Source: a virus
Strand: one strand, 5' to 3'
Virus record (IMG/VR): IMGVR_UViG_3300023179_000037
Location: 47,976 to 111,975 of that record
Length of the DNA stretch: 64,000 nt
In this document: positions 1 through 64,000 of the stretch, piece by piece
How positions within the stretch are numbered: the stretch's first letter is position 1
How the letters are laid out: every line of letters begins with the position of its first letter
Position numbers and translations under genes: made by a program
The notes under the pieces: model-generated
Told to the model about the DNA's origin: nothing
Seen by the model: only the letters and a program-made list of their open reading frames with translations
Databases searched by the model: none

Positions 1-1
1 T

Positions 2-91
2 GGAAAATCAGCATATCGTCTTGGTAAACCAAGTCGTGCTATGGTAGCTGCTGCATATAAACAAGCAGGCAGTGAAGCATTTTCAGCCTAA
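2..91 (+). CDS. 3' end of an unidentified gene (partial)
   Basis: The window opens inside a reading frame that encodes 29 residues and stops with TAA at 89-91. The peptide is Ala/Lys-rich (it includes AYRLGKPSRAMVAAAYKQAG) and ends in AFSA. A strong intrinsic terminator follows 7 bases later, which supports this as the true end of a gene and a transcription unit. Too little is visible to assign a family. Confidence 0.6.
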   Translation, partial: GKSAYRLGKPSRAMVAAAYKQAGSEAFSA

Positions 92-98
92 TTGATAT

Positions 99-122
99 GC
101 CGAGGGACTCCCTCGGCTTTTT
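99..122 (+). terminator. Rho-independent terminator
   Basis: GCCGAGGG (99-106), loop ACT, then CCCTCGGC (110-117), form a perfect 8-bp GC-rich stem followed by TTTTT. It lies just after the partial gene's stop codon and separates it from the HNH gene. Confidence 0.9.
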
Positions 123-125
123 ACT

Positions 126-686
126 ATGAATACATTTGATTTTACTGAGAAGGCATTAGTTAAAGAAGCTAGACGTCTTAATCTTGTCAAGAAAGTTGGC
201 GAACGAAACTTAACTGAAGATGAAACTAGTCTATTGGTAGCGTTTACTAAATACGAATACCAACTAAAGAAAGAAAAACTTAAGAATCTACCTGAAAGTA
301 AATTACGAAAACTAAAAGAAAGGCATGGTGCCAGTTATCGTAGACGCAAAGCTGATCCTTTACGTTTCGGTAAAATGGAACATACTGCTCTCAAAACAAG
401 AGCAAAATCAAAAGATCTTAAATTTGATCTTACTCCAGAATACATTCAAAAGAAATTTGACGAATGTGACGGAAAATGTGCTATTACCAAAATTCCCTTT
501 AGTATGGAGATGGGTACCAAAGGAAAACGAAATCCTTATAGACCCAGTGTAGATCGAATTAACTCAAATAGAGGATATATTAAAGGGAATATTCAAGTAG
601 TATTAGCTGTCGTAAATACTATGAAAATGGATTATACCAATGATATTTTACACCCTGTAGTTAAAGCATGGGCAGAAAATATTTAA
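126..686 (+). CDS. HNH endonuclease-like protein
   Basis: A 186-aa protein with a basic, helical N-terminal half and a C-terminal HNH-type module. The sequence shows a C114-x3-C118 pair, then RPSVDRI (139-145) followed by GYIKGNIQVV (150-159). This is the arrangement seen in phage HNH proteins, where the DRI segment belongs to the beta-beta-alpha metal finger and the N of GNIQ is the HNH asparagine. The gene stands alone between two terminators, as expected for a mobile (homing-type) nuclease or an independently expressed DNA-processing enzyme. No ribosome binding site is obvious in the 3 bases after the upstream terminator, so its translation signal is unclear. The family call is fairly firm; the target is unknown. 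Confidence 0.75.
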   Translation: MNTFDFTEKALVKEARRLNLVKKVGERNLTEDETSLLVAFTKYEYQLKKEKLKNLPESKLRKLKERHGASYRRRKADPLRFGKMEHTALKTRAKSKDLKFDLTPEYIQKKFDECDGKCAITKIPFSMEMGTKGKRNPYRPSVDRINSNRGYIKGNIQVVLAVVNTMKMDYTNDILHPVVKAWAENI

Positions 687-703
687 TTTTAATCACTATC
701 TTC

Positions 704-728
704 AGGGGCCTTCGGGCCCTTTCTTTTT
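704..728 (+). terminator. Rho-independent terminator with TTCG tetraloop
   Basis: AGGGGCC (704-710), loop TTCG, GGCCCT (715-720) and then TTTCTTTTT. The UUCG tetraloop with a GC stem and T-tract is a classic intrinsic terminator, placed 18 bases after the HNH stop codon. Confidence 0.9.
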
Positions 729-742
729 GATTTTCTAGAACT

Positions 743-750
743 AATAAATA
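743..750 (+). promoter_or_regulatory. Candidate T4-type late promoter (-10 AATAAATA)
   Basis: AATAAATA lies about 30 bases upstream of the ATG at 781 and directly after a terminator. T4 late promoters consist only of a TATAAATA-like element, and this differs at one base. The same or the exact element recurs before 5735, 10897, 38232 and 49923, which supports the reading. Confidence 0.5.
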
Positions 751-780
751 TTAGAATAAATTTGTTCTAATGGAGAAAAA

Positions 781-1905
781 ATGGCCTCACTTTTTAAAAA
801 TTTTAGGCAAAAACTTGATGAAGCTAGGGGATTTATTAGCAGCTATGGTAATGAAGCAGAAAAACATAAAATGAAATATCTAGATCCATACGTTGGTTCT
901 GAAAATCCCACACATGAGGTTGGAACCAAACATGAAAATTTAAAAATTGGATCTAAAGTTAGATTACATTCTGTCTATACTGGAAATGATAAAAAAAATT
1001 ATGCTGTAGTTTCCGGTGAAGATAAAAAACAAGTTACTATTCCTGTTTCTAAGTTATTAAAACCCGGTGAGGAAAAGGTTAATCTTGGTACTAAATACGA
1101 ATCAGACTTTGTGGATAGACTTAGAAAACATGGATTAGTTCCAGAAAAATTTCAAGCTGCAGGATCTACTGCAGGCGCAGATGTTATGGTTTTGAATAAA
1201 AAGAAAAATATTACACACCCAGGTCGAGTGATGAGTGGGGATAGTGTGTTTCAAGGCGAGGTCAAACAAGATATAACCGCAGCTATGGGGCAGTTAACAA
1301 TTAGACACAATAAAGAAAAAGGATGGCATATTCCAGATGATGCAAGAGCCAAAAGACCTAAATATGCCGCCGAAATAGAAAAGGCAGGCATTTTAGAACA
1401 CATGAATAAAACAATACCCGATCCAAATACAGCAGAAACAACCGCTAGTGGTAGAGCCAAAAGTATTGTTTTGAAACATTCTGATCTATCTCCTGCAGAT
1501 GCGTATTTACAAGATCATCATGTTGATTTTGTTCAAGTAGGTTCGGGGTTCGGTACCTATAAGGTAGGAGACAAGGATAAAACAGAGCATGGATTGCCCG
1601 GATTACGAGGTAACGGGAAATGGACTATTAGAGAAAAACAAGCAGGCAATAAGAATTCTAGAACAGTAATGTTTCAACCCGATGGTAAAAAGGGTTTGAT
1701 AAAAAGTCATGTAAATTTAGATGATGATAAACATTTAGAAGATTTTAAAAAGACTCTTGGTCATAGTGTAGTAAATAAAACTAAAGAAAACCAAAACGTA
1801 CCTGAAACAAAGCAATCTGCAACTAAAAATGCACAGTTATCTGCAGAACCTTCTCATATTATTGTCCATGCTGGTGATACGAATAAAAAAATAAGAATAA
1901 AATAA
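781..1905 (+). CDS. Putative PD-(D/E)XK-fold nuclease-like head protein
   Basis: A 374-aa protein of no family I can name. The middle carries a pattern typical of PD-(D/E)XK nucleases: a helix with E107 (KYESDF), D134 in AGADVMV, E160 and K162 in FQGEVKQD, and a following Q171 in MGQLTI. This is inferred from motif order and not proven. The N-terminus MASLFKNFRQKLDEARG contains LDE|A at 12-15, a possible T4 gp21-type prohead protease site. The C-terminal third is Lys/Asp-rich and looks flexible. The start has upstream GGAG (TAATGGAGAAAAAATG). The gene ends in TAATG overlap with the ligase-like gene, so the two are probably translated together. Confidence 0.5.
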   Translation: MASLFKNFRQKLDEARGFISSYGNEAEKHKMKYLDPYVGSENPTHEVGTKHENLKIGSKVRLHSVYTGNDKKNYAVVSGEDKKQVTIPVSKLLKPGEEKVNLGTKYESDFVDRLRKHGLVPEKFQAAGSTAGADVMVLNKKKNITHPGRVMSGDSVFQGEVKQDITAAMGQLTIRHNKEKGWHIPDDARAKRPKYAAEIEKAGILEHMNKTIPDPNTAETTASGRAKSIVLKHSDLSPADAYLQDHHVDFVQVGSGFGTYKVGDKDKTEHGLPGLRGNGKWTIREKQAGNKNSRTVMFQPDGKKGLIKSHVNLDDDKHLEDFKKTLGHSVVNKTKENQNVPETKQSATKNAQLSAEPSHIIVHAGDTNKKIRIK

Positions 1906-3068
1906 TGTATTCCTTTAAGTCATATTTTTATGAATCAGTGACGGATGAGAGCAAACTAACTCATCTTGAACATTTAGAAGACCATGTGATAAATGCTGGA
2001 TCGGAAGGATTTCACCATGCTGTTAACAATCTAGTACAGACGCACAATCTTTTAACTGGAAAAAAATCTAATGCTTCCATTTCCACAAAATATGATGGAA
2101 GTCCAAGTATAATAGCCGGACATAATCCTGAGAATGGTAAATTCTTTGTGGCATCAAAATCCGTATTCAATAAAAACCCAAAATTAAATTATACAATCGA
2201 GGATATAGCTAAAAATCATGGCCATGCGCCTGGATTAGTATCTAAATTAAGTCATGCATTAAAATATCTACCAAAGGTGATACCCCCGGGTAAAGTATAT
2301 CAAGGCGATCTAATGTATAGTAAAGATGACGGTGATGTGCAAGAGACTAAAGATAGTTATCACTTTAAACCCAATACTATTACTTATTCAGTAAAAAAGA
2401 ATAATCCAGAAGCCAATAAAATTAAAAAAGCTAAATTAGGTGTTGCTTTTCATACTGCATATAGTGGACCTAGTTTAGACAATATGAAGGCAGAATATAA
2501 TGCCGACACCGGACATCTAAAAGCTAACGACAATGTTCATATCATCAATACAAAGTTTGATCATACCGCTGCTACGTTAACTCCTAAAGCAAATGAAGAA
2601 TATAATAAACATTTTTCTGCTGCTATTGCTGAACACAATAAATTACAAAATTATGGACATCAGAATGGCCATGAGGATAGAATGAAGGAATATATTAATC
2701 AAACAGTTAAAGATGAATCAACGCCTAATACTAATGATTACAAAAAGTATCTAAAATCTTGGCATAGTAAACAGATAGATAAGGTGAAGACTCAAGTAGC
2801 CAAACAAAGAAAAACTAATGAGATGAATAGTGTTCTAAATCACGTTGATACTCATAAATCTCATTTTGATTCAAGTTTTAAGATACACCATCATCTACAA
2901 AAGGCTAAAGACATTTTGACACACTCTATGGCAGCTGCAGACTTTGATTATAACCATAGTATAAATGGAAAAGCAGCAAAACCAGAAGGTTTTGTAGTTG
3001 CCATAAATAACCGACCAACTAAATTTGTTGACAGAGAAGAATTTAGTAAAGCTAATTTTCAAAGATGA
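1905..3068 (+). CDS. DUF6267-like protein with ligase-type nucleotidyltransferase motifs
   Basis: A 387-aa protein resembling a family conserved in T4-like cyanophages (DUF6267, from memory). It carries the motif set of covalent nucleotidyltransferases (DNA/RNA ligases, capping enzymes): motif I TKYDGSPS with the candidate AMP-accepting K62, YQGDLMY (132-138), KKAKLGVAFHT (174-184), and near the C-terminus PEGFVVAI (360-367) with K373 in RPTKFVD as motif IV/V equivalents. Activity as a nucleic-acid ligase is an inference. The N-terminus MYSFKSYFYES matches the length and form of a T4 capsid-targeting peptide, with possible cleavage after E10. It overlaps the upstream gene (TAATG) and the metallopeptidase (ATGA). 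Confidence 0.65.
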   Translation: MYSFKSYFYESVTDESKLTHLEHLEDHVINAGSEGFHHAVNNLVQTHNLLTGKKSNASISTKYDGSPSIIAGHNPENGKFFVASKSVFNKNPKLNYTIEDIAKNHGHAPGLVSKLSHALKYLPKVIPPGKVYQGDLMYSKDDGDVQETKDSYHFKPNTITYSVKKNNPEANKIKKAKLGVAFHTAYSGPSLDNMKAEYNADTGHLKANDNVHIINTKFDHTAATLTPKANEEYNKHFSAAIAEHNKLQNYGHQNGHEDRMKEYINQTVKDESTPNTNDYKKYLKSWHSKQIDKVKTQVAKQRKTNEMNSVLNHVDTHKSHFDSSFKIHHHLQKAKDILTHSMAAADFDYNHSINGKAAKPEGFVVAINNRPTKFVDREEFSKANFQR

Positions 3069-3580
3069 AATCATTTAGAGATTACAATAAACAAAAAGAA
3101 ATTATTAGAGATTTCGTAGAATATACTAGTAAAGAACTTGGACTTAAAGAAGTCCCTAAAGTTTTCTTTAGTGATTCAAAAAAAGAAGCATTTGATAATA
3201 CAAGCTTCGGACATTATAATCCAAGCGAAAACAAAATAATGGTAAATACTGCAGGTAGGCATCTTGCAGACATACTCAGAACATTAGGTCACGAAATGGT
3301 TCATCATAAACAAAACGAAGATGGTAGACTTCATGCATTAGCTGGTGAAACAGGATCATCCTTTGAAAATGAAGCAAATTCTATGGCTGGTATACTTCTT
3401 CGTAATTTCGGTAGATCTAATCCAACTATATACGAAGACTATGAAAACCATTATCGCTTCGATTGGGGAACTCCCGAAGGAACAAAATATATGATGAGCT
3501 TACATCCTTGGAATATAATATCACCTACAACAGCTAAAGAAATAATCAAAAATAAAATTAAAAATAGAAATTTAAAGTAA
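3065..3580 (+). CDS. Putative zinc metallopeptidase (HExxH)
   Basis: A 171-aa protein with HEMVH at 76-80, the zinc-binding and catalytic motif of gluzincin-type peptidases. It is preceded by a helix (LADILRTLG) and followed about 20 residues later by SFENEANSMAG, whose E101 or E103 could be the third zinc ligand. The N-terminal half includes a beta strand and NKIMVNTAGR, as in small phage and SprT-like metallopeptidases. Its ATG overlaps the upstream stop (ATGA), so it is coupled to the ligase-like gene. In the head-protein context it might trim virion proteins or host targets; the substrate is unknown. Confidence 0.7.
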   Translation: MKSFRDYNKQKEIIRDFVEYTSKELGLKEVPKVFFSDSKKEAFDNTSFGHYNPSENKIMVNTAGRHLADILRTLGHEMVHHKQNEDGRLHALAGETGSSFENEANSMAGILLRNFGRSNPTIYEDYENHYRFDWGTPEGTKYMMSLHPWNIISPTTAKEIIKNKIKNRNLK

Positions 3581-3626
3581 CTTTATCATCTAGGCTCATA
3601 GTAAATAATAACACCTTGTCAATAGA

Positions 3627-4391
3627 ATGTCTATAAAATCTATCAAAGAAAAGCAACTTTTGGTCAACTTAGCCAATTATTTTGGACAGAAAGTCGATAA
3701 ATCTATAATTGAGGATGTGAATATACGCAATAATTTAGTTAATAATATAAAAGAAAATATTCGCTCTAATGTTTTTGAAGATTTATCGGATGCATTGGAT
3801 CTTATAAAGAATGAAACAAATAAAGTATCACAATTGCAAAATAATACTTTACCAAATATATCAGATCATCTAATAGAAAAAAAAGTTATTATAGTAGAAG
3901 AAAAAAATGAAGAGATAGGTTTTAGCCGAAGTCTTACTGATCTTGCCTCGGAAGCTATTACTGCTAGCGCAAAAAGAGACTCCTTCCAGCAACCTGATCC
4001 CTTGTTGGTGGCGCCAGATATAAATTCTATTCAAAAGAAAATTAGATATCTTGAGCAATGGATAGCTAAATTATCTGAAACAGGTCCAGGAGGGGGAGCA
4101 GGATCAGTAGCTAGATTAGATCATGAAACTAAACTGGTAACTACTCCTTATTATGAAATAACAACCAAAGATTTTTATATAGGTATAAATTACAATGGTA
4201 ATGTTACTATTACTTTGCCAAGTATTATAAATGCTGGTAGAATGTATATTATAAAAGATGAATCTGGAAACTGTTCTGTAAATCCAATAACTGTTTTAGG
4301 GACAGTTGACAATGATGCAGGTGGTTTTATTTTACAACAAGATAATGGCGGTGTACAATTAATTTATAGAAATGGTTGGAGAATAGTATGA
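3627..4391 (+). CDS. Virion structural protein, fibre/baseplate type
   Basis: A 254-aa protein with a helical N-terminal region (about 1-110), a central segment with a possible helix, a Gly-rich hinge (GPGGGAGSVARL, about 153-164) and a C-terminal beta domain. The final stretch, from AGRMYIIKDESGN through VQLIYRNGWRIV, matches a C-terminal module frequent in fibres and adhesins of T4-like aquatic phages. The role in attachment or tail assembly is inferred from that module and from the neighbours. The stop overlaps the next gene's ATG at 4388. Confidence 0.6.
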   Translation: MSIKSIKEKQLLVNLANYFGQKVDKSIIEDVNIRNNLVNNIKENIRSNVFEDLSDALDLIKNETNKVSQLQNNTLPNISDHLIEKKVIIVEEKNEEIGFSRSLTDLASEAITASAKRDSFQQPDPLLVAPDINSIQKKIRYLEQWIAKLSETGPGGGAGSVARLDHETKLVTTPYYEITTKDFYIGINYNGNVTITLPSIINAGRMYIIKDESGNCSVNPITVLGTVDNDAGGFILQQDNGGVQLIYRNGWRIV

Positions 4392-5674
4392 CTTATCTAT
4401 TTACTACTAGTAATACAGCTACTATAGTTAACGAAGTAGAAATAAAAAATAATTCTGGCAATGCTATATCTGTGGTACTTGCCGAAACTAATTACGATTC
4501 TTTTGGTAGATTTAGAACTACAACGCCCTATACTCTATTTGATTCCTCACAAAGATATGCCGATAATGGCAAATTTGCAACATCTAATACTGCAACCACC
4601 AGCTATTCTTTTCAGGCAAATACAGCTAGCATAGATATGGTGGTTGATACAACAGCTAATGCTAAAGTTTATAGAGAAAGCTACAGAGTATTTGCCTATC
4701 AACCAGGCAAATCCTTGCAGATTATTAACACATTTGTCATGAATGCCAGCAAGGCAAATCTCAGACAGCGTGTAGGATATTTTAGTACAGACAATGGTAT
4801 TTTTCTAGAGCAGTCAGATGATGTATATTTTGTAAAACGATCCAAGGTAACTGGATCAGTTATAGATACAAAAATTGCACAATCTAATTGGAACATAGAT
4901 CCCATGAATGGAACTGGTCCTTCAGGATTGACGTTAAATCTAAACTATCCGCAAATCTTTTGGATGGACATAGAATGGTTGGGTGTTGGCACAGTAAGAA
5001 TGGGATTTGTAGTTAATGGTCGATTTATTCATTGTCATTCCATACACCATGCAAATCTTTCTAGCTCGCCTGCTGGCGCTTATATGCAAACAGCATGTCT
5101 GCCGGTAAGATATGAAATAGAAAACACTGGAGCAACTGCGAGTTCTTCTACTCTTAAGCAAATATGCTCTACAGTGATTTCAGAGGGTGGTTATGAACTA
5201 GCAGGAAAAATGCGAACCATAGGTATGCAACCTATTACTGCTGCTAATTATAATCTAGCAACAGCCAATGTATTTTATCCAGTGGCCAGTATTAGATTAA
5301 AATCCACTCATTTAGATGCCATTGTCATTCCTAAGAACATAGCTTTGGTTGGTACAACACAAAGTGATTTTAGATACAAGATTATTTCTAATGCTAATGT
5401 TACTGGAGGTTCTTGGGTTTCTGACGGCGCAGATTCTGCTGTAGAATACAACCTCTCTGGCACTTCTTTTACTGGAGGAACAGACTTAAGATCTTCTTAT
5501 CTAATATCTACAGGTAGCCAGAGCTTAACTGTTGATCTCAGAGATGGTGATTTTAAATTTCAATTAGAAAGAGATAGTTTTACTGCAACTCCCATAACCT
5601 TTACCCTAGTAGCTGCTGCTAAAAATAATAATGATAAAGTATTGGCTTCTATAGATTGGGAAGAAATCACATAG
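4388..5674 (+). CDS. Conserved virion structural protein
   Basis: A 428-aa, mostly beta protein. The start is taken as the ATG at 4388, which has GGAG 8 bases upstream and overlaps the preceding stop; an in-frame TTG at 4376 is less likely. The segment GVGTVRMGFVVNGRF followed by HSIHHANL resembles a structural protein widespread in T4-like cyanophages, where it is a virion component of unassigned position. No enzyme motif is visible. The early part is rich in Thr/Asn/Ala (TTSNTATIVNEV and similar), as in neighbouring fibre proteins. The specific virion role is unknown. Confidence 0.6.
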   Translation: MTYLFTTSNTATIVNEVEIKNNSGNAISVVLAETNYDSFGRFRTTTPYTLFDSSQRYADNGKFATSNTATTSYSFQANTASIDMVVDTTANAKVYRESYRVFAYQPGKSLQIINTFVMNASKANLRQRVGYFSTDNGIFLEQSDDVYFVKRSKVTGSVIDTKIAQSNWNIDPMNGTGPSGLTLNLNYPQIFWMDIEWLGVGTVRMGFVVNGRFIHCHSIHHANLSSSPAGAYMQTACLPVRYEIENTGATASSSTLKQICSTVISEGGYELAGKMRTIGMQPITAANYNLATANVFYPVASIRLKSTHLDAIVIPKNIALVGTTQSDFRYKIISNANVTGGSWVSDGADSAVEYNLSGTSFTGGTDLRSSYLISTGSQSLTVDLRDGDFKFQLERDSFTATPITFTLVAAAKNNNDKVLASIDWEEIT

Positions 5675-5697
5675 TAATTAACCAAAATATCTAATTT

Positions 5698-5705
5698 TAT
5701 AAATA
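5698..5705 (+). promoter_or_regulatory. T4-type late promoter (TATAAATA)
   Basis: An exact TATAAATA octamer, the T4 late promoter consensus read by gp55-type sigma factors, lies in the 60-base gap after 5674 and 30 bases before the ATG at 5735. Confidence 0.65.
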
Positions 5706-5734
5706 AATAGATAACTATATTCTAATGGACAACT

Positions 5735-7459
5735 ATGGCAATTAACGAATCAAAACACGAGGATCATGCTTTTGCAATAGGCGGATTCTCGCCCTTTACC
5801 CTAGGTCATCAAGCTGTAGCAAGGGAAATGCAAAAGGGTAAACACGCCAGTGTTAGTGTATACACCACTAAAGCTACCACTAGACCTATTCCTGTTGACA
5901 AAAAAGTAGAATATATCAAAAAATCTGTTGCGCCTTCCATACATGTGGGTGCAACAGTTACTCCACTTCACGCTCTATCAGATATGCACTCTAGAGGTTT
6001 GAGAGGATCCGTCACTTTCTATGGTGGTTCTGACAGAAAACCTATAGTTGACAGATTAAAACAATATAATGGTAAAGAGGGAGGACATGGTTATTATAAA
6101 TTTGATGCTATTCATTTCAAACAGGTAGGCGGAGAAAGAAAAGAGGGAGCAAGTGGTCTAGCTGGTATTTCTGGTACTGCTGCCAGAGCTTCTAAGTCGC
6201 CCGAAGAACTGAAAAAGTTTATTCCGAAAGAATTGCACAAGCACGCTACTGAGATATTTAATCATATTCAAGATAAAACAAGTCAAAAGAAACCTATAAG
6301 GGAAAGATATATAAACGAGGAATTATTTAATCTGTTAGATACTGTAGAGACGAAAGAGGGCCATATTGGAGAAATAGTATACAGAGGTTCAAATTATGTT
6401 ACTATTCAATTACCAAATAATCAAACAGTTAAGTCTTGGATTTATGAAATAAAAGAATCAAAACAAAATAAAATAGTAATAGAAAATACATTACCTGCAG
6501 AAAAAGAAAATACCTATGTTGTTAGATATAGGCATAAAATAAATGAAAAAATTCCTGCTCTATTATTACCATCAAAAAAATTAATAGAAGAAATGGGACA
6601 AGTAAAATACGATGATTATACTACTAAAAATTTAGAAATAGATAAAACAGCTGGAAGATTACTAAAATCTATATCAACTAGAAATGATCTTAATCCAAAA
6701 TATGTTAAACAGGCTATCATGGCAGTAGATAAAATGTTTGATATTGAAAAACAGGCAGCTAAAGGTAAAATTCCACCGGAAAAAGTGCACGATTTTACAA
6801 TGTATGCTTCTATTGCGCATGATACTCTTAATCTTCTTGGATATCAAGATAAAGAAATAATGTTTGTACAAAAACATTACATAGATTTTTCTAAAAATGT
6901 TGATGAAGATGATGCGGATCTTCAAGATGATGCCCCTGGACATTTAGTTGGGATTCATGGTGGGGGTGAAATCGATGAATGGACCGCCCCAGAAGAAAAT
7001 AGATTTATTCAAAAGGGAAGAGCAAGTCCTGGCATGTTTAAAAAAATATCAACTGCTGACTACGAGACCAGAACCAGCCCTGATGGTAAAACTTATAAAG
7101 TAAAAAAACAAATTATTAGTAAAGGTCATCAAAAAATAGATGATAAAGATAAATCTAATGTACAACCATTTGTAGGAATGTACGAGGAAAAAATGAAATT
7201 TAACTACGATAAACCTATTAAAAATCTAACTCATGATACAACTAAACCTGATAATAGAGTAGGATTAGTACCATTTAGTGATTTTTTAAAAATGAAACTT
7301 GATCAAAAAAATAAAGTATTTGGAACAGAGATAGGAGGATCAAGTATTCAACAGCCTCCCCCAACATCTAATCAGACGAATTCAAAAAGTTTAGATTTAA
7401 TTTCTAAAACAAAACAGGCAAAAACAGCAGCAAAAAGAATTCAAATGGGACTTGATTGA
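5735..7459 (+). CDS. Cytidylyltransferase-fold nucleotidyltransferase fused to a long C-terminal extension
   Basis: A 574-aa protein. The first 160 residues form a HIGH-superfamily nucleotidyltransferase: GGFSPFTLGH (16-25) with the T/HxGH ATP-binding motif, FYGGSDR (95-101), and ISGTAAR (145-151), which matches the ISSTxxR signature. Related domains make NAD, CoA or CDP-activated compounds; the substrate here cannot be told. The remaining 400 residues are helical and charged without recognised motifs, far longer than a stand-alone enzyme of about 170 aa. The start MAINES contains INE|S, a possible prohead protease site. A late promoter precedes it, and its stop overlaps the Dps ATG (TGATG). 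Confidence 0.7.
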   Translation: MAINESKHEDHAFAIGGFSPFTLGHQAVAREMQKGKHASVSVYTTKATTRPIPVDKKVEYIKKSVAPSIHVGATVTPLHALSDMHSRGLRGSVTFYGGSDRKPIVDRLKQYNGKEGGHGYYKFDAIHFKQVGGERKEGASGLAGISGTAARASKSPEELKKFIPKELHKHATEIFNHIQDKTSQKKPIRERYINEELFNLLDTVETKEGHIGEIVYRGSNYVTIQLPNNQTVKSWIYEIKESKQNKIVIENTLPAEKENTYVVRYRHKINEKIPALLLPSKKLIEEMGQVKYDDYTTKNLEIDKTAGRLLKSISTRNDLNPKYVKQAIMAVDKMFDIEKQAAKGKIPPEKVHDFTMYASIAHDTLNLLGYQDKEIMFVQKHYIDFSKNVDEDDADLQDDAPGHLVGIHGGGEIDEWTAPEENRFIQKGRASPGMFKKISTADYETRTSPDGKTYKVKKQIISKGHQKIDDKDKSNVQPFVGMYEEKMKFNYDKPIKNLTHDTTKPDNRVGLVPFSDFLKMKLDQKNKVFGTEIGGSSIQQPPPTSNQTNSKSLDLISKTKQAKTAAKRIQMGLD

Positions 7460-7890
7460 TGGAACAATTGCAATTAGTTTTAAATAAAGTTTTAGCTGAC
7501 ACATTTGGTATGTATTATAAGGCACATACTTATCATTGGAATATTGAAGGTCCCAATTTTCCTCAATATCATACTTTTTTAAACAATCTATATGAAGAAT
7601 TATTTGAAGCTGTAGATAATATAGCTGAATTTTTAAAAGCTATAGATGGATATCCACCGAAAAAATTATCGGCATTACAAAATATGATGTCCATAATTGA
7701 ATCTGAACCTGATACGGCATTAGAGATGATTAATGATTTAAACATTACTAATAACTTAGTTTTGATTTCATTAATGAGGGCATATCAATTAGCAGATGAT
7801 GCTGATGAATTAGGTTTAGCTAATTTTATTCAAGATAGAATAGGTGTTCATCAGAAACATGGTTGGATGTTAAAAACAATACTAAAATGA
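7459..7890 (+). CDS. dps: Dps/ferritin-like protein
   Basis: A 143-aa protein of the Dps family (DNA-protecting mini-ferritins that oxidise and store iron, forming 12-mers). The signature HTYHWNIEGPNFPQYH is present. Aligned by spacing to E. coli Dps (H51, H63, D67, D78, E82), the ferroxidase residues are H26, H38, D53 and E57, while the D67 position is N42. Length matches the family core without a long DNA-binding N-tail. The ATG at 7459 overlaps the upstream stop; an in-frame TTG at 7456 is rejected. The next gene overlaps by ATGA. Dps is uncommon in phages; it could protect packaged or injected DNA, or handle iron. Confidence 0.88.
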   Translation: MEQLQLVLNKVLADTFGMYYKAHTYHWNIEGPNFPQYHTFLNNLYEELFEAVDNIAEFLKAIDGYPPKKLSALQNMMSIIESEPDTALEMINDLNITNNLVLISLMRAYQLADDADELGLANFIQDRIGVHQKHGWMLKTILK

Positions 7891-8357
7891 AAAAATTTAA
7901 CGAATTTCTAACTGAAGGTAGAATTAAAGAAGAACAACTTAATGATTGGATTTCTGTTTTTACCTGGGAAGATATAAGTGATTTGTATGGTCTACACGAA
8001 TTTGAATCTACCCCCGAAACTTTATCTGAAAAAATTTCTGCCACAACAAGATTAAGAAAAAGTCAGCAACTAAAAACTAAATCTGCAAAATTACAAATGG
8101 CAAGGCAGATGAAGCTACTTCGTACTTCTACACCGGCAATATTGAATAGAAGAGCTAAAGAAGCAGCGAGAAGAATGTTGATAAAAAAGCTTTTACAAGG
8201 TAAAGATAAATCACAATTATCTGCTCAAGAAAGGGATAGAATAGAACAAAGCGTATCTAATCTTATTTCTACAAATCCCGTATTTGTTCAAAAAATGATT
8301 ATGAAAGTTAAAAAATTAGAACAATCAAGATTAATCAGTAAAAATAATACTAAATGA
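7887..8357 (+). CDS. Putative internal head/scaffold protein with capsid-targeting-like N-terminus
   Basis: A 156-aa basic, helical protein. It starts MKKFNEFLTEG, which parallels the T4 internal-protein targeting peptide MKTYQEFIAEA residue for residue in pattern, with the expected prohead protease cut after E10. The C-terminal half is Lys/Arg-rich (for example ILNRRAKEAARRMLIKKLL), as in cyanophage proteins thought to sit in the prohead core. No catalytic motif. The ATG at 7887 overlaps the Dps stop; an in-frame TTG at 7863 would remove the N-terminal match and is rejected. It overlaps the next gene by ATGA. Confidence 0.55.
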   Translation: MKKFNEFLTEGRIKEEQLNDWISVFTWEDISDLYGLHEFESTPETLSEKISATTRLRKSQQLKTKSAKLQMARQMKLLRTSTPAILNRRAKEAARRMLIKKLLQGKDKSQLSAQERDRIEQSVSNLISTNPVFVQKMIMKVKKLEQSRLISKNNTK

Positions 8358-10855
8358 AGATTCCTATAACTAATGAGGATCTAAGAACCTGGTTTAGACA
8401 AAAATGGGTTCGAATGGATACTAAAGGTAATATAAAGGGTGACTGCGCTAGAGAAGAAGGTGAAGGTAAACCAAAATGCTTGCCCTTGGCTAAAGCATCA
8501 TCAATGAGTAAAACTGATAGAGCAGCTGCAGTAAAAAGAAAAAGAAGAGAAGATCCTATAGCAGATAGATTCGGTAAAGGCGGTAAACCAATAAATGTTA
8601 GGACAGAGAAAATGGATTTAGAGGAAGAAAATAAACCAACGAAACCTGATCTATGGGCAAGAGCAAAGGCATTGGCAAAATCTAAATTCGATGTTTACCC
8701 TTCTGCTTATGCTAATGGTTGGGCGGCTAAATGGTATAAATCTAAAGGTGGGAGTTGGAAATCTGTCAGTGAGGGTATAGATGACGAAGGTGGAATGGCT
8801 AAAGGTGATTTGGAAACTATAGCATCTAAAGCTAAAGAATTGTCTAAAATGATGAAAAAAAATAAACAACTTGATGCTTGGGTACAATCTAAAATAACTA
8901 AAGCTGATGATTATATCGGTTCAGTGCATGATTTTTTAAAGAATGGAAAACAAGAAGTAGATGAACAAATGCAAAAGAAAACATTTTTTACACTTAGAGA
9001 ACAACTTGATTCTGTTTGTATAGATTGTGATGATTCTCTTTATGGATCGGTAGAAGAAGATTTTGAACCAACAGGTGAAGAACAATATGAGAATTGGGAT
9101 CTACAGGAATCTACATATTCGTACGATCCTTTCAAATCAATTACAAAATTTAATACAACGTCTAAAGGGCACACAGTTGTAGGTATAACCAAGGATGAGC
9201 AAGGACGAAAAGGTGCAAATATTTTAAAACATAAAAGTGGAGGATATTTTGCATCACCCGGATCATTAACTAGACCAGAGGGCGATATACATAAAACACC
9301 CGAAGAAGCTGCTAAAGCATTTCATACGAAGCGTAATGAAAAACTAGTTGAAGCTGAAACACCATTGTCCTATATGCTTAAAAATCCAGGCAAAAAAGTG
9401 CCCTTTCATTTAGATCCAAATAGACCATTTGACCCAGATATGCCTAAGAAAAATCCAGTGGCCAAAGCAGGCAAATATGGGCAAGGTTTCTCTACAGCAA
9501 AACACTTGGCTAAACAGGGCATGGCAAGTGTTAGTAAAAAGAAAATCAAAGAAACACATGATCAAGCATATCAATCATCTTATGGTGATAATAATGCTAT
9601 AGATATTTTACAAAACTGGAAAAATGAGGTTCCGGCGCAATATGCTGAGCATTTAATGAATACTTTTGGTGAACCCGATGATATAACTAGTGATCTGGTA
9701 ATATGGAAAAATACCGATGGATTTAAACGAATAGAAATTAAAGATGAATATGTAATGCATACTAGTCCAGAACCACATTATGATTATTGTTATTGTTTTA
9801 TTGATCTTAAAGTGCCTCATATGCTTGCTACATCATTAGCTGATTGTAGCGAAAGTATTTTAATAGATTTTTTAAAAAATGAGGTAGGTGCAAGATGTGC
9901 AAGCTTAGCGGCAAATGCTGTGACACTAAATTTTGTAATGGATGTAGTTGCCGGCAGAGCGAAACCAACTAAACAAGAATATGAATCTAGAATAATGAAA
10001 ATGCATGATGCATTTGATCAGGGAAAAACCTTTAAAATAGATTGGTGGCCAGACGAAAGTCATGATACTGATCCCAATAATCCTTACTACGCTGAGGATA
10101 CTGAGGGTGATTTGTATGAAGCAAAAAATCTTGCACAGCAAGCAGCAATTGCAATTGCTATGAAAAAAGCAGGTATACCCCCTAAGAATGTAGATGAAGC
10201 CAAATATCAAAAATTAACTCCTCGACAAAAATTTACTAATTCTTTAGCACGTGCAGGCTATGATGTAAATGCCAGTTCAAAACGAATACAAGACTTATTA
10301 GCTAAGCAAAAGAAAGAGCGTGAAGAAAGAGAAAAGCAAAGTGTGGCGGAAGGCGCTAAATGGCGTAAACACCCAGATGCATATGATGTAGATGATGAGG
10401 GTAATAAAACACCTCGTAATCCTAATAGTTCTAAGTTTGGTTACGATCCACTTCAACGCAGAGCAGATACAGCAAATGATGCTAAAACTTCCAAAGGTAA
10501 GGTATCAGCATTAAAAACCTCATTGAAAATGGCTAAAGGTCAGAAAGGTGTGGCGGAAGGCATTGAACTACAAGAAGCAGAAAAGAATGGTAGAACTGTT
10601 CAGCTAAATAAACCATTTAGAACATCTGATGGCAAAGGAAAATTTGCTGTTTATACAAAGAATGATAAAGGCAATGTGGTAAAGGTTAATTTTGGAGATA
10701 CTACAGGATTAACCATAAAGACTGGTAATCCAGAAAGACGTCGAAGTTTTAGAGCTAGACATAATTGTGATGATCCGGGGCCTCGTTATAAAGCGCGTTT
10801 CTGGGCATGCAAAAGTTGGTCCAAAGATACTGTTTCTGCAGGCTTAGGTACTTAA
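8354..10855 (+). CDS. Large multidomain head-associated protein (DUF5872-like and Cys-rich DUF6321-like modules)
   Basis: An 833-aa protein built from separate modules. The N-terminus has WFRQKWVRMDTKG and a C/K-rich loop. Residues about 97-135 (LWARAKALAKSKFDVYPSA, then NGWAAKWYKSKGG) match a small domain called DUF5872. The C-terminus (SFRARHNCDDPGP followed by KARFWACKSW) matches a cysteine module common in cyanophage virion proteins (DUF6321, from memory). Between them are charged linkers with repeated VAEG and sites such as LYE|A, LQE|S and LQE|A that fit gp21-type prohead protease specificity. It starts by ATGA overlap. A prohead-core or internal protein role is inferred from context. 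Confidence 0.55.
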   Translation: MKIPITNEDLRTWFRQKWVRMDTKGNIKGDCAREEGEGKPKCLPLAKASSMSKTDRAAAVKRKRREDPIADRFGKGGKPINVRTEKMDLEEENKPTKPDLWARAKALAKSKFDVYPSAYANGWAAKWYKSKGGSWKSVSEGIDDEGGMAKGDLETIASKAKELSKMMKKNKQLDAWVQSKITKADDYIGSVHDFLKNGKQEVDEQMQKKTFFTLREQLDSVCIDCDDSLYGSVEEDFEPTGEEQYENWDLQESTYSYDPFKSITKFNTTSKGHTVVGITKDEQGRKGANILKHKSGGYFASPGSLTRPEGDIHKTPEEAAKAFHTKRNEKLVEAETPLSYMLKNPGKKVPFHLDPNRPFDPDMPKKNPVAKAGKYGQGFSTAKHLAKQGMASVSKKKIKETHDQAYQSSYGDNNAIDILQNWKNEVPAQYAEHLMNTFGEPDDITSDLVIWKNTDGFKRIEIKDEYVMHTSPEPHYDYCYCFIDLKVPHMLATSLADCSESILIDFLKNEVGARCASLAANAVTLNFVMDVVAGRAKPTKQEYESRIMKMHDAFDQGKTFKIDWWPDESHDTDPNNPYYAEDTEGDLYEAKNLAQQAAIAIAMKKAGIPPKNVDEAKYQKLTPRQKFTNSLARAGYDVNASSKRIQDLLAKQKKEREEREKQSVAEGAKWRKHPDAYDVDDEGNKTPRNPNSSKFGYDPLQRRADTANDAKTSKGKVSALKTSLKMAKGQKGVAEGIELQEAEKNGRTVQLNKPFRTSDGKGKFAVYTKNDKGNVVKVNFGDTTGLTIKTGNPERRRSFRARHNCDDPGPRYKARFWACKSWSKDTVSAGLGT

Positions 10856-10858
10856 TCA

Positions 10859-10866
10859 AATAAATA
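10859..10866 (+). promoter_or_regulatory. Candidate T4-type late promoter (AATAAATA)
   Basis: AATAAATA lies 30 bases before the ATG at 10897 in a short AT-rich gap. It differs from TATAAATA at one base and sits at the same distance as the element before 5735. An AAAGGA ribosome binding site follows at about 10885. Confidence 0.5.
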
Positions 10867-10896
10867 TAATAATAAGAATTAATAAAAGGAACTACA

Positions 10897-12198
10897 ATGA
10901 TTAGAATCACTAATAATCTTTTTGAGGCGATTCAAAAAGTTACGCAAGGCAATAATAATCCTTCAAAACTAAATGAAGAGCATCTGGATGTTTCTGACGA
11001 TGTCATTTCTAAAATGGTAGATGAACTATCGGATGACGAATTTGTTGAAGCTTTGGAAGAAGCCAGTTATTCAGCTAAAGCTGCTCGTGCTGGTAAAGAC
11101 ATTGGTAAGCCGGGCAAAATGTTTGCGAAGATTGCTGCTTCTGCTGCCAAGCGTTATGGTTCGGAAGAGCGAGGCAAGAAAGTTGCTGGTGCTGTTCTAG
11201 CTAAACTTCGCAAAATGGAAGAAGCTGAAGAGTTGGATGAATTAGATAAATCTACTTTAGGTTCTTATGTTAAAAAAGCTGCCAGGGATGTGCAACAAAA
11301 TACTTATAGATCGGGATTATCTGCTGCTAGAGGTGTTACTAATGAACCAAGTATTAGTAAGACTCAAAAAAGACAAACGGGTATTGCTAAAGCAGTGAAT
11401 AGACTTACTAGTGAAGATATTGAGCAGACCAATGAAGCACAGACCAGTGCTGCAGCCAGATATGCTAAAGCTAAAATGAGTTCGCAAGCTAAAACAACTA
11501 TGAAGCATGTTGCTAATCCTACTGCTGGAGAAATGCAAGCTGCAAAGGATATCAAACCTGGTATTGCTGGGTATCGTGACCGTGCAGCAATGCTTAAGTC
11601 TGCAGAAAAAGACGGGCGCCTAAAAGAAGGTATGGATTCAGTAGGCAAAGAGGATTCGGATATCAACAATGACGGTAAGACAGATAAGTCAGATTCTTAT
11701 TTACTCAATCGCCGTAAAGCAATTAAGACTGCAATGAAGGAACAAATAGAAGTAAAGTATTATGTTGAAGAAACGGCAACTGTTGAAGTTCCCGCAGATC
11801 CAACTTATGCTGATTATCTTGATGCAGTACAAACTATTGTAGGTTCAGATGATCATGAATTACAACAAGATATAATAGCTATTGCTGAAGAAGCATTTGA
11901 CAAACAAGAGTTTAATATTATTCTTGAAGCGGCAATCACAAAACAGCAAAAGAAAGATTTAAAACAAAAAATGAATTATTATTTTGGTGATTTTAAACCA
12001 ACAATGAAACCAGAAACTATTAAAAGAACTGTTGGCGCCAGACATGACATTGAAACAAAAGGCGGAGTAACAAAAGCAACTGCTAGGCTCGCTCATACCA
12101 CCGGAGAAAGTCCAGAAGAAGCAAAAGCAAGAAGAGCTGTCGATAAAAGAGAAAAGCAACTTGCAAAGATGGCTAAAGTTCTAAAATCAAGAAAATAG
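10897..12198 (+). CDS. Putative prohead core/internal head protein
   Basis: A 433-aa Ala/Lys/Glu-rich helical protein. It begins MIRITNNLFEA, with LFE|A at residues 8-11, so a gp21-type cut would fall after E10 as in T4 internal proteins; further LEE|A, LKE|G and ILE|A sites are spread along it. The segment YSAKAARAGKDIGKPGKMFA followed by a basic helix is a module seen in T4-like cyanophage proteins. DSDINNDGKTDKSD resembles a Ca-binding dockerin/EF-hand loop. No enzyme motif is seen. It has its own late-promoter-like element and a good AAAGGA site. Confidence 0.55.
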   Translation: MIRITNNLFEAIQKVTQGNNNPSKLNEEHLDVSDDVISKMVDELSDDEFVEALEEASYSAKAARAGKDIGKPGKMFAKIAASAAKRYGSEERGKKVAGAVLAKLRKMEEAEELDELDKSTLGSYVKKAARDVQQNTYRSGLSAARGVTNEPSISKTQKRQTGIAKAVNRLTSEDIEQTNEAQTSAAARYAKAKMSSQAKTTMKHVANPTAGEMQAAKDIKPGIAGYRDRAAMLKSAEKDGRLKEGMDSVGKEDSDINNDGKTDKSDSYLLNRRKAIKTAMKEQIEVKYYVEETATVEVPADPTYADYLDAVQTIVGSDDHELQQDIIAIAEEAFDKQEFNIILEAAITKQQKKDLKQKMNYYFGDFKPTMKPETIKRTVGARHDIETKGGVTKATARLAHTTGESPEEAKARRAVDKREKQLAKMAKVLKSRK

Positions 12199-12219
12199 CC
12201 AATACAAAAGGGGAAAAAA

Positions 12220-12753
12220 ATGTCTCAATGGGGAAAATTAGATAGAATAAACCTATCTGGTGTAACAGCAATAGCAAATTTAAACAGTACAACTGTAACA
12301 ACTACTACTAGTTCTTTTGTAACTGCCAATGTTAAAGTCGGTGATGCATTAGTTATTGAGAACGTGGCTTATAGAGTAAATCAAATTAATAATGCAAATA
12401 CAATTGTTTTAGATGTAGCGTATACGAGTGCTAATTCTGCTATCTTAACTTTAGGAGTACAACAGTCACCAAAAGAATTAACCACATATGGTTGGGGTAA
12501 TGCTGCGATTGGTTTGTGGAATTCTAAACGTAACGTGTACGGCGTAGATAGTGTTGAAGTTGGTGTTAATGCAAATAAGGCAAATGGTATTAGTCACACC
12601 GGTTGGGTAAGATATGAACGATATACTTCATCTAACGGTAGTACTAGAAATAAATCAGAAGTATTAGTGGCAATGTCTAAGAATTTTAATAGAAATAATG
12701 CCGGTACACTACAAACTGATGCAAACGACGATACGATAATCAAAGACGCATAA
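12220..12753 (+). CDS. Virion structural protein
   Basis: A 177-aa, mostly beta protein (MSQWGKLDRINLSG at the start, RNKSEVLVAMSKN near the end, acidic DANDDTIIKDA tail). The final part resembles a small structural protein conserved next to fibre genes in T4-like cyanophages. A strong AAAGGGGAAA ribosome binding site precedes the ATG, fitting high late expression. No catalytic features are visible. Position in the virion is unknown. Confidence 0.55.
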   Translation: MSQWGKLDRINLSGVTAIANLNSTTVTTTTSSFVTANVKVGDALVIENVAYRVNQINNANTIVLDVAYTSANSAILTLGVQQSPKELTTYGWGNAAIGLWNSKRNVYGVDSVEVGVNANKANGISHTGWVRYERYTSSNGSTRNKSEVLVAMSKNFNRNNAGTLQTDANDDTIIKDA

Positions 12754-12761
12754 GTTTTTAA

Positions 12762-15700
12762 ATGGCTGATCTTAAAGTCTCTGAACTAGAATCAGCTAAT
12801 GTAGTACAGAGAGGTGATTTACTTTATATTGTTCAGGATGGAACCAGTAAAAATGTAAATGCTGGTATTCTATTTGCATCCTTATCTGATCCTAGATTAG
12901 CTGGTAATGTACAACTAGGTGGAAACGTACAAGTACTTTCCACTTCTGGTGTAATTAGTTTAACTGTTCCCAGAACAGAATTAATTGGTGGTAATGTTGC
13001 TAATACCACCGCTATTACTGATGGTACAGCATTACCGGCAACAATCTTTATGTATACTCCCAATGTGTCTGGTACAGGATTGGGATTTACATTCACTGAA
13101 GGCGTAAGTTTTACTAAGAATATAGTTGTTAGTTACGCTAACAATAAAATAAAGTTAAACGGTTACTTCCCAAATGAATGGGCAGGATCGGGTGTAAATA
13201 AACCATTCCCAAGCGGATTGACCTTTGTTAAAGGCGCAAATTATGTCTTTAATGTTAGTGATCCTACCAATATTGGAAATACTTTATCGTTTTCCACATC
13301 CATAGATGGTACCAATACTCTAGGTACTGAATACACTGCCAACGTTGTTAGAAACGGAACTGCAGGTTCTGCTGGTGCTAATATAACATTTATTCCTGCT
13401 AATGTAAGAATAGATGATGGTGGCCTAAAATATATTGATATCGCAAAAGGAACAGATGGCCAATTAAAGATTATTACTTTAACTAGCACCAGTGGAGGTA
13501 GCTATAGTTTAAGTAGTAATATTTTAAATAATCTTAATATAAAATTTACTAAATCTGGCGAAACAGCTTTCTTAATGTATTCAGGCAATGCTTGGATATT
13601 AGTTGGAGCAACGCCTGGATTTCAAACCACATTCTCTGGTACTTCCGATGATGTGCCTGAGGGATCGAAATTATATTTTACTAATGCGAGAGCAAGAGCA
13701 GCAATTTCTGCATTTGATAATAGTATTATATACGATTCTGTTTCTGGTACTATAAAAGCAAATGCTGCGTTCTTAGGCAACATTAGTATTTCTTCTATAG
13801 CAACTACAGATGAAATTCCCGAAGGACCAATTGCTTTAGCAAATTTAAATTATGGTAGATCATATTTTACAAATGCTAGAGCTATTGCTGCAGTTACAGA
13901 CGTTATACGATCTCAAACTGCTAATCTTAATGCTGTAGCAAATATAACCTTTGCCAATGTAGCCAATGTTATTTACGTTACTTGTACTGGTAATGATGCT
14001 AATGATGGAAGGTCTATACAAAAACCTTTGGCTAATATTCATACCGCATTAGCTAGATCAAAGGCATGGGATACTATTAAAGTAAGTAGTGGGCAATATG
14101 TGTTGTATAATCAACCTGTTACTATTCCCACAAGAGTTTCTTTAGTTGGTGATAGTTTAAGAACTACTTCAGTATATCCATATCAAGCTAATGTTGATAT
14201 GTTTTATGTTAATAATGGATGTTATGTAACCGGATTCACATTTAGAAATCATGTTTCACCTGCTGCAGTATTTTCATACAATCCTAATGGATCTGCTGGA
14301 TTTATTGTAACTAGTCCATATATTCAAAATTGTTCATCAATTACAACTACTGGTTGTGGTATGAGAGTTAATGGAAATTATGTTTCCGGTTTACGATCCA
14401 TGGTAGTAGATTCCTATACCCAAACCAATGAGGGTGGTATTGGAATTCATATGTTAAATAGAGGATATACGCAACTGGTATCTGTTTTTACTATTTGCTG
14501 TAATATTGCTATTTTATGTGAAAATGGCGGATTTTGTTCTATTACCAATTCCAATTCATCCTTTGGTACTTATGGTTTGGTAGCTAGGGGAGTAAGTTTT
14601 CCTTTGTACTTTGGAACATTATTGTATCAAGATGGCAATAATTTGACTCTGGGTAATTTAAATCAAAAACCAAATTATGGAGATGCAGTTTTAATTGCTG
14701 ATTTTGATCAAAGTAAGTGCTCAAGAGATACGGGATTGATAGTAGATGCATTATTATTTGATTTAGCATACAACGGTAATACTGAAGCTACTTTTGCTGG
14801 GTTGCAGTATTTTGCTCAGTCAAGTTCTGCAATACCTGGGCAAGCCACTGAAACAATCAATGCCTTAAATTATGCGAAAAGATTGGCAACCAATGTTATT
14901 CTTAATATTGCAGTAACTCCTACATATCAATTAGCAAATTCGCAAGTTATTGTTGCGGGCCCAGTGGGGGGCCAAGATGGTGTTTATAAAATAAATAATG
15001 AATTTTATCTAATTACTGATATCATTCAAAATGGGACGGTTGGAGTAACTGATAGAATAATTCCAAATAAGTATCCTGCTAATAGTGCTCCAAATATTAA
15101 TCTATCAGCTAATATTCTTTATGCAAATAAAAATTTTATTCAGTCAGAAGTAGTAGCTTATGTTGCTAATGTATATCCCGCTTTCTCTTTTAATACAGCT
15201 AAATGTTTTAGAGATGTTGGCTATATTATAGATAGTATTGTATTTGATTTAAGACACGATGGAAATAAACAAGCCATTACATCCGGGGTATACTATTATA
15301 ACTTTAATGCGAATGTTTCACAAATTAATAATCAAGTAGTGCAAACGAGATACGCATACAATTATATTGGTAGTTTAGTAACAAATTTAATACAAAATAA
15401 ATCTGTAGCCAACTACAATGAGGCAAAGTGCAGGCGTGATACCGGATTGATAGTTGATTCATTGGTTATTGATTTGGCATATCAAAGTAATACTCAAGCA
15501 GTATTTGCCGGTTTACAATATTGGGCCCAAAGTTCTTCTGCTATTCCAGGTCAAGCTACAGAAACAATAGCAGCAATTGGATATGCCAAAAATTTAGCTA
15601 CTAATGTTTTAGCTAATGTAACTATTACTAATCTTAGACAAACCAATGTAGCTCAAGTTAGGGGATTGGGTGGTACAGCTATTGAAAAAGCGAATGTAGC

Positions 15701-17066
15701 AACGAATTTTGATCTAGTTGCCAATATTATTGGTGGTGGAACAGTAGGTGTAACTGATAGAATTATATCTAATAGATATCCAAAAACAGCAAATGCAACC
15801 ATTAATAATGCAGCTAATTTATTGTATTTAAATAATACTTTTATATCATCAGAAGTAGTAGCTTTTGTAAATCAAACTTATCCTTCTTTTACGTACAATG
15901 CTAATACTTGTGCAAGAGATGTTGGTTTTATTGTAGATAGTATTGTATTTGATTTAAGACATGGTGGAAATAGACAATCCATTATGTCTGGTGTCTATTA
16001 TTATAACTTTAGCGCTAGTAATACTCAAATAAATGATCAAATTGTTCAAACAGGTGAAGCTTATAGATTTATTGGATCCATAATTGATGAAATAGTAACT
16101 GCAAATACGATTACAAGAACATTTCAAACTGCAGTAACTCAAAACACTACAGCAGCACCTGCGGCAACAACTTCACAATCTGCATATGTGGCAACTGATA
16201 TTGATTTGATTGCGAATATAATAACAAATGGTCCAAATGTCGCTCCCCCGAGACGTCCAATCACTTACAAAGAAAATATAAACATAAATGATAATAGAGC
16301 TGCTTTATTAATAGATGCAAATAGACAATTTATTATAGAAGAAACTATAGGTTACGTTAATTCTGCATTTTTTAGTCCTCCTTATCAAGATGCAGTGAAA
16401 CAAAATACGAATTCCGCCCCAGCTTCAACTACAGCAATTGCCAATGTAATATTGAATAATATAAATCTTATTACTAATATCATTTCAAATGGGCCAAGTG
16501 TAGCACCTGAAAAAAAACCAATAAGTTTAACGGCAAATACGGAACCGAATGTTATAAATGCAGCAAAAATACTTTATAACAATAGAGACTTTATCAAGGC
16601 AGAAGTTTTAGAGTACACCAATCAAAATTGGGCAAATCTTGGAAATAATAATTATGTATTCTATACTGTAAATGCATCAACTCCACTATTAAGTAATGTA
16701 GTTCATGGAAATACATCTGTTATTTCTTTACTTGAAACAATAAATGATACCTTTAGAATTGGAACTCGATTATCCTTTCATCAGCCAAGTTACATTTCCG
16801 GCTCAGGGCATACGTTTGAATACGTGGGTGCAGGTGATTCTTTATCTAATTCTTTACCATTTTTGGGGGGCGTACCTATTCAAGAAAATGAAGTAATCTC
16901 AGAAAGGGGCGGCTCAGTTTATTATACTAGTACAGATCATAAAGGGGATTTTAGAATCGGAGATAATCTATTGATTAACAGAACAGATGGTACTATTTCG
17001 GGAAGAACTTTTGTTAAAGCTTTGTTTGCAACTATGACCCCATATATATTAGCATTAGAAGGGTAA
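12762..17066 (+). CDS. Large tail fibre/baseplate protein with beta-helix and duplicated Cys-RD-G repeats
   Basis: A 1434-aa protein. The N-terminus (VSELESANVVQRGDLLYIVQ) matches that of the 38466 protein, suggesting a shared virion-docking domain. EGSKLYFTNARA-type repeats follow, then a pectin-lyase-like beta-helix (IYVTCTGNDANDGRS, about 406-420, onward). From about residue 650 there are four C-x-RD-x-G-x-I-x-D motifs in the order A-B-A-B: CSRDTG, CFRDVG, CRRDTG, CARDVG. The A copies share AGLQY and SSSAIPGQATETI; the B copies share FDLRH and GVYYYNF. This indicates an internal duplication of about 700 bases. Such repeats are known from cyanophage structural proteins. A receptor-binding or tail role is likely. 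Confidence 0.7.
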   Translation: MADLKVSELESANVVQRGDLLYIVQDGTSKNVNAGILFASLSDPRLAGNVQLGGNVQVLSTSGVISLTVPRTELIGGNVANTTAITDGTALPATIFMYTPNVSGTGLGFTFTEGVSFTKNIVVSYANNKIKLNGYFPNEWAGSGVNKPFPSGLTFVKGANYVFNVSDPTNIGNTLSFSTSIDGTNTLGTEYTANVVRNGTAGSAGANITFIPANVRIDDGGLKYIDIAKGTDGQLKIITLTSTSGGSYSLSSNILNNLNIKFTKSGETAFLMYSGNAWILVGATPGFQTTFSGTSDDVPEGSKLYFTNARARAAISAFDNSIIYDSVSGTIKANAAFLGNISISSIATTDEIPEGPIALANLNYGRSYFTNARAIAAVTDVIRSQTANLNAVANITFANVANVIYVTCTGNDANDGRSIQKPLANIHTALARSKAWDTIKVSSGQYVLYNQPVTIPTRVSLVGDSLRTTSVYPYQANVDMFYVNNGCYVTGFTFRNHVSPAAVFSYNPNGSAGFIVTSPYIQNCSSITTTGCGMRVNGNYVSGLRSMVVDSYTQTNEGGIGIHMLNRGYTQLVSVFTICCNIAILCENGGFCSITNSNSSFGTYGLVARGVSFPLYFGTLLYQDGNNLTLGNLNQKPNYGDAVLIADFDQSKCSRDTGLIVDALLFDLAYNGNTEATFAGLQYFAQSSSAIPGQATETINALNYAKRLATNVILNIAVTPTYQLANSQVIVAGPVGGQDGVYKINNEFYLITDIIQNGTVGVTDRIIPNKYPANSAPNINLSANILYANKNFIQSEVVAYVANVYPAFSFNTAKCFRDVGYIIDSIVFDLRHDGNKQAITSGVYYYNFNANVSQINNQVVQTRYAYNYIGSLVTNLIQNKSVANYNEAKCRRDTGLIVDSLVIDLAYQSNTQAVFAGLQYWAQSSSAIPGQATETIAAIGYAKNLATNVLANVTITNLRQTNVAQVRGLGGTAIEKANVATNFDLVANIIGGGTVGVTDRIISNRYPKTANATINNAANLLYLNNTFISSEVVAFVNQTYPSFTYNANTCARDVGFIVDSIVFDLRHGGNRQSIMSGVYYYNFSASNTQINDQIVQTGEAYRFIGSIIDEIVTANTITRTFQTAVTQNTTAAPAATTSQSAYVATDIDLIANIITNGPNVAPPRRPITYKENININDNRAALLIDANRQFIIEETIGYVNSAFFSPPYQDAVKQNTNSAPASTTAIANVILNNINLITNIISNGPSVAPEKKPISLTANTEPNVINAAKILYNNRDFIKAEVLEYTNQNWANLGNNNYVFYTVNASTPLLSNVVHGNTSVISLLETINDTFRIGTRLSFHQPSYISGSGHTFEYVGAGDSLSNSLPFLGGVPIQENEVISERGGSVYYTSTDHKGDFRIGDNLLINRTDGTISGRTFVKALFATMTPYILALEG

Positions 17067-17067
17067 A

Positions 17068-17421
17068 ATGGCAACAGCACTTAATATATTCAGAACAATA
17101 ACATCAAATATATTTACTTCGGGAAATGTAATCTATACTGCTCCTTCCAACAGAACAACTATTATTTTAACATGCTTAATTTCTAATTTGTCTCAAAATA
17201 CAGCTAATGTAAGTTTATATCACAGGGCTAATTCTGCGGTTGGGTTTTCAAATACTTTAATTGTTGATAAGTTTGATATTCCAACAAAAGATGCCGCCAC
17301 ACTTGTTGGTGGAGGTGTTGGCAAACTAGTTCTTGAAACTGGTCAAAGTTTATATGCAAAATCAGGATCTGATAATACTTTACAGATAGTATTGAGCGTT
17401 TTAGAAACAGCAAATGACTAA
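17068..17421 (+). CDS. Small virion-associated beta protein
   Basis: A 117-aa protein (MATALNIFRTITSNIFTSGN at the start) predicted to be mostly beta. It sits between two giant fibre genes, starting one base after the upstream stop codon and overlapping the downstream gene by 8 bases. The motif GQSLYAKSGSDNTLQIVLSV near the end resembles small beta-sandwich proteins found beside fibres in T4-like phages. Function is unknown; a fibre-joint or decoration role is a guess from position. Confidence 0.55.
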   Translation: MATALNIFRTITSNIFTSGNVIYTAPSNRTTIILTCLISNLSQNTANVSLYHRANSAVGFSNTLIVDKFDIPTKDAATLVGGGVGKLVLETGQSLYAKSGSDNTLQIVLSVLETAND

Positions 17422-20400
17422 ACTTCTCTCAGGTCGTGTTAAAAAGATACCTAGTGCAAATGTAAGTTCAACTAGGTATCAATTCTTAAAGTTAGAGGAA
17501 ACTGAACCAGATTTAGGTCTTCCTTCAACCGACGGTCAAGCACTTTTAAGTAATGTAACCGGTTATAGATACTGGGGCAATGTTTTTGCTACTATTTCTG
17601 ATGCGGACAAAGCAAATATTGCAAATACAGTCCTCGGTCAGGTTCAAGCAGCAACAACTTCAGGATTTGCAAATTTAGCAGGTTATGCTAATGTTTCTCA
17701 AAATGCTAACGTAGCAAATATAGTTTTATCACTTTCAAATTTCACCACATCAAATTTAAGTGAAGGTACAAATCTTTACTTTACCAATGCTAGAGTAGCA
17801 GCAAACGTTTCACTTCTTAGTATTAATGTATTGTATGATGTTGATACTACAGGAGCAAGCACAAATCAAGTTTTAACATGGAACGGTACTCGATGGGTAG
17901 CAAATAATATTTCAAGTATTGGCACCGCGAGCTCTGCTACTAATGCAAATACTGCTTCAATTGCCAATACTGCATTGACAGCAAATGTATCGAATACTGT
18001 TTTATCCATAAGCAATTTTACAACTAGTAATTTAACCGAAGGCACAAATCTTTACTTCAGCAATGCTAGAGCAATAACGGCTGCCATTCCGGCAGTTACA
18101 CAATTAAAACCCAATATTGGGGGAGGTGCACCTTCCTCAGTATTTTATTGGTTATTTGATGATAATCAGTATTTAGGGACAAATCCTACAGTTTATGTCA
18201 CTGCGGGCGAAACGATTTCATTTGATTTAAACAATATCAGTATAGATACATTTGGTTTAGTTAAAGCATCCACTGGTAGTAACGTTACAACAGGATTAAC
18301 ACACGTATCTCCAGCAGGAACAATAACCACTGGTGCCGGTGCTCAAGGAAAAACTAGCGGTAAATTATTTTGGAAGGTTCCGTTTGAGGAACAAGGTAAT
18401 GTTTATAACTACACCAGTTTCAGCAGATCTTTTACTGGTAATATAGTAGTACAAAAACCCACTGCGTTACTTAGTACTTTTCATATTCCGGAAAACGGAA
18501 ATCTTTATTATACAGATACAAGAGTATTAACTAATGTATCATCCATGAGTATAAATGTTTTAGCAGACGTTAATACTACAGGAGCATCTTCAGGGCAGAT
18601 ATTAGGTTGGAATGGATCTGAATGGATTCCAACATCTGTAGCAGGAGTAACATCAAGTACATTTGCTAATTATGCAAATACTGCTAACATTGCTCGTACT
18701 GCCAATCTTGCCAATTTTGCTAATGTAGCTAATTTTGCTAATACGTCAAATATAGCGAATTCAGTATTATCATTAAGTAATTTTACTACAAGTAATTTAA
18801 CAGAGGGAACAAATCTTTACTTTACAAATGCTAGAGTAACAGCTAATGTATCCTTATTAAGTATAAATGTTTTATATGATGTTGATACAACAGGATTAGC
18901 CACAAATAAAGTATTGACATGGAATGGTACTGCTTGGGTACCGACAGATGTTTTGGGTACTGGTGTAGCAGCATTTGCTAATACATCTTTGCTAGCAGGG
19001 TTTGCTAATTCTGCCGGGCAGGCGAATCAAGCAAATACTGCGTTAACAGCGGCAACAGCAACTATTGCATTCCTGGCTTCTTTAGCTACCTCTGCGGTGT
19101 CAGCTACTACTGCTTCCGTGGCTGATATTGCCAATGTAGCTAATTTTGCCAATGTCGCCAAAGTTTCCAACACAACCAATTTTGCCAACGTTGCCAATAT
19201 AGCAAATCTAGTAGTATCATTAGAAAATTTTACTACAAGTAATCTATTAGAAGGCAATAATTTATATTATACGAATGCCAGAGTATTATCTAATGTTTCT
19301 GTAATGAGCATAAATGTTCTTGCAGATGTCAATACTAGCGGCTTAACAGATGGACAAGTATTAGTATGGCAAGGATCAAGTAATAATTGGATACCAGGAA
19401 CAATTTCTTTAGTTAATGCTTCTAATATTTCTGCTCTTGCTAATTATGCCAATGTATCAGGGGGAGCTAATGTAGCCAATGTTGTATTAACCATAAGTAA
19501 TTTTACTACAAGTAATCTTGCTGAAGGCAATAATTTATATTATACGAATGCTAGAGTTTATTCTAATGTAATAAATGTATTAACAACTTATAATGGAAAT
19601 ATAAGTGCTGGAAACATCAATCTTAGTGGTAGATACTATGGTAATGGTTCAGCACTACTAGGTATTACTACAGCACAAGTAAAAGAAAGCGGAAACTTAT
19701 TATATTTTACTAATGCGCTTTCAAGATTATCTGTATCAAGCGCTAATGGTATAGATTATCAACCAAACACTGGCGTATTTCAATTAGCCAACACTGTTAC
19801 ATTTACAGAAGTTAGAACAGTAGTAACAACCTTTGAATCTGGTACTGCTAACTCGTTAACAATACTTGGAAATCTTACAGTATATGGTAATGTTGTTGGA
19901 TTTTTCTCTAATACATTAATTGTAAATGATCCTCTAATTCAATTGGGTTACAGCAATCCTTCAGATGCAATTGATTTAGGTTTTATTGGTCATTATAATC
20001 AAAGTGGCACAGAAAGGCATGCGGGATTATTTAGAGATGCATCTGAAACTGATAAAAGATTCAAATTCTTTGAAGGTTATACACTTGAACCCAATACTGC
20101 AGTTATAGCTACAACTGACCCATCATTTGCATTGGCAAATGTGGAAGCTAAAGAGTTTATCGGCAATATAAATTGGAATAGAATTCTTAATGTTCCCGAT
20201 CCAAGAATAACAGTTAATATTACTGGTGATGTATCTGGTTCAGCATATGGCGATATTATTGATCTACAAAATAATACAATCAATATTGTTACTGCTATTA
20301 ATCCAAATAGCGTTGCCCTTGGTACAGATACAACTGGAGATTACGTCGCCAATTTAATAGCTGGTACTGGTGTATTTATTTCTGGATTAACAGGTGAGAG

Positions 20401-23400
20401 TGCAACACCGACAATAGCTATTGGGCAAAATATAGCACCAACTGCAAATGTAACATTCAATAAGATTACTGCCGATGGGTCAAATATTACTAACTTATCT
20501 ACAGATCAGATAAGAGAGGGTAGTACTAATCTTTATTATACAAATACAAGAGTATTTTCAAACGTATCATTAATGAGTATTGATGTACTAGCTGATGTTA
20601 GTACAGTTGGTGTTCAAACAGGTAATACTTTATATTTCGACGGTAGTTATTGGGTCCCGGGTCCAAACTTCGTAGAAACTCCAACAGTTGCATCAACAGC
20701 AAATCTAGTATTAAGTTTAGATAACTTTACTACATCTAATTTAATAGAGGGTAGTAATCTTTACTTTACAAATGCTAGAGCAAGAGCAGCATTTACCGCA
20801 GGTTCTGGTATTTTCATTACACCGAGTGGTGTTATTTCTGCAAATGCTTCATCATTGTATGTTGACCAGATAAAATACACCTTTACGTCTGTAGGCAATC
20901 AATCAGTATTTAATGGAAATGATGATAACGGACAAAATTTAGTTATTGCTTCACCAAACAAGGTACTCGTTTTCTTAAACGGTGTTCTATTGATGAAGGA
21001 TATAGATTATACTGCTAATAGTATAGCAGTTGTTCTAAATGATTCTGTCACAGCTAATGATGTAGTCACAGTATTTGACGGTGTTCTTGTTGGTGCACAA
21101 AATACTATTGTAGATTATTTACAAAATGTTAATGCTAATTTATTGCCTTTTATAGATAACTACTATAGTATTGGATCTTCTACGTTATCTTGGAAAGATT
21201 TGTATCTTGCCAATGGTATTATTACATTTAAAAATGCTGGTATATTGAATGCCAAAGCCAATGCTATAATTTATTATGATACTACTGGTAATATTATTTT
21301 TGAAGCAAATGCCAATAGTAGAACCATAACACCTTTACTTGGAGTACAAGGTACTTATGGTAATGCAACGATTATTCCAGCATTTTCTGTTGATCAGTTT
21401 GGTAGAATAATAAGTATTTCAAATGTTAATGTTGCAGGAATTAGTGCTGGTTCAGCAACATCTGCTGAGTCTGCAAATGTTGCAAATATTGTTTTATCTA
21501 TAAGTAATTTTACAACTGCAAATTTAACAGAAGGATCTAATCAGTACTTTACAAATGCCCGAGTTGCAGCTAATGTGGCACTGTTAAGTATAAATGTTCT
21601 AGCTGATGTAGATACCACCGGTGTTTCTACAGGTAATGCTTTAATATGGAACGGAACAAATTGGGTACCCGGTACAGCATCTGGAGCAGGAAGTGCAAGT
21701 ACTGCTATCTTTGCTCAAACTGCTAATGTTGCTAACAGCGCAAGTACAGCAACTTTTGCCCAAATAGCCAATGTATCCAATACGGTACTTTCAATTAGCA
21801 ATTTTACTACAGCTAATTTAACAGAGGGAACAAATCTTTACTTTACAAATGCTAGAGTAACAGCTAATGTTTCACTACTTAGTATTAATGTTTTATATGA
21901 TGTTGATACAACAAATGTTAGAACTGGTAATGTTTTAACTTGGAATGGTACTCAATGGATAGCAGCTAACGTTGTTTCTAGTGGAGGCGGCACTGTTGAT
22001 CTTGCCACATATGGTGGTAACATCTTAGCAAGTAACGTTGTTGTTACTGGTAATTTAACTGTAAGTAATATTAATTTTATTGGTGGTTCAACATTAGGAT
22101 TTTCTTCTGATAATAATACAATAATAAGATCAGGCGTATTTGTATCAAGATTTGAAGATTCTGGTAATGTATTCTTACCAAATTTAATAGTATCTGGTAA
22201 ATACTTTGGTGATGGCTCATCATTAACAGGCGTACTGACTCTAGCAAGTTTATCTAATTCTTATATTTCAAATATTTCTATAGGTAATGTTGCAGCTGGT
22301 AATATTACTGCAGGAAATATAATTGTAACCGGTAGATTTATAGGTGATGGTTCTGGATTGACTGGTATCACAGCTTCTGCAATTAGTATTACTACTAGTT
22401 CTGTAGCAGAAGGAACAAATCTTTACTATACCAATGCAAGAGTTATATCGGCAATACAAAATAACTATCTTGGTAATATTACTGCCGGCAATGCATATAT
22501 CGCCAATCTAGTTGTCGGCAATCTAGTATCAACTGGTAATATTACTTCCATATCATTTAGATCAGATAACAATACCATAATTAGAGCTGGTATTTTTGAT
22601 TCAACATTTACCGATACTGGTAATGTATTGGTGCCTAATTTGTATGTCTATGGTAATATCTATGGTGATGGACAATATTTAACGGGGGTATTAACTAGAG
22701 CATCCCTTGCAAATACTTTTGTTTCCAATATTTCTGTTGGATCATTAAGTGTCACAGGCAATATAAATGCCGGCAACATTATACTAACAGGTAAAATTAC
22801 AGGGGATGGATCTGGTATTAGTAACATATCAGCTGCTGGTATTATATTATCTACATCCAATGTTTTTGAGGGATCTAATCTATATTTTACTAATACCAGA
22901 GTAATTACAGCAGTACAAAATTCATATTTTGCCAATCTTTCCGTAGGAAATTTATCTGTAGGAAACATAAACACCAACAATGGTCAGCTAGTTATTTCTG
23001 TTTCACAAGACAATAATACAATAATAAGATCTGGTATTTTTGCAACTACATTTACCGATACTGGTAATGTAACAGTTCCAAATCTTATTATAACTGGTGG
23101 TATATTTGGAAATGCTTCTACACTGACAGGCGTAGTAACAACGTCAAGTCTTAATAGTTATTCTTTTGGAAATATTAGTGCCGGCAATGTTATTGTAACA
23201 GGTAAATTTATTGGAGATGGTTCTGGATTGACCGGCATTACCGCCTCTGCTATCAGTATAACTACTTCAGCAGTAGCTGAAGGTTCTAATTTATATTATA
23301 CTAATGCAAGAGTAATTTCGGCAATTCAAAATAATTATTTAGGTAATATTTCTGCGGGCAATGCTTACATAGGAAATTTAATTGTCGGTAACATAACATC

Positions 23401-24730
23401 TACTGGCAATGTTACGGCATTTAGTTTTAGAAATGATAACAATACCATAATTAGAGCTGGTATTTTTGATTCAACATTTACCGATACTGGTAATGTTATA
23501 TTGCCCAATTTATATGTTTCTGGTGTTGTTTCTGGTAATGGTGCCGGACTAATAAATGTTCCGACAACAATTACGTCTACTACTTTAGTATCATATGGTG
23601 GTAGTATTCTTTCTAGTAATATTGTTGTAACAGGTAATGTAAGTGCCAATTCATTCATAGCAACCGGCAACGTAAATGCTGCTCAAATAGGTGTTACTGG
23701 TAATTTAATTGCTAATAATGCTACAATTATAAATGATATTCTTTTACCTGCAGATAGAGCTAATAGTATTGTTTTCTTGAATGCAGGTAAGTATGTTACT
23801 ACTAGTTCTGCATTGACATTTGATGGTAATGTAATGTCCATCACCGGCAATTTAAATGTTAGTGGTAATATTAATTTTGCTGGAAACACAAGCTTATTAT
23901 TCGTTAATGATAACAATACTGTTATTAGAGCTGGTATTTTTACAACTACATTTACAGATACAGGTAATATTCTTGCTCCAAATATTTACGCATCGGGTAT
24001 TATATCTGGAGATGGCTCTGGCCTAACAAATCTTAGACCCAATCTATTATTAACTATTCCGACTTATACTGGTAGTATTGCTGCCACTAATGTAACTGTT
24101 GCTGGTAATGTAACAGCACAGAATGTTGTTGTGTCTGCAAATACAATTACCGGTAATTTAACTGTTATAAATGATATCAGTTTACCGTCAGATATTTCAA
24201 ATGCTATTTTATATTTAAATTCAAGTAAATATATATCATCAAGTAATTCATTTACATATGATGGATATACTGTTAATTTAACTGGTAATTTAAATGTTGG
24301 CAATGTCAATACTACAGGTGGCGTATCCGCTATTAGTTTTAGTAATGACAATAATACTATCATAAGAGCAGGCATATATCAATCTGTTTTTAGTGATACG
24401 GGCAATGTCACAATGCCAAATCTAGTTGTCACTGGTACAGTTACGGCAACTGATTTAAATACAACATCAGATATGACATTAAAAAATAATGTTGATACAA
24501 TAAGAAATCCATTTAATATTTTAAATTATGTTAGAGGTGTTCAATTTAATTGGAAAGAATCTGGAGAAAAGTCATATGGTGTTATTGCTCAAGAGTTACA
24601 AAGATTTCTACCAGAATTGGTTAAAGATTCCAGTATGGGAAAGACAGTTTCATATTTACCATTAATCGCATTTTTAGTTGAAGCAGTAAAAGATTTACAA
24701 AATCAAATAAATGACCTTAAGAGAAAATAG
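17414..24730 (+). CDS. Giant tail fibre with S74 intramolecular chaperone domain
   Basis: A 2438-aa modular fibre. The N-terminus (LSGRVKKIPSANVSSTRYQF) resembles cyanophage long fibres. It then carries many EGxNLYFTNARV repeats, each followed by NVSLLSINVLYDVDTTG and a WNG element, and many GDGSGLTGI and DNNTIIRAGIF repeats. Residues about 238-353 form a degenerate cupredoxin-like domain (YVTAGETISFDL, then GKTSGKLFWKVPF) lacking the copper ligands found in the 38466 protein. The C-terminus is a peptidase S74 chaperone: TSDMTLKNN with candidate S2352 and K2357, then SYGVIAQELQRFLPELV and a final coiled coil. S74 domains trimerise fibres and are then cut off. A host-recognition fibre is the likely role. 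Confidence 0.85.
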   Translation: MTKLLSGRVKKIPSANVSSTRYQFLKLEETEPDLGLPSTDGQALLSNVTGYRYWGNVFATISDADKANIANTVLGQVQAATTSGFANLAGYANVSQNANVANIVLSLSNFTTSNLSEGTNLYFTNARVAANVSLLSINVLYDVDTTGASTNQVLTWNGTRWVANNISSIGTASSATNANTASIANTALTANVSNTVLSISNFTTSNLTEGTNLYFSNARAITAAIPAVTQLKPNIGGGAPSSVFYWLFDDNQYLGTNPTVYVTAGETISFDLNNISIDTFGLVKASTGSNVTTGLTHVSPAGTITTGAGAQGKTSGKLFWKVPFEEQGNVYNYTSFSRSFTGNIVVQKPTALLSTFHIPENGNLYYTDTRVLTNVSSMSINVLADVNTTGASSGQILGWNGSEWIPTSVAGVTSSTFANYANTANIARTANLANFANVANFANTSNIANSVLSLSNFTTSNLTEGTNLYFTNARVTANVSLLSINVLYDVDTTGLATNKVLTWNGTAWVPTDVLGTGVAAFANTSLLAGFANSAGQANQANTALTAATATIAFLASLATSAVSATTASVADIANVANFANVAKVSNTTNFANVANIANLVVSLENFTTSNLLEGNNLYYTNARVLSNVSVMSINVLADVNTSGLTDGQVLVWQGSSNNWIPGTISLVNASNISALANYANVSGGANVANVVLTISNFTTSNLAEGNNLYYTNARVYSNVINVLTTYNGNISAGNINLSGRYYGNGSALLGITTAQVKESGNLLYFTNALSRLSVSSANGIDYQPNTGVFQLANTVTFTEVRTVVTTFESGTANSLTILGNLTVYGNVVGFFSNTLIVNDPLIQLGYSNPSDAIDLGFIGHYNQSGTERHAGLFRDASETDKRFKFFEGYTLEPNTAVIATTDPSFALANVEAKEFIGNINWNRILNVPDPRITVNITGDVSGSAYGDIIDLQNNTINIVTAINPNSVALGTDTTGDYVANLIAGTGVFISGLTGESATPTIAIGQNIAPTANVTFNKITADGSNITNLSTDQIREGSTNLYYTNTRVFSNVSLMSIDVLADVSTVGVQTGNTLYFDGSYWVPGPNFVETPTVASTANLVLSLDNFTTSNLIEGSNLYFTNARARAAFTAGSGIFITPSGVISANASSLYVDQIKYTFTSVGNQSVFNGNDDNGQNLVIASPNKVLVFLNGVLLMKDIDYTANSIAVVLNDSVTANDVVTVFDGVLVGAQNTIVDYLQNVNANLLPFIDNYYSIGSSTLSWKDLYLANGIITFKNAGILNAKANAIIYYDTTGNIIFEANANSRTITPLLGVQGTYGNATIIPAFSVDQFGRIISISNVNVAGISAGSATSAESANVANIVLSISNFTTANLTEGSNQYFTNARVAANVALLSINVLADVDTTGVSTGNALIWNGTNWVPGTASGAGSASTAIFAQTANVANSASTATFAQIANVSNTVLSISNFTTANLTEGTNLYFTNARVTANVSLLSINVLYDVDTTNVRTGNVLTWNGTQWIAANVVSSGGGTVDLATYGGNILASNVVVTGNLTVSNINFIGGSTLGFSSDNNTIIRSGVFVSRFEDSGNVFLPNLIVSGKYFGDGSSLTGVLTLASLSNSYISNISIGNVAAGNITAGNIIVTGRFIGDGSGLTGITASAISITTSSVAEGTNLYYTNARVISAIQNNYLGNITAGNAYIANLVVGNLVSTGNITSISFRSDNNTIIRAGIFDSTFTDTGNVLVPNLYVYGNIYGDGQYLTGVLTRASLANTFVSNISVGSLSVTGNINAGNIILTGKITGDGSGISNISAAGIILSTSNVFEGSNLYFTNTRVITAVQNSYFANLSVGNLSVGNINTNNGQLVISVSQDNNTIIRSGIFATTFTDTGNVTVPNLIITGGIFGNASTLTGVVTTSSLNSYSFGNISAGNVIVTGKFIGDGSGLTGITASAISITTSAVAEGSNLYYTNARVISAIQNNYLGNISAGNAYIGNLIVGNITSTGNVTAFSFRNDNNTIIRAGIFDSTFTDTGNVILPNLYVSGVVSGNGAGLINVPTTITSTTLVSYGGSILSSNIVVTGNVSANSFIATGNVNAAQIGVTGNLIANNATIINDILLPADRANSIVFLNAGKYVTTSSALTFDGNVMSITGNLNVSGNINFAGNTSLLFVNDNNTVIRAGIFTTTFTDTGNILAPNIYASGIISGDGSGLTNLRPNLLLTIPTYTGSIAATNVTVAGNVTAQNVVVSANTITGNLTVINDISLPSDISNAILYLNSSKYISSSNSFTYDGYTVNLTGNLNVGNVNTTGGVSAISFSNDNNTIIRAGIYQSVFSDTGNVTMPNLVVTGTVTATDLNTTSDMTLKNNVDTIRNPFNILNYVRGVQFNWKESGEKSYGVIAQELQRFLPELVKDSSMGKTVSYLPLIAFLVEAVKDLQNQINDLKRK

Positions 24731-24753
24731 CCGAGTAACCTAGGGGGACGAAG

Positions 24754-26700
24754 ATGGCAATTAAAGTAAAAGGATTAACATTACTACCCGATGAAAACGG
24801 TAATGCGAGAAATAATACCGGATTGGGTATTAATACTCTTCTTGGCATAACTACTGGCACAGACAACGTTGCTGTTGGTTATCAGGCATTGGATGCGAAT
24901 ACGACTGGCTCGGCTAACACTGCGATGGGGTCTGGTGCGTTGGGGGCCAACACCACCGGAGCAAACAACACAGCAGTTGGTTATCAATCTCTCTACGCCA
25001 ACACCACGGCCTCCAACCTTACTGCAATTGGCTATCAAGCTATGTACACGGAGAATGGAGCAGGAGGTGGTGGTCAAAACAACGTAGCACTTGGTTATCG
25101 AGCGTTTTATTTATTAAATGGCACTGGTGGAGGTATAGCCCAATCAAACACGGCCTTAGGTTCTCAAGCTGGGTACAACACTACCGGAGCCGGTGTAAAT
25201 AATAATACTTTTGTAGGTGCTTTTGCCGCATATACTAATACTGGCGGTTACGGCAACACCGCTTTAGGATCATCAGCCCTCTACGCCAACACCACTGGCA
25301 CAAACAACGTTGCTGTTGGTTATGAGGCATTAAGAGCCAACACCACCGCCTCCGGCAACACCGCTGTTGGTTACCAAGCCCTCACCGCAAATCAAACTGG
25401 CACTGAGAATACTGCTGTTGGCGGACTTGCTCTCGGAAACAATACAACCGGAAATTATAACACAGCCTTTGGGGGGAACATAGGAAGCGGTGGTATTCTA
25501 TGGTATCCGGCACTGAGATTTAACTCAACGGGCAGTCATAACGCTGCTTTTGGTGATGGTGCTGCGGCTAGTAATACCACTGGTAGTTATAACACAGCCA
25601 TTGGCACTGCCGCACTTTACACCGCCCAAACTCCTTCTGCTAACACCGCTGTAGGCTACCAATCTCTCTATTCAACAACCACGGGCGGAGGGTTAGTTGC
25701 AATTGGCTATCAGGCTCTAAACGGTAACACTACTGGCGCAAACAACACCGCTGTTGGCTATCAATCCCTCGCCAACAACACCACTGGCGCAAATAACACC
25801 GCTGTTGGTTATCAGGCAATGAGTAGTAATTACATTACAGGTTCTAATAACGTTGCTATTGGCACTCAAGCCCTCTACGCCAACACCACTGGCGCAAACA
25901 ACACCGCTGTTGGTTATCAATCTCTCTTCTCCAACAGCACAGGCACAAACAATGTCGCTGTTGGTTATCAATCCCTCTACGCCAACACCACTGGCCTACA
26001 AAATACCGCTGTTGGTTATCAGGCGTTAGATGCGGCTACTAGTAGTGACAATGCGGCCTTTGGAGCTGCTTCACTAGGTTCTAACACCACAGGAAGATAT
26101 AACGTGGCAGTTGGAGCTAGTGCGGGTGGTGGTGTAACAACGGGTGAACATCATGTTTCTCTTGGTTTTAACGCTGGAAACACCGTAACCACTGGTTCAT
26201 ATGGTGTTTATATAGGTTCATCATCAGCAGCATCGTCTTCTTCAGCAAGTAGCGAAATAGTAATATGTCATTACAACCAAACAGGCAAGGGATCAAACAC
26301 AGGGTATATGGTTCCTGGATCTGGAGGTATGTACCAAGGCAATAACTCATCTTCTTGGTCAACCACCTCTGACCGCAGGCTTAAAAAGAACATCGTTGAT
26401 AACAACGAAGGCTTAGACAAGATTAGCCAGATTCGGGTTCGCAACTTTGAATATCGCTTGCCTGAAGAAGTTGATCCGGAACTTAAACCAACAGATGCTG
26501 TAAAAAAAGAAGGCATCCAACTTGGTGTCATTGCTCAGGAACTTCAAGAAGTCTGCCCTGACTGCGTGAAAGAAGAAACCACGGGCGTGTTATCCGTAGA
26601 CTCCGACAACGTGTTCTGGCATATGGTTAATGCTATTAAAGATCTCTCATCACAATTAAATTTAGCTTTACAACGTATAGCAGTTTTAGAAAACGCTTAA
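24754..26700 (+). CDS. YadA-head-like fibre with S74 chaperone domain
   Basis: A 648-aa protein made of about 14-residue repeats of the form NTAVGYQAL-x-ANTTG, the left-handed beta-roll pattern of trimeric autotransporter (YadA-type) heads. The C-terminus is an S74 chaperone: TSDRRLKKNI with S539 and K544, then GVIAQELQEVCPDCV and a final coiled coil. The repeat region is clearly richer in GC (many ACCACC, GGCGCA and CTCTACGCC runs) than the flanking AT-rich genes, which suggests recent transfer. The S74 part is almost identical to that of the 33582 gene. A strong GGGGGA ribosome binding site precedes the ATG. Likely a receptor-binding fibre. Confidence 0.85.
   Translation: MAIKVKGLTLLPDENGNARNNTGLGINTLLGITTGTDNVAVGYQALDANTTGSANTAMGSGALGANTTGANNTAVGYQSLYANTTASNLTAIGYQAMYTENGAGGGGQNNVALGYRAFYLLNGTGGGIAQSNTALGSQAGYNTTGAGVNNNTFVGAFAAYTNTGGYGNTALGSSALYANTTGTNNVAVGYEALRANTTASGNTAVGYQALTANQTGTENTAVGGLALGNNTTGNYNTAFGGNIGSGGILWYPALRFNSTGSHNAAFGDGAAASNTTGSYNTAIGTAALYTAQTPSANTAVGYQSLYSTTTGGGLVAIGYQALNGNTTGANNTAVGYQSLANNTTGANNTAVGYQAMSSNYITGSNNVAIGTQALYANTTGANNTAVGYQSLFSNSTGTNNVAVGYQSLYANTTGLQNTAVGYQALDAATSSDNAAFGAASLGSNTTGRYNVAVGASAGGGVTTGEHHVSLGFNAGNTVTTGSYGVYIGSSSAASSSSASSEIVICHYNQTGKGSNTGYMVPGSGGMYQGNNSSSWSTTSDRRLKKNIVDNNEGLDKISQIRVRNFEYRLPEEVDPELKPTDAVKKEGIQLGVIAQELQEVCPDCVKEETTGVLSVDSDNVFWHMVNAIKDLSSQLNLALQRIAVLENA
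26333..26645 (+). repeat. Direct repeat, copy 1 (S74 chaperone region of the 24754 gene)
   Basis: This segment recurs, with scattered mismatches, at about 35415-35725. Both copies span TACCAAGGCAATAACTC, AAAAAGAACATCGTTGATAA and TTTGAATATCGCTTGCCTGA. Conservation at the DNA level, higher than between most paralogous fibre parts here, points to recent duplication or gene conversion. Confidence 0.8.
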
Positions 26701-26712
26701 AAGATATAAACA

Positions 26713-28152
26713 ATGGCATCTAAAGCAAGATATATAGCAAATTTTATAATAGCCGGCAATAATATTGCCAACAGCACTATTACCTTTTCTGACATTGGAT
26801 TGTTATTTACATCTAATGTAAATGAACTTGGAAATCTTTACTACACCAATGCCAGAGTATTTTCTAATGTATCTCTGATGAGTATTGATGTTCTTGCTGA
26901 TGTGGATACAACCGGTAAACAAGTAGGTAACACTTTAGTATGGAATGGTAGTTATTGGGTACCGGGTGCAGTGGGTTCAGGTGGCGGCGTTAATCTTTCA
27001 GAAACAGCGAATGTTGCAAATACAGTTGTATCCATCAGTAACTTTACTACTGCAAATTTAGCAGAAGGATCAAATTTATACTTTACTAATGCAAGAGCTC
27101 TTGCTGCAGTTCAGTATCAAGATTTAAGTATAGATGATTTGTTTGTTGCCGGCAATTTAACAGTTCAAGGTAATGTAGTTACTTTAAATACTGCAACTGT
27201 TATAGTTGAGGATAAGAATATAATACTTGCCAATGGTGCAGGATCAGCAGCAGCTGCAGATGGTGCCGGTATTACTATCGATGGAGCAAGTGCATCGTTA
27301 ACATATGTCTATTCTGTTGACAGATTTAGATTTGATAAAAATGTAGACATTAGTGGTAATCAAGTTTTAACTACAGCAAGTTCTACGACAAATCTACCAG
27401 AAGGTTCAAATTTATATTTTTCAAATGCTAGAGTAGCAGCCAATGTATCTTTATTAAGTATTAATGCTCTAGTCGATGTAGATACTACTGGAGCAGTAAG
27501 TGGAAATGCATTAGTTTGGAATGGAACCAATTGGGTACCGGGGACGGTAGCTGCCGGATCTGCTACTGCATCTTTAACTGCAAATTTCGCCAATCTGGCA
27601 GCAAATGCTAACTTAGTTCTTTCTTTAAGTAATTTTACTACTTCAAATCTTACTGAAGGAGTAAATCTTTACTACACCAATGCTAGAGTATGGGCTAACA
27701 TAACGGGCGGTATAACAACCTCATATGTACCTGAAGGTTCAAATCTTTACTATACCAATGCAAGAGTAAGATCTGCTATAACGGCAGGTAATACTTTAAG
27801 TTATAATAGTAGTACTGGCAACATTACAATGACTCCTTCGGGCGTAACACCTGGAGTTTATGGTAATTCGACAATAGTGCCGGTTGTTACTGTCGATCAA
27901 TTTGGTAGAGTAACCAATGTCTCGAATATAAATATAACGGCATCAGTAAGTGGCGGAGGCGGAAGTCCAACGACAGATTCTTCTAATGCCAATGTATTTA
28001 CATCAATGAATGGTATTTTTATTAATTCAGCGAATGTAACATTGAATTATACTATAGGATCTGGGTATAATGGATTATCTGCAGGACCTATTACGATTTC
28101 TGCAAATACTAATGTTATTGTTTCTGCTGGTAGTTTTTGGACTATAATATAA
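26713..28152 (+). CDS. Modular tail fibre protein
   Basis: A 479-aa fibre of four main EGSNLYFTNARV-type repeats interleaved with LLSINALVDVDTTG and a WNGTNWVPGTV element, as in the 2438-aa fibre. The C-terminal motif (YTIGSGYNGLSAGPI, ending VSAGSFWTII) is shared with the 28166 and 29296 products and is a known small fibre tip motif in aquatic T4-like phages. There is no S74 domain. Base composition is AT-rich like the core genome, unlike the preceding YadA-like gene. Attachment function is inferred. Confidence 0.7.
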   Translation: MASKARYIANFIIAGNNIANSTITFSDIGLLFTSNVNELGNLYYTNARVFSNVSLMSIDVLADVDTTGKQVGNTLVWNGSYWVPGAVGSGGGVNLSETANVANTVVSISNFTTANLAEGSNLYFTNARALAAVQYQDLSIDDLFVAGNLTVQGNVVTLNTATVIVEDKNIILANGAGSAAAADGAGITIDGASASLTYVYSVDRFRFDKNVDISGNQVLTTASSTTNLPEGSNLYFSNARVAANVSLLSINALVDVDTTGAVSGNALVWNGTNWVPGTVAAGSATASLTANFANLAANANLVLSLSNFTTSNLTEGVNLYYTNARVWANITGGITTSYVPEGSNLYYTNARVRSAITAGNTLSYNSSTGNITMTPSGVTPGVYGNSTIVPVVTVDQFGRVTNVSNINITASVSGGGGSPTTDSSNANVFTSMNGIFINSANVTLNYTIGSGYNGLSAGPITISANTNVIVSAGSFWTII

Positions 28153-28165
28153 TGAGTACATTATA

Positions 28166-29296
28166 ATGAGTATATTAAAATTTTCAGGTAATTTATTTGG
28201 CACTGGTTCTGTTACAATAACTTCGCCAAATACCAATGCTACCTATAGTATTACTTTGCCAGCATCTTCCGGTGAATTAGTTTCCACTGGAAATTTTAAT
28301 ACTGGTATAGTTACAGAAGGTACAAATTTATATTTTACAAATGCAAGAGTAATTGCTGCAGTATCTGATGGACTTTCAACTAGTAATATAGCAGAAGGTT
28401 CAAATTTATATTTTACAAATGCTCGTGTTGCTGCTAATGTAGCTTTACTAAGTATAAATGTATTATATGATGTAGATACTACAAATGCTGTAGCCGGAAA
28501 TGCATTGGTATGGAATGGATCTACCTGGGTACCGGGAACGGTTGCAGCTGGATCAGCATCTACAGCATTAACATCCAATTTTGCCACTCTAGCAGCAAAT
28601 GCCAATCTAGTAGTTTCCATTAGTAACTTTACTACAAGTAATCTTGCTGAGGGCAATAATCTATACTATACAAATGCTCGTGTTCGTTCAGCTATAACTG
28701 CTGGTAATACATTATATTATGATCAAACTACGGGTAATGTTACTTTAACCAGATCCGGTGTTACTGTTGGTGTTTATGGTAATTCATCAACTATTGCTGT
28801 AGTAACAGTGGATCAGTTTGGAAGAGTAACAAACGCTCAAAATACTGTTGTTTCAAGTTCTGCTGTTGCAGCATCAGGTAGTGATAGGCAAATTCAATAC
28901 AACAATGCTGGATCTTTTGCTGGCGCTTCATCTTTTACATTTGACGGGTCGAATGTAACTATTGGAAATGCCGGACAACTAAGATTTGCCAATACAAATT
29001 CTACTCGATATGTTTCATTTAGAGCAAACACAGTATTATCCGCTAATGTTACTTGGACATTGCCTGGAACAGATGGTTCTGCTAATAGTGCACTGTTAAC
29101 TGACGGATCTGGAAATTTATCTTTTGGTCGATCAGCTAATTCGCAAGCAGCCGCTGGTTTGTTTGAAAATTCAAATCTAATAGTAACAAGTTATACAATT
29201 AGAGAAGGATACAATGCTATCAGTGCTGGACCAATAGGTGTTGCTCCCGGAGTCACTGTTACTGTTCCTGCTGGAAGTACTTGGTTGGTGTTGTAA
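28166..29296 (+). CDS. Modular tail fibre protein
   Basis: A 376-aa fibre. The N-terminus (SILKFSGNLFGTGSVTITSP, then NATYSITLPASSGEL) is a module shared with the next two genes. It then carries EGTNLYFTNARV repeats, DQFGRVTNA, and a C-terminal YTIREGYNAISAGPI tip motif ending VPAGSTWLVL. The upstream stop is followed by a short duplicated start-like sequence (ATGAGTACATTATAATGAGT); the second ATG is used here. It overlaps the next gene by TAATG. Paralogous to 26713 and 29296, probably by tandem duplication. Confidence 0.7.
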   Translation: MSILKFSGNLFGTGSVTITSPNTNATYSITLPASSGELVSTGNFNTGIVTEGTNLYFTNARVIAAVSDGLSTSNIAEGSNLYFTNARVAANVALLSINVLYDVDTTNAVAGNALVWNGSTWVPGTVAAGSASTALTSNFATLAANANLVVSISNFTTSNLAEGNNLYYTNARVRSAITAGNTLYYDQTTGNVTLTRSGVTVGVYGNSSTIAVVTVDQFGRVTNAQNTVVSSSAVAASGSDRQIQYNNAGSFAGASSFTFDGSNVTIGNAGQLRFANTNSTRYVSFRANTVLSANVTWTLPGTDGSANSALLTDGSGNLSFGRSANSQAAAGLFENSNLIVTSYTIREGYNAISAGPIGVAPGVTVTVPAGSTWLVL

Positions 29297-30414
29297 TGAG
29301 TCAATTAGTTTTATTGGGTAATGTTTTAGGAACAGGAGAGATTACATTATCTGCTCCGGAAACAATTAACAATCCAACACTCGTTTTACCCCCAAATTCT
29401 AATACCTTAGTATTAAAATCTTATTTTACTACGGATACTGTTACTGAGGTAGCATCAAATCTTTACTTTACAAATGCAAGAGCGAGATCTGCTTTTGCAT
29501 CAGTAACAAGTTCTAATATTAGTGAAGGTACTAATTTATATTTAACTAATGCTAGAATTGCAGCAAACGTGGCATTATTGAATTTTAAAGATTTTTTCGA
29601 TGTTGATGATACGGGATTAGTTGCCGGCAATGCAATAGTATGGAACGGTTCTCAGTGGTTACCAGGAACAGTATCAGCTGGTGCAGTATCGACAGCAAAT
29701 ACTGTTAATTTTTCCACCTTAGCTGCAAATGCTAATCTTGTAGTTTCTTTAAATAATCTATCTACATCGAATCTGGCAGAAGATACAAATTTATATTATA
29801 CAAATGCAAGAGTAATTTCTGCTATTACTGCAGGAAATACATTAAATTATAGTAATGGAAATATAACACTAACTACTAGTGGTGTTTCGGCCGGTGTTTA
29901 TGGTGGCGGATCTAATATAGCAATATTAACAATTGATCAGTTTGGTAGAATAACATCTGCATCTAATGTATCAGTTACAGCATTATCAATAGCTGCAGCT
30001 GGATCAAATTCACAAATAATGTATAATAATGCAGGAATTTTTGCAGGTTCATCTAATTTTATATACGATGGAATAAATATTCAAGTAGGAAGTAGTGGTG
30101 CTGTTAGATTAGCAAATATTCTTGGTGGATTTGCAGGATTAAAAGCTCCAGCTACGATAACGAGTAATATAAATTTTAGATTGCCTGTATCAAATACTGG
30201 CAATGCAGAATTAATTACAGATGGTTCTGGTAATCTAGATTGGGGAAGATCGATTCAGCAAATGGCTGATTCGGGAATGGTGGAAATGGCAAATTCTATA
30301 AGTTCTGCTTATACAATTCGAAATGGTTACAATGCTTTTAGTGTTGGTAATTTAACAATTCAATCTACAGGAAACGTAACATTACCTGATGGTAGTGTTT
30401 GGGCTATTTACTAA
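29296..30414 (+). CDS. Modular tail fibre protein
   Basis: A 372-aa fibre with the same layout as its upstream neighbour: an N-terminal SQLVLLGNVLGTGEITLSAP module, NLYFTNARA repeats, the DQFGRITSA element and a C-terminal YTIRNGYNAFSVGNL tip ending PDGSVWAIY. The ATG at 29296 overlaps the preceding TAA; an earlier in-frame TTG at 29281 is rejected. It overlaps the next gene by TAATG, giving a translationally coupled run of fibre genes. Confidence 0.7.
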   Translation: MSQLVLLGNVLGTGEITLSAPETINNPTLVLPPNSNTLVLKSYFTTDTVTEVASNLYFTNARARSAFASVTSSNISEGTNLYLTNARIAANVALLNFKDFFDVDDTGLVAGNAIVWNGSQWLPGTVSAGAVSTANTVNFSTLAANANLVVSLNNLSTSNLAEDTNLYYTNARVISAITAGNTLNYSNGNITLTTSGVSAGVYGGGSNIAILTIDQFGRITSASNVSVTALSIAAAGSNSQIMYNNAGIFAGSSNFIYDGINIQVGSSGAVRLANILGGFAGLKAPATITSNINFRLPVSNTGNAELITDGSGNLDWGRSIQQMADSGMVEMANSISSAYTIRNGYNAFSVGNLTIQSTGNVTLPDGSVWAIY

Positions 30415-31055
30415 TGAGTACAGTTAAACTTCAAGGCAATTCTGCAGGATCTGGTTCAGTGACCGTTGTATCTCCGAATACAAACAACAGTTATAGTCTA
30501 ACTTTACCATCTGCTAGTGGTGAATTAATTACTAAAACCATTACTGGAGGAGTAAGTATATCTGCTGGTAATCTTTCATTTGATTCTGGATACGGCATAG
30601 ATTTCTCCGCAACGGCTGGGACAGGTACGAGTGAGCTGTTTAATGATTATGAGGAAGGGACATTTACCCCCGCATACAACACATCCAATTCAAACATGAC
30701 GGTGACAGACAACGGAACTGGCACTTACACAAAAATTGGAAGAGTTGTACACGTTTATATGAGATTTTTGGTTTCTGCAATTTCTTCTGCCGGAACAGGC
30801 GATCTAAGAATTACTGGGTTGCCATTTACGCAAGCATCTGGATCGCCAGTTGGGGTTGTTTCGGTAATCTATGAATCAAACTTTGCTACCAACACCTTTC
30901 CAACAGCAGGGCGAATAGATCAAGGAAAAACTTATATTGATTTGTATAAACGCTCTGGTTCTGATGCCAGATCAGCTTTGAACGTCCTTAATGTTGCCGC
31001 AGATTTAGCAGCAAACTCAGGATTCGATTGGTATTACGCTTGTTATTACGTTTAA
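30414..31055 (+). CDS. Short chimeric tail fibre/receptor-binding tip protein
   Basis: A 213-aa protein. The first about 45 residues (STVKLQGNSAGSGSVTVVSP, then SLTLPSASGELI) match the N-terminal module of the two upstream fibres. From about nucleotide 30590 the composition becomes richer in GC and the sequence changes to a fibre-tip domain (LFNDYEEGTFTPAY, GTYTKIGRVVHVYM, LRITGLPF, ending DWYYACYYV) of the type found at the ends of many phage fibres. This looks like an N-terminal adaptor joined to an imported receptor-binding domain. The ATG overlaps the upstream stop (TAATG). Confidence 0.7.
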   Translation: MSTVKLQGNSAGSGSVTVVSPNTNNSYSLTLPSASGELITKTITGGVSISAGNLSFDSGYGIDFSATAGTGTSELFNDYEEGTFTPAYNTSNSNMTVTDNGTGTYTKIGRVVHVYMRFLVSAISSAGTGDLRITGLPFTQASGSPVGVVSVIYESNFATNTFPTAGRIDQGKTYIDLYKRSGSDARSALNVLNVAADLAANSGFDWYYACYYV

Positions 31056-31074
31056 GCAAATAAAGGAACCCAAA

Positions 31075-31317
31075 ATGTCTCTTACCAAACAAACCGTTGT
31101 TGACCAAATAACAGTCACCGAGAACGGCATCGTGCTTTATCGTGAAGCCACTCGCATTATTGAAGATGAAAAGATACTGACACAAACCTATCACCGCTCA
31201 AGCCTGACACCAGGACAAGACCTAACCGGACAGCCTGAGAAGGTCGTAGCCATTGCTCAAGTAGCATGGACACCTGAAGTCATTGCGGCGTATCAAGCTT
31301 CAATGGCAAACAATTAG
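31075..31317 (+). CDS. Small fibre-associated protein
   Basis: An 80-aa protein (SLTKQTVVDQITVTENGIVL, ending WTPEVIAAYQASMANN) with a good AAAGGA site. Proteins of this length and form often follow fibre genes in aquatic T4-like phages, which suggests a fibre assembly or capping role, but no function is established to my knowledge. Its composition is closer to the GC-richer preceding domain than to the AT-rich core, so it may have moved together with the tip domain upstream. Confidence 0.55.
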   Translation: MSLTKQTVVDQITVTENGIVLYREATRIIEDEKILTQTYHRSSLTPGQDLTGQPEKVVAIAQVAWTPEVIAAYQASMANN

Positions 31318-31326
31318 GAGTAAAGA

Positions 31327-33573
31327 ATGCCAATAACATTAGATGGTACTGCGGGTATTACGACACCGGCGGTAACTAGTACCGGTACAACGTCTATAGC
31401 TAATGTAAATCTCAGTTCTACGACAACAGCACCAGCAACAGGGATATATCTTCCAAGTTCTGGCACATTAGGATTCTCTACAGGCAGTACTCAAAGAACT
31501 ACTATAAATTCTTCGGGTGTTTTATCCCATTCAGGTAATGTAGCAATAGATACTAATGTATTGTTTGTAGATGGGGTATCTAATAGAGTTGGAATTGGTA
31601 CAACTACTCCTGAGACAGTGTTTTCAATTAGTTCTGGTCAAGCATCTTTTCCAGCGGGATCAGTTTCAGCACCCTCCATCACCACGACAGGTGATACGAA
31701 TACGGGTGTGTTCTTCCCCGCTGCGGATACGGCTGCTATTAGTACGGGTGGTAGCGAGCGGATGCGGGTTGATTCGTCGGGTAATGTTGGGATTGGGACG
31801 AGTTCACCCATATCAAACTTCCATGTGTCATCAACAAGGACTTCGGTATCGTGGGGCACACATTCCACGCCAATGCAACTTGTAGCATCTGTTGTTGTTG
31901 GTGATATTGGAACAGCTGGTGGCAGTTTTGCTGTTCGCACCGGCTCAATTAATAGTAATTTCAGCTCAGGTTTAGGAGTAGACGGATATTATTCTGGTGG
32001 CCCGGACTTCACATCGACAGTTAACCTTAAAGCGTTTGGTCCGCAAACCAACGGATATTTTGGAGACATGGCATTCAGCACAACGTTCAATGATGGCATT
32101 AGAGAGCGTATGCGAATTCGCGGCAACAGTAATAATGACTCTCAAATTTATCTAGGAAACGGCAAAACGCACTCCGGCGTAGTTACAAATGCCATTATAA
32201 ATGGTACAGACGCAGTAACTACTGCTAATACATTTGGGTCCAATATTTCCATAGTTGGAGGAGCTTGTACAGGTTCTGCAGAAGGTGGAATGATAAAATT
32301 TTTTACTGGACTTAATTATGGTAATACCGCTGCCACTACTTGGACTGCTCAAAACGCAGTTTATGAAGTGATGCGAGTACGAAACTTCAGTGTTATAATT
32401 AATGGCGGCGGCCTTAGAAAGAAAGTAGACGAATCTACTGCAATAACTGAGGATGGCAATCGAAAAACATATGCAGCCGGTTTAATGGTGTCACCTCGGG
32501 CTAAAGATTATTTTGATATCGATTTAAATGGAGGTGGATATACTACAGGGGGCGGTCAAGCTAATGGGGGATATGGCTGGACCTATAGTAAACATCCCGG
32601 CTATGGGGCAGATGGTGTACCGCCTGGTATGTTTGCTGATGGTAGTCCCGGTGATCTAAATACAAGCGGAACCAGTGTTGGTTTAGTTTGCAGAGGAGGT
32701 TCGGCCGGTACTTATTCATCTGCTGCCGCAGGTTTGTATTGTGAGGCAGGAAATGCATTTGTACGAGGTGGCCAGGCGCCTGCTTCTGCTGTATTTAGAA
32801 GTTGGGATAATCCGACAATAATAGTTGATAGATTTTCAACTGATGGCACCATAATAGATATACGACAAGGTAACACAACTGAGGGTACTATTTCTGTATC
32901 TGGTACAACAGTTTCTTATAACGCTTTTATGGGATCACACTGGGCAACTCTGTCAGATTGGTCCAGACCAGATATTAAAGTCGGTACTATATTAGAATCT
33001 ATTGGTTCTTTAGTAGAATATAAAGTAGCAGTTTTTGATGTCCCATTGAGAACCCCTATTAGAGATTCGGAAAATGATGAAATTAATGGTGTAGAAAATG
33101 CTCTTGATGAAAATGGTAATCAAATATTTTCTAAAATGAAAATTTGTTATAATGGCAATGAACCAACTGGGTCAATTGTTTCTATAGATTTTCATGATAA
33201 TACATATAGTGCAGTTTTAGAACTTGAAAAAGATAAAGAATTCACCAAGGGCGTTCAAGTAAAAATTAGTGATACTGTAGGATCTAAAGCAGTTTATGGG
33301 GTATTTCATCAATGGAATAATGATAAATTATATGATGGTGGTATATGGAATGATATGCATGTTGCCGGTTTGGGTAACTATGTTATTCGAATGGCGGCAG
33401 ATCAAAATCCACAAATTGGTGATCTAATTGAATCTAACGGCGATGGGTGTGGTAAAGTACAAGATAATGATAACGTAACATCAAAAACAGTAGCAAAAAT
33501 AACTAGTAATCTAAAACAAGTAACTTATGAGGATGGTTCCTTTTTAGTCTCTTGTGTTTTATATTGCGGATAA
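31327..33573 (+). CDS. Mosaic tail fibre protein
   Basis: A 748-aa fibre. The N-terminus MPITLDGTAGITTP is a common fibre start in aquatic phages. SNRVGIGTTTPET, TGVFFPAADTAAISTGG and SSGNVGIGTSSP are fibre-shaft repeats. A Gly-rich segment (about 395-485) precedes a C-terminal domain beginning GSHWATLSDWSRPDIKVGT and including YGVFHQWNND and ESNGDGCGKVQ, ending SCVLYCG. That last domain is a recurrent terminal chaperone-like or tip module in T4-like phages. Codon use changes inside the gene: AT-rich start, GC-rich 31650-31900, AT-rich end from about 32870. This indicates recombination within the gene. Confidence 0.7.
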   Translation: MPITLDGTAGITTPAVTSTGTTSIANVNLSSTTTAPATGIYLPSSGTLGFSTGSTQRTTINSSGVLSHSGNVAIDTNVLFVDGVSNRVGIGTTTPETVFSISSGQASFPAGSVSAPSITTTGDTNTGVFFPAADTAAISTGGSERMRVDSSGNVGIGTSSPISNFHVSSTRTSVSWGTHSTPMQLVASVVVGDIGTAGGSFAVRTGSINSNFSSGLGVDGYYSGGPDFTSTVNLKAFGPQTNGYFGDMAFSTTFNDGIRERMRIRGNSNNDSQIYLGNGKTHSGVVTNAIINGTDAVTTANTFGSNISIVGGACTGSAEGGMIKFFTGLNYGNTAATTWTAQNAVYEVMRVRNFSVIINGGGLRKKVDESTAITEDGNRKTYAAGLMVSPRAKDYFDIDLNGGGYTTGGGQANGGYGWTYSKHPGYGADGVPPGMFADGSPGDLNTSGTSVGLVCRGGSAGTYSSAAAGLYCEAGNAFVRGGQAPASAVFRSWDNPTIIVDRFSTDGTIIDIRQGNTTEGTISVSGTTVSYNAFMGSHWATLSDWSRPDIKVGTILESIGSLVEYKVAVFDVPLRTPIRDSENDEINGVENALDENGNQIFSKMKICYNGNEPTGSIVSIDFHDNTYSAVLELEKDKEFTKGVQVKISDTVGSKAVYGVFHQWNNDKLYDGGIWNDMHVAGLGNYVIRMAADQNPQIGDLIESNGDGCGKVQDNDNVTSKTVAKITSNLKQVTYEDGSFLVSCVLYCG

Positions 33574-33581
33574 GGTAAAGA

Positions 33582-35783
33582 ATGAGTACAGTAAAAACAA
33601 ATAATTTACAAATAGGGTTGTCATCGACAGCTTCTCAAAACTTCACGATTTATCAACCTACAGCACCGGATGGGACAGTTAGATTGGGTTTTGGTAATTC
33701 TGGTTCTGTTACTGATCTTATTAGAATAGCAAATACAAGTATTACTGCTTTTGGTGGAGGTGCTGTTTCTACAAATACAGCATTCGGTGACCAAGCATTA
33801 CTAAGTAATACGACTGGTGCAAACAATACGGCTGTTGGTTATCAGGCTTTGGACGTTAATACGAGTGGCGCAAGTAACACCGCATTAGGGTCTGGCGCGT
33901 TGGGAGCCAACACCACCGGACAAGGCAATATCGCGGTTGGGTATCAGGCACTTTATACAAGAACAACAGGTTCAAGCAATATTGCGGTTGGCTGGAACGC
34001 CATGCGAAACGGAGATGGTAACGGTTATGACAATATAGCTATTGGCTCATACGATGTATCAACAAATTGGAACGGACCTTTACTGAGTGTATCCACAGGT
34101 AACTCAAATATTGGTATAGGTGGTGGTGCAATACAAACCTTAACCACTGGCTCAAACAATGTGGCTATAGGAAATAGAGCCGGTCTTCGTATAACAACGG
34201 CTAGTAACAATACTGCAATTGGGTACCAAGCGCTTCAAGAAACTACCACTGGCACAGACAACGTTGCTGTTGGTTATCAGGCTTTGGATGCGAATACGAC
34301 TGGATTTAACAATGCGGCAGTTGGGTCTGGAGCATTAGGAAACAACACTACTGGGTCGGAGAATACAGCATTTGGAACAACGGCTATGCGTGTTGCATCA
34401 ACAGCAAGTTCTTGTGTTTCTGTTGGTCATGGGTCTCTTTATGCCTTAACTACAGGTAATTCAAATACGGCCTTGGGGTATGTATCTCTATATTCTAATA
34501 CTACTGGAATTGAAAATACTGCTGTTGGTCGAAATGCAATAACATACAACGTCACCGGCTCCGCTAACGTAGCTGTTGGTCATAATGCGTTGTATGGTGT
34601 TTCAGGAAATTCACATTCAAACAACACCGCCATAGGCCACTCTGCCCTCTACGCCAATACCACTGGCGCAGGCAACGTCGCTGTTGGTTATCAATCCCTC
34701 TACACCAACAACATCGCCTCCAACAACACTGCTGTTGGTTACCAATCCCTCTACTCCAATACCGCTGGCGCAAACAATGTGGCGGTCGGCGCTCTTTCGG
34801 GTTATGCCGTAGTTTCTACTGGCGGTGGATCTAACGGAGCCGCTAACGTATTGCTCGGTTACAAGGCGGGGTATGGCATCACCACTGGTTTCCGAAATGT
34901 TGCAATCGGTTCTCAAGACCCTGTGTACAGCGATCCGGCTCCAATGATGACAGGCCCAGTTACGGGCTATAGAAATGTCGCTATTGGGCCGCGTACGATG
35001 GTCAATTTAACTTCTGGCTATGACAACGTCGCTATCGGTGATTATGCATTAAATGCCAACAACACAGGTACTGGCAATACTGCAATTGCTTCGTCTGCGC
35101 TCGGCGGAAACACCACTGGCTCAAACAACACCGCTTTAGGATCATCAGCCCTCGCCGCCAGCACCACCGCCTCCTACAACACCGCTATAGGCTACATAGC
35201 CCTCAGCGCCGTCACCACTGGCTTTCAAAATACCGCTGTTGGCTATGGAGCGGGAAATACAATCACGACGGGGATAGTGAACACTTGCATTGGAAACGCT
35301 ACCGCATCGGCTGCATCAGGTAGTTGGCAAATCGTTATTGGCAATCAGAGTGGTTCGCCAATAACAGGCAAAGGTGATAGCACTGGGTTTATCAACCCCA
35401 ACGGCGGCGGCGTCTACCAAGGCAATAACTCTTCATCGTGGTCTACAGCCTCAGATCGCAGACTCAAAAAGAACATCGTTGATAACAACGAAGGCTTAGA
35501 CAAGATCAGCCAGATTCGTGTTCGCAACTTTGAATATCGCTTGCCTGAAGAAGTTGATGGTGGGTTGCAACCGACTGATGCGGTTAATAAAATAGGCGTT
35601 CAACTTGGCGTTATTGCTCAGGAACTTCAAGAAGTCTGTTCTGACTGCGTGAAGGAAGAAACCACGGGCGTGTTATCCGTAGACTCCGACAACGTGTTCT
35701 GGCATATGCTTAACGCCATCAAGCAACTCAATACCCGCTTACAAGCAGCCGAAGCTGAAATCGCAACCCTTAAAGGAGCTTAA
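33582..35783 (+). CDS. YadA-head-like fibre with S74 chaperone domain (second copy)
   Basis: A 733-aa fibre. The N-terminus (VKTNNLQIGLSSTASQNF, then PDGTVRLGFGNSG) is a phage-type adaptor. The body consists of NTAVGYQAL-type 14-residue YadA-like repeats, and the C-terminus is an S74 chaperone with S624 and K629 in SDRRLKKNI, then GVIAQELQEVCSDCV and a coiled coil. The S74 domain is nearly identical to that of 24754, while the adaptor and repeat order differ. The repeats are GC-richer than the core genome. Two such genes in one phage provide material for recombination and host-range change. Confidence 0.85.
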   Translation: MSTVKTNNLQIGLSSTASQNFTIYQPTAPDGTVRLGFGNSGSVTDLIRIANTSITAFGGGAVSTNTAFGDQALLSNTTGANNTAVGYQALDVNTSGASNTALGSGALGANTTGQGNIAVGYQALYTRTTGSSNIAVGWNAMRNGDGNGYDNIAIGSYDVSTNWNGPLLSVSTGNSNIGIGGGAIQTLTTGSNNVAIGNRAGLRITTASNNTAIGYQALQETTTGTDNVAVGYQALDANTTGFNNAAVGSGALGNNTTGSENTAFGTTAMRVASTASSCVSVGHGSLYALTTGNSNTALGYVSLYSNTTGIENTAVGRNAITYNVTGSANVAVGHNALYGVSGNSHSNNTAIGHSALYANTTGAGNVAVGYQSLYTNNIASNNTAVGYQSLYSNTAGANNVAVGALSGYAVVSTGGGSNGAANVLLGYKAGYGITTGFRNVAIGSQDPVYSDPAPMMTGPVTGYRNVAIGPRTMVNLTSGYDNVAIGDYALNANNTGTGNTAIASSALGGNTTGSNNTALGSSALAASTTASYNTAIGYIALSAVTTGFQNTAVGYGAGNTITTGIVNTCIGNATASAASGSWQIVIGNQSGSPITGKGDSTGFINPNGGGVYQGNNSSSWSTASDRRLKKNIVDNNEGLDKISQIRVRNFEYRLPEEVDGGLQPTDAVNKIGVQLGVIAQELQEVCSDCVKEETTGVLSVDSDNVFWHMLNAIKQLNTRLQAAEAEIATLKGA
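35415..35725 (+). repeat. Direct repeat, copy 2 (S74 chaperone region of the 33582 gene)
   Basis: Second copy of the repeat at 26333-26645. The main difference is around 35560-35590, where GGTGGGTTGCAACCG replaces a less similar stretch. Homologous recombination between the copies would delete or invert nothing essential but would swap fibre bodies. Confidence 0.8.
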
Positions 35784-35785
35784 AA

Positions 35786-36043
35786 ATGTCTGAAATTATT
35801 CCCACACAGGAAGAACTTGACCGTCACTTCTCAGCAATGGGAGACTCGGTGAGTTTGATTGAAGGTTATGTCGCTGGTGAATACGGCAACCGAGTCATCG
35901 TCAAGAACGCTGAAAATCTAGCAACCGTTGAGCGTAATGTCGGTCACTTGAAACTCATGCGTGATAAGCCTTGGTGGAATGGTTTTGACCTGACCGCTGT
36001 CAACAATGCTATCACCATCGGAGATGAATACATAGCTAATTGA
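35786..36043 (+). CDS. Small fibre-associated protein
   Basis: An 85-aa acidic protein (MSEIIPTQEELDRHF at the start; VERNVGHLKLMRDKPWW; LTAVNNAITIGDEYI near the end). Similar small proteins often lie after fibre genes in T4-like aquatic phages. It follows the YadA-like fibre by 2 bases and shares its GC-richer composition, so it probably travelled with it. A role in fibre assembly is possible but unproven. Confidence 0.55.
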   Translation: MSEIIPTQEELDRHFSAMGDSVSLIEGYVAGEYGNRVIVKNAENLATVERNVGHLKLMRDKPWWNGFDLTAVNNAITIGDEYIAN

Positions 36044-36044
36044 T

Positions 36045-36914
36045 ATGAAACCTATAGGTGGATCTGAAATACTTTATTATAAACTATCTTCGTTATTAGA
36101 TTTAAGTAAAGTAAATTTAATTTTATCAGTTTGTTCCTGGAGAAATATTAGTAACACAAAACCTAATATTCTCTGGCAGCATCTTGATGTAAATCAACAA
36201 GCAGTAGAACAAATGCAAAATGAAGCATTTGTTGATTCTTTAGATGCTATTGTATTTGTATCACACTGGCAATATGAACAGTATAGAAAAAAATATAATA
36301 TACCAGGTAAAAAGTGTTTTGTGATAAAAAATGCTATTGATTCTATAGAAATACATTCAAAACCAAAAGATGTAAAATTAATATATACATCTATGCCTGA
36401 TAGGGGTTTAGAACTACTTATAGATGCATATGAATTATTGAAAAATAAAGTTGAAGTGGAAATATATTCTGGAACAAAGATATATGGGCAGCAATATCAC
36501 GAAGCAACAAAAAATAAATATACTGCACTGTATAAAAGAATTAAAAAATTAAATTTACAACACTTTGATTATGCACCAAATGATAAAGTAATCGATGCGT
36601 TAAAAAGATCACATATTCTTGCATACCCAAGTATATTTCAAGAAACAAGTTGTTTATCAGCAATTCAAGCATTAGCTGCCGGATGTACAGTAGTTACAAC
36701 TAATTTTGGTGCATTACCGGAAACTTGCTGTGATTGGGCAACTTTTGTCCCATTAGATAATAGACAAGATTTTGTTAAAAGATTTGCTAGTACATTAGAT
36801 GAAACTATTCTTGAATATAGATATAATGAAGATCAGGTAAGATATTATAATAAATATTGGACTTGGAATACTCGAATAAAAGAATGGGAGAAGTTATTTG
36901 GAAAGTTATGCTAA
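36045..36914 (+). CDS. Glycosyltransferase, GT4-type
   Basis: A 289-aa protein with the C-terminal half of a GT-B glycosyltransferase: VFVSHWQYEQY (about 70-80), VIKNAIDSIE, LIYTSMPDRGLELLIDAYE (sugar-nucleotide domain start), and YPSIFQETSCLSAIQALAAG (the donor-site E-x7-E region, here E-x7-Q). It is shorter than usual, starting at MKPIGGSEIL, which is close to the N-terminal Gly-loop, so the first strand is missing or reduced. Composition returns to AT-rich. It heads a cassette with an FkbM methyltransferase and a GT2-like enzyme, suggesting that glycan is attached to virion protein, DNA or host surface. Confidence 0.8.
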   Translation: MKPIGGSEILYYKLSSLLDLSKVNLILSVCSWRNISNTKPNILWQHLDVNQQAVEQMQNEAFVDSLDAIVFVSHWQYEQYRKKYNIPGKKCFVIKNAIDSIEIHSKPKDVKLIYTSMPDRGLELLIDAYELLKNKVEVEIYSGTKIYGQQYHEATKNKYTALYKRIKKLNLQHFDYAPNDKVIDALKRSHILAYPSIFQETSCLSAIQALAAGCTVVTTNFGALPETCCDWATFVPLDNRQDFVKRFASTLDETILEYRYNEDQVRYYNKYWTWNTRIKEWEKLFGKLC

Positions 36915-37515
36915 AAGATTTGGGATTTTAAAATCTCAAGGTGTTGAAATTGAAGAAGTTTTAGATATTGGCGCATACAGAGGTGAATTTACAGATATAG
37001 TTAAAATATTTTGGCCAAACTGTAATGTACAGCAATTCGAAGCAGATGAAAGACAAAAACCTTACATACCAAATGCTAAATTTGTTTTACTTGGTGACAA
37101 AGATAGAAAGGTAGATTTCTATACTTTAAGTGAAAAAAGTAATACCTCTGGTAGTTCTATTTTTTTAGAAAATACGAGTTACTACGATGAGCATTTAATA
37201 ATCAAAAAGAAAATGACTACATTGGATAAAGTAGTCAAAATGCAAGGTAATTGGTCAAAGGGTTTAATTAAAATTGATACTCAGGGTTCTGAATTATTAA
37301 TTTTACAAGGCGCTAAAAAATTATTAGCAAACAAACCTAGATATATAATTTTAGAATGTTCGGTGCAAGAATATAATATCGAAGCACCACTAATTGATGA
37401 AGTAATAAAAACAATGCAAAGTTATAATTATAGAATACATGATATTATGGAAATTGCATATAAAGAAACAGGTGAGTTATTACAAATGGATATATTATTT
37501 GAGGTATTGAAATGA
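36898..37515 (+). CDS. FkbM-family methyltransferase
   Basis: A 205-aa SAM-dependent methyltransferase. Motif I is LDIGAYRGEFT (about 22-32), an acidic ribose-binding position is in QQFEADE, and the FkbM signature is GLIKIDTQGSELLILQGA. FkbM enzymes O-methylate sugars or polyketides. The best start is TTG at 36898 with GGGAG 8 bases upstream; no ATG lies between it and motif I. It overlaps the glycosyltransferase by 17 bases and the next gene by ATGA, so the three are probably one translational unit. A likely role is methyl capping of the sugar added by its neighbours. Confidence 0.8.
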   Translation: MESYAKRFGILKSQGVEIEEVLDIGAYRGEFTDIVKIFWPNCNVQQFEADERQKPYIPNAKFVLLGDKDRKVDFYTLSEKSNTSGSSIFLENTSYYDEHLIIKKKMTTLDKVVKMQGNWSKGLIKIDTQGSELLILQGAKKLLANKPRYIILECSVQEYNIEAPLIDEVIKTMQSYNYRIHDIMEIAYKETGELLQMDILFEVLK

Positions 37516-38207
37516 GAAAAGTATTGATTGGTACTCCCGCACACGATGGTCGATTGGATGTTTGGTATGCTACTTCGGTAATTAATTCTGTTCGACTTGC
37601 ACAGAATAAAGATATTTTTTTGCATCCAGTCTTTATGTCTTATGATGCATTAGTACAAAGAGCAAGAAATGATTTATTTGGATTAGTAATTGACGGCAGT
37701 TATGATGATTTAATCTTTATAGATAGTGATATAGAATTTGATCCTCATTGGTTACTTGAATTATTAGACAGACCAGAAGATGTAGTTGGTGGTACATATA
37801 GAAAAAAGACTGATGATGAAGAATTGTATGTAGTAAAGACAAAAAATCTTAAAATGGAAAAAAATGGTTTAGTGAAAGTTGAGGGTTTAGGTATGGGTTT
37901 TGTAAAATTTTCTCACAAAGCGTGCAAAGCATTGTGGGATAATTCAACAGAATATAAAAATGAAGGTAAAGTGAGAAGAATGATTTGTGACATTGCGATA
38001 GTTAACGGAGAATTACATTCCGAGGATACCAACGTTTTTAATAAACTGGTAGATTTAAATTTTGACATTTGGTTAGACCCCAAAATGACCTGTGTACACA
38101 TGGGACCTAAGAAATTTTATGGAAATTTTTTAGATTTCAGAAAAAGAATTGTAGATAAAGTTTCGGACAAGAGCAATATCTATAAAGTGGGAAAAAGACG
38201 TAAATAA
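37512..38207 (+). CDS. Glycosyltransferase, GT2/GT-A-like
   Basis: A 231-aa protein with a nucleotide-sugar binding pattern: start VLIGTPAHDGRLDVWYATS, LVQRARNDL, the DxD motif in DLIFIDSDIEFDP, GGTYRKK, and a later SEDTNVFNKL. These fit GT-A glycosyltransferases of the ANP1/GT2-like type found in phages and NCLDVs. It overlaps the FkbM gene by ATGA and ends before a late-promoter-like element. Acceptor and donor are unknown. Confidence 0.75.
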   Translation: MRKVLIGTPAHDGRLDVWYATSVINSVRLAQNKDIFLHPVFMSYDALVQRARNDLFGLVIDGSYDDLIFIDSDIEFDPHWLLELLDRPEDVVGGTYRKKTDDEELYVVKTKNLKMEKNGLVKVEGLGMGFVKFSHKACKALWDNSTEYKNEGKVRRMICDIAIVNGELHSEDTNVFNKLVDLNFDIWLDPKMTCVHMGPKKFYGNFLDFRKRIVDKVSDKSNIYKVGKRRK

Positions 38208-38210
38208 ATA
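38203..38210 (+). promoter_or_regulatory. Candidate T4-type late promoter (AATAAATA)
   Basis: AATAAATA lies at the stop codon of the glycosyltransferase, 21 bases before the ATG at 38232, and TATAAGGAAAT (AAGGA ribosome binding site) follows. One mismatch to TATAAATA. Confidence 0.45.
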
Positions 38211-38231
38211 ATTTTTTATAAGGAAATAATT

Positions 38232-38465
38232 ATGCAACCAATTAAATTAATGTTAACCGTTGAAGAAATCAATAGAATCTTTAATGCTATGGGACAAGTG
38301 CCTTATGCAAGTATTGCTGATCTTTTTGATAAAATTAGATCACAGGCATCTCCACAAATTGCAGCAATGCAGGCATTGGAAGAAGCTGAAGTAAAACAGG
38401 AACAATCTGCTGCGCCTAATGTTGCGCCAAAAAATGGTAAGTCTAAAAAGGAAACCGTGCAGTAA
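38232..38465 (+). CDS. Small conserved phage protein
   Basis: A 77-aa protein with a helical first half (LTVEEINRIFNAMGQVPYAS) and a Glu/Lys/Ala-rich tail (QSAAPNVAPKNGKSKKE). Similar small proteins occur between virion genes in T4-like cyanophages. No known function. An AAGGA site precedes the ATG and the stop is directly followed by the next ATG. Confidence 0.5.
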   Translation: MQPIKLMLTVEEINRIFNAMGQVPYASIADLFDKIRSQASPQIAAMQALEEAEVKQEQSAAPNVAPKNGKSKKETVQ

Positions 38466-39497
38466 ATGGCAAAACAAAAGTTATCAGAATTAGAAGTAAC
38501 AAAAACAATAGGTCAAGATGATCTGTTGTATGTAGTGCAATCCAATACAAGTAAAGCAGTAAATGTAAAGGTGATTGCTTCTTCTTTAGTTACTGCTAAT
38601 ATTCGAGAACATTCAAGTAATTTATATTTTACCAACACTAGAGCCAGATCAGCTATAACAGTTACAGGTTCTGCTACATATGACACAGCAAATGGCATTA
38701 TCTTTGTTACTGGAGTAGCGCAAACTTATGTAGCTAATGTTAATGGGCAAAACGGTGAAGTTACTTTAACTACAGCAAATGTAAACGAATCTGATAACTT
38801 ATACTATACGAATGCAAGAGTATTTGCTAATGTTTCTTCTTTACTTAATTTAAAGGCTAATGTTGGTGATTTGACTACAGCAAATGTAATAGAAAATAAC
38901 AATTTATATTTTAATAATGCTAGATCAATTCTTGCAAATATTCCAGCAACAAATCAAATTGTAGTTTCAACTCCAGTATTTAACTATAATTTTGATCAAT
39001 ATTCTGGCGACAATCCAACCATTTATGTATCAGCAGGCGAAACAATATCTTTTGAATTGACGCAATCTAGCGCTCATCCTTTTGCAATTAGAGAATCTAA
39101 CGGTGGTCCAAATTACAATACTGGACTTACTCATATTGCACTTAATGGAACATTAAGTACAGGTTCTTCGGCTCAGGGGAAAACATCTGGTAAATTATTT
39201 TGGAAAATTCCTTTTAATCTAGCTGGAAATACCTATGTATATCAATGTACTGTTCATTCAAGTATGGTTGGCAGTATTGTAATACAAAAACCTTTAGCTA
39301 CTTTAACTACTACAGATATAAGTGAAGGAAATAATTTTTACTTTTCTAATAACAGAGTAACACAATATTTCACTAATACTGCTCCAGTCTCTTCTAGTTC
39401 ATCGGGTACAACTGGAGAAATAAGATTCGATTCTGATTATATCTATGTTTGTGTTGCCTCTGGATCTTGGAAAAGAGCAAATCTAACGATTTGGTAA
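38466..39497 (+). CDS. Fibre protein with a cupredoxin-like copper-binding domain
   Basis: A 343-aa protein. The N-terminus (LSELEVTKTIGQDDLLYVVQ) matches the docking region of the 1434-aa protein. Two or three NLYFTNARA-type repeats follow. Residues about 165-280 form a cupredoxin fold: PTIYVSAGETISFELTQ, SSAHPFAI, GKTSGKLFWKIPF, then YVYQCTVHSSMVGSIVI. The His of HPF with C-x2-H-x2-M supplies all four ligands of a type 1 copper site (as in plastocyanin and pseudoazurin). The 17414 fibre carries a paralogous domain in which these ligands are lost. Copper binding is inferred from motif only. The role may be structural stability or redox. Confidence 0.75.
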   Translation: MAKQKLSELEVTKTIGQDDLLYVVQSNTSKAVNVKVIASSLVTANIREHSSNLYFTNTRARSAITVTGSATYDTANGIIFVTGVAQTYVANVNGQNGEVTLTTANVNESDNLYYTNARVFANVSSLLNLKANVGDLTTANVIENNNLYFNNARSILANIPATNQIVVSTPVFNYNFDQYSGDNPTIYVSAGETISFELTQSSAHPFAIRESNGGPNYNTGLTHIALNGTLSTGSSAQGKTSGKLFWKIPFNLAGNTYVYQCTVHSSMVGSIVIQKPLATLTTTDISEGNNFYFSNNRVTQYFTNTAPVSSSSSGTTGEIRFDSDYIYVCVASGSWKRANLTIW

Positions 39498-39498
39498 T

Positions 39499-39888
39499 AT
39501 GAATTTTGAATTGACCGATGAAAATTTTATTATGTACGCCATTAAATACTATGACAATCCTTATTGCAAAGGCATGGCAGAATTTTTAGATGATTTAAAA
39601 AGATTTAAATATCTTAAAAGATTATTTAGAAAATATAGTGCTACTAATGATTTAAAGGAAAGATTAATTCTAAATCATCTAATAGTAATTTACAATTTAT
39701 TTGGTGCAGAAGCAGCAACAAAAATGTTATTCTTTAAGATTGAAAAGAAATACTGGTCACAGTTAAAGACCTTTTTAGTATTTCTCAATTATATGCCGTT
39801 AACCGTTATAGTATCTAAAGGTATTGAAGTATTAGAAAGTGATATACCTTTAGACGATAGAATTATAGAAATTTTAAGAAAGATATAA
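39499..39888 (+). CDS. Conserved T4-like phage protein of unknown function
   Basis: A 129-aa mainly helical protein (FELTDENFIMYAIKYYDNP at the start; LKERLILNHLIVIYNLFGAE; LKTFLVFLNYMP). A family with this pattern is conserved in T4-like cyanophages near baseplate or head genes. No enzyme motif. It lies one base after the fibre stop codon and abuts the next ATG. Confidence 0.6.
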   Translation: MNFELTDENFIMYAIKYYDNPYCKGMAEFLDDLKRFKYLKRLFRKYSATNDLKERLILNHLIVIYNLFGAEAATKMLFFKIEKKYWSQLKTFLVFLNYMPLTVIVSKGIEVLESDIPLDDRIIEILRKI

Positions 39889-40431
39889 ATGGGTAGATTT
39901 GTAGATTCAATGATTGCTTTAAGAATTTTAACTCTTTTGGTTACACCTTTTGTACAAACACCTGCCTATAAACTTGGTATTATTGATAAAAACGGTAAAG
40001 AATTAAAAACAATGCAGCAGCTTAATACTGCTGAAGAAAGAGATGCATATACTCTATTACATAGATTAGTTTATAGATTAAAACGTATTATTGAAAAGGT
40101 ACCTATTGAAAACAAAAAATTGGTATCTCTTGCGGCCGCATATGCGTTAATACGAGAATCATTACAACAAGAAAAAGAACCAATAGATTTAGAAAAGAAG
40201 TATTTAAATAAGTTAAATGAAAATCTTGTCCAAGAATTGGTTATTGTAGAAGATTTTTTACATAAAAATAAAATGTTTACTTTTAAACAATATTCTGAAC
40301 AAGAAGGTGGTGAAGGTGCTGCAACAGTGCCTACTAATAATATAGCTCAAGATACCCAAGCCATTGAAAAACCAGAGGGTTTTCCTATTTTCAAAAGAAG
40401 AAAAATTTTAAGGAGAAAACGATATGTTTAA
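39889..40431 (+). CDS. Conserved T4-like phage protein of unknown function
   Basis: A 180-aa protein with a conserved helical core (TPFVQTPAYKLGIIDKNGKE; YTLLHRLVYRLKRIIEKVP) and a C-terminal tail rich in Gly/Glu and then Arg/Lys (FPIFKRRKILRRKRYV). Similar proteins in T4-like aquatic phages are virion- or assembly-associated. No active-site residues are seen. The end overlaps the next ATG by 8 bases. Confidence 0.6.
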   Translation: MGRFVDSMIALRILTLLVTPFVQTPAYKLGIIDKNGKELKTMQQLNTAEERDAYTLLHRLVYRLKRIIEKVPIENKKLVSLAAAYALIRESLQQEKEPIDLEKKYLNKLNENLVQELVIVEDFLHKNKMFTFKQYSEQEGGEGAATVPTNNIAQDTQAIEKPEGFPIFKRRKILRRKRYV

Positions 40432-40660
40432 TTGGTTAAGAAATCTTTTTATTGGTGAAAAAGTTGCAGTACAAAAAAATGAGATTATTGAACAAAAAAC
40501 TGAGGTTGTCATACCAGAAGTAAAAGAAGAAGTAGAGAAAATTGTTACTGATACTTTAGATGCCAATAAGAATGAAAAAGTAGATTCGCAAGAGGTGAAA
40601 CTTGCTACTTCTAAAGTAAAAGAAAAAATAAAAACCAAGGTTAAAAATAAAAAAAAATAA
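40424..40660 (+). CDS. Small charged protein
   Basis: A 78-aa Lys/Glu/Val-rich protein. It begins with a short amphipathic segment (MFNWLRNLFIGEKVAV) that may associate with membrane, followed by a predicted helix and a very basic tail. An AAGGAG site lies within the upstream gene. DANKNEKVDSQE resembles a short EF-hand loop. Function unknown; the gene pair with 40661 suggests a joint membrane or lysis-timing role. Confidence 0.5.
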   Translation: MFNWLRNLFIGEKVAVQKNEIIEQKTEVVIPEVKEEVEKIVTDTLDANKNEKVDSQEVKLATSKVKEKIKTKVKNKKK

Positions 40661-40966
40661 ATGGCGACATCACAATCGAGAATTTCTGTGCTTGAAACCA
40701 AAGTAGAATCAATAAAAGAGGATATCGTTGAAATTAAAGGCGATATCAAGAACGTCCAATCTAGAATAATTGAAGATAAAAAAGAATTAACTACTCAATT
40801 AGAAAAAATGTATAATGCTTCGTGTGAGCAGCATAGTCAATTGGCGAAAGAAATACGAGAATTGAAGCAGTTTAAAAATAAATGGATTTATATTTCTATG
40901 GGTGGACTTACAATGTTAGGTTGGATAGTGGCTTATTATGATAAATTGGCATTATTTTTACATTAG
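40661..40966 (+). CDS. Coiled-coil protein with C-terminal membrane segment (XhlA-like)
   Basis: A 101-aa protein: residues 5-70 are a heptad-rich coiled coil (VLETKVESIKEDIVEIKGDI), and residues about 75-95 are a hydrophobic segment (WIYISMGGLTMLGWIVAYY). This layout matches XhlA/hemolysin-type phage proteins, which anchor in the inner membrane and can act in lysis. It abuts the upstream stop and is the last gene before a sigma70-type promoter. Confidence 0.6.
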   Translation: MATSQSRISVLETKVESIKEDIVEIKGDIKNVQSRIIEDKKELTTQLEKMYNASCEQHSQLAKEIRELKQFKNKWIYISMGGLTMLGWIVAYYDKLALFLH

Positions 40967-40968
40967 TA

Positions 40969-40997
40969 TTGATTCTATTTACTAGCTATAATATAAT
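40969..40997 (+). promoter_or_regulatory. Sigma70-type promoter before the primase gene
   Basis: TTGATT (40969-40974), a 17-base spacer, and TATAAT (40992-40997), 20 bases upstream of the primase ATG. ACGAGGAC gives the ribosome binding site. It marks the switch from late virion genes to the replication and nucleotide block. Confidence 0.75.
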
Positions 40998-41017
40998 AGT
41001 CTAATACGAGGACTATT

Positions 41018-42037
41018 ATGTTATACATTGATCTTAAATATCTAAAGCTGATTCAAAATCGGCTACCGTTGTTTAAACAAAAGAGTGACCACGTTTATAC
41101 ATGTAGATGTATTATCTGTGGTGATTCAAGAAAAAAGGCAAATAAAACAAGAGGACATTTTTATATTATCAAAAATAGTGTTTTGTATAAATGTTTTAAT
41201 TGTGATGCCAGTATGCAGTTCGGTACATTTCTTAAAAATTTAGATAAAATTTTATATGACCAATATGTATTAGAAAGATATAGTGCCGGTTTGCCTTTTA
41301 ATAAACCTCACCAAGATGCTTCAGATGTTTTTAAAACCAAACCATTAAAAATAGAAAATACATCTATCGCGTTTCTCGATAATACGTTGAATCGATTAGA
41401 TAAATTATCAGATGAGCACGAGGCAGTACAATTTTGTATTAAAAGAAAAATACCTAAAAGCTCTTTCAAGCGATTATATTTTGTAAATGACATACGAAAA
41501 ATAGAACAACTATCAGACAAGTATAAAGATAAATTAAAAACATCTGAGCCTAGATTGGTTATTCCTTTTATTGATAAAACTGGGCAATTAATAGGTGTTA
41601 CATGCAGAGCTTTAAGGGGTGAGGAATTAAGATACATTACAATCAAAGTACAAGAAGATGTTCCTTTTATTTTTGGTATGGATATTATCGATACTAATAA
41701 AAAAGTATTTGCAGTTGAAGGTCCGCTTGATTCATTGTTCATAAAAAATGCTATTGCTGTAGGTGGAACTACATTTAATAAACTTGAATCTATAGGTATT
41801 TCGAAAGAAAATTTAGTTATCGTTTTTGATAATCAACCTAGAAATAAAGAAGTGGTGAAATTAGTAAATAAAGCAATTGAAAACAATTTTAATGTTGTAA
41901 TTTGGCCTCAAAATTTAATAGAAAAAGATATAAATGATATGGTAATTGCCGGAAAAAATATAGAAAAGATTTTAAATGCAAATATTTTTAATGGTTTAGA
42001 AGCAAAAATGAATTTTACAGTATGGAAGAGAGTATGA
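41018..42037 (+). CDS. DNA primase, T4 gp61-like
   Basis: A 339-aa primase. The N-terminal zinc-binding region has CRCIICGD (about 28-35) and CFNCDAS (about 61-67). The C-terminal half is a TOPRIM domain: VFAVEGPLDSLFIKNAIAVG (catalytic Glu) and VIVFDNQPRNKEV (the DxD-type aspartate). Primases of this layout work with a gp41-type helicase at the fork to make RNA primers; the helicase is not in this window. It has its own sigma70-type promoter and overlaps ThyX by ATGA. Confidence 0.88.
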   Translation: MLYIDLKYLKLIQNRLPLFKQKSDHVYTCRCIICGDSRKKANKTRGHFYIIKNSVLYKCFNCDASMQFGTFLKNLDKILYDQYVLERYSAGLPFNKPHQDASDVFKTKPLKIENTSIAFLDNTLNRLDKLSDEHEAVQFCIKRKIPKSSFKRLYFVNDIRKIEQLSDKYKDKLKTSEPRLVIPFIDKTGQLIGVTCRALRGEELRYITIKVQEDVPFIFGMDIIDTNKKVFAVEGPLDSLFIKNAIAVGGTTFNKLESIGISKENLVIVFDNQPRNKEVVKLVNKAIENNFNVVIWPQNLIEKDINDMVIAGKNIEKILNANIFNGLEAKMNFTVWKRV

Positions 42038-42735
42038 AAGTAAAATTAATTAGTTATTCGCAGCATGCGTTTGATCCTGCTTTAGGAGATAAAATTGAAT
42101 CAGATATTTTTAATCAACAAGATCTTATTGCCTACTGCGCCAGAGTCTCGAACCCAACGAATCAATCCAACACAGAAACCTCGGACCGATTACTTCGATA
42201 CCTTATTAAACACAAACACTGGTCACCCTTCGAAATGGTCAGTGCCTGTCTCGAAATCACCACTACCCGTGACATTGCAAGACAAATCCTCAGACACCGA
42301 AGTTTTAGTTTTCAAGAGTTCAGCCAGCGATATGCTGATCCAGTTAAAGAACTCAATTTTGTTCTTAGAGACGCAAGGCTACAAGACCCCAATAATAGAC
42401 AAAACTCGATTGAACTTGATTTTAGACAGCAAGAGCACAGAGAAATTTCAGAATGGTGGATAACTTCACAGCATGAGCTTCTGAAGAAAACAAAGGAAAT
42501 ATATACTACAGCCGTCAGATTAGGTATAGCAAAAGAACAAGCAAGAGCAGTATTGCCCGAAGGCTTAACGGAGTCAAAAATGTATGTTAATGGAACCTTG
42601 AGGTCTTGGATTCATTACTGTGAATTGAGATCAGATAATGGAACACAATTAGAACACAGGGAAATTGCAAAGGCTTGCGCGCAAGTTATTTCCAAAATAT
42701 TCCCATTGATGAATAACTTTGTAGGAACAACATGA
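42034..42735 (+). CDS. thyX: Flavin-dependent thymidylate synthase
   Basis: A 233-aa enzyme converting dUMP to dTMP with FAD and methylene-THF. The ThyX signature RHRSFSFQEFSQRY (RHRxxSxxxxSxRY) is intact, followed by ADPVKEL. The region after 42120 uses more GC-rich codons than its start (for example ACCCAACGAATCAATCC), a possible sign of transfer. The ATG at 42034 overlaps the primase stop and has GGAAGAG upstream; the in-frame ATG at 42022 is less likely. It overlaps the MazG-like gene by ATGA. Confidence 0.93.
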   Translation: MKVKLISYSQHAFDPALGDKIESDIFNQQDLIAYCARVSNPTNQSNTETSDRLLRYLIKHKHWSPFEMVSACLEITTTRDIARQILRHRSFSFQEFSQRYADPVKELNFVLRDARLQDPNNRQNSIELDFRQQEHREISEWWITSQHELLKKTKEIYTTAVRLGIAKEQARAVLPEGLTESKMYVNGTLRSWIHYCELRSDNGTQLEHREIAKACAQVISKIFPLMNNFVGTT

Positions 42736-43112
42736 ATACTAAAATAGATGTCGCTGCTTTTATGTTTGCAGGAAATCATAACGTAGAAACAACTAATCCT
42801 GGTTTTTATCCTGGTAGAATCGACCAAATAAATCTCTATGCAAATTTGATTAAAGAAGAATACGAAGAATTAACTGCAGCACTTGCCAAAAAAGATATTG
42901 TTGAAACAGCTGATGCTTGTATTGATTTGATCTGGGTTATTGAAGGACTAATGTACAGTGCCGGCATTGATCCCCAAACGGTATGGGATGAAATAGCTAA
43001 ATCAAATCATAGCAAAACTGTAGATGGCAAATTAATGAAAAGAGAAGATGGTAAGATACTAAAGCCAGAGACTTTTCGACCACCCAATATTCAAAGAGCA
43101 CTGGGGCTATAA
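42732..43112 (+). CDS. MazG-like nucleotide pyrophosphohydrolase
   Basis: A 126-aa all-alpha NTP-pyrophosphatase-like protein. The metal-binding helices are EEYEEL (about 37-42) and ETADACIDLIWVIEG (about 56-70), giving the ExxE ... ExxD set of the MazG/HisE superfamily. The C-terminal WDEIAKSNHSK and GKILKPETFRPPN match phage proteins named phosphoribosyl-ATP pyrophosphohydrolase-like. Likely hydrolyses nucleotide triphosphates, cleaning the pool or altering ppGpp signalling. It sits in the thymidylate/RNR block. Confidence 0.8.
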   Translation: MNTKIDVAAFMFAGNHNVETTNPGFYPGRIDQINLYANLIKEEYEELTAALAKKDIVETADACIDLIWVIEGLMYSAGIDPQTVWDEIAKSNHSKTVDGKLMKREDGKILKPETFRPPNIQRALGL

Positions 43113-43643
43113 ATGACACTATTCACTTTTCTAATTGAATTCATACCAGATTTAGTATGGGTTCTTCTTTTCTTTGTAGGTGTAACTATGATGATCGCTG
43201 GGCAATTTCTGCGCGGCGTACCAATTATCATGCAATACAGACTGCCTTTGATGTTTATAGGTTTCTTTATTTTAATGATAAGTGTATGGTCACTTGGGGC
43301 TCTTGCCAATGAATCTAAATGGCAAGATCGTCTAAAAGAAGTTGAAGAACAAGTGAAAACCCAGGAAACAAGAGCAGAAGAAATAAATAAACAGCTTGAA
43401 AAAGAAATCGCTGATAAAAAAGAATTAGCTGAAAAGAAAAATAAAGTAATCACAAATGAAATAGTTAAGTGGCAGACAAAGGAAGTTCTAAAAGAAGTTA
43501 CAGTGCAAGGACCCGAAAGAGTAAAAATTGAAAAAGTTATTGAATATATTGAAAACTGTCCAGTGCCTAAAGAAATGTTAGATATACACAATAAAGCTGC
43601 AGTACCTATAATTGAAAAGAATAAAGAAGGGGAAAAGAAATGA
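43113..43643 (+). CDS. Inner-membrane spanin-like (Rz-like) protein
   Basis: A 176-aa protein. Two hydrophobic segments (about 7-28 and 43-62) precede a long charged coiled coil (about 70-130, KEVEEQVKTQETRAEEINKQ) and a periplasm-like tail (VQGPERVKIEKVIEYIEN). The layout resembles i-spanins, though these usually have one membrane segment. It overlaps the adjacent lipoprotein gene by ATGA, as Rz/Rz1 pairs often do. Likely joins inner and outer membranes in the last step of lysis. Confidence 0.65.
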   Translation: MTLFTFLIEFIPDLVWVLLFFVGVTMMIAGQFLRGVPIIMQYRLPLMFIGFFILMISVWSLGALANESKWQDRLKEVEEQVKTQETRAEEINKQLEKEIADKKELAEKKNKVITNEIVKWQTKEVLKEVTVQGPERVKIEKVIEYIENCPVPKEMLDIHNKAAVPIIEKNKEGEKK

Positions 43644-43924
43644 AACTAATTTTAGCTTTTCTTCTTGCAATTACCATATCTGGTTGTACCATGGTAGAAA
43701 GATTTATGCCAGCCAAGCCGAAATGGCCCTCTGTTCAAAAAGAATTAACTGACCCATGCCCAGATTTAAAAACTATAGAAGGTGATCAAGTAGCAATCAC
43801 TGAACTACTGAAGGCGGTTGTCAACAATTACACGTTATATTATGAATGCTCTTTGAAGAATGATGGTTGGAATAAATGGTACAAGGAGCAAAAAAATAAC
43901 TACGAGAAGGGCGGTAAAAAATGA
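43640..43924 (+). CDS. Outer-membrane spanin-like lipoprotein (Rz1-like)
   Basis: A 94-aa protein with a lipoprotein signal peptide (MKLILAFLLAITISGC), predicted cut before C16. The mature part has PCPDLK and a C-terminal segment NYTLYYECSLKNDGWNKWY, found in phage Rz1-like and LysC-like lipoproteins. It overlaps both neighbours by ATGA. The pairing with the upstream coiled-coil membrane protein supports an o-spanin role. Confidence 0.7.
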   Translation: MKLILAFLLAITISGCTMVERFMPAKPKWPSVQKELTDPCPDLKTIEGDQVAITELLKAVVNNYTLYYECSLKNDGWNKWYKEQKNNYEKGGKK

Positions 43925-44820
43925 AAAAATTATTACTTATAGTACCATTAATTATGCTAGCAGGTTGTGCCTCATCTGGTCCTAGCAATTACCAACTTTA
44001 TGCCGAAACACAAGCAAAAATAGCTCAAGCTCATGCTGTAGCCGAAACTGCAAGATTCAATGCATTGGCTGAAATTGCAAAGAACGGTGATGCTGCAAGT
44101 AAAGTAGCAGCAGTTTTAAGTATTCAAATGAGTGGTGGATCAAATCAGCAAAGGCAGAATCAACAAGTTGCACCTCCCGAAACATTTGCTGATACAGCAT
44201 TGAAATGGACAAGTGTTTTATTGCCGAACTTTACACAGTTTTATAGTATAAATCGTAATAGCGCTGTTGCTATGCGTCAAAGTGATAATCAAGCTGCTAT
44301 AGCAGTCAGTACAAATCAAGCATTTACGGGTATTGCAACAGCAGGTCATAATGCAAATAGTAACATAGCAGCAAGCGGGTTTAATGCAATAAATCAATCT
44401 AACACAGCGGGATTTAATGCTTTGAACACACAAAGTACCAACGCATTTAATGCTTTGAACACACAAAGTACCAACGCATTTAATGCTTTAAATACGCAAA
44501 ACACTTCCGCATTTAATAGCTTACAAAGTGTTGGAATAGCAGGTTTCAATGCGCTAAAAGATACTGCAAGCAAGATTCAAGCACCAACACCCAACATTAC
44601 AGTGCAAGGCAATTATAATATTGGTGAAAATAGTGGCAATACGGGAAAGATTGCAGGTGGTGCAATAACTGATAGCACTTCAACACCAACGGTAGTAACT
44701 CAGCCTGCACCGACAATTGTAAACCCAGTTGTTGTGACTCAACCGGCTCCTGTTATAGTTGAAAAAACGGTAACAACCACAACCAATAATACAACGCAAT
44801 CTAGCGGAACTGGTAAATAA
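43921..44820 (+). CDS. Lipoprotein with NTQSTNAFNAL repeats
   Basis: A 299-aa predicted lipoprotein: signal peptide MKKLLLIVPLIMLAGC, lipidated C16. An Ala-rich helix (ETQAKIAQAHAVAETARFNA) follows. Residues about 140-205 are degenerate 11-residue repeats (NALNTQSTNAF), identical in DNA for two copies. The C-terminus is Thr/Pro/Val-rich (PAPTIVNPVVVTQPAPVIVE), like periplasm-spanning linkers. Its place in the spanin cassette suggests an outer-membrane or lysis-linked role, or a superinfection or surface protein. Function not known. Confidence 0.6.
   Translation: MKKLLLIVPLIMLAGCASSGPSNYQLYAETQAKIAQAHAVAETARFNALAEIAKNGDAASKVAAVLSIQMSGGSNQQRQNQQVAPPETFADTALKWTSVLLPNFTQFYSINRNSAVAMRQSDNQAAIAVSTNQAFTGIATAGHNANSNIAASGFNAINQSNTAGFNALNTQSTNAFNALNTQSTNAFNALNTQNTSAFNSLQSVGIAGFNALKDTASKIQAPTPNITVQGNYNIGENSGNTGKIAGGAITDSTSTPTVVTQPAPTIVNPVVVTQPAPVIVEKTVTTTTNNTTQSSGTGK
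44416..44514 (+). repeat. Tandem 33-bp repeat, three units
   Basis: Units at 44416-44448 and 44449-44481 are identical; 44482-44514 is diverged. Each encodes NALNTQ(S/N)T(N/S)AF. In-frame unit length means copy number can change without breaking the lipoprotein gene. Confidence 0.9.
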
Positions 44821-44834
44821 AGAAAATTTCTTTA
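44818..44834 (+). promoter_or_regulatory. AT-rich perfect palindrome between lipoprotein and oxygenase genes
   Basis: TAAAGAAA-A-TTTCTTTA covers the lipoprotein stop codon and lies 11 bases before the ATG at 44845. The loop is too small for a stable hairpin and the stem has few GC pairs, so it could be an operator or chance. Confidence 0.3.
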
Positions 44835-44844
44835 TATCTAAAAT

Positions 44845-45390
44845 ATGAAAATCAATTTGCCATATTACAACACTAGTTACAGTGTTGTAGATAATATCTT
44901 TACCTATAATGAAGCAGATAAAATTTTCTATTGCTGCTTTAATAGTTTTTATACTTTAACAAGAAAATCTGCAGCATATGATGTAAATAGTGTACCACAA
45001 CTTGAATGTCATGTAACAGAAAAAGAATTTACTGCATTGCCTTTTATGCATAATAAAAAATTTTTAGATACTGTTGCAATACATGGAACAGATTTAAATA
45101 TAACAAGAGCTAGAATTATTTGTAATAATGCATTAGAGGTATGTAAGCTACATGTGGATGGATACGAAAACAACGATAAAACTATTTTATATTATGCAAA
45201 TAAAAACTGGGATCATGAATATGGAGGAGACACAATATTTGCAAATGATGCAGGTGAGACTATAGCGACGATAAATTACAAACCCAATCGATTAGTAATT
45301 TTTGATGCTAAAATTCCACACAGATCAACTGCAGTATCGCCTGCCGCGAATCAATGGCGATTCACTATAGTAATAAATTTAAGTAAATAA
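44845..45390 (+). CDS. 2-oxoglutarate/Fe(II) oxygenase
   Basis: A 181-aa protein of the prolyl-4-hydroxylase-like dioxygenase class. The iron ligands are visible as HVDGY (H-x-D, about 97-101) and the distal His in IPHRSTAV (about 155-162), and an Arg in WRFTIVINL for 2-oxoglutarate. ILYYANKNWDHEYGGDTIF between them is the usual core. Such enzymes in T4-like phages may hydroxylate proteins or nucleic acids; the substrate is unknown. The ribosome binding site is weak. Confidence 0.82.
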   Translation: MKINLPYYNTSYSVVDNIFTYNEADKIFYCCFNSFYTLTRKSAAYDVNSVPQLECHVTEKEFTALPFMHNKKFLDTVAIHGTDLNITRARIICNNALEVCKLHVDGYENNDKTILYYANKNWDHEYGGDTIFANDAGETIATINYKPNRLVIFDAKIPHRSTAVSPAANQWRFTIVINLSK

Positions 45391-45406
45391 TAATAAGGTA
45401 ATTTTA

Positions 45407-47200
45407 ATGACGGATATCGCTCACGGCATAACAATAGACTATTCTCGGGATAATTTGTTTGACGAATTAGGAATAAAAAGATTAAAAGAAAGTTATATGA
45501 AAGATGAGGAGAAAAGCCCTCAAGAAAGATTTGCTTTTGTGTCTAGAACTTTTGGCAGCAATCCAGAGCATGCACAACGATTGTATGACTATTCGAGCAA
45601 ACATTGGCTTTCATACAGTACCCCGATTCTGTCATTTGGAAGAAGCAAACGAGGATTGCCTATCAGTTGCTTTTTGACGTTTCTTCAAGATTCCGCGGAA
45701 GGATTAGTTAATACTCTTTCGGAAGTGAATTGGTTGTCGATGTTAGGGGGTGGAATTGGAATCGGTATTGGAATTCGTAGCGCTGATGATAAGTCTGTTG
45801 GCGTTATGCCTCATCTTAAAACATATGATGCATCATCTCTTGCATATAGACAGGGTAGGACTCGGCGTGGCAGCTATGCTGCATATCTGGACATTAGTCA
45901 TCCTGATGTACTTTTATTTCTGGATATGCGTAAACCAACCGGCGATCCTAATATGCGCGCTCCTAATCTTCATCACGGCATCAATATTAGTGATGATTTT
46001 ATGCGTATCATTGAAAAATGCATGATTGATTCCACCGCAGATGATACATTTGAATTAAGAGATCCTCACAATGGTTCTGTGCGAGAAAAAGTATCAGCAA
46101 GGGAATTGTGGCAACGTATTTTAGAATTAAGAATGCAAACAGGTGAGCCGTATTTACATTTTATTTCAACGAGCAACAAACATCTTCCTGAATTTCAGAA
46201 AAAGCTTGGATTAACAATTCGCCAAAGCAATTTGTGCAGTGAAATCGTTTTACCAACAGATAAAGACAGAACTGCTGTATGTTGCTTGTCCTCAGTAAAT
46301 CTGGAGTATTATGATGATTGGAAAAACGATAAACTTTTTCTTCGGGACATTGCAGAGATGCTTGACAATGTTCTTTCTTACTTTATTGAAAATGCACCCG
46401 ACACGGTATCTAGAGCCAAATATTCTGCAGTAAGAGAGCGTAGTATTGGTATTGGTGCCCTCGGTTTTCATGCCTATCTTCAGAAATGTGGATTGCCCTT
46501 TGAGTCTGCTCTCGCAGTCAGCAAAAATAAACAGATATTCAAACACATTCGTGAAGAATTAGATCTTGCAAACATCAAACTGGGAAAGGAAAGAGGTGAG
46601 GCTCCGGATGCAATTGGCACTGGACAAAGATTCAGTCATATGCTTGCCATAGCTCCTAATGCAAGCTCAAGTATAATCATGGGTAATACAAGTCCTTCCA
46701 TTGAGCCATATCGCGCTAATGCTTATCGACAAGATACTTTATCTGGAGCTTTTCTAAATAAAAATAAATGGTTAGATATTATCATTAAGGAAAAGTGCTC
46801 TGCAGATTCTAAGTTGGATTATAATGAAATTTGGTCAAGCATTATTGCAAACGATGGTTCAGTTCAACATCTTATATGGATGGATGATTGGACAAAAGAC
46901 GTATTTAAAACCTCTATGGAAATTGATCAAAGATGGATTATACAGCATGCCGCTGATCGCCAGCCATATATTGACCAAGCACAAAGTCTTAATCTCTTTT
47001 TCCGACCAGACTCAAACATTAAATACATCCATGCAGTTCATTTCATGGCTTGGAAAAATGGATTGAAAACACTTTACTATTGTCGTTCAGAAAAGATCAC
47101 GAAAGCAGATAAAGTCTCTCGTAAAATAGAAAGACAAGTAATTGAGGAATTAGATATGAAAGCATTGGTTGAAGGAGATGAATGTCTAGCATGTCAATAA
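45407..47200 (+). CDS. nrdA: Ribonucleotide reductase class Ia, alpha subunit
   Basis: A 597-aa large subunit. Catalytic residues are present: the first redox Cys in LPISCFLTF, N-x-C-x-E in SNLCSEIVLP, the second Cys in AVCCLSSVNL, the glycine-rich LSMLGGGIGIGIGI and the C-terminal CLAC (EGDECLACQ) used for re-reduction. It lacks the N-terminal ATP cone of cellular NrdA (about 760 aa), so dATP feedback inhibition is probably lost, as in other phage enzymes. An AATAAGGTAA site precedes it. It supplies dNTPs with NrdB 30 bases downstream. Confidence 0.95.
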   Translation: MTDIAHGITIDYSRDNLFDELGIKRLKESYMKDEEKSPQERFAFVSRTFGSNPEHAQRLYDYSSKHWLSYSTPILSFGRSKRGLPISCFLTFLQDSAEGLVNTLSEVNWLSMLGGGIGIGIGIRSADDKSVGVMPHLKTYDASSLAYRQGRTRRGSYAAYLDISHPDVLLFLDMRKPTGDPNMRAPNLHHGINISDDFMRIIEKCMIDSTADDTFELRDPHNGSVREKVSARELWQRILELRMQTGEPYLHFISTSNKHLPEFQKKLGLTIRQSNLCSEIVLPTDKDRTAVCCLSSVNLEYYDDWKNDKLFLRDIAEMLDNVLSYFIENAPDTVSRAKYSAVRERSIGIGALGFHAYLQKCGLPFESALAVSKNKQIFKHIREELDLANIKLGKERGEAPDAIGTGQRFSHMLAIAPNASSSIIMGNTSPSIEPYRANAYRQDTLSGAFLNKNKWLDIIIKEKCSADSKLDYNEIWSSIIANDGSVQHLIWMDDWTKDVFKTSMEIDQRWIIQHAADRQPYIDQAQSLNLFFRPDSNIKYIHAVHFMAWKNGLKTLYYCRSEKITKADKVSRKIERQVIEELDMKALVEGDECLACQ

Positions 47201-47230
47201 GTAAAATACTAGTATAAAACGAGGCAAATA

Positions 47231-48223
47231 ATGATTAAAAAAATAAAAACAAAGTTAACCGATGAAAGACAATATTTTAAACCCTTTAACTATCCTTTTT
47301 GCTATGAAGCTTGGCTTAAACACGAACAATCGCACTGGCTTCACCTTGAAGTTCCAATGCTCGAAGATGTAAAGGATTGGAAAAATAAATTAACTGAAGA
47401 TGAAAAGAAATTTCTAACACATATTTTTAGATTTTTCACACAAGGCGACATTGATGTTGCAGGAGGATATGTAAAAAATTATCTTCCCTACTTTCCTCAA
47501 CCCGAAGTGAGAATGATGTTATGTGGTTTTGCTGCACGAGAAGCTTTGCATATTGCAGCATACTCCCATTTAATCGAATCGCTTGGCATGCCGGACACCA
47601 CCTACAATGAATTTCTTGAATATGCGGAAATGCGAGAGAAACATGATTACATTCTAGATATCAGCTCAAAAAATAGTACTAAGCAATCTACAGCCGAACA
47701 CATTGCTGCATTTAGCGCATTCACTGAGGGAATGCAACTTTTTAGTAGTTTTATTATGCTTCTTAATTTTCCTCGTCATGGTGTTATGAAGGGCATGGGG
47801 CAAATTATTACATGGTCAATTGCTGATGAAACACTGCATTCTGAGTCTATGATTAAACTATTTAGAACATATATAGAAGAAAATAGAGAAATCTGGAATG
47901 ATGAACTTAAAGGAAAAATTTACACAATTGCTACCAAAATGGTGGAGCTTGAAGATAAGTTTATTGATTTGGCATTCGGCATGGTACGCGTGGCTAATCT
48001 GGACGCTGGTGACGTTAAACGTTATATCCGCTATATTACTGATCGTCGTCTTATCAGTATGGGTCTTAAAGGAATCATGAAAGTTAAAAAGAATCCGTTA
48101 CCTTGGGTAGAAGAAATGTTAAATGCCCCCACTCACACTTCATTTTTTGAAAATAGAGTAACCGATTATGCGAAAGGGGCAATTACCGGATCTTGGACAG
48201 ATGTTTGGGCAAAGACTGCTTGA
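47231..48223 (+). CDS. nrdB: Ribonucleotide reductase class Ia, beta subunit
   Basis: A 330-aa radical-generating subunit. The diiron ligands fit D in TQGDIDVA, E and H in AREALHIAAY with the radical Tyr 4 residues after the His, E in FTEGMQLF, and E/H in DETLHSESM. This is a Tyr-radical NrdB, not a Phe-type class Ic enzyme. ACGAGGCA forms its ribosome binding site. Its stop overlaps a zinc-ribbon gene by TGATG. With NrdA it forms the active enzyme. Confidence 0.95.
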   Translation: MIKKIKTKLTDERQYFKPFNYPFCYEAWLKHEQSHWLHLEVPMLEDVKDWKNKLTEDEKKFLTHIFRFFTQGDIDVAGGYVKNYLPYFPQPEVRMMLCGFAAREALHIAAYSHLIESLGMPDTTYNEFLEYAEMREKHDYILDISSKNSTKQSTAEHIAAFSAFTEGMQLFSSFIMLLNFPRHGVMKGMGQIITWSIADETLHSESMIKLFRTYIEENREIWNDELKGKIYTIATKMVELEDKFIDLAFGMVRVANLDAGDVKRYIRYITDRRLISMGLKGIMKVKKNPLPWVEEMLNAPTHTSFFENRVTDYAKGAITGSWTDVWAKTA

Positions 48224-48399
48224 TGGAAAATTATGTAATTTTGAGACGTGAAATTTGTAATAGTTGCAGTAATTTGAAAATTTTACTTGGCGTTAAAATT
48301 TGTAATTTATGTGGGTGTTCTATTTGGGCCAAATCTATGCTGCCCAATGCAGAATGCCCTCTGAATAAGTGGGATACTGGTGACAATAAACAAAATTGA
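48223..48399 (+). CDS. Small zinc-ribbon protein (DUF6171-like)
   Basis: A 58-aa protein with CNSCSN (residues about 11-16) and CNLCGCS (about 26-32), the paired Cys knuckles of a zinc ribbon, then CPLNKW near the end. This matches the DUF6171 pattern in phage genomes. The ATG at 48223 overlaps the NrdB stop; an upstream in-frame start at 48193 would overlap NrdB by 31 bases and is less likely. Function unknown; possibly a redox or RNR-associated factor given its position. Confidence 0.7.
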   Translation: MENYVILRREICNSCSNLKILLGVKICNLCGCSIWAKSMLPNAECPLNKWDTGDNKQN

Positions 48400-48796
48400 T
48401 TTAGCACATTTAGAAGTAGCTGAGGTTTATTCCAGATTATCTAAAGCTCGTCGATTAAAAGTAGGCGCGGTTATAGTTAAAGAAAATAGAGTTATAAGTA
48501 TTGGCTACAATGGAACTCCTGCTGGATGGGATAATAACTGTGAAAAAGAAGTTAATGGTGATCTTGAAACGAAAGCTGAGGTTATTCATGCGGAAGCTAA
48601 TGCCATCGCTAAACTTGCTAGATCAAATGAGGCAGGGCTTGATAGTACTATGTACATTACACATGCACCATGTTTTGAATGCGCTAAATTAATTTATACT
48701 GCTGGTATTAAACGAGTTTATTTTAGAAATCATTATAGAAGTAATGATGGCATAGATTTTTTAGAAAAAACGAAAATTGAGGTGATTAAATTATGA
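48380..48796 (+). CDS. Deoxycytidylate deaminase
   Basis: A 138-aa dCMP deaminase, giving dUMP for ThyX. The zinc site is VIHAEANAIAKLAR (HAE) and THAPCFECAKLIYTAG (PCxxC); KVGAVIVKENRVISIGYNGTP is the usual N-terminal strand. The start is GTG at 48380, inside the previous gene's last codons, with GGGATACTGG upstream; no ATG occurs before the conserved VYSRLSKARR. It overlaps the next gene by ATGA. Confidence 0.92.
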   Translation: MTINKIDLAHLEVAEVYSRLSKARRLKVGAVIVKENRVISIGYNGTPAGWDNNCEKEVNGDLETKAEVIHAEANAIAKLARSNEAGLDSTMYITHAPCFECAKLIYTAGIKRVYFRNHYRSNDGIDFLEKTKIEVIKL

Positions 48797-49284
48797 AAAA
48801 AAGAATAGGATTTACAGCATCCACATTTGATTTATTTCATGCTGGACATATTGTAATGTTAGAAGAAGCAAAAAAACAATGCGATTGGTTAATAGCAGCA
48901 ATTCAAATCGATCCAACTATTGATCGGCCAGCTGTTAAAAATAAACCAGTGCAATCTATTATTGAAAGACAAATTCAAGTAAGCGCTTGCAAACATGTAG
49001 ATGAAGTGATTGTTTACAACGTTGAAAAAGAATTAGAAGATATTCTTTTAACTTTTCCGATTGACGTAAGAATAATCGGTGAGGAATATAAAGACAAAGA
49101 TTTTACCGGTAAAGATATTTGTGAAAGAAGAAAGATAGAAATTTATTTTAACAAGCGAGATCATTATTTTAGTTCTACTGATTTACGTACGAGAGTTTTT
49201 GATGCTGAGCTTAAAAGAAGAGGAAAAATATGGGAAAACACCAGCATTTTGAATGCGTCGAATGTGATGCAGTCTTCAAAATAA
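48793..49284 (+). CDS. Cytidylyltransferase (TagD/RfaE-like)
   Basis: A 163-aa nucleotidyltransferase: TASTFDLFHAGHIVMLEEAK (F-D-x-F-H-x-G-H motif), VRIIGEEYKDKDFTGKD, and YFSSTDLRTR (the ISSTxxR equivalent). It is closest in form to glycerol-3-phosphate cytidylyltransferase or the ADP-heptose synthase C-domain. In phages its substrate is unknown; it could activate a sugar or polyol for the glycan genes here. A PAVKNKP insertion is typical of the family. Overlaps its neighbours by ATGA and the next gene by 55 bases. Confidence 0.85.
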   Translation: MKKRIGFTASTFDLFHAGHIVMLEEAKKQCDWLIAAIQIDPTIDRPAVKNKPVQSIIERQIQVSACKHVDEVIVYNVEKELEDILLTFPIDVRIIGEEYKDKDFTGKDICERRKIEIYFNKRDHYFSSTDLRTRVFDAELKRRGKIWENTSILNASNVMQSSK

Positions 49285-49391
49285 AATTTGATTTAGATGA
49301 AAATTATTATGTCGTGACACACTGTCCATTTTGTGGAGCTGAAATAGACGAAGATCAGCACGAAGATTTTGATAATGAAGATATTATTTAA
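49230..49391 (+). CDS. Small zinc-finger protein inside a gene overlap
   Basis: A 53-aa protein with CVECDAVF (residues 9-16) and HCPFCGAEI (31-39), forming a CxxC...CxxC zinc ribbon, then an acidic tail (DEDQHEDFDNED). The ATG at 49230 lies inside the cytidylyltransferase gene, with AAGAGGAAA upstream. Similar small zinc proteins are common in T4-like phages. The large overlaps (55 bases upstream, 17 downstream) indicate strong compaction. Confidence 0.75.
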   Translation: MGKHQHFECVECDAVFKIKFDLDENYYVVTHCPFCGAEIDEDQHEDFDNEDII

Positions 49392-49554
49392 TAAAATAAT
49401 TTTGTTTAAAAATATTTGGTCATATACTTTTTTTATCTTTGCAATTATAGAATACTTTTACTTTACAATGTCTATTTGTGGTTCCAATTTGATCACGGGA
49501 GAAATGTGGTTTATGTGGTTAGTAATGGGACTGAGTATGTATAAAATAAAATGA
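49375..49554 (+). CDS. Small membrane protein
   Basis: A 59-aa hydrophobic protein with one or two membrane segments (IWSYTFFIFAIIEYFYFTMS; GEMWFMWLVMGLSMY). The ATG at 49375 overlaps the zinc-finger gene; no recognised family. Stop and next ATG overlap (ATGA). Confidence 0.5.
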   Translation: MKILFNKIILFKNIWSYTFFIFAIIEYFYFTMSICGSNLITGEMWFMWLVMGLSMYKIK

Positions 49555-49898
49555 AATTATGTCCTAAGTGCGGTGCGGAGCATTCCAAATCTGGTAAATT
49601 TTGTTCTAGAGCTTGTGCTAATTCTAGACAATGGACTGTTGAACAAAAAAAAGTATTCTCTGATAGACAAAGAGAATATATGGCTCGCGATGATTCAGAA
49701 GAACACAGAGCAAAAGAAGAATTACGTTTTAAGATTTTGCACAAAGCTGGAGTTCTTGGAGCACATAAATCCATATCTTTGGAACAACTAGATAAAGATG
49801 AAGTAATGACTAATCCAGATGATTACTTTTTCGTTGCTCCAAGAATAGAAATTGATGGCAAATACGTTGAAAATGGGGACTTGTGGGAGGAGATATAA
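49551..49898 (+). CDS. Zinc-ribbon protein of unknown function
   Basis: A 115-aa protein with an N-terminal zinc ribbon: CPKCGAEH (4-11) and FCSRACANSR (17-26), then a charged helix (QKKVFSDRQREYM). This resembles N-terminal fingers in phage HNH- or GIY-YIG-associated proteins, but no nuclease motif follows. Overlaps the previous gene by ATGA; a TATAAATA late element covers its stop. Confidence 0.6.
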   Translation: MKLCPKCGAEHSKSGKFCSRACANSRQWTVEQKKVFSDRQREYMARDDSEEHRAKEELRFKILHKAGVLGAHKSISLEQLDKDEVMTNPDDYFFVAPRIEIDGKYVENGDLWEEI

Positions 49899-49901
49899 AT
49901 A
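49894..49901 (+). promoter_or_regulatory. T4-type late promoter (TATAAATA)
   Basis: An exact TATAAATA covers the end of the zinc-ribbon gene, 22 bases before the ATG at 49923. It may drive the GIY-YIG gene late in infection. Confidence 0.55.
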
Positions 49902-49922
49902 CTGATTTAATTTGGTATTTAT

Positions 49923-50321
49923 ATGTGGATGTATCAGAATAAACCGCTAGAAGAAATTCCAGAAAATGCATATGGTTTTGTTTATTTGATCACTAATAAC
50001 GACAATGGCAAAAAATACATAGGCAAAAAGTTATTTTGGTTTAGAAAAACTAAAATATTAAAGGGTAAAAAGAAAAGATACAAAATTGAATCTGATTGGA
50101 AAACTTACTGGTCCTCATCCGAAGAGGTTAAGTCCCTTGTTCAAAACTTAGGAGAGCAATTATTTACCAGAGAAATACTTCACATTTGCGAGAGTAAGGG
50201 AATGTGTAATTATTTAGAAGCAAGGGAACAAATGGACAGAAGAGTTTTAGAATCAAATGATTACTACAATGGCACCATACAGTGCAGAATACATAAAACT
50301 CACGTAAAGTTAAAAGATTAA
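49923..50321 (+). CDS. GIY-YIG endonuclease-like protein
   Basis: A 132-aa protein with a GIY-YIG-type start: YGFVYLITNNDNGKKYIGKK (about 17-36), in which YGFVY stands for the GIY strand and YIG is exact. The Arg of the catalytic helix may be in FWFRKTK; REILHICES gives the later Glu region. Related phage proteins act as homing or host-DNA nucleases. A late promoter element lies upstream. The gene is the last of its block, followed by a 211-base gap. Confidence 0.7.
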   Translation: MWMYQNKPLEEIPENAYGFVYLITNNDNGKKYIGKKLFWFRKTKILKGKKKRYKIESDWKTYWSSSEEVKSLVQNLGEQLFTREILHICESKGMCNYLEAREQMDRRVLESNDYYNGTIQCRIHKTHVKLKD

Positions 50322-50532
50322 TCTTAATCATAATTTAATCTTGCGCAGACTATAAAAATAATTAAATATTAATGTAGGTAAATTTTTTACTATCAGGCAA
50401 ATTTGACATTTTGATGACAAGACATTTTTTTTACGTTAGAAAATGCAGATAGGTTCAGTTACTAACTGAATTTCGTAAATCAAGATGCAAAGATGCCTGC
50501 CCTTATTTTCATTTTACGTTTAGGAGATATAT
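50322..50532 (+). other. Intergenic regulatory region
   Basis: A 211-base AT-rich gap. It contains TATAAAAATA-like DNA at about 50351, a TTGACA at 50403-50408 without a good -10 at 17 bases, a hairpin TTCAGTT-ACT-AACTGAA (50454-50470), and TTACGTT near 50432 and again at 50514, just before TTTAGGAGATATAT, the ribosome binding site of the next gene. It probably separates two transcription units, but no single promoter is convincing. Confidence 0.45.
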
Positions 50533-51177
50533 ATGCGACTTCAAGAATTGGCAGCAAGATTAGTTGTAGTAGAAACAAAATTAGCAACTCTTACAGGGGT
50601 ACAACCCAATACATCAAGTCCAGTAAGTGTTGAGGAGCTGGATTCGAGATTATCAGTTGTAGAAGTACAAGTAGATCGTTTATTGGCAGAAAAAGCTGAG
50701 AAACAAGTTGCAGATATCGTAGCTGCTTCTCCTGATAAAGCACCAGTATCAGTTGCGGATATTGTTGCATTATCTGCTAGCTCAAATGTTCCTCAGGCTG
50801 CAGATATTGTTGCAGATGTTTTAGCTGTTCAAATGGAAGCACCCGCAATTCAAGATCCAGAAGTTGCAGCTATTGTAACTGCAGCTATTAAGGCAGTTAT
50901 AAGCGCTGATCCTGAAGTTGTTGCAGATCCTGCAGCTATCAAAGCAGTTATTACTGAAACTGTTGCACATATGCCTGCTCCTGCATCTGATGTTGAAGAT
51001 CAGGTTACTGCAGCAATTGCAGAAGTTTTAGCAGCAGCAACTGGTCAAGAAGTAACTAAAGATGAACACGAAGAAATACGAGATGCAGTGATAACACCAT
51101 CCGATACTGCGCTAGATGCAATTGAAGCAAGATTAACTGTTGCCGAAGCAAAGGTTGAAAGCCTGTTGGGAAAGTAA
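50533..51177 (+). CDS. Ala/Val/Asp-rich repetitive protein of unknown family
   Basis: A 214-aa acidic protein of low complexity. N- and C-termini carry similar leucine-zipper-like coiled coils (LAARLVVVETKLATLTG; IEARLTVAEAKVESLLG), with a copy also at SRLSVVEVQVDRLLAE. Between them are degenerate ADIVA and AAIKAVI repeats (VADIVAASPDKAPVSVADIV). GAA/GCA codons dominate. It has a strong TTTAGGAGAT site and its own leader. I recognise no family. The terminal coiled coils suggest an oligomer, perhaps a scaffold or DNA mimic. Confidence 0.6.
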   Translation: MRLQELAARLVVVETKLATLTGVQPNTSSPVSVEELDSRLSVVEVQVDRLLAEKAEKQVADIVAASPDKAPVSVADIVALSASSNVPQAADIVADVLAVQMEAPAIQDPEVAAIVTAAIKAVISADPEVVADPAAIKAVITETVAHMPAPASDVEDQVTAAIAEVLAAATGQEVTKDEHEEIRDAVITPSDTALDAIEARLTVAEAKVESLLGK

Positions 51178-51236
51178 TTAGTAAAATTAAAAGATGGTTC
51201 TATAGTATTATAGGATACTAAAAGATATCAATAATC

Positions 51237-51986
51237 ATGCACTACCGATCCATCTTCATATCTGATGTACATTTAGGTAGTAAAGGTTGTAAGGCGGAAT
51301 TATTAGTAAATTTTCTTAAAAATAATTCCGCTGATAAGTTATATCTTATAGGTGACATAGTTGATGGTTGGAAAATTCAACAAAATAAATGGGCTTGGAA
51401 ACAAGCCCATTCCAATGTAGTTCGTCGAGTCTTAGGACACGCAAAACAAGGAACTGAAGTATTTTATGTAGCCGGAAATCATGATGAATTTCTTAGACCT
51501 CTAATACCTTATGGTATATCGTTTGGTAGAATACATATAATTAATCAAATGTCTCACATCGGTATCGATGGAAAAAGATATTTGGTATTACATGGTGATC
51601 TATTTGATGGTATCTCAAGACTTGCTCCCTGGATAAGTTTTTTAGGAGATAAGGCATATGATTTACTACTCATCTTCAATACTTCATTCAATCGTTGGAG
51701 GCATAGATTCGGATTCGGTTATTGGTCTCTTTCTCAATTTCTTAAACAACGTGTCAAGCGGGCTGTGGACTTTATTTTTCATTTCGAGCGCAATCTCATT
51801 GACTATGGCCGTAAGCGTGGGTTTGACGGAGTCATTTGTGGACACATCCACAAACCAGAAATCAAAACCATAGATGGATTTGTATATATGAATGATGGTG
51901 ACTGGGTAGAATCATGTAGTGCTTTAGTTGAACATCCTAATGGTCGTTGGGAAATAATTTATTGGACCAAAGAAATTCCGGAATAA
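51237..51986 (+). CDS. PlcP/LpxH-like metallophosphoesterase (probable phospholipase C)
   Basis: A 249-aa calcineurin-type phosphoesterase. Metal ligands: D10 and H12 in ISDVHLGSKGCKAE, D40 in IGDIVDGW, N81 and H82 in AGNHDEF, H119 in LHGD, H203 and H205 in GHIHKPE. The pattern of SKGCKAELLVNFL, YWSLSQFLK and NDGDWVESCSALVEH is that of proteins often annotated UDP-2,3-diacylglucosamine hydrolase and shown in alphaproteobacteria to include PlcP, a phospholipase C that releases phosphate headgroups. An Agt-like glycosyltransferase, PlcP's partner, lies 2.4 kb downstream. An LpxH role is the alternative. Confidence 0.82.
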   Translation: MHYRSIFISDVHLGSKGCKAELLVNFLKNNSADKLYLIGDIVDGWKIQQNKWAWKQAHSNVVRRVLGHAKQGTEVFYVAGNHDEFLRPLIPYGISFGRIHIINQMSHIGIDGKRYLVLHGDLFDGISRLAPWISFLGDKAYDLLLIFNTSFNRWRHRFGFGYWSLSQFLKQRVKRAVDFIFHFERNLIDYGRKRGFDGVICGHIHKPEIKTIDGFVYMNDGDWVESCSALVEHPNGRWEIIYWTKEIPE

Positions 51987-52001
51987 TTTATAGGAGATTT
52001 T

Positions 52002-52145
52002 ATGTTTTTTCTTAATTTTTACAATCCATATTATTGGTACAATGTATTAAATCTATCAACAATGCAAAACACTGAAGAAGGTTTATCAAATAATGTAGAA
52101 GAAGATCCTCAGGATTTTGACATAGAAGTAGAGTATACAGAATGA
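52002..52145 (+). CDS. Tiny acidic peptide coupled to an ATP-grasp ligase
   Basis: A 47-aa peptide with an aromatic N-terminus (MFFLNFYNPYYWYNVLN) and a strongly acidic C-terminal half ending DIEVEYTE. A clear TAGGAG site and ATGA overlap with the RimK-like gene support expression. RimK-type ligases add Glu to a C-terminal Glu, so this peptide, ending in Glu, could be its substrate or a regulatory partner. That link is speculation; no family is recognised. Confidence 0.55.
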   Translation: MFFLNFYNPYYWYNVLNLSTMQNTEEGLSNNVEEDPQDFDIEVEYTE

Positions 52146-53053
52146 AAAATGTATGGGTCTTTCATTATGATTCCTTATCTGTTGAAAAAGATACTGAGAC
52201 CCGTAGTTTGGTTGAACGATTTAAAAAGCACGGTATAGACTGCAAAGTGTATCAACCAAAGAATTTTGATATTATTACAAGTCGTAAAAGTCATAAGAGT
52301 ATTCGCTATCAAGGTAGTCGTATTGAACTACCAGATGCTGTACTTGTAAGAACTGGTGCAGGAACAAACTATTTTACGCTGGCACTGCTTAGACAATTAG
52401 AAAACTTTGATATACCAATTATCAATAACAGTCAAAGTATAATGCATAGTAGAGACAAAATGATCAGTAGTCAAATATTGGCCCGCGCCAAGTTGCCTAC
52501 ACCAAGAACCATGTTGGTCAGTCATCCTATTAATATTGACATAGTAGAACAGGAGATTGGTTTTCCCTGTGTAGTAAAACTGGTAACAGGTAGTCAAGGG
52601 AGGGGTGTTTATCTCTGCAGAGATAAAGATATGTTTGTTAATTTAATGGATCTAACAGACAATCTTAAGAGTAAAAAAACTCTAATCATACAAGAGTTTA
52701 TTAACAGCGGAGAATTATTTGATCTTAGAGTTTGGGTCATTGGGGGCAAGACTATAACTGCTATGAAGCGTACACCACCTAAAGATGATTTTAAAGCCAA
52801 TATTACTAGGGGAGGTATAGGTGAACCTTTTGATTTAAATGAGGAAATTAGTGATCTAGCCAGTAAGACTGCTAGGGCATTTGATCTTGAAATAACTGGA
52901 GTAGATTTACTATTTAATGGTGAAAAATATCTAGTATGTGAAGCCAACAGCAGTCCTGGTTTTGAGGGCATAGATAGGTACTGCGGCACCAATATGGCCG
53001 AACAAATAGTTAATTATATAAGGAATAGAAATGATTTTCGATTTAGTAAGTGA
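52142..53053 (+). CDS. RimK-like ATP-grasp ligase
   Basis: A 303-aa ATP-grasp enzyme. The N-terminal domain ends at NSQSIMHSRDKMISSQILAR (substrate loop), followed by FPCVVKLVTGSQGRGVYLC (ATP-binding Lys and Gly-rich loop), LIIQEFINSGELFDLRVWVI (adenine and Arg), ITRGGIGEPFDL and the Mg-binding VCEANSSPGFEGI (E and N). These are RimK signatures. RimK adds Glu residues to the C-terminus of ribosomal protein S6; paralogues ligate amino acids to other peptides or cofactors. The target here is unknown. It overlaps both neighbours. Confidence 0.85.
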   Translation: MKNVWVFHYDSLSVEKDTETRSLVERFKKHGIDCKVYQPKNFDIITSRKSHKSIRYQGSRIELPDAVLVRTGAGTNYFTLALLRQLENFDIPIINNSQSIMHSRDKMISSQILARAKLPTPRTMLVSHPINIDIVEQEIGFPCVVKLVTGSQGRGVYLCRDKDMFVNLMDLTDNLKSKKTLIIQEFINSGELFDLRVWVIGGKTITAMKRTPPKDDFKANITRGGIGEPFDLNEEISDLASKTARAFDLEITGVDLLFNGEKYLVCEANSSPGFEGIDRYCGTNMAEQIVNYIRNRNDFRFSK

Positions 53054-53813
53054 TTTGCACATTGATCACTGGGGTCGTAGTTTTGAAACTGATTGGCTAT
53101 GCGATCAAAAAAGTGATATTCTAGTTGTTGCAGGAGATACTAGTGATAGTGTAGATATAACATGTGAATATTTACACAAGCTTACTAATTATTATACAGA
53201 TGTTTTAGTTGTTGATGGTAATCATGAACATCAAAATAATATGGAAAATTTAGAAGAATCAATACAATACTGGAAATCCTGCGTATCCCAAACATTGGCA
53301 ACTTATCTGGGAGATAAACAACCCACAATAAATGGTGTTAAATTTATTGGAATCTGTGGATGGTGGAGTTTTGATTTTGGCTTACCCAATATTAGCTCAG
53401 AACAAACTATATCTACATGTAAAGATCGTTATGGACTTACTGATATTGCAATTCAAAATCAAATGAATCAAAGTCTTCTAGATGCAAATCATATTACAAA
53501 TTTAATGGTGGAAGCAACACTTAATTCCGAAGTAAATGATATTGTAGTTGTTACTCATAGTTTGCCTCACTCCAGTTGTATTAGTTGGAATAGATACCCT
53601 CCAGATTACAATGTAGTGGGTTGCTATGGAAATACTAGACTGCAATGGGTATTAGACGCTGATATTAATAAAAAATGTCGCTATTGGGTTTTTGGACATA
53701 ATCATGATAGAAAAAATGTACCATATAAGTCTCTACGTTTCATCAGTAATCCTCGAGGCCGTCGTGAAGATTGGAACAGAATAGATTATCAAGCTCATAC
53801 GATAGAAATTTAA
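53031..53813 (+). CDS. Calcineurin-like metallophosphoesterase
   Basis: A 260-aa protein. Metal motifs: VSDLHIDHWG, VVAGDTSDS, DGNHEHQN, VTHSLPHSS and FGHNHDRKN. It resembles phage and bacterial metallophosphatases of broad class (phosphodiesterase, Ser/Thr phosphatase or nuclease), distinct from the PlcP-like protein upstream in lacking the LpxH-type Cys-Lys helix. It overlaps the RimK-like gene by 23 bases. The start (MIFDLVSDLHID) is fixed by the motif. Substrate unknown. Confidence 0.82.
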   Translation: MIFDLVSDLHIDHWGRSFETDWLCDQKSDILVVAGDTSDSVDITCEYLHKLTNYYTDVLVVDGNHEHQNNMENLEESIQYWKSCVSQTLATYLGDKQPTINGVKFIGICGWWSFDFGLPNISSEQTISTCKDRYGLTDIAIQNQMNQSLLDANHITNLMVEATLNSEVNDIVVVTHSLPHSSCISWNRYPPDYNVVGCYGNTRLQWVLDADINKKCRYWVFGHNHDRKNVPYKSLRFISNPRGRREDWNRIDYQAHTIEI

Positions 53814-53820
53814 ATAAAAA

Positions 53821-54402
53821 ATGAATTTTATCACAGATTGTGATATTATAAATTCTATAGATATAAATGATCTTTGGGTAATTGACAAATTTATATTGTC
53901 TAAGAAATTGGGATACTTATGTGGGCCGGCAGGGGTCCTTCCACCAAATGAAGGAAAATATATTGTTCGTCCTTGCATAAATATAAGAATGCTATCTAAA
54001 GGTGCTAAATTCATGTGGTTAAATACCATAGATGATATAATACCCGACGGATTCTTTTGGTGTGAAGTATTTGAAGGTCGTCATAGAACTTTTGACTACA
54101 ATTGGGGCAAACAAATACTAGCTGTTGAAGGTTTTAGAGACGATCCCGACCGATTAGACAGATTTAGCAGATGGACCAAAATAGATGATGAATATATACT
54201 ACCAGATTTTATTCAAGAAATAGCTTCTAGATATGAATGGTTTAATATTGAAACCATTGGTAATAAAATTATAGAAGCGCACTTTAGATATAATGATGAT
54301 TTTGCTAATCACAATGCCAAAACAATTATTCCTATTTGGAAAGAATATTTTTATGAAAGTCAAGAGGGCGATAGACTAGGATTTTTATTAAGATATGACT
54401 AA
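53821..54402 (+). CDS. Conserved phage protein with possible ATP-grasp-like features
   Basis: A 193-aa protein of a family conserved in T4-like aquatic phages: YLCGPAGVLPPNEGKYIVRP (about 32-51), CINIRMLSKGAKFM, FFWCEVFEGRHRTFDYNWG, and IIEAHFRYNDDF near the end. The final E-x5-N arrangement and the VRP strand recall the Mg-binding region of ATP-grasp enzymes, but the ATP-binding Lys loop is not clear. No firm function. It overlaps the next gene by 8 bases and sits inside the PlcP-Agt cassette. Confidence 0.55.
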   Translation: MNFITDCDIINSIDINDLWVIDKFILSKKLGYLCGPAGVLPPNEGKYIVRPCINIRMLSKGAKFMWLNTIDDIIPDGFFWCEVFEGRHRTFDYNWGKQILAVEGFRDDPDRLDRFSRWTKIDDEYILPDFIQEIASRYEWFNIETIGNKIIEAHFRYNDDFANHNAKTIIPIWKEYFYESQEGDRLGFLLRYD

Positions 54403-55405
54403 AAAGATACTAGTAATAACTGATAACTTAACAGATCAGATTAATGGTGTGGTTACAACCTATAAAAATCTTGAGGCGTTTGCGATTCGTGATGATTATA
54501 ACATTGTTTATATTACTCCCAATGAGTTCCGCCACTTTGATTGCCCTGTGTATAACGAAGTCAAGATTGCCTATCCGAGGTCGATGGGCACGAAGATTAA
54601 GAAGATCAATCCGAATTATATCCATATCGCAACAGAGGGTCCTGTGGGTTTGTGGGCTCGAGCATATCTTACAAAACGTGGTTATAGTTACAATACTGCT
54701 TATCATACTAAATTCCCTGAAGGATTACATACCTTGGTTGGAATACCTGAAACCATAACTTGGAAGTATATTAAATGGTTTCACAAACATACAGGCAAAG
54801 TATTAACAACTACAGATGCAATGGTAAATCTACTAAAGGAAAAAGGTTTGAGAGCAGAAATTATTCCTTGGACACGAGGAGTTGACAGATCTATTTTTAA
54901 TGATTCGCTGAGAAATAAATCTAATAAAGTCGTCAAGTTGGTTTGTGTTAGTAGAATTAGTAAAGAAAAAAATCTAGATGATTTCTGTAGTTTAGTTTAT
55001 CCAAACGCTGAGAAAATACTCGTGGGCGATGGCCCATACCGAGAAGAATTAGAAAACAAATATTCTGATGTAAAATTTGTTGGATTTAAAACGGGAACAG
55101 ATTTAGCTTACTATTTTGCCAATGCTGATGTATTTGTTTTTCCATCACGTTGGGAAACTTTCGGAATCGTAATGATAGAAGCCATGGCATGTGGTACTCC
55201 AGTTGCAGCTTATCCGTGTCAAGGGCCCTTGGAAGTAGTTGATCACGGAAGTACTGGATTTCTTAGTAACGATTTAAATTTAGCAATCACTGAGTGTTTA
55301 TCATTAGATAGAAATGAAGTGATATGTAAAAGTAATAAGTGGTCTTGGGAATCTGCTTGGAATATTTTTAAAGATAACTTAACGCCATTAGATAAAAAAC
55401 ACTGA
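54395..55405 (+). CDS. Agt-like diacylglycerol glycosyltransferase (GT4)
   Basis: A 336-aa GT-B glycosyltransferase. NGVVTTYKNLEAF (acceptor Gly-loop), YIHIATEGPVGLWARAY, NTAYHTKFPEGL, IPWTRGVDRSIFN, LVCVSRISKEKNLDDF, ILVGDGPYREEL and VFPSRWETFGIVMIEAMACG (E-x7-E) are all present at normal spacing; length is that of full GT4 enzymes. This form matches Agt, the bacterial glycosyltransferase that makes glycosyl-diacylglycerol lipids and is paired with PlcP in many aquatic proteobacteria. The middle (about 54520-54660) uses more GC-rich codons than its flanks. Acceptor identity is inferred from PlcP nearby. Confidence 0.82.
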   Translation: MTKKILVITDNLTDQINGVVTTYKNLEAFAIRDDYNIVYITPNEFRHFDCPVYNEVKIAYPRSMGTKIKKINPNYIHIATEGPVGLWARAYLTKRGYSYNTAYHTKFPEGLHTLVGIPETITWKYIKWFHKHTGKVLTTTDAMVNLLKEKGLRAEIIPWTRGVDRSIFNDSLRNKSNKVVKLVCVSRISKEKNLDDFCSLVYPNAEKILVGDGPYREELENKYSDVKFVGFKTGTDLAYYFANADVFVFPSRWETFGIVMIEAMACGTPVAAYPCQGPLEVVDHGSTGFLSNDLNLAITECLSLDRNEVICKSNKWSWESAWNIFKDNLTPLDKKH

Positions 55406-55447
55406 GATATCAAAATACACAATACAATGTTATTGTATAAGTTTTAG

Positions 55448-55470
55448 TATCCGAGCATTTGACTCGGATA
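55448..55470 (+). terminator. Hairpin, possible terminator overlapping the next promoter
   Basis: TATCCGAG (55448-55455), 7-base loop, CTCGGATA (55463-55470): a perfect 8-bp stem 43 bases after the Agt stop, then ACTTTTGG. The loop and second arm contain the -35 box of the following promoter, so folding in the upstream transcript and initiation of the next one share the same DNA. Confidence 0.55.
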
Positions 55471-55487
55471 ACTTTTGGTTATATAAT
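55459..55487 (+). promoter_or_regulatory. Early sigma70-type promoter P1
   Basis: TTGACT (55459-55464), 17 bases, TATAAT (55482-55487), then ATGGTATGATGAG. The flanks ACTTTTGGTT and ATGGTAT recur in the other early promoters downstream. The predicted transcription start falls on or next to the ATG at 55493. Confidence 0.85.
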
Positions 55488-55492
55488 ATGGT

Positions 55493-55798
55493 ATGATGAG
55501 AAAAAAGCGATCTGACAGACGTCACATTGTATACATGCTACAGAACACCGTAACAGGCGAGTTCTACATTGGTGTTACTCAGGGATTTAGACAAAAGGAT
55601 CTTCGTGTACGAGTGCTAAAGCACTTTCAGAGGGCCCTAGCAGAGTCTAAAGACTGGGCATTGTGCAAGAATATTCGCACATACGGCCCTGAGAGCTTCT
55701 TCTGGACCATCTTAGAAGTCGTGAAGGGCAAAGTGCCAGCGCATGACTTCGAGCGTCTGCTGACCAAGATGTACAAGCCAGAGTTGAACACCCAGTAA
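55493..55798 (+). CDS. Small GIY-YIG protein, possibly leaderless
   Basis: A 101-aa protein: HIVYMLQNTVTGEFYIGVT (about 11-29) matches the GIY-YIG strand pair, LRVRVLKHFQRAL supplies the Arg of the catalytic helix, and SFFWTILEVV and FERLLTKMYKPELNTQ close the fold. The protein consists of the GIY-YIG domain alone. Two ATGs (55493, 55496) lie at the predicted start point of promoter P1, so no ribosome binding site is available and translation may be leaderless. It lies first in the early gene block. Confidence 0.75.
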   Translation: MMRKKRSDRRHIVYMLQNTVTGEFYIGVTQGFRQKDLRVRVLKHFQRALAESKDWALCKNIRTYGPESFFWTILEVVKGKVPAHDFERLLTKMYKPELNTQ

Positions 55799-55819
55799 CC
55801 CTTCAGAGTGCTCGGGCTC

Positions 55820-55848
55820 TTGACATGGATTACTTTTGGTTTTATAAT
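55820..55848 (+). promoter_or_regulatory. Early sigma70-type promoter P2 with upstream CCCTTCAG element
   Basis: TTGACA (55820-55825), 17 bases, TATAAT (55843-55848), then ATGGGTATAGTGA. Just after the GIY-YIG stop comes CCCTTCAGAGTGCTCGGGCT, a sequence repeated before P3 and P4 in near-identical form; AGAGT and GCTCT within it can pair. This is a consensus-strength promoter. Confidence 0.92.
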
Positions 55849-55877
55849 ATGGGTATAGTGAAATTTAGGAGATGCAA

Positions 55878-56789
55878 ATGGCTTCAGTAGCAATCAAGTT
55901 CAATGAGTCCAAGAAGCGCTGGGAAGGCATGGTAAATGGTCGTGTCAAATCCCACAGTACTCATCTTGATTACGTGCAAAATAAGATGACTGCGTTGGGA
56001 TACAGAGTATCTGCAGAACAAGATCTTAAAGAAGATGCAAAGAAAGTTGACGAATTTGGTATTACCAAGCGTTTCGAGTTCGTCAAGCAGATGGTGTCAA
56101 TGGTTGCAAGGAAAACGGTGGCATCGGCAATCATTACTGGCCAAGGTGGTCTAGGTAAGACTCATAGTGTCATCAAAGCTCTAAAAGATTGTGGTCTACA
56201 TGATGTTACTGATCTTGCATCATTCGAGATTGGAACTCGTTTGCAAGGATCTAAATCTTTTCGTATCATCAAAGGATTCAGCACTGCGAAGGGTTTGTAT
56301 CGTTCACTGTTCGAAGGCAACGGTATGACTCTAGTGTTTGATGACACAGATAATATCTTGAAAGACCCGGTTGCTCTTAACCTTTTGAAGGGTGCACTAG
56401 ATTCGTATGGTGAACGTTATATCAATTGGAATGCTGATATCAAAGACGAAGACTTGCCTAGGTCTTTTAAGTTTACTGGAAGTATCGTGTTTATCAGCAA
56501 CAAAGACATGGAGACACTAGATCAAGCAGTCCGTTCGCGTGCTTTGTGTGTCGACCTGAGCATGACTGAATCTCAAAAGATTGAGCGTATGGAGACTATT
56601 GTCGACGATGCAGAATTCTTGCCCGAGTACAGTAAAGAATACAAGCATGATGCTTTAGAGTTTTTGCGTTCAATGGTCAAGAGTGTTCAGAATCTATCGC
56701 TTCGATCACTTATCAGTGTAGTAAAGATTCGTGCTGAGGGTGGCAACTGGAAAGAATTGGCTAAGTACATCTTAACTGCTGGGACTTGA
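55878..56789 (+). CDS. AAA ATPase
   Basis: A 303-aa P-loop ATPase. Walker A GQGGLGKT (88-95), Walker B LVFDDTD (152-158), sensor-1 N208 in VFISNKD, and R219/R221 in AVRSRAL as arginine-finger candidates. The N-terminal 60 residues form a separate small domain (SVAIKFNESKKRWEGMVNGR). Related phage proteins are single-ring AAA ATPases of unknown target. The ATG at 55878 has AGGAG 7 bases upstream; the ATG at 55872 is too close. Composition is more GC-rich than the virion genes. It ends in a terminator. Confidence 0.82.
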   Translation: MASVAIKFNESKKRWEGMVNGRVKSHSTHLDYVQNKMTALGYRVSAEQDLKEDAKKVDEFGITKRFEFVKQMVSMVARKTVASAIITGQGGLGKTHSVIKALKDCGLHDVTDLASFEIGTRLQGSKSFRIIKGFSTAKGLYRSLFEGNGMTLVFDDTDNILKDPVALNLLKGALDSYGERYINWNADIKDEDLPRSFKFTGSIVFISNKDMETLDQAVRSRALCVDLSMTESQKIERMETIVDDAEFLPEYSKEYKHDALEFLRSMVKSVQNLSLRSLISVVKIRAEGGNWKELAKYILTAGT

Positions 56790-56804
56790 TTCAGCAGTCT
56801 TTTT
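56775..56804 (+). terminator. Intrinsic terminator at the end of the AAA gene
   Basis: ACTGCTG (56775-56781), a 10-base loop, CAGCAGT (56792-56798), then CTTTTT. The stem begins inside the last codons of the AAA gene and overlaps the -35 box of the following promoter. Confidence 0.75.
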
Positions 56805-56814
56805 AATATATACT
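56786..56814 (+). promoter_or_regulatory. Early promoter P8 within a terminator
   Basis: TTGATT (56786-56791), 17 bases, TATACT (56809-56814), then a GTAAGGAAT ribosome binding site before the ATG at 56839. The -35 lies in the loop of the terminator hairpin. Weaker than P2-P6. Confidence 0.6.
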
Positions 56815-56838
56815 TATTGAATATTGTAAGGAATTAAT

Positions 56839-57087
56839 ATGAGAAAACGTTTAGTACCCGGTTTAAAGAATTCACAGCGTGTTCGATTCATCATTGATGG
56901 ATTCGGGTTCTTTTGTACGGTAGAAGATCTTTGGATGAATACTGGTACAACTAGTCATGCTACTGCTCTACAGGATGCAGTCTTTGCTCTCGCATCTAGC
57001 AAGAGTGACCCAGGACCTGCGGGGAAGGCATGCATTGGTATTGCTGGGACATGGCGCGGACACAATGTTCAAATTGATCTTTGCTAG
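56839..57087 (+). CDS. Small early protein, unknown
   Basis: An 82-aa protein beginning with a basic stretch (MRKRLVPGLKNSQRVRF) and followed by a beta-like FIIDGFGFFCTVEDLWMN and an Ala/Gly-rich end (GIAGTWRGHNVQIDLC). TAAGGA precedes the ATG. No family recognised. The gene is in the early operon and shares the GC-richer codons of its neighbours. Confidence 0.6.
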   Translation: MRKRLVPGLKNSQRVRFIIDGFGFFCTVEDLWMNTGTTSHATALQDAVFALASSKSDPGPAGKACIGIAGTWRGHNVQIDLC

Positions 57088-57094
57088 GGGTATT

Positions 57095-57169
57095 ATGAAT
57101 AATACCGTTGTGTTAAGCTTCAATGATTCTGTTGTTATTCTCAATCTTGTACAGTATCACTCAAAATGA
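57095..57169 (+). CDS. Tiny possible peptide gene
   Basis: A 24-aa frame (MNNTVVLSFNDSVVILNLVQ at the start) preceded by CTAGGGGT and overlapping the next ATG (ATGA), as the real genes here do. It is too short to assign and may only couple translation to the next gene. Confidence 0.35.
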   Translation: MNNTVVLSFNDSVVILNLVQYHSK

Positions 57170-57432
57170 GTATACTAGAAATTTTATTGGGAGCAGTTTT
57201 AATTTGGGCAATTATTGCTAATATTAGGGGAGACTATCCAAGCTCTCGCATGAAAGTGTCTCGTCCCGTATCTATAAGTGAAATAGTTTTTATAAAAATT
57301 GAAAAAATTGATGACAATTATTATCTTTGGAACAAAGATACCGAAGATTTTTTAGCTCAAGGTCCCACTATAGAAAAGGCTTTACAAGCATTGATGATGA
57401 GATATCCAAATACAACCTTTAAAAACGAATAG
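57166..57432 (+). CDS. Small membrane-anchored protein, unknown
   Basis: An 88-aa protein with an N-terminal hydrophobic helix (SILEILLGAVLIWAIIANI) and a soluble domain (KIEKIDDNYYLWNKDTEDF; IEKALQALMMRYPNTTF). This looks like a single-pass inner-membrane protein exposing a small cytoplasmic domain. No family recognised. Confidence 0.6.
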   Translation: MSILEILLGAVLIWAIIANIRGDYPSSRMKVSRPVSISEIVFIKIEKIDDNYYLWNKDTEDFLAQGPTIEKALQALMMRYPNTTFKNE

Positions 57433-57465
57433 CAAGACTCAAAATAAATTCAAAAAAGGATTAAA

Positions 57466-57657
57466 ATGCCTGAATTAAAACCATGTCCGTGTTGCGGCAG
57501 CACAGATATTAAGTTTATTTCCTTAACACAAGAAAACATTGATATGAGTCTTATTACTTGTAATAATTGTGGTATTATGGCATCTGCTTTACAGACAAAA
57601 CCAAATGATCCTGTTACTGTCTGGAATAAACGTTTTAACGAAAATTTATTGGCTTGA
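57466..57657 (+). CDS. Restriction alleviation protein, Lar-like
   Basis: A 63-aa protein with LKPCPCCGSTDI (4-15) and ITCNNCGIMA (30-39), then VTVWNKR near the end: the Lar pattern of two zinc knuckles and a closing WN-x-R. Lar of the Rac prophage relieves type I restriction; many phage homologues have no tested function. An AAAAGGAT site precedes the ATG. Expression early in infection would suit an anti-restriction role. The -35 box of P7 overlaps the stop. Confidence 0.75.
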   Translation: MPELKPCPCCGSTDIKFISLTQENIDMSLITCNNCGIMASALQTKPNDPVTVWNKRFNENLLA

Positions 57658-57682
57658 CATATTTAACTTTTGAATATACAAT
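57654..57682 (+). promoter_or_regulatory. Early promoter P7
   Basis: TTGACA (57654-57659), 17 bases, TACAAT (57677-57682), then ATTGGTATAGTAA. ACTTTTGAATA in the spacer resembles P4. An AAGGAG site before the ATG at 57714 follows. Confidence 0.85.
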
Positions 57683-57713
57683 ATTGGTATAGTAACAAAA
57701 AGGAGTTTTTATT

Positions 57714-58148
57714 ATGGGTTTAGACATGTATTTAAGAGCACGTCGTCATTTGAGTTATGATGACGTTCGTCGCAATACACTAATACAAGAATTCAACGTT
57801 CCCGATGGTTGGGAAACAAACGAAGTCAGCTTTGAAGTAGGCTACTGGAGAAAAGCCAATGCCATTCACAAGTGGTTCGTTGACAACATCCAAAGTGGAA
57901 ACGATAACTGCGGTGAGTATTATCTGAATAAAGTTGATCTTCAGACTCTTCGAGATCTTTGTACGCGAGTAAAAGCTGAACCAGACAAGGCGCAAGAGCT
58001 GCTACCTTCGCAGAGCGGATTCTTTTTTGGTAGTACTCAATATGATGAGGGGTACTTTCATGATATTGATCAGACCATTGCCATTATAGATAGAGTTCTT
58101 AACTGTAATGATGCAGGTTTTGACTACTATTATTCTTCGAGCTGGTAA
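57714..58148 (+). CDS. Conserved phage protein of unknown function
   Basis: A 144-aa protein beginning MGLDMYLRARRHLSY, with VGYWRKANAIHKWFVDNIQ (about 43-61), LLPSQSGFFFGSTQYDEGYF and a helical DIDQTIAIIDRVLN. A family with exactly this set of blocks is widespread in phages and some bacteria, without a known function. A strong AAGGAG site after promoter P7. Confidence 0.7.
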   Translation: MGLDMYLRARRHLSYDDVRRNTLIQEFNVPDGWETNEVSFEVGYWRKANAIHKWFVDNIQSGNDNCGEYYLNKVDLQTLRDLCTRVKAEPDKAQELLPSQSGFFFGSTQYDEGYFHDIDQTIAIIDRVLNCNDAGFDYYYSSSW

Positions 58149-58376
58149 ATGAATAGAATTAGTTTGCTTGAAAAAGCAGGTTTTGTTTTGTGGGGCGACG
58201 AAGAGTATGCTACTGGCATTGTAGACTGGGCATCTAACTATGACGATGAAGTCTACAATCTTATCAATATTGTAATCGACGAGTGTGCAAAACAAGTAGA
58301 TCACATTAAAGTATTGGACAGTACTCTCGGTGATCACATCAGACAAAAAATGAATGGAGTGAAAAGTGAAGTTTAA
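58149..58376 (+). CDS. Small early protein, unknown
   Basis: A 75-aa acidic protein (MNRISLLEKAGFVLWGDEEY at the start; VYNLINIVIDECAKQVDHI), predicted helical. It starts directly after the upstream stop. No family recognised. Confidence 0.55.
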   Translation: MNRISLLEKAGFVLWGDEEYATGIVDWASNYDDEVYNLINIVIDECAKQVDHIKVLDSTLGDHIRQKMNGVKSEV

Positions 58377-58605
58377 TCGTTTTGATTTTGAGCAGCAACT
58401 GTTAGAATGTTGGGGTGTTACCAAGGACATCAAAACTCTATGCGAGGCAGTGTGTGATAGAAATCCTGCTATGACTGAGGATGAGATTGCTAATGTTCTA
58501 ATTGGATTAGAATCTCTCTATGAATTGAAGTTCAATAAGTTGTGGCAGTTGTTTGAAGCTGATGCACATGAACGAGGCATTGATTCCCCAAAGGTTGACA
58601 GCTAA
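58366..58605 (+). CDS. Small early protein, unknown
   Basis: A 79-aa helical, acidic protein (FEQQLLECWGVTKDIKTLCE; EIANVLIGLESLYELKFNKL). It starts at GTG 58366 with GGAG 6 bases upstream, inside the end of the previous gene. The -35 box of P6 lies in its last codons. No family recognised. Confidence 0.6.
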   Translation: MKFNRFDFEQQLLECWGVTKDIKTLCEAVCDRNPAMTEDEIANVLIGLESLYELKFNKLWQLFEADAHERGIDSPKVDS

Positions 58606-58623
58606 TACTGTTTCAATTATAAT
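58595..58623 (+). promoter_or_regulatory. Early promoter P6
   Basis: TTGACA (58595-58600), 17 bases, TATAAT (58618-58623), then TATGGTATAGTGAAAGGA. Perfect consensus with the same downstream block as P5. The -35 lies within the 3' end of the upstream gene. Confidence 0.9.
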
Positions 58624-58647
58624 TATGGTATAGTGAAAGGAACAGAC

Positions 58648-58806
58648 ATGAACATGAATGATCTACACAAATTATCCAACAAAGAACTAGAAACGATTCT
58701 TGCAAAGATCGAGATGGAATTACGAGAGCGCAATCTAGATGCCGAGTATCAACTTTTTGAACAGCAAATGATGATGGCCATTGAAGGAGATGAAATTGAT
58801 TTCTAG
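58648..58806 (+). CDS. Small helical early protein
   Basis: A 52-aa protein (NMNDLHKLSNKELETILAKI, then EMELRERNLDAEYQLFEQQM), a likely single long helix or coiled coil. It follows promoter P6 with an AAAGGAACAGAC site. No family recognised. Confidence 0.6.
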   Translation: MNMNDLHKLSNKELETILAKIEMELRERNLDAEYQLFEQQMMMAIEGDEIDF

Positions 58807-58978
58807 AGCAAGAGAATATACAAATCGAATTCTTGAATTGGATGAGGATGGATTGCTAGATCGAGATTGGCTAATTTTTTCATTACTCAATTGGATGTCC
58901 GAACAAGAAGTAAGATCTTTTTATGAGCGCGTTGTTCAATCCGAAATACTAGATTCTATGGATGACAATGATGAATAA
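58796..58978 (+). CDS. Small early protein with TTG start
   Basis: A 60-aa acidic helical protein (ISRAREYTNRILELDEDGLL; FSLLNWMSEQEVRSFYERV). The best start is TTG at 58796, since AAGGAG (58784-58789) lies 6 bases upstream; the ATG at 58790 directly touches that site and is unlikely to be used. It overlaps both neighbours. No family recognised. Confidence 0.5.
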   Translation: MISRAREYTNRILELDEDGLLDRDWLIFSLLNWMSEQEVRSFYERVVQSEILDSMDDNDE

Positions 58979-59231
58979 ATGGAAAGATACATCTACAATG
59001 CATTACTACTACAGAGAATCTGATGGTAGAGTTTTGGGTAGTGCTTGGTTTTATCCTTTGAATACTGTTTTGTGGTCATCAAAGATTTTTGAAGATGAGT
59101 TTCCTTTTACAAATGCGAGTGAAAAGTTTCTAGGTAACTTTATTGATGAGAAAAGTGCCAAAATGGCTGTGGAAAATTATTGGTTGAAAGAATCTAACAC
59201 ATTGGAGTATGTAAGTGAAGGTAGTAATTAA
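58962..59231 (+). CDS. Small early protein, unknown
   Basis: An 89-aa protein (MHYYYRESDGRVLGSAWFYP in the middle of the N-terminal half). ATGs at 58962, 58968 and 58971 are possible starts; none has a clear ribosome binding site. The tail NYWLKESNTLEYVSE overlaps the next gene. No family recognised. Confidence 0.5.
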   Translation: MTMMNKWKDTSTMHYYYRESDGRVLGSAWFYPLNTVLWSSKIFEDEFPFTNASEKFLGNFIDEKSAKMAVENYWLKESNTLEYVSEGSN

Positions 59232-59547
59232 TCGTTGTTATGGTGGCTTTGGTCTTAGCTTTGAAGCATGCAAACTAATCGCAGAGCGCAAGGGTTGGAC
59301 TCTGGCTACAGACGATTATGATAATGAATACTTTATTCCAGAACTAGGTGAAGATCAAAGACTTGATCCATATGATCTCGAGCGCAATGATCCAGACCTT
59401 GTTGCTGTAGTAGAGGAGTTAGGAGAAGCAGCCGACGGGTATGGTGCAGAACTTAAAATTGTTGATATCCCCGATGATGTTCAGTGGCATATTCAAGAAT
59501 ATGATGGAGTGGAAAAGGTTTGTGAAGATCACCGAACCTGGTTATAA
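59215..59547 (+). CDS. Conserved phage protein of unknown function
   Basis: A 110-aa acidic protein. KVVINRCYGGFGLSFEACKL at the start and IVDIPDDVQWHIQEYDGVE near the end match a family frequent in phages of enterics and other proteobacteria; no function known. The start is GTG at 59215, because the conserved strand begins at residue 2. It ends in TAATG overlap. Confidence 0.75.
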   Translation: MKVVINRCYGGFGLSFEACKLIAERKGWTLATDDYDNEYFIPELGEDQRLDPYDLERNDPDLVAVVEELGEAADGYGAELKIVDIPDDVQWHIQEYDGVEKVCEDHRTWL

Positions 59548-59816
59548 TGGGTGCAGGATTCAAATTCAAACGTAAGCAAAGAAGTGAGGTATATTCGGAC
59601 ATGAATAAAATTACCCTAGATAGAGATGCTCTAGAAACTATTCTTAAACTAGTAGACCAACTCAATCCAAATAATACTATTGATGGTGATAGAGTTACTA
59701 TTACTGCAGATAACAGTTCGGGTATTGGTGTCATTATAGCTGTTGAAATTCCTATAGACATCAACGGTGTTAATGGAACCTTTACAAAAGTTATCGTAGA
59801 TTCAACAAAATGGTAA
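59547..59816 (+). CDS. Small early protein, unknown
   Basis: An 89-aa protein. The first 18 residues (GAGFKFKRKQRSEVYSD) are basic; from M19 (59601) there is a beta-like domain (ITLDRDALETILKLVDQL; VTITADNSSGIGVIIAVE). Translation may begin at either. TAATG overlaps at both ends. Confidence 0.5.
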   Translation: MGAGFKFKRKQRSEVYSDMNKITLDRDALETILKLVDQLNPNNTIDGDRVTITADNSSGIGVIIAVEIPIDINGVNGTFTKVIVDSTKW

Positions 59817-59992
59817 TGAAAACATATACCGTTGAAGAATTATTTTCAGACATACCCGGAGACCCGGCCAATGTACTCTTAACTTTTCCCCCGGAGGTAC
59901 TAGAATCAGTATGCTGGGAGCCAGGAGATACCCTGAACATTCGTACCGAAGACGATAAAATCATCATTGGAAAAAAACATGGGAATGCTTGA
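59816..59992 (+). CDS. AbrB/MazE-like DNA-binding protein
   Basis: A 58-aa protein with the swapped-hairpin (SpoVT-AbrB) pattern: LLTFPPEVLESVCWEPGD, then TLNIRTEDDKIII. MazE-type antitoxins and AbrB regulators have the same PPEVL and PGDxL layout. The ATG at 59816 overlaps the previous stop. No toxin of the MazF type is seen nearby, so a transcription regulator of phage or host genes is more likely than an antitoxin. Confidence 0.6.
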   Translation: MKTYTVEELFSDIPGDPANVLLTFPPEVLESVCWEPGDTLNIRTEDDKIIIGKKHGNA

Positions 59993-60296
59993 CTATGTTT
60001 CCTACAATGGCTTTCGGTATCAATCCCGGACTACACCAGCACAATGTCTGTATGAATATAAAATACAAATGGATCTGGAGTCTGGTTTGGTTTCTCTATG
60101 GGTGGAGGAACACGATAGCAACCCTTTACTGGACTATGATAAAAAGAACCCTCGATGGGTACTATGTGAGGATTTTACTGGTGAGGTTCGGTTTTACAGG
60201 AGCCTCGATAAATCCCGTACCAAATGGGAAGAATATTCAGCCTATTTTGTGAAGGGTAGGTTAAGAGAGATAAACAGGTTGGATGACAATGAGTGA
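59979..60296 (+). CDS. Small early protein, unknown
   Basis: A 105-aa acidic protein (LDYVSYNGFRYQSRTTPAQC; VEEHDSNPLLDYD; FTGEVRFYRS), predicted beta. ATGs at 59979 and 59985 are possible; overlaps its neighbours. No family recognised. Confidence 0.5.
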   Translation: MGMLDYVSYNGFRYQSRTTPAQCLYEYKIQMDLESGLVSLWVEEHDSNPLLDYDKKNPRWVLCEDFTGEVRFYRSLDKSRTKWEEYSAYFVKGRLREINRLDDNE

Positions 60297-60537
60297 TATA
60301 TCTAAACGCCGATGGGAAATAGACAAAGCTCGCAACAAGAAAATGGAAGAGCTTATGGAAGCTTATGATCGTGATGTCTATTATCCTGCCAAGCGACAAC
60401 TAATAGAAGATTGTATTGCTGATGGTGGGCATAGAGGCGGAAAATATCACGACAACGGTTTTGGTTGGTCATGGTTCTATTGTGGTCGGTGCGGTGACAG
60501 ATACGACATTACTGGACCTAACGGAGAAACAAAATGA
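60289..60537 (+). CDS. Small Cys/His-rich early protein
   Basis: An 82-aa protein with a charged helix (KRRWEIDKARNKKMEELME) and a C-terminal zinc-like part: CIADGGHRGGKYHD, then FYCGRCGDRYD. The CxxC and nearby His/Cys residues suggest a metal knuckle; this type is common in phages. ATG 60289 chosen over 60283. It overlaps the next gene (ATGA). Confidence 0.6.
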   Translation: MSDISKRRWEIDKARNKKMEELMEAYDRDVYYPAKRQLIEDCIADGGHRGGKYHDNGFGWSWFYCGRCGDRYDITGPNGETK

Positions 60538-60725
60538 AAGTGTGGATTGATCCGCCAAGTGGATGGCGCTATGGTTTTCCTAAAATCTATGATCCTGATT
60601 GTGGTAAACCTGTCATGGATTGGCTAGTTAGTGAAGGGTATCCGCAGGCAGAAATAGATGCGTTAGGTAAAGTATTTTTTACCAGATCATGGGGAGTAGA
60701 TGAAGATGCAGACGACCAACCTTGA
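60534..60725 (+). CDS. Small conserved phage protein
   Basis: A 63-aa protein (KVWIDPPSGWRYGFPKIYDP; VMDWLVSEGYPQAEID; FFTRSWGVDED). The same blocks occur in small early proteins of many phages; no function known. Starts by ATGA overlap. Confidence 0.65.
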   Translation: MKVWIDPPSGWRYGFPKIYDPDCGKPVMDWLVSEGYPQAEIDALGKVFFTRSWGVDEDADDQP

Positions 60726-61059
60726 AGTAAATTGCTTAGACGAAGATGGTTACCCAACCGAAGAGTTTCTGACCAGTATTGAAATCTGGAGAGATAGACC
60801 TTTTACTGAACTCTTGGATATGATCAAGCCAAACTGGAAATATTCAGACTTTGGTTATTGGACTCAGCAAGAGGAAATTAACCAGCATGGTCGATCTGTG
60901 ATAGCTTATAGACTCAGTACCGGTGGTTGGTCTGGCAATGAGGATATTATCAGAGCACTACAGGACAATCATATCTTCTGGAGTATTTGCTGGGTTAGCA
61001 GTCATCGTGGGGGACATTATGTATTTGAGGTGAGAGATGAATCAACCCTGGCAAATTAG
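60706..61059 (+). CDS. Small early protein, unknown
   Basis: A 117-aa protein (FLTSIEIWRDRPFTELLDMI; YRLSTGGWSGNEDIIRAL; FWSICWVSSHRGGHYVFEV), mixed alpha/beta. GGGGAG lies 9 bases before ATG 60706 (3 before ATG 60700). The tail overlaps the next gene by 23 bases. It resembles conserved phage proteins of unknown function. Confidence 0.6.
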   Translation: MQTTNLEVNCLDEDGYPTEEFLTSIEIWRDRPFTELLDMIKPNWKYSDFGYWTQQEEINQHGRSVIAYRLSTGGWSGNEDIIRALQDNHIFWSICWVSSHRGGHYVFEVRDESTLAN

Positions 61060-61444
61060 ACTTAAATGGTGGTTAAAGCAACACTGGATTGCAGTATTGC
61101 GTATTTCTTACTTTGTATTGAGTTTTGCTGTTATAGTATTTCTTCTATATGATAGGCAGTCATTGCTACAAAAACCAGTGCCAGCACCAATCATAGTAAA
61201 AGATGATACTGACACTAAAAGAATAGAAAGTCTAGAGCAAGAACTCAAATCCCAATCAACAGCGATTAAACAACTACAGCAGAAGAACGATGAGCTTGCT
61301 GTTACCAATAAACAATTGGAAAAGAGACAACAAACTCAGATTGAATTTTCCAAAAGACTATGTGAATACATATTTGTAATCACTGTAGATAAAAAGATTA
61401 TTCCGAGGCAATGCTTATCTAATCACGACTGGAACAAAGAATAA
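61037..61444 (+). CDS. Single-pass membrane coiled-coil protein (i-spanin-like layout)
   Basis: A 135-aa protein: hydrophobic helix (VLRISYFVLSFAVIVFLLY, about 19-37), then a coiled coil (RIESLEQELKSQSTAIKQLQ) and a Cys-containing tail (RLCEYIFVITVDKK). This N-in, single-membrane, coiled-coil layout is like i-spanins, but the gene is in the early block with no lipoprotein partner, so a different membrane role is possible. Confidence 0.6.
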   Translation: MNQPWQIRLKWWLKQHWIAVLRISYFVLSFAVIVFLLYDRQSLLQKPVPAPIIVKDDTDTKRIESLEQELKSQSTAIKQLQQKNDELAVTNKQLEKRQQTQIEFSKRLCEYIFVITVDKKIIPRQCLSNHDWNKE

Positions 61445-61465
61445 CCCTTCAGAGCGCTCAGGCTC

Positions 61466-61494
61466 TTGACATTCAATACTTTTTCCTTTAGAAT
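61466..61494 (+). promoter_or_regulatory. Early promoter P3 with upstream CCCTTCAG element
   Basis: TTGACA (61466-61471), 17 bases, TAGAAT (61489-61494), then TATGGTATAGAGA. CCCTTCAGAGCGCTCAGGCT directly upstream repeats the P2 element; AGAGC and GCTCT can pair around a 6-base loop. Confidence 0.88.
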
Positions 61495-61520
61495 TATGGT
61501 ATAGAGAAAAGGAGATAAAA

Positions 61521-61742
61521 ATGTATGTTATGCACGATTATGGTCTAGTTCGCATTGTTCGCGAAGGTGACCCTTTCACCAAAGCATTTGACATCGTTGT
61601 TCAATTCCGTGAGAACCTCGAGTCAGATTGGCAAATGTATCACGGATTCAATTCACTCAGTGACGACTATGCTTACACAAATGCTCGAGAAGCTGCTGGT
61701 CGTTGCATCAAAAATCTAGCAGCAAAATTCGCTAGTGCTTAA
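61521..61742 (+). CDS. Small early protein, unknown
   Basis: A 73-aa protein (MYVMHDYGLVRIVREGD; FDIVVQFRENLESDWQMYHG), alpha/beta, with an AAAGGAGAT site after promoter P3. It is alone between promoters P3 and P4. No family recognised. Confidence 0.6.
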   Translation: MYVMHDYGLVRIVREGDPFTKAFDIVVQFRENLESDWQMYHGFNSLSDDYAYTNAREAAGRCIKNLAAKFASA

Positions 61743-61789
61743 ACTCTTTTGTATTCGCTGTCAAGTAACCCTTCAGAACGCTTGGGTGC

Positions 61790-61818
61790 TTGACACGGTG
61801 ATCTTTTGAACATATAAT
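61790..61818 (+). promoter_or_regulatory. Early promoter P4 with upstream CCCTTCAG element
   Basis: TTGACA (61790-61795), 17 bases, TATAAT (61813-61818), then TATGGTATGGTGAA. CCCTTCAGAACGCTTGGGTG upstream is the third copy of the element, with the stem no longer well paired. Confidence 0.9.
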
Positions 61819-61848
61819 TATGGTATGGTGAAGAACAAGGAGATAAAG

Positions 61849-62070
61849 ATGTTCAAAAGTGACTTTGGTATGTTCTCGGAAGAGGGTGACATGGCAGTAG
61901 GGCATCTAATCGACTCTGCTCGTACTTATGGTTGGTCCTGGTCGCAGTGCCTCAAATGGATCAATGCTGTTAGCCGTAGTCGCCCTTCAATTGCAGAAAT
62001 GAACGACACGGCGGTCCGAGAAGTGATCTATGACATTCTAGGATTTGACACCGACTTCTATTCGGAGTAA
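61849..62070 (+). CDS. Small early protein, unknown
   Basis: A 73-aa acidic protein (FKSDFGMFSEEGDMAVGHLI; SWSQCLKWINAVSRSRP; EVIYDILGFDTDF), helical. The ATG at 61849 follows CAAGGAGAT; an earlier in-frame start at 61825 would lie too near the promoter. No family recognised. Confidence 0.6.
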   Translation: MFKSDFGMFSEEGDMAVGHLIDSARTYGWSWSQCLKWINAVSRSRPSIAEMNDTAVREVIYDILGFDTDFYSE

Positions 62071-62081
62071 TACCCCTTCGG

Positions 62082-62110
62082 TTGACACGGGTATCAAAAG
62101 CACATATAAT
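62082..62110 (+). promoter_or_regulatory. Early promoter P5
   Basis: TTGACA (62082-62087), 17 bases, TATAAT (62105-62110), then TATGGTATAGTGAGAAGGAG. Upstream is CCCCTTCGG, a shortened relative of the CCCTTCAG element. Confidence 0.9.
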
Positions 62111-62136
62111 TATGGTATAGTGAGAAGGAGATAGCA

Positions 62137-62439
62137 ATGGCAAAGTTAATGATTCAGACTCAGGTGATGGAAAACTACGGTTCAGCTGAGAATCCCCATT
62201 GGAAAGCAAAGGGTGGCAATGATTACGTTGTCAAGAACTTTACTGCTTTCAACTCTGTCCCCAGTTATATCATGATGATTCGAGATCGTATCGAGATCGA
62301 CAACGATTTCTGTCGCGAGTATATCGTCGACTATAGTGTGGAAACTGACGACTATCTTACTCAAGACGAGAAGTTACAGTTACGCTTTGATGGTAAGATC
62401 TCGTATTCGGCCCAAGAAGTTACTTACGGAGGTGTTTAA
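62137..62439 (+). CDS. Conserved small early protein
   Basis: A 100-aa protein (KLMIQTQVMENYGSAENPHW; KGGNDYVVKNFTAFN; YIVDYSVETDDYLTQDEKLQ). The QTQVMENYG...WK.KGG pattern is frequent in small phage proteins; no function is known. It has AGAAGGAG upstream and overlaps the next gene (TAATG). Confidence 0.65.
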   Translation: MAKLMIQTQVMENYGSAENPHWKAKGGNDYVVKNFTAFNSVPSYIMMIRDRIEIDNDFCREYIVDYSVETDDYLTQDEKLQLRFDGKISYSAQEVTYGGV

Positions 62440-62726
62440 TGAATATCTATACCAGACGTTATCGTAATGCTCTTCGTAAAGCAGCGAAGATCAATCGCAT
62501 GATGAAGAAGGGTTATATCGTCCTGCACGAGGGTACTCCAAATCACAAAGGGTTTGTTCTGCAGGGTAAGGAGCTCTTGCTACAAGCATCAGATAACGTA
62601 TTCTATCGTTTCTACGAGCATACTCCGGACTTTGATCATGGTTACTACACTAGAATTGATGATTGGAATGCAGTATTCAACCGATCTTTTGAAGTCTACG
62701 CACCCACGGCCCGAGTACAGTTATGA
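62439..62726 (+). CDS. Small basic early protein, unknown
   Basis: A 95-aa protein with a basic N-terminal helix (RRYRNALRKAAKINRMMKKG) and a beta-like C-terminal half (YIVLHEGTPNHKGFVLQGKE; VFYRFYEHTPDFD). The layout may suit nucleic-acid binding. Overlaps both neighbours. No family recognised. Confidence 0.55.
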   Translation: MNIYTRRYRNALRKAAKINRMMKKGYIVLHEGTPNHKGFVLQGKELLLQASDNVFYRFYEHTPDFDHGYYTRIDDWNAVFNRSFEVYAPTARVQL

Positions 62727-63058
62727 GCGAATATCAACCCGATGTCTGGGTCATGCTACGGATCACTAGTAAGCTGGTATCTGCAAAGCCTGTGTATAAA
62801 ATTCTTGCTGGCTGGTACGGTGGTTATGCAAAAGATGATATCTGGAAGCTAAACAGTGGCTGTACGAGCGTTGAGACGGACGGTGATTACTATGTGTTTA
62901 CAGGATCTAGCGGTAGTCGATATCGATGCCATGAGAACTTATATCGCACGAATTATCTGACTGGCTCCGTTCTTGCAGATCTTCAGAAAAACACGACTAC
63001 TTCTACCATACAACTCATGCCCGAAACCACTAATTTTCTGGAACTAGATTATGAATGA
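62723..63058 (+). CDS. Small early protein, unknown
   Basis: A 111-aa mostly beta protein (DVWVMLRITSKLVSAKPVYK; ILAGWYGGYAKDD; SVETDGDYYVFTGSSGSRYR). The W-V-x-L...K.LAGWYGGY pattern is like small phage proteins of unknown function. ATGA overlap at the start; its end overlaps the next gene by 8 bases. Confidence 0.6.
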   Translation: MSEYQPDVWVMLRITSKLVSAKPVYKILAGWYGGYAKDDIWKLNSGCTSVETDGDYYVFTGSSGSRYRCHENLYRTNYLTGSVLADLQKNTTTSTIQLMPETTNFLELDYE

Positions 63059-63272
63059 ACGAATTCGAGAACTAGCAACTGAGGCCAGATTGTTAACTGG
63101 ATGGCCAGTAGGCGAAGTTGAATATCAAAAGTTCGCCCAGTTGATTGTTCAAGAATGCCTATTATCCCTGGAGCCAGATTTATACAGTAAAGAAATTGAT
63201 TATGAGTTTGAACAAAGATTCTACAAACGTTGTAGAGACAAAATCATAAAACATTTCGAAGTTGAACAATGA
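63051..63272 (+). CDS. Small conserved phage protein (MNERIRELA family)
   Basis: A 73-aa helical protein: MNERIRELATEARL, KFAQLIVQECLLSL and IKHFEVEQ at the end, the layout of a family very common in early regions of proteobacterial phages, with unknown function. A broken paralogue lies at 63776. Confidence 0.75.
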   Translation: MNERIRELATEARLLTGWPVGEVEYQKFAQLIVQECLLSLEPDLYSKEIDYEFEQRFYKRCRDKIIKHFEVEQ

Positions 63273-63532
63273 ATAGCCAAGAAATCAGTGATGCTGTGTA
63301 TAACTACGCAATGAGTCGTAGCGACTTTACAGCACCTTATGGTGTATTACAAGGTGAGCATATCAACAAAAAAGGCACCAAGTTCAAGAGTGTGACTTTT
63401 GGTCGTGCCAGATCACTTGATGCTACAGTGGAAATCTATAATCGAAATTTTATAATTCTTCGATGTAGTGGTGTTGCTGATCAAGTATTCAACAATTATA
63501 GTGATCTGATGGTCGCATTGCAGGGGTTGTAA
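63269..63532 (+). CDS. Small early protein, unknown
   Basis: An 87-aa protein (SQEISDAVYNYAMSRSDFT; FKSVTFGRARSLDATVEIYN; FIILRCSGVADQVF), alpha/beta. Starts by ATGA overlap; ends by TAATG overlap with a tiny frame. Similar proteins occur in phages without known function. Confidence 0.6.
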   Translation: MNSQEISDAVYNYAMSRSDFTAPYGVLQGEHINKKGTKFKSVTFGRARSLDATVEIYNRNFIILRCSGVADQVFNNYSDLMVALQGL

Positions 63533-63582
63533 TGATGCCAGAACAAATCGTTAGAATTACTGCTAAGGATAAAACTAAATGA
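63532..63582 (+). CDS. Tiny coupled peptide gene
   Basis: A 16-aa frame (MMPEQIVRITAKDKTK) overlapping the stop before it (TAATG) and the start after it (ATGA). It contains AAGGAT that could be the ribosome binding site for the next gene. It may be only a coupling device. Confidence 0.35.
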   Translation: MMPEQIVRITAKDKTK

Positions 63583-63779
63583 CAACAATTAAAAATCAAT
63601 TTCCCGGTGTGACACGTCTAGAAAACGGCGACATAGTGTATGAGGATCATGTTTGGTGGAGTGAAGAATATTATAACGCCGGTCGTAATCCAATTGGTGT
63701 AAACTTTGATGATTCTGTCAATTGTAGATTTACTTTCGATAAAGACGGCAATCTAAAGAATGTGGAATTTATAAAATGA
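63579..63779 (+). CDS. Small early protein, unknown
   Basis: A 66-aa protein (FPGVTRLENGDIVYEDHVWW; NCRFTFDKDGNLKNVEFIK), beta. ATGA overlaps at both ends. No family recognised. Confidence 0.55.
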   Translation: MTTIKNQFPGVTRLENGDIVYEDHVWWSEEYYNAGRNPIGVNFDDSVNCRFTFDKDGNLKNVEFIK

Positions 63780-63991
63780 ACGAACGAATTCGAGAACTTG
63801 CTGAACAGGCTTTTTTTTGATGAATCAACATCACTACCTAGCACCAAGATGTATACTTTTTCTGAACATAAATGAAAAAGTTCGCCGAGTTGATTGTTCG
63901 AACATGTATTGCTAAATGTGATGACTTGAATAGCATGAAGTATATTGCCAATCATTTTGGAGTTGAAGTTAAAGGATTGACAGATGAGTAA
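63776..63991 (+). pseudogene. Frame-disrupted MNERIRELA-family paralogue
   Basis: The start (MNERIRELAEQAFF) matches the 63051 gene in protein and nearly in DNA, but the frame stops at 63818 after a run of eight T (63811-63818). Removing one T opens a frame to 63875, and adding one A in the AAA before 63873 returns to the original frame, which continues KFAELIVRTCIAKCD and NHFGVEVKG to a stop at 63991. That continuation has the family's expected C-terminal blocks. So one intact 71-aa gene has been broken by two opposite shifts, or the assembly has homopolymer errors. The part from ATG 63872 could still be translated. Confidence 0.65.
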
Positions 63992-64000
63992 CATTGTGCT
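63984..64000 (+). CDS. Start of a further gene (partial)
   Basis: ATG at 63984 opens a frame (MSNIV) that overlaps the end of the preceding gene remnant and runs off the window, in line with the overlap style of this block. Too short to identify. Confidence 0.35.

Follow-up and report, generated by a model that had tools for sequence, protein, structure and literature searches.

The 64,000-nucleotide stretch of viral DNA that we analysed (hereafter the window) carries a plcP and an agt gene that probably form a phage-borne membrane lipid remodelling cassette, which would reduce the phosphorus that the host membrane requires, freeing it for nucleotides. This reading draws on orthology, intact motifs, purifying selection and the pairing of plcP with agt, and on related phages in which the genes keep company with pstS and phoX and have Pho-box-like sites.

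Organization of the locus

The first-pass annotation of the window had described open reading frames (ORFs) of 249 amino acids (aa) and 336 aa, and both were found at the positions claimed, on the plus strand, within the following arrangement:

45407–48223, plus strand: ribonucleotide reductase (RNR) large and small subunits, a nucleotide block upstream of the cassette
50533–51177, plus strand: low-complexity ORF, 214 aa, directly 5' of plcP
51237–51986, plus strand: plcP, 249 aa, PlcP-type metallophosphoesterase, a predicted phospholipase C yielding diacylglycerol
52002–52145, plus strand: small ORF, 47 aa, directly 3' of plcP
52142–53053, plus strand: RimK-family ATP-grasp ligase, 303 aa, TIGR00768 at 228 bits (cut-off 143), variable cassette insert
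53031–53813, plus strand: second metallophosphoesterase, 260 aa, phrog_1649, variable insert
53821–54402, plus strand: phrog_3577 protein, 193 aa, variable insert overlapping the agt start by 8 nt
54395–55405, plus strand: agt, 336 aa, Agt-type GT4 enzyme, a predicted UDP-sugar:diacylglycerol transferase

The same annotation had counted three more enzymes between plcP and agt; two of these are recognizable (the RimK-type ATP-grasp protein and the phrog_1649 metallophosphoesterase), while the third matches phrog_3577 only. RimK stands between plcP and agt, with none of the other inserts, in seven other distinct loci; the second metallophosphoesterase occupies the same place in loci L005, L006, L011, L013 and L014, as does the phrog_3577 gene in L005, L006 and L011. 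The 47-aa ORF, absent from the earlier description of the locus, recurs in the same position in L005 and L007, with 51–58% identity. Copies of the 214-aa ORF (77–79%) lie 5' of plcP in the close relatives L004 and L006, and this ORF had no match in Pfam or PHROG. Of the 106 distinct viral loci, 21 had RNR genes and plcP in one same-strand run. The window contig also bears an island of surface-sugar genes (FkbM, fucosyltransferase, DegT, epimerase and GT2).

Identity of the two enzymes

The 249-aa protein scored 49.5 bits against Pfam Metallophos (cut-off 21.5) and contained all of the PlcP blocks attributed to it (SKGCKAE, YWSLSQFLK and NDGDWVESC). Its calcineurin-type two-metal site was complete (DxH, GD, GNH(D/E), HGD and GHxH), and the metal-ligand positions D10, H12, D40, N81, H119, H203 and H205 were invariant in an alignment of 48 viral and bacterial relatives. 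Identity was far above chance, at 71–89% to the best viral copies and 49–60% to bacterial PlcP, with values of 50% for the Pseudomonas aeruginosa PA3219-type protein and 50–53% for Pelagibacteraceae; PA3219 itself is 46–47% identical to the other verified PlcPs. The viral copies formed a deep virus-only clade inside bacterial PlcP, the P. aeruginosa PA3219 ortholog included, and the dN/dS of the window gene against near relatives was approximately 0.04–0.12. By orthology, we assign the product of 51237–51986 to the PlcP-type phosphoesterases and predict that it catalyses a phospholipase C reaction.

The Agt blocks reported for the 336-aa ORF (NGVVTT, EGPVGLWARAY, NTAYHTKFPEG and PWTRGVD) were likewise all present. 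This protein matched Pfam Glycos_transf_1 at 93.1 bits (cut-off 26.4), retained the GT4 donor-site R/K and E-x7-E residues, with R187, K192 and E262 invariant, and gave a GT-B type structure model (pLDDT 93.7). In all 12 bacterial genomes searched, a single glycosyltransferase was its best match at 214–275 bits, the next best reaching at most 73, and 52 of 80 bacterial plcP loci had the same Agt-type glycosyltransferase directly downstream. Identity was 40–41% to Pelagibacteraceae Agt and 37% to P. aeruginosa Agt1. The viral Agt proteins were nested among plcP-adjacent bacterial Agt enzymes, and their clade was sister to Pelagibacteraceae (SAR11) Agt in three trees, at 99/96 and 96/95 in trees with a faulty outgroup and at 94 SH-aLRT in a quick tree with corrected outgroup ORFs; other GT4 enzymes fell outside the Agt clade at support 100 in the quick tree only. 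The dN/dS of the window glycosyltransferase against near relatives was approximately 0.1–0.2, and both genes of the pair are under purifying selection. A GT4 sequence by itself fixes neither donor nor acceptor; the orthology of the 54395–55405 product to plcP-linked bacterial Agt is the ground on which we predict transfer to diacylglycerol and the donor sugar.

We weighed other identities for both proteins. Database annotation makes the phosphoesterase the lipid A enzyme LpxH, which we consider scarcely credible, although its relatives are annotated as UDP-2,3-diacylglucosamine diphosphatase and LpxH is the nearest solved fold. Identity to E. coli LpxH is 24%, and the phage protein fell far below both cut-offs of the NCBIfam LpxH equivalog models (53.6 against 134, and 50.8 against 190.35). 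A separate, true LpxH scored 219–339 bits in 12 of 12 tested bacterial genomes with a close PlcP homolog, and the PlcP-type paralog of 10 of these 12 scored 31–52 bits on the LpxH models, as the phage protein does. LpxH also occupied its own 100/100 branch apart from the PlcP set, and its GNRD signature (13/13 LpxH) gives way to GNHD or GNHE throughout the PlcP set (265/265) and to GNHD in the phage protein. On the model scores, the co-resident true LpxH, the tree and the GNHD motif we reject an LpxH identity, and many viral genes annotated as LpxH are probably PlcP in truth. It is also very unlikely that the glycosyltransferase acts on something other than a lipid, such as modified phage DNA, teichoic acid, LPS or another surface glycan. 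The GT4 family is broad, BshA, PimB and similar enzymes are the closest solved structures, and DNA glycosylation is frequent among T4-like phages; however, the protein is orthologous to plcP-adjacent Agt with the other GT4 paralogs outside, and the viral loci always have plcP upstream. T4 AGT, a DNA alpha-glucosyltransferase that shares its name with Agt and is unrelated to it, did not appear among the sequence matches or top fold matches listed. Agt orthology and the exclusion of paralogs thus ruled out other GT4 functions as the best reading. The tree placements proposed in the first-pass annotation therefore came out in its favour, the phosphoesterase grouping with verified PlcP outside true LpxH and the glycosyltransferase with plcP-adjacent Agt, not with the other GT4s of the same genomes.

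The gene pair across phages

PlcP relatives were encoded in at least 597 viral stretches. When viral loci were anchored on the glycosyltransferase and had 3 kb of upstream sequence, plcP lay on the same strand in 65 of 65 and within 400 nt in 57. The pair has so far been seen only on uncultured contigs: the isolated plcP-bearing phages Mosig and S-SRM01 have no agt adjoining plcP, and in Mosig, a cultured SAR11 phage, plcP is divergent from a PstS-family gene. The window phage is a T4-like aquatic phage. Its contig has T4-type replication genes in common with Mosig as well as virion and tail genes. It is highly improbable that plcP and agt play no part in infection, whether as cargo picked up by the phage or as host DNA binned with it in error. 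The T4 capsid gene gp23 had no match on the window contig fragment, and the contig may be incomplete, which would suit such an origin; against it stand these replication, virion and tail genes, long gp23 matches on 11 other plcP-bearing contigs, the presence of plcP in a cultured phage, and the deep virus-only clade with its low dN/dS. A single SAR11-like donor for both genes was favoured by the Agt tree, but a clade of PlcP with Pelagibacteraceae was rejected (AU p 0.01), and joint transfer of plcP and agt is unsupported for that reason.

Phosphate-stress context

The first-pass annotation had linked the pair to phosphate stress. Related phage contigs support this link, for they carry phoX-pstS-plcP-agt operons that are preceded by Pho-box-like sites. 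Of the 106 distinct viral loci, 23 had pstS or phoX in one run with plcP; phage PstS exceeded its equivalog cut-off (390 against 339), and phage PhoX matched at 411 bits. Counted over distinct loci, Pho-box-like sites stood upstream of phoX (11/11), pstS (13/31) and plcP (20/121), and 30 of the 106 viral loci had one before at least one of these genes; controls (agt, segE and RNR) gave 0/149, and 0.004 would be expected per 250 nt. A loose scan gave sites that scored no lower than these in 21 of 78 bacterial plcP loci; Pho box control is common in the PlcP family and not strictly defining. Searches of the window contig found neither a PstS nor a PhoX gene, and a scan found no Pho-box-like site anywhere on it; a weak candidate 5' of 50533 on the minus strand (11-of-14 match) was near chance level and was rejected. 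The window phage is kin to phages whose phosphorus-stress operons may be under host PhoB control, and does not itself have such an operon. Since its pair lies downstream of RNR/nucleotide genes with no visible Pho box, expression probably follows the phage's own programme.

Proposed action of the cassette

What the two enzymes catalyse, which sugar is donated and how the phage gains are inferred here, the chemistry being predicted from orthology. PlcP, as a two-metal phosphoesterase, would convert zwitterionic phospholipids (PE and PC) to diacylglycerol and a phosphorylated head group, and Agt would use a UDP-sugar to add glucose and/or glucuronic acid to the diacylglycerol, forming MGDG or GADG. 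These glycolipids would take the place of phospholipid in the host membrane, so that its phosphorus demand would fall and phosphorus would be freed for nucleotides while a phosphorus-limited host is infected. Because PlcP would yield a phosphorylated head group and not free phosphate, a further step would be needed to recover phosphate. Gene context argues strongly for a phosphorus-saving purpose in the relatives, and less strongly in the window phage.

The same enzymes and lipids might instead benefit the phage through the envelope, by altering membrane charge or receptor display so as to prevent superinfection or adjust lysis, any saving of phosphorus being a by-product. The surface-sugar island on the contig, the lack of a Pho box at the window copy, and the reading of pelagimyophage glycosyltransferases as surface modifiers (PMC7029224) are in keeping with this, but we judge it unlikely, as the pstS/phoX neighbours and Pho-box-like sites of the relatives, together with the RNR neighbourhood, point to phosphorus and nucleotides, and an envelope benefit alone leaves the linkage to PstS and PhoX unexplained. 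Extending the phosphorus-saving model, we tentatively suggest, at slightly below an even chance, that phages of phosphorus-poor waters use a compact salvage operon (phoX-pstS-plcP-agt) under host PhoB control to strip phosphorus from the membrane lipids of the infected host and put in glycolipids, and that in the window lineage the cassette was rewired to the block for nucleotide synthesis and acquired an ATP-grasp ligase, which may further modify the head group.

Comparison with known systems

To our knowledge, the phage phosphate genes described so far serve uptake, act as outside phosphatases, or regulate. The target here would be the phosphorus store of the host membrane itself, addressed by a complete pathway of two enzymes, for whose bacterial versions there is biochemical proof. 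On the cassette reading, infected cells should show a lipid change that can be measured, and viruses may have a share in the glycolipids of phosphorus-poor waters; the reading also makes viral membrane-lipid remodelling to save phosphorus a directly testable question.

The claim that such a pair on one phage is undescribed is contradicted by nothing in the literature searched, where we found no report of plcP or agt in phages. A survey of phosphorus genes in terrestrial phages does not include plcP (PMC10987575). A global ocean catalogue of auxiliary metabolic genes removed contigs with glycosyltransferases as LPS islands (PMC11360552), and the pair may have been missed before for this reason.

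In bacteria, SAR11 agt expressed in E. coli yields MGDG and GADG, SAR11 plcP complements a plcP mutant (PMC4796936), and P. aeruginosa Agt1 makes MGDG from diacylglycerol and UDP-Glc (PMC8528852). By tree, length and motifs, the PlcPs of SAR11 HTCC7211, Phaeobacter MED193, Sinorhizobium meliloti and P. aeruginosa (PA3219) belong to the same family as the phage protein, which differs in being virus-borne, in a deep virus-only clade and of predicted activity. The Agt proteins of SAR11 HTCC7211 and P. aeruginosa (Agt1, PA3218) are orthologs with the motifs kept, and their genes likewise follow plcP in the same orientation, whereas the window copy is viral and separated from plcP by three genes and a small ORF. 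LpxH belongs to the superfamily of phage PlcP and is its nearest solved fold, but is set apart by its low identity, separate clade and GNRD signature. A functional parallel is with phage phosphate-acquisition genes (pstS, phoA, phoD and phoH, with the Pho boxes of cyanophages), which are likewise phosphorus-stress auxiliary genes and which the Pho-box-like sites and pstS/phoX of the related contigs recall; to these the plcP-agt cassette would add lipid remodelling.

The plcP-agt cassette and the phage that carries it

The source record totals 111,975 bases, of which the window is the final 64 kb. The two open reading frames that the first-pass annotation had named plcP and agt were both found at precisely the positions it gave, with every motif it had quoted, and they bound the following same-strand cassette:

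51237-51986, + strand: phosphoesterase, 249 aa (plcP)
52002-52145, + strand: 47-aa ORF
between plcP and agt, + strand: RimK-family ATP-grasp ligase
between plcP and agt, + strand: second metallophosphoesterase, phrog_1649
between plcP and agt, + strand: phrog_3577 protein, function unknown, overlapping the agt start by 8 nt
54395-55405, + strand: glycosyltransferase, 336 aa (agt)

The source contig is that of a T4-like phage. It has replication proteins in common with the cultured SAR11 phage Mosig (clamp, clamp loader, RegA, polymerase, recombination nuclease and others; 69% identity for RegA and 56% for the clamp-loader ATPase), and its virion and tail genes include phrog_1645 (416 bits) and members of the tail spike and baseplate families, with no match to gp23 on this phage's fragment. 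GC content is 34% in cassette and contig alike. Directly past the cassette, strong sigma-70-like promoters at 55459-55487 (11/12) and 55820-55848 (perfect 12/12) precede a small-gene region that reaches the contig end, and are possibly early promoters. The same phage has a surface-sugar gene island outside the window, at 11.3-25.7 kb of the contig (L329:11324-20000 and L330:1-5749), which encodes an FkbM methyltransferase, a GT10 fucosyltransferase, a DegT aminotransferase, an NAD epimerase and a GT2 enzyme; at L329:16816-18589, a thiamine-pyrophosphate enzyme occurs as two overlapping ORFs (N-terminal and middle domain, 348 aa; C-terminal domain, 258 aa).

Identity of the two enzymes

The phosphoesterase is, as judged from its sequence, a predicted PlcP and not an LpxH. 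Its bacterial relatives in a genome scan numbered at least 595; the top 80, at 49-60% identity, were proteobacteria by name nearly throughout, Pelagibacteraceae included. The reference PlcP and Agt1 came from a P. aeruginosa plasmid with a chromosome piece between azoR3 and cyaB, and were presumed, from gene order and the description of the neighbouring pair in PMC8528852, to be the PA3219 and PA3218 orthologs; those two genes are the verified PlcP and Agt1 of P. aeruginosa (PMC8528852). The phage protein was 50% identical to the presumed PA3219 ortholog and 24% identical to E. coli LpxH; PA3219 itself shares 46-47% with S. meliloti PlcP and Phaeobacter PlcP.

An LpxH identity was considered and rejected. 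LpxH is the nearest solved fold to the AlphaFold model (17-22% identity; pLDDT 84, lower across residues 121-180), as expected from a sister family. LpxH models, however, scored the phage protein at 53.6 and 50.8 bits against cut-offs of 134 and 190, and when 12 genomes from the best 80 PlcP-bearing set were searched, all 12 had a separate LpxH above cut-off, while the LpxH model also detected the PlcP-type paralog in 10 of them at 31-52 bits, much as it did the phage protein. GNRD was present in 13/13 LpxH proteins, as against GNHD or GNHE in 265/265 of the PlcP set, and the tree separated LpxH at 100/100 and placed the viral proteins within bacterial PlcP.

The glycosyltransferase is likewise a predicted Agt. 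Its best match in each of 12 plcP-bearing genomes was one glycosyltransferase, at 214-275 bits (runner-up at most 73), which lies immediately downstream of plcP in 52 of 80 bacterial loci (the best 80 of at least 595). The viral enzymes formed a single clade (100/98) nested within bacterial Agt and adjoining Pelagibacteraceae Agt (99/96), and a quick tree separated 17 other GT4 paralogs of such genomes at 100. Residues R187, K192 and E262 are among those invariant in the family, and the predicted structure (pLDDT 93.7) resembles UDP-sugar GT4 enzymes. The tree placements bear out the PlcP and Agt names proposed from motifs. T4 AGT, an unrelated DNA enzyme with the same short name, was rejected, being absent from the sequence and top fold matches listed. 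SAR11 agt expressed in E. coli yields MGDG and GADG (glucosyl- and glucuronosyl-diacylglycerol), and SAR11 plcP restores lipid remodelling to a Phaeobacter plcP mutant (PMC4796936).

The pair in other viruses

Viruses commonly carry the plcP-agt pair, and it is conserved among them. Scanned viral contigs held at least 597 PlcP relatives and 279 glycosyltransferase relatives. Wherever at least 3 kb was available upstream of the glycosyltransferase, plcP was found there on the same strand (65/65 loci; within 400 nt in 57), and an agt-type gene followed plcP in 25 of 64 plcP-anchored loci with 2 kb downstream; as both samples comprise best matches only, these counts are not unbiased frequencies. 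The most frequent order was plcP-agt only (35/106 distinct loci). Two further contigs, L005 and L011, repeat the five-gene order of the window, and seven loci (L041, L072, L083, L111, L145, L153 and L026) have plcP-RimK-agt; the RimK-type ligase might alter the head group of a glucuronic acid lipid. A GT2-family enzyme stood in the plcP run instead of agt in 21/106 distinct loci and may represent another type of lipid glycosyltransferase. Several of these enzymes (L079:8698-9447, L074, L054 and others) have a weak GT21-type match.

A long gp23 capsid match was present on 11 of 46 records searched, and several plcP-bearing contigs carried both gp23 and agt (L066, L097, L105, L137, L140 and L162). 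Relative to near relatives, dN was 0.07-0.15 for PlcP, with dS above 1, and 0.17-0.26 for the glycosyltransferase.

In the literature searched, which left out preprints and most subscription journals, neither plcP nor agt was reported from a phage, and novelty is therefore provisional. One lpxH transcript is listed in a Lake Baikal virome (PMC9611531), pelagimyophage glycosyltransferases have been treated as LPS modifiers (PMC7029224), an ocean AMG catalogue excluded glycosyltransferase-bearing contigs as LPS islands (PMC11360552), and plcP is absent from a survey of P genes in terrestrial phages (PMC10987575).

A probable link to phosphate

PlcP would convert phospholipid to diacylglycerol, releasing the phospho-head-group, and Agt would glycosylate the diacylglycerol, so that the membrane stays intact. 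By rough arithmetic, the phospholipids of a small aquatic cell number a few million, against 3e5 phosphates in a 150-kb genome, and the phosphorus of the membrane could therefore make a difference to a modest burst.

The neighbourhood of viral plcP points to phosphate. Clustering of surrounding ORFs, followed by profile scans, identified PstS, PhoX alkaline phosphatase, a porin-like ORF (so named from sequence alone), fatty acid desaturase and ribonucleotide reductase (RNR) families. The plcP run included pstS or phoX in 23/106 distinct loci, and phoX-pstS-plcP-agt formed a single run in 10, headed by PhoX (PF05787, 411 bits; L010:4246-6459, L092:3530-5700 and others). PhoX is normally exported, so it would not act directly on the cytoplasmic PlcP product in these phages. 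Of 47 plcP-anchored loci, 18 had RNR genes no more than 2 kb from plcP, and 13 had them on both sides.

A Pho-box-like pattern (YTGTMAY-N4-YTGTMA; expected density 0.004 per 250 nt) preceded phoX in 11/11 distinct loci, 68-88 nt ahead of the start codon and with a -10-like TAATAT or TACTAT after it, and occurred upstream of pstS in 13/31 and of plcP in 20/121, but upstream of none of the control genes (agt 0/81, segE 0/27, RNR large 0/16, RNR small 0/25); the pattern was loosened from CTGTCAT once the top matches were known, which makes the absolute counts post hoc, although the contrast to controls is large. The pstS and phoX neighbours and Pho-box-like sites of related phage contigs support the earlier suggestion of a link to phosphate stress, and the overall picture is stronger than that first claim.

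In several viral contigs (L023:250-1149, L066:5907, L123:863) the porin-like outer-membrane protein gene precedes pstS/plcP; by eye it resembles porins of betaproteobacteria, which may hint at the host. Fatty acid desaturase genes were close to viral plcP in 16/123 distinct loci (e.g., L036:4241, L074:13037, L142:2000).

The contig of the window phage, which may be incomplete so that absence from it is not final, has no PstS, PhoX or Pho-box-like site. Its cassette is placed after RNR, dCMP deaminase and nucleotidyltransferase genes, and this position, together with the lack of those phosphate markers, suggests that the cassette may be under the phage's own programme. The window phage thus differs from its close relatives L004, L089 and L096, which have pstS ahead of plcP; in Mosig, plcP is divergent from a PstS-family gene.
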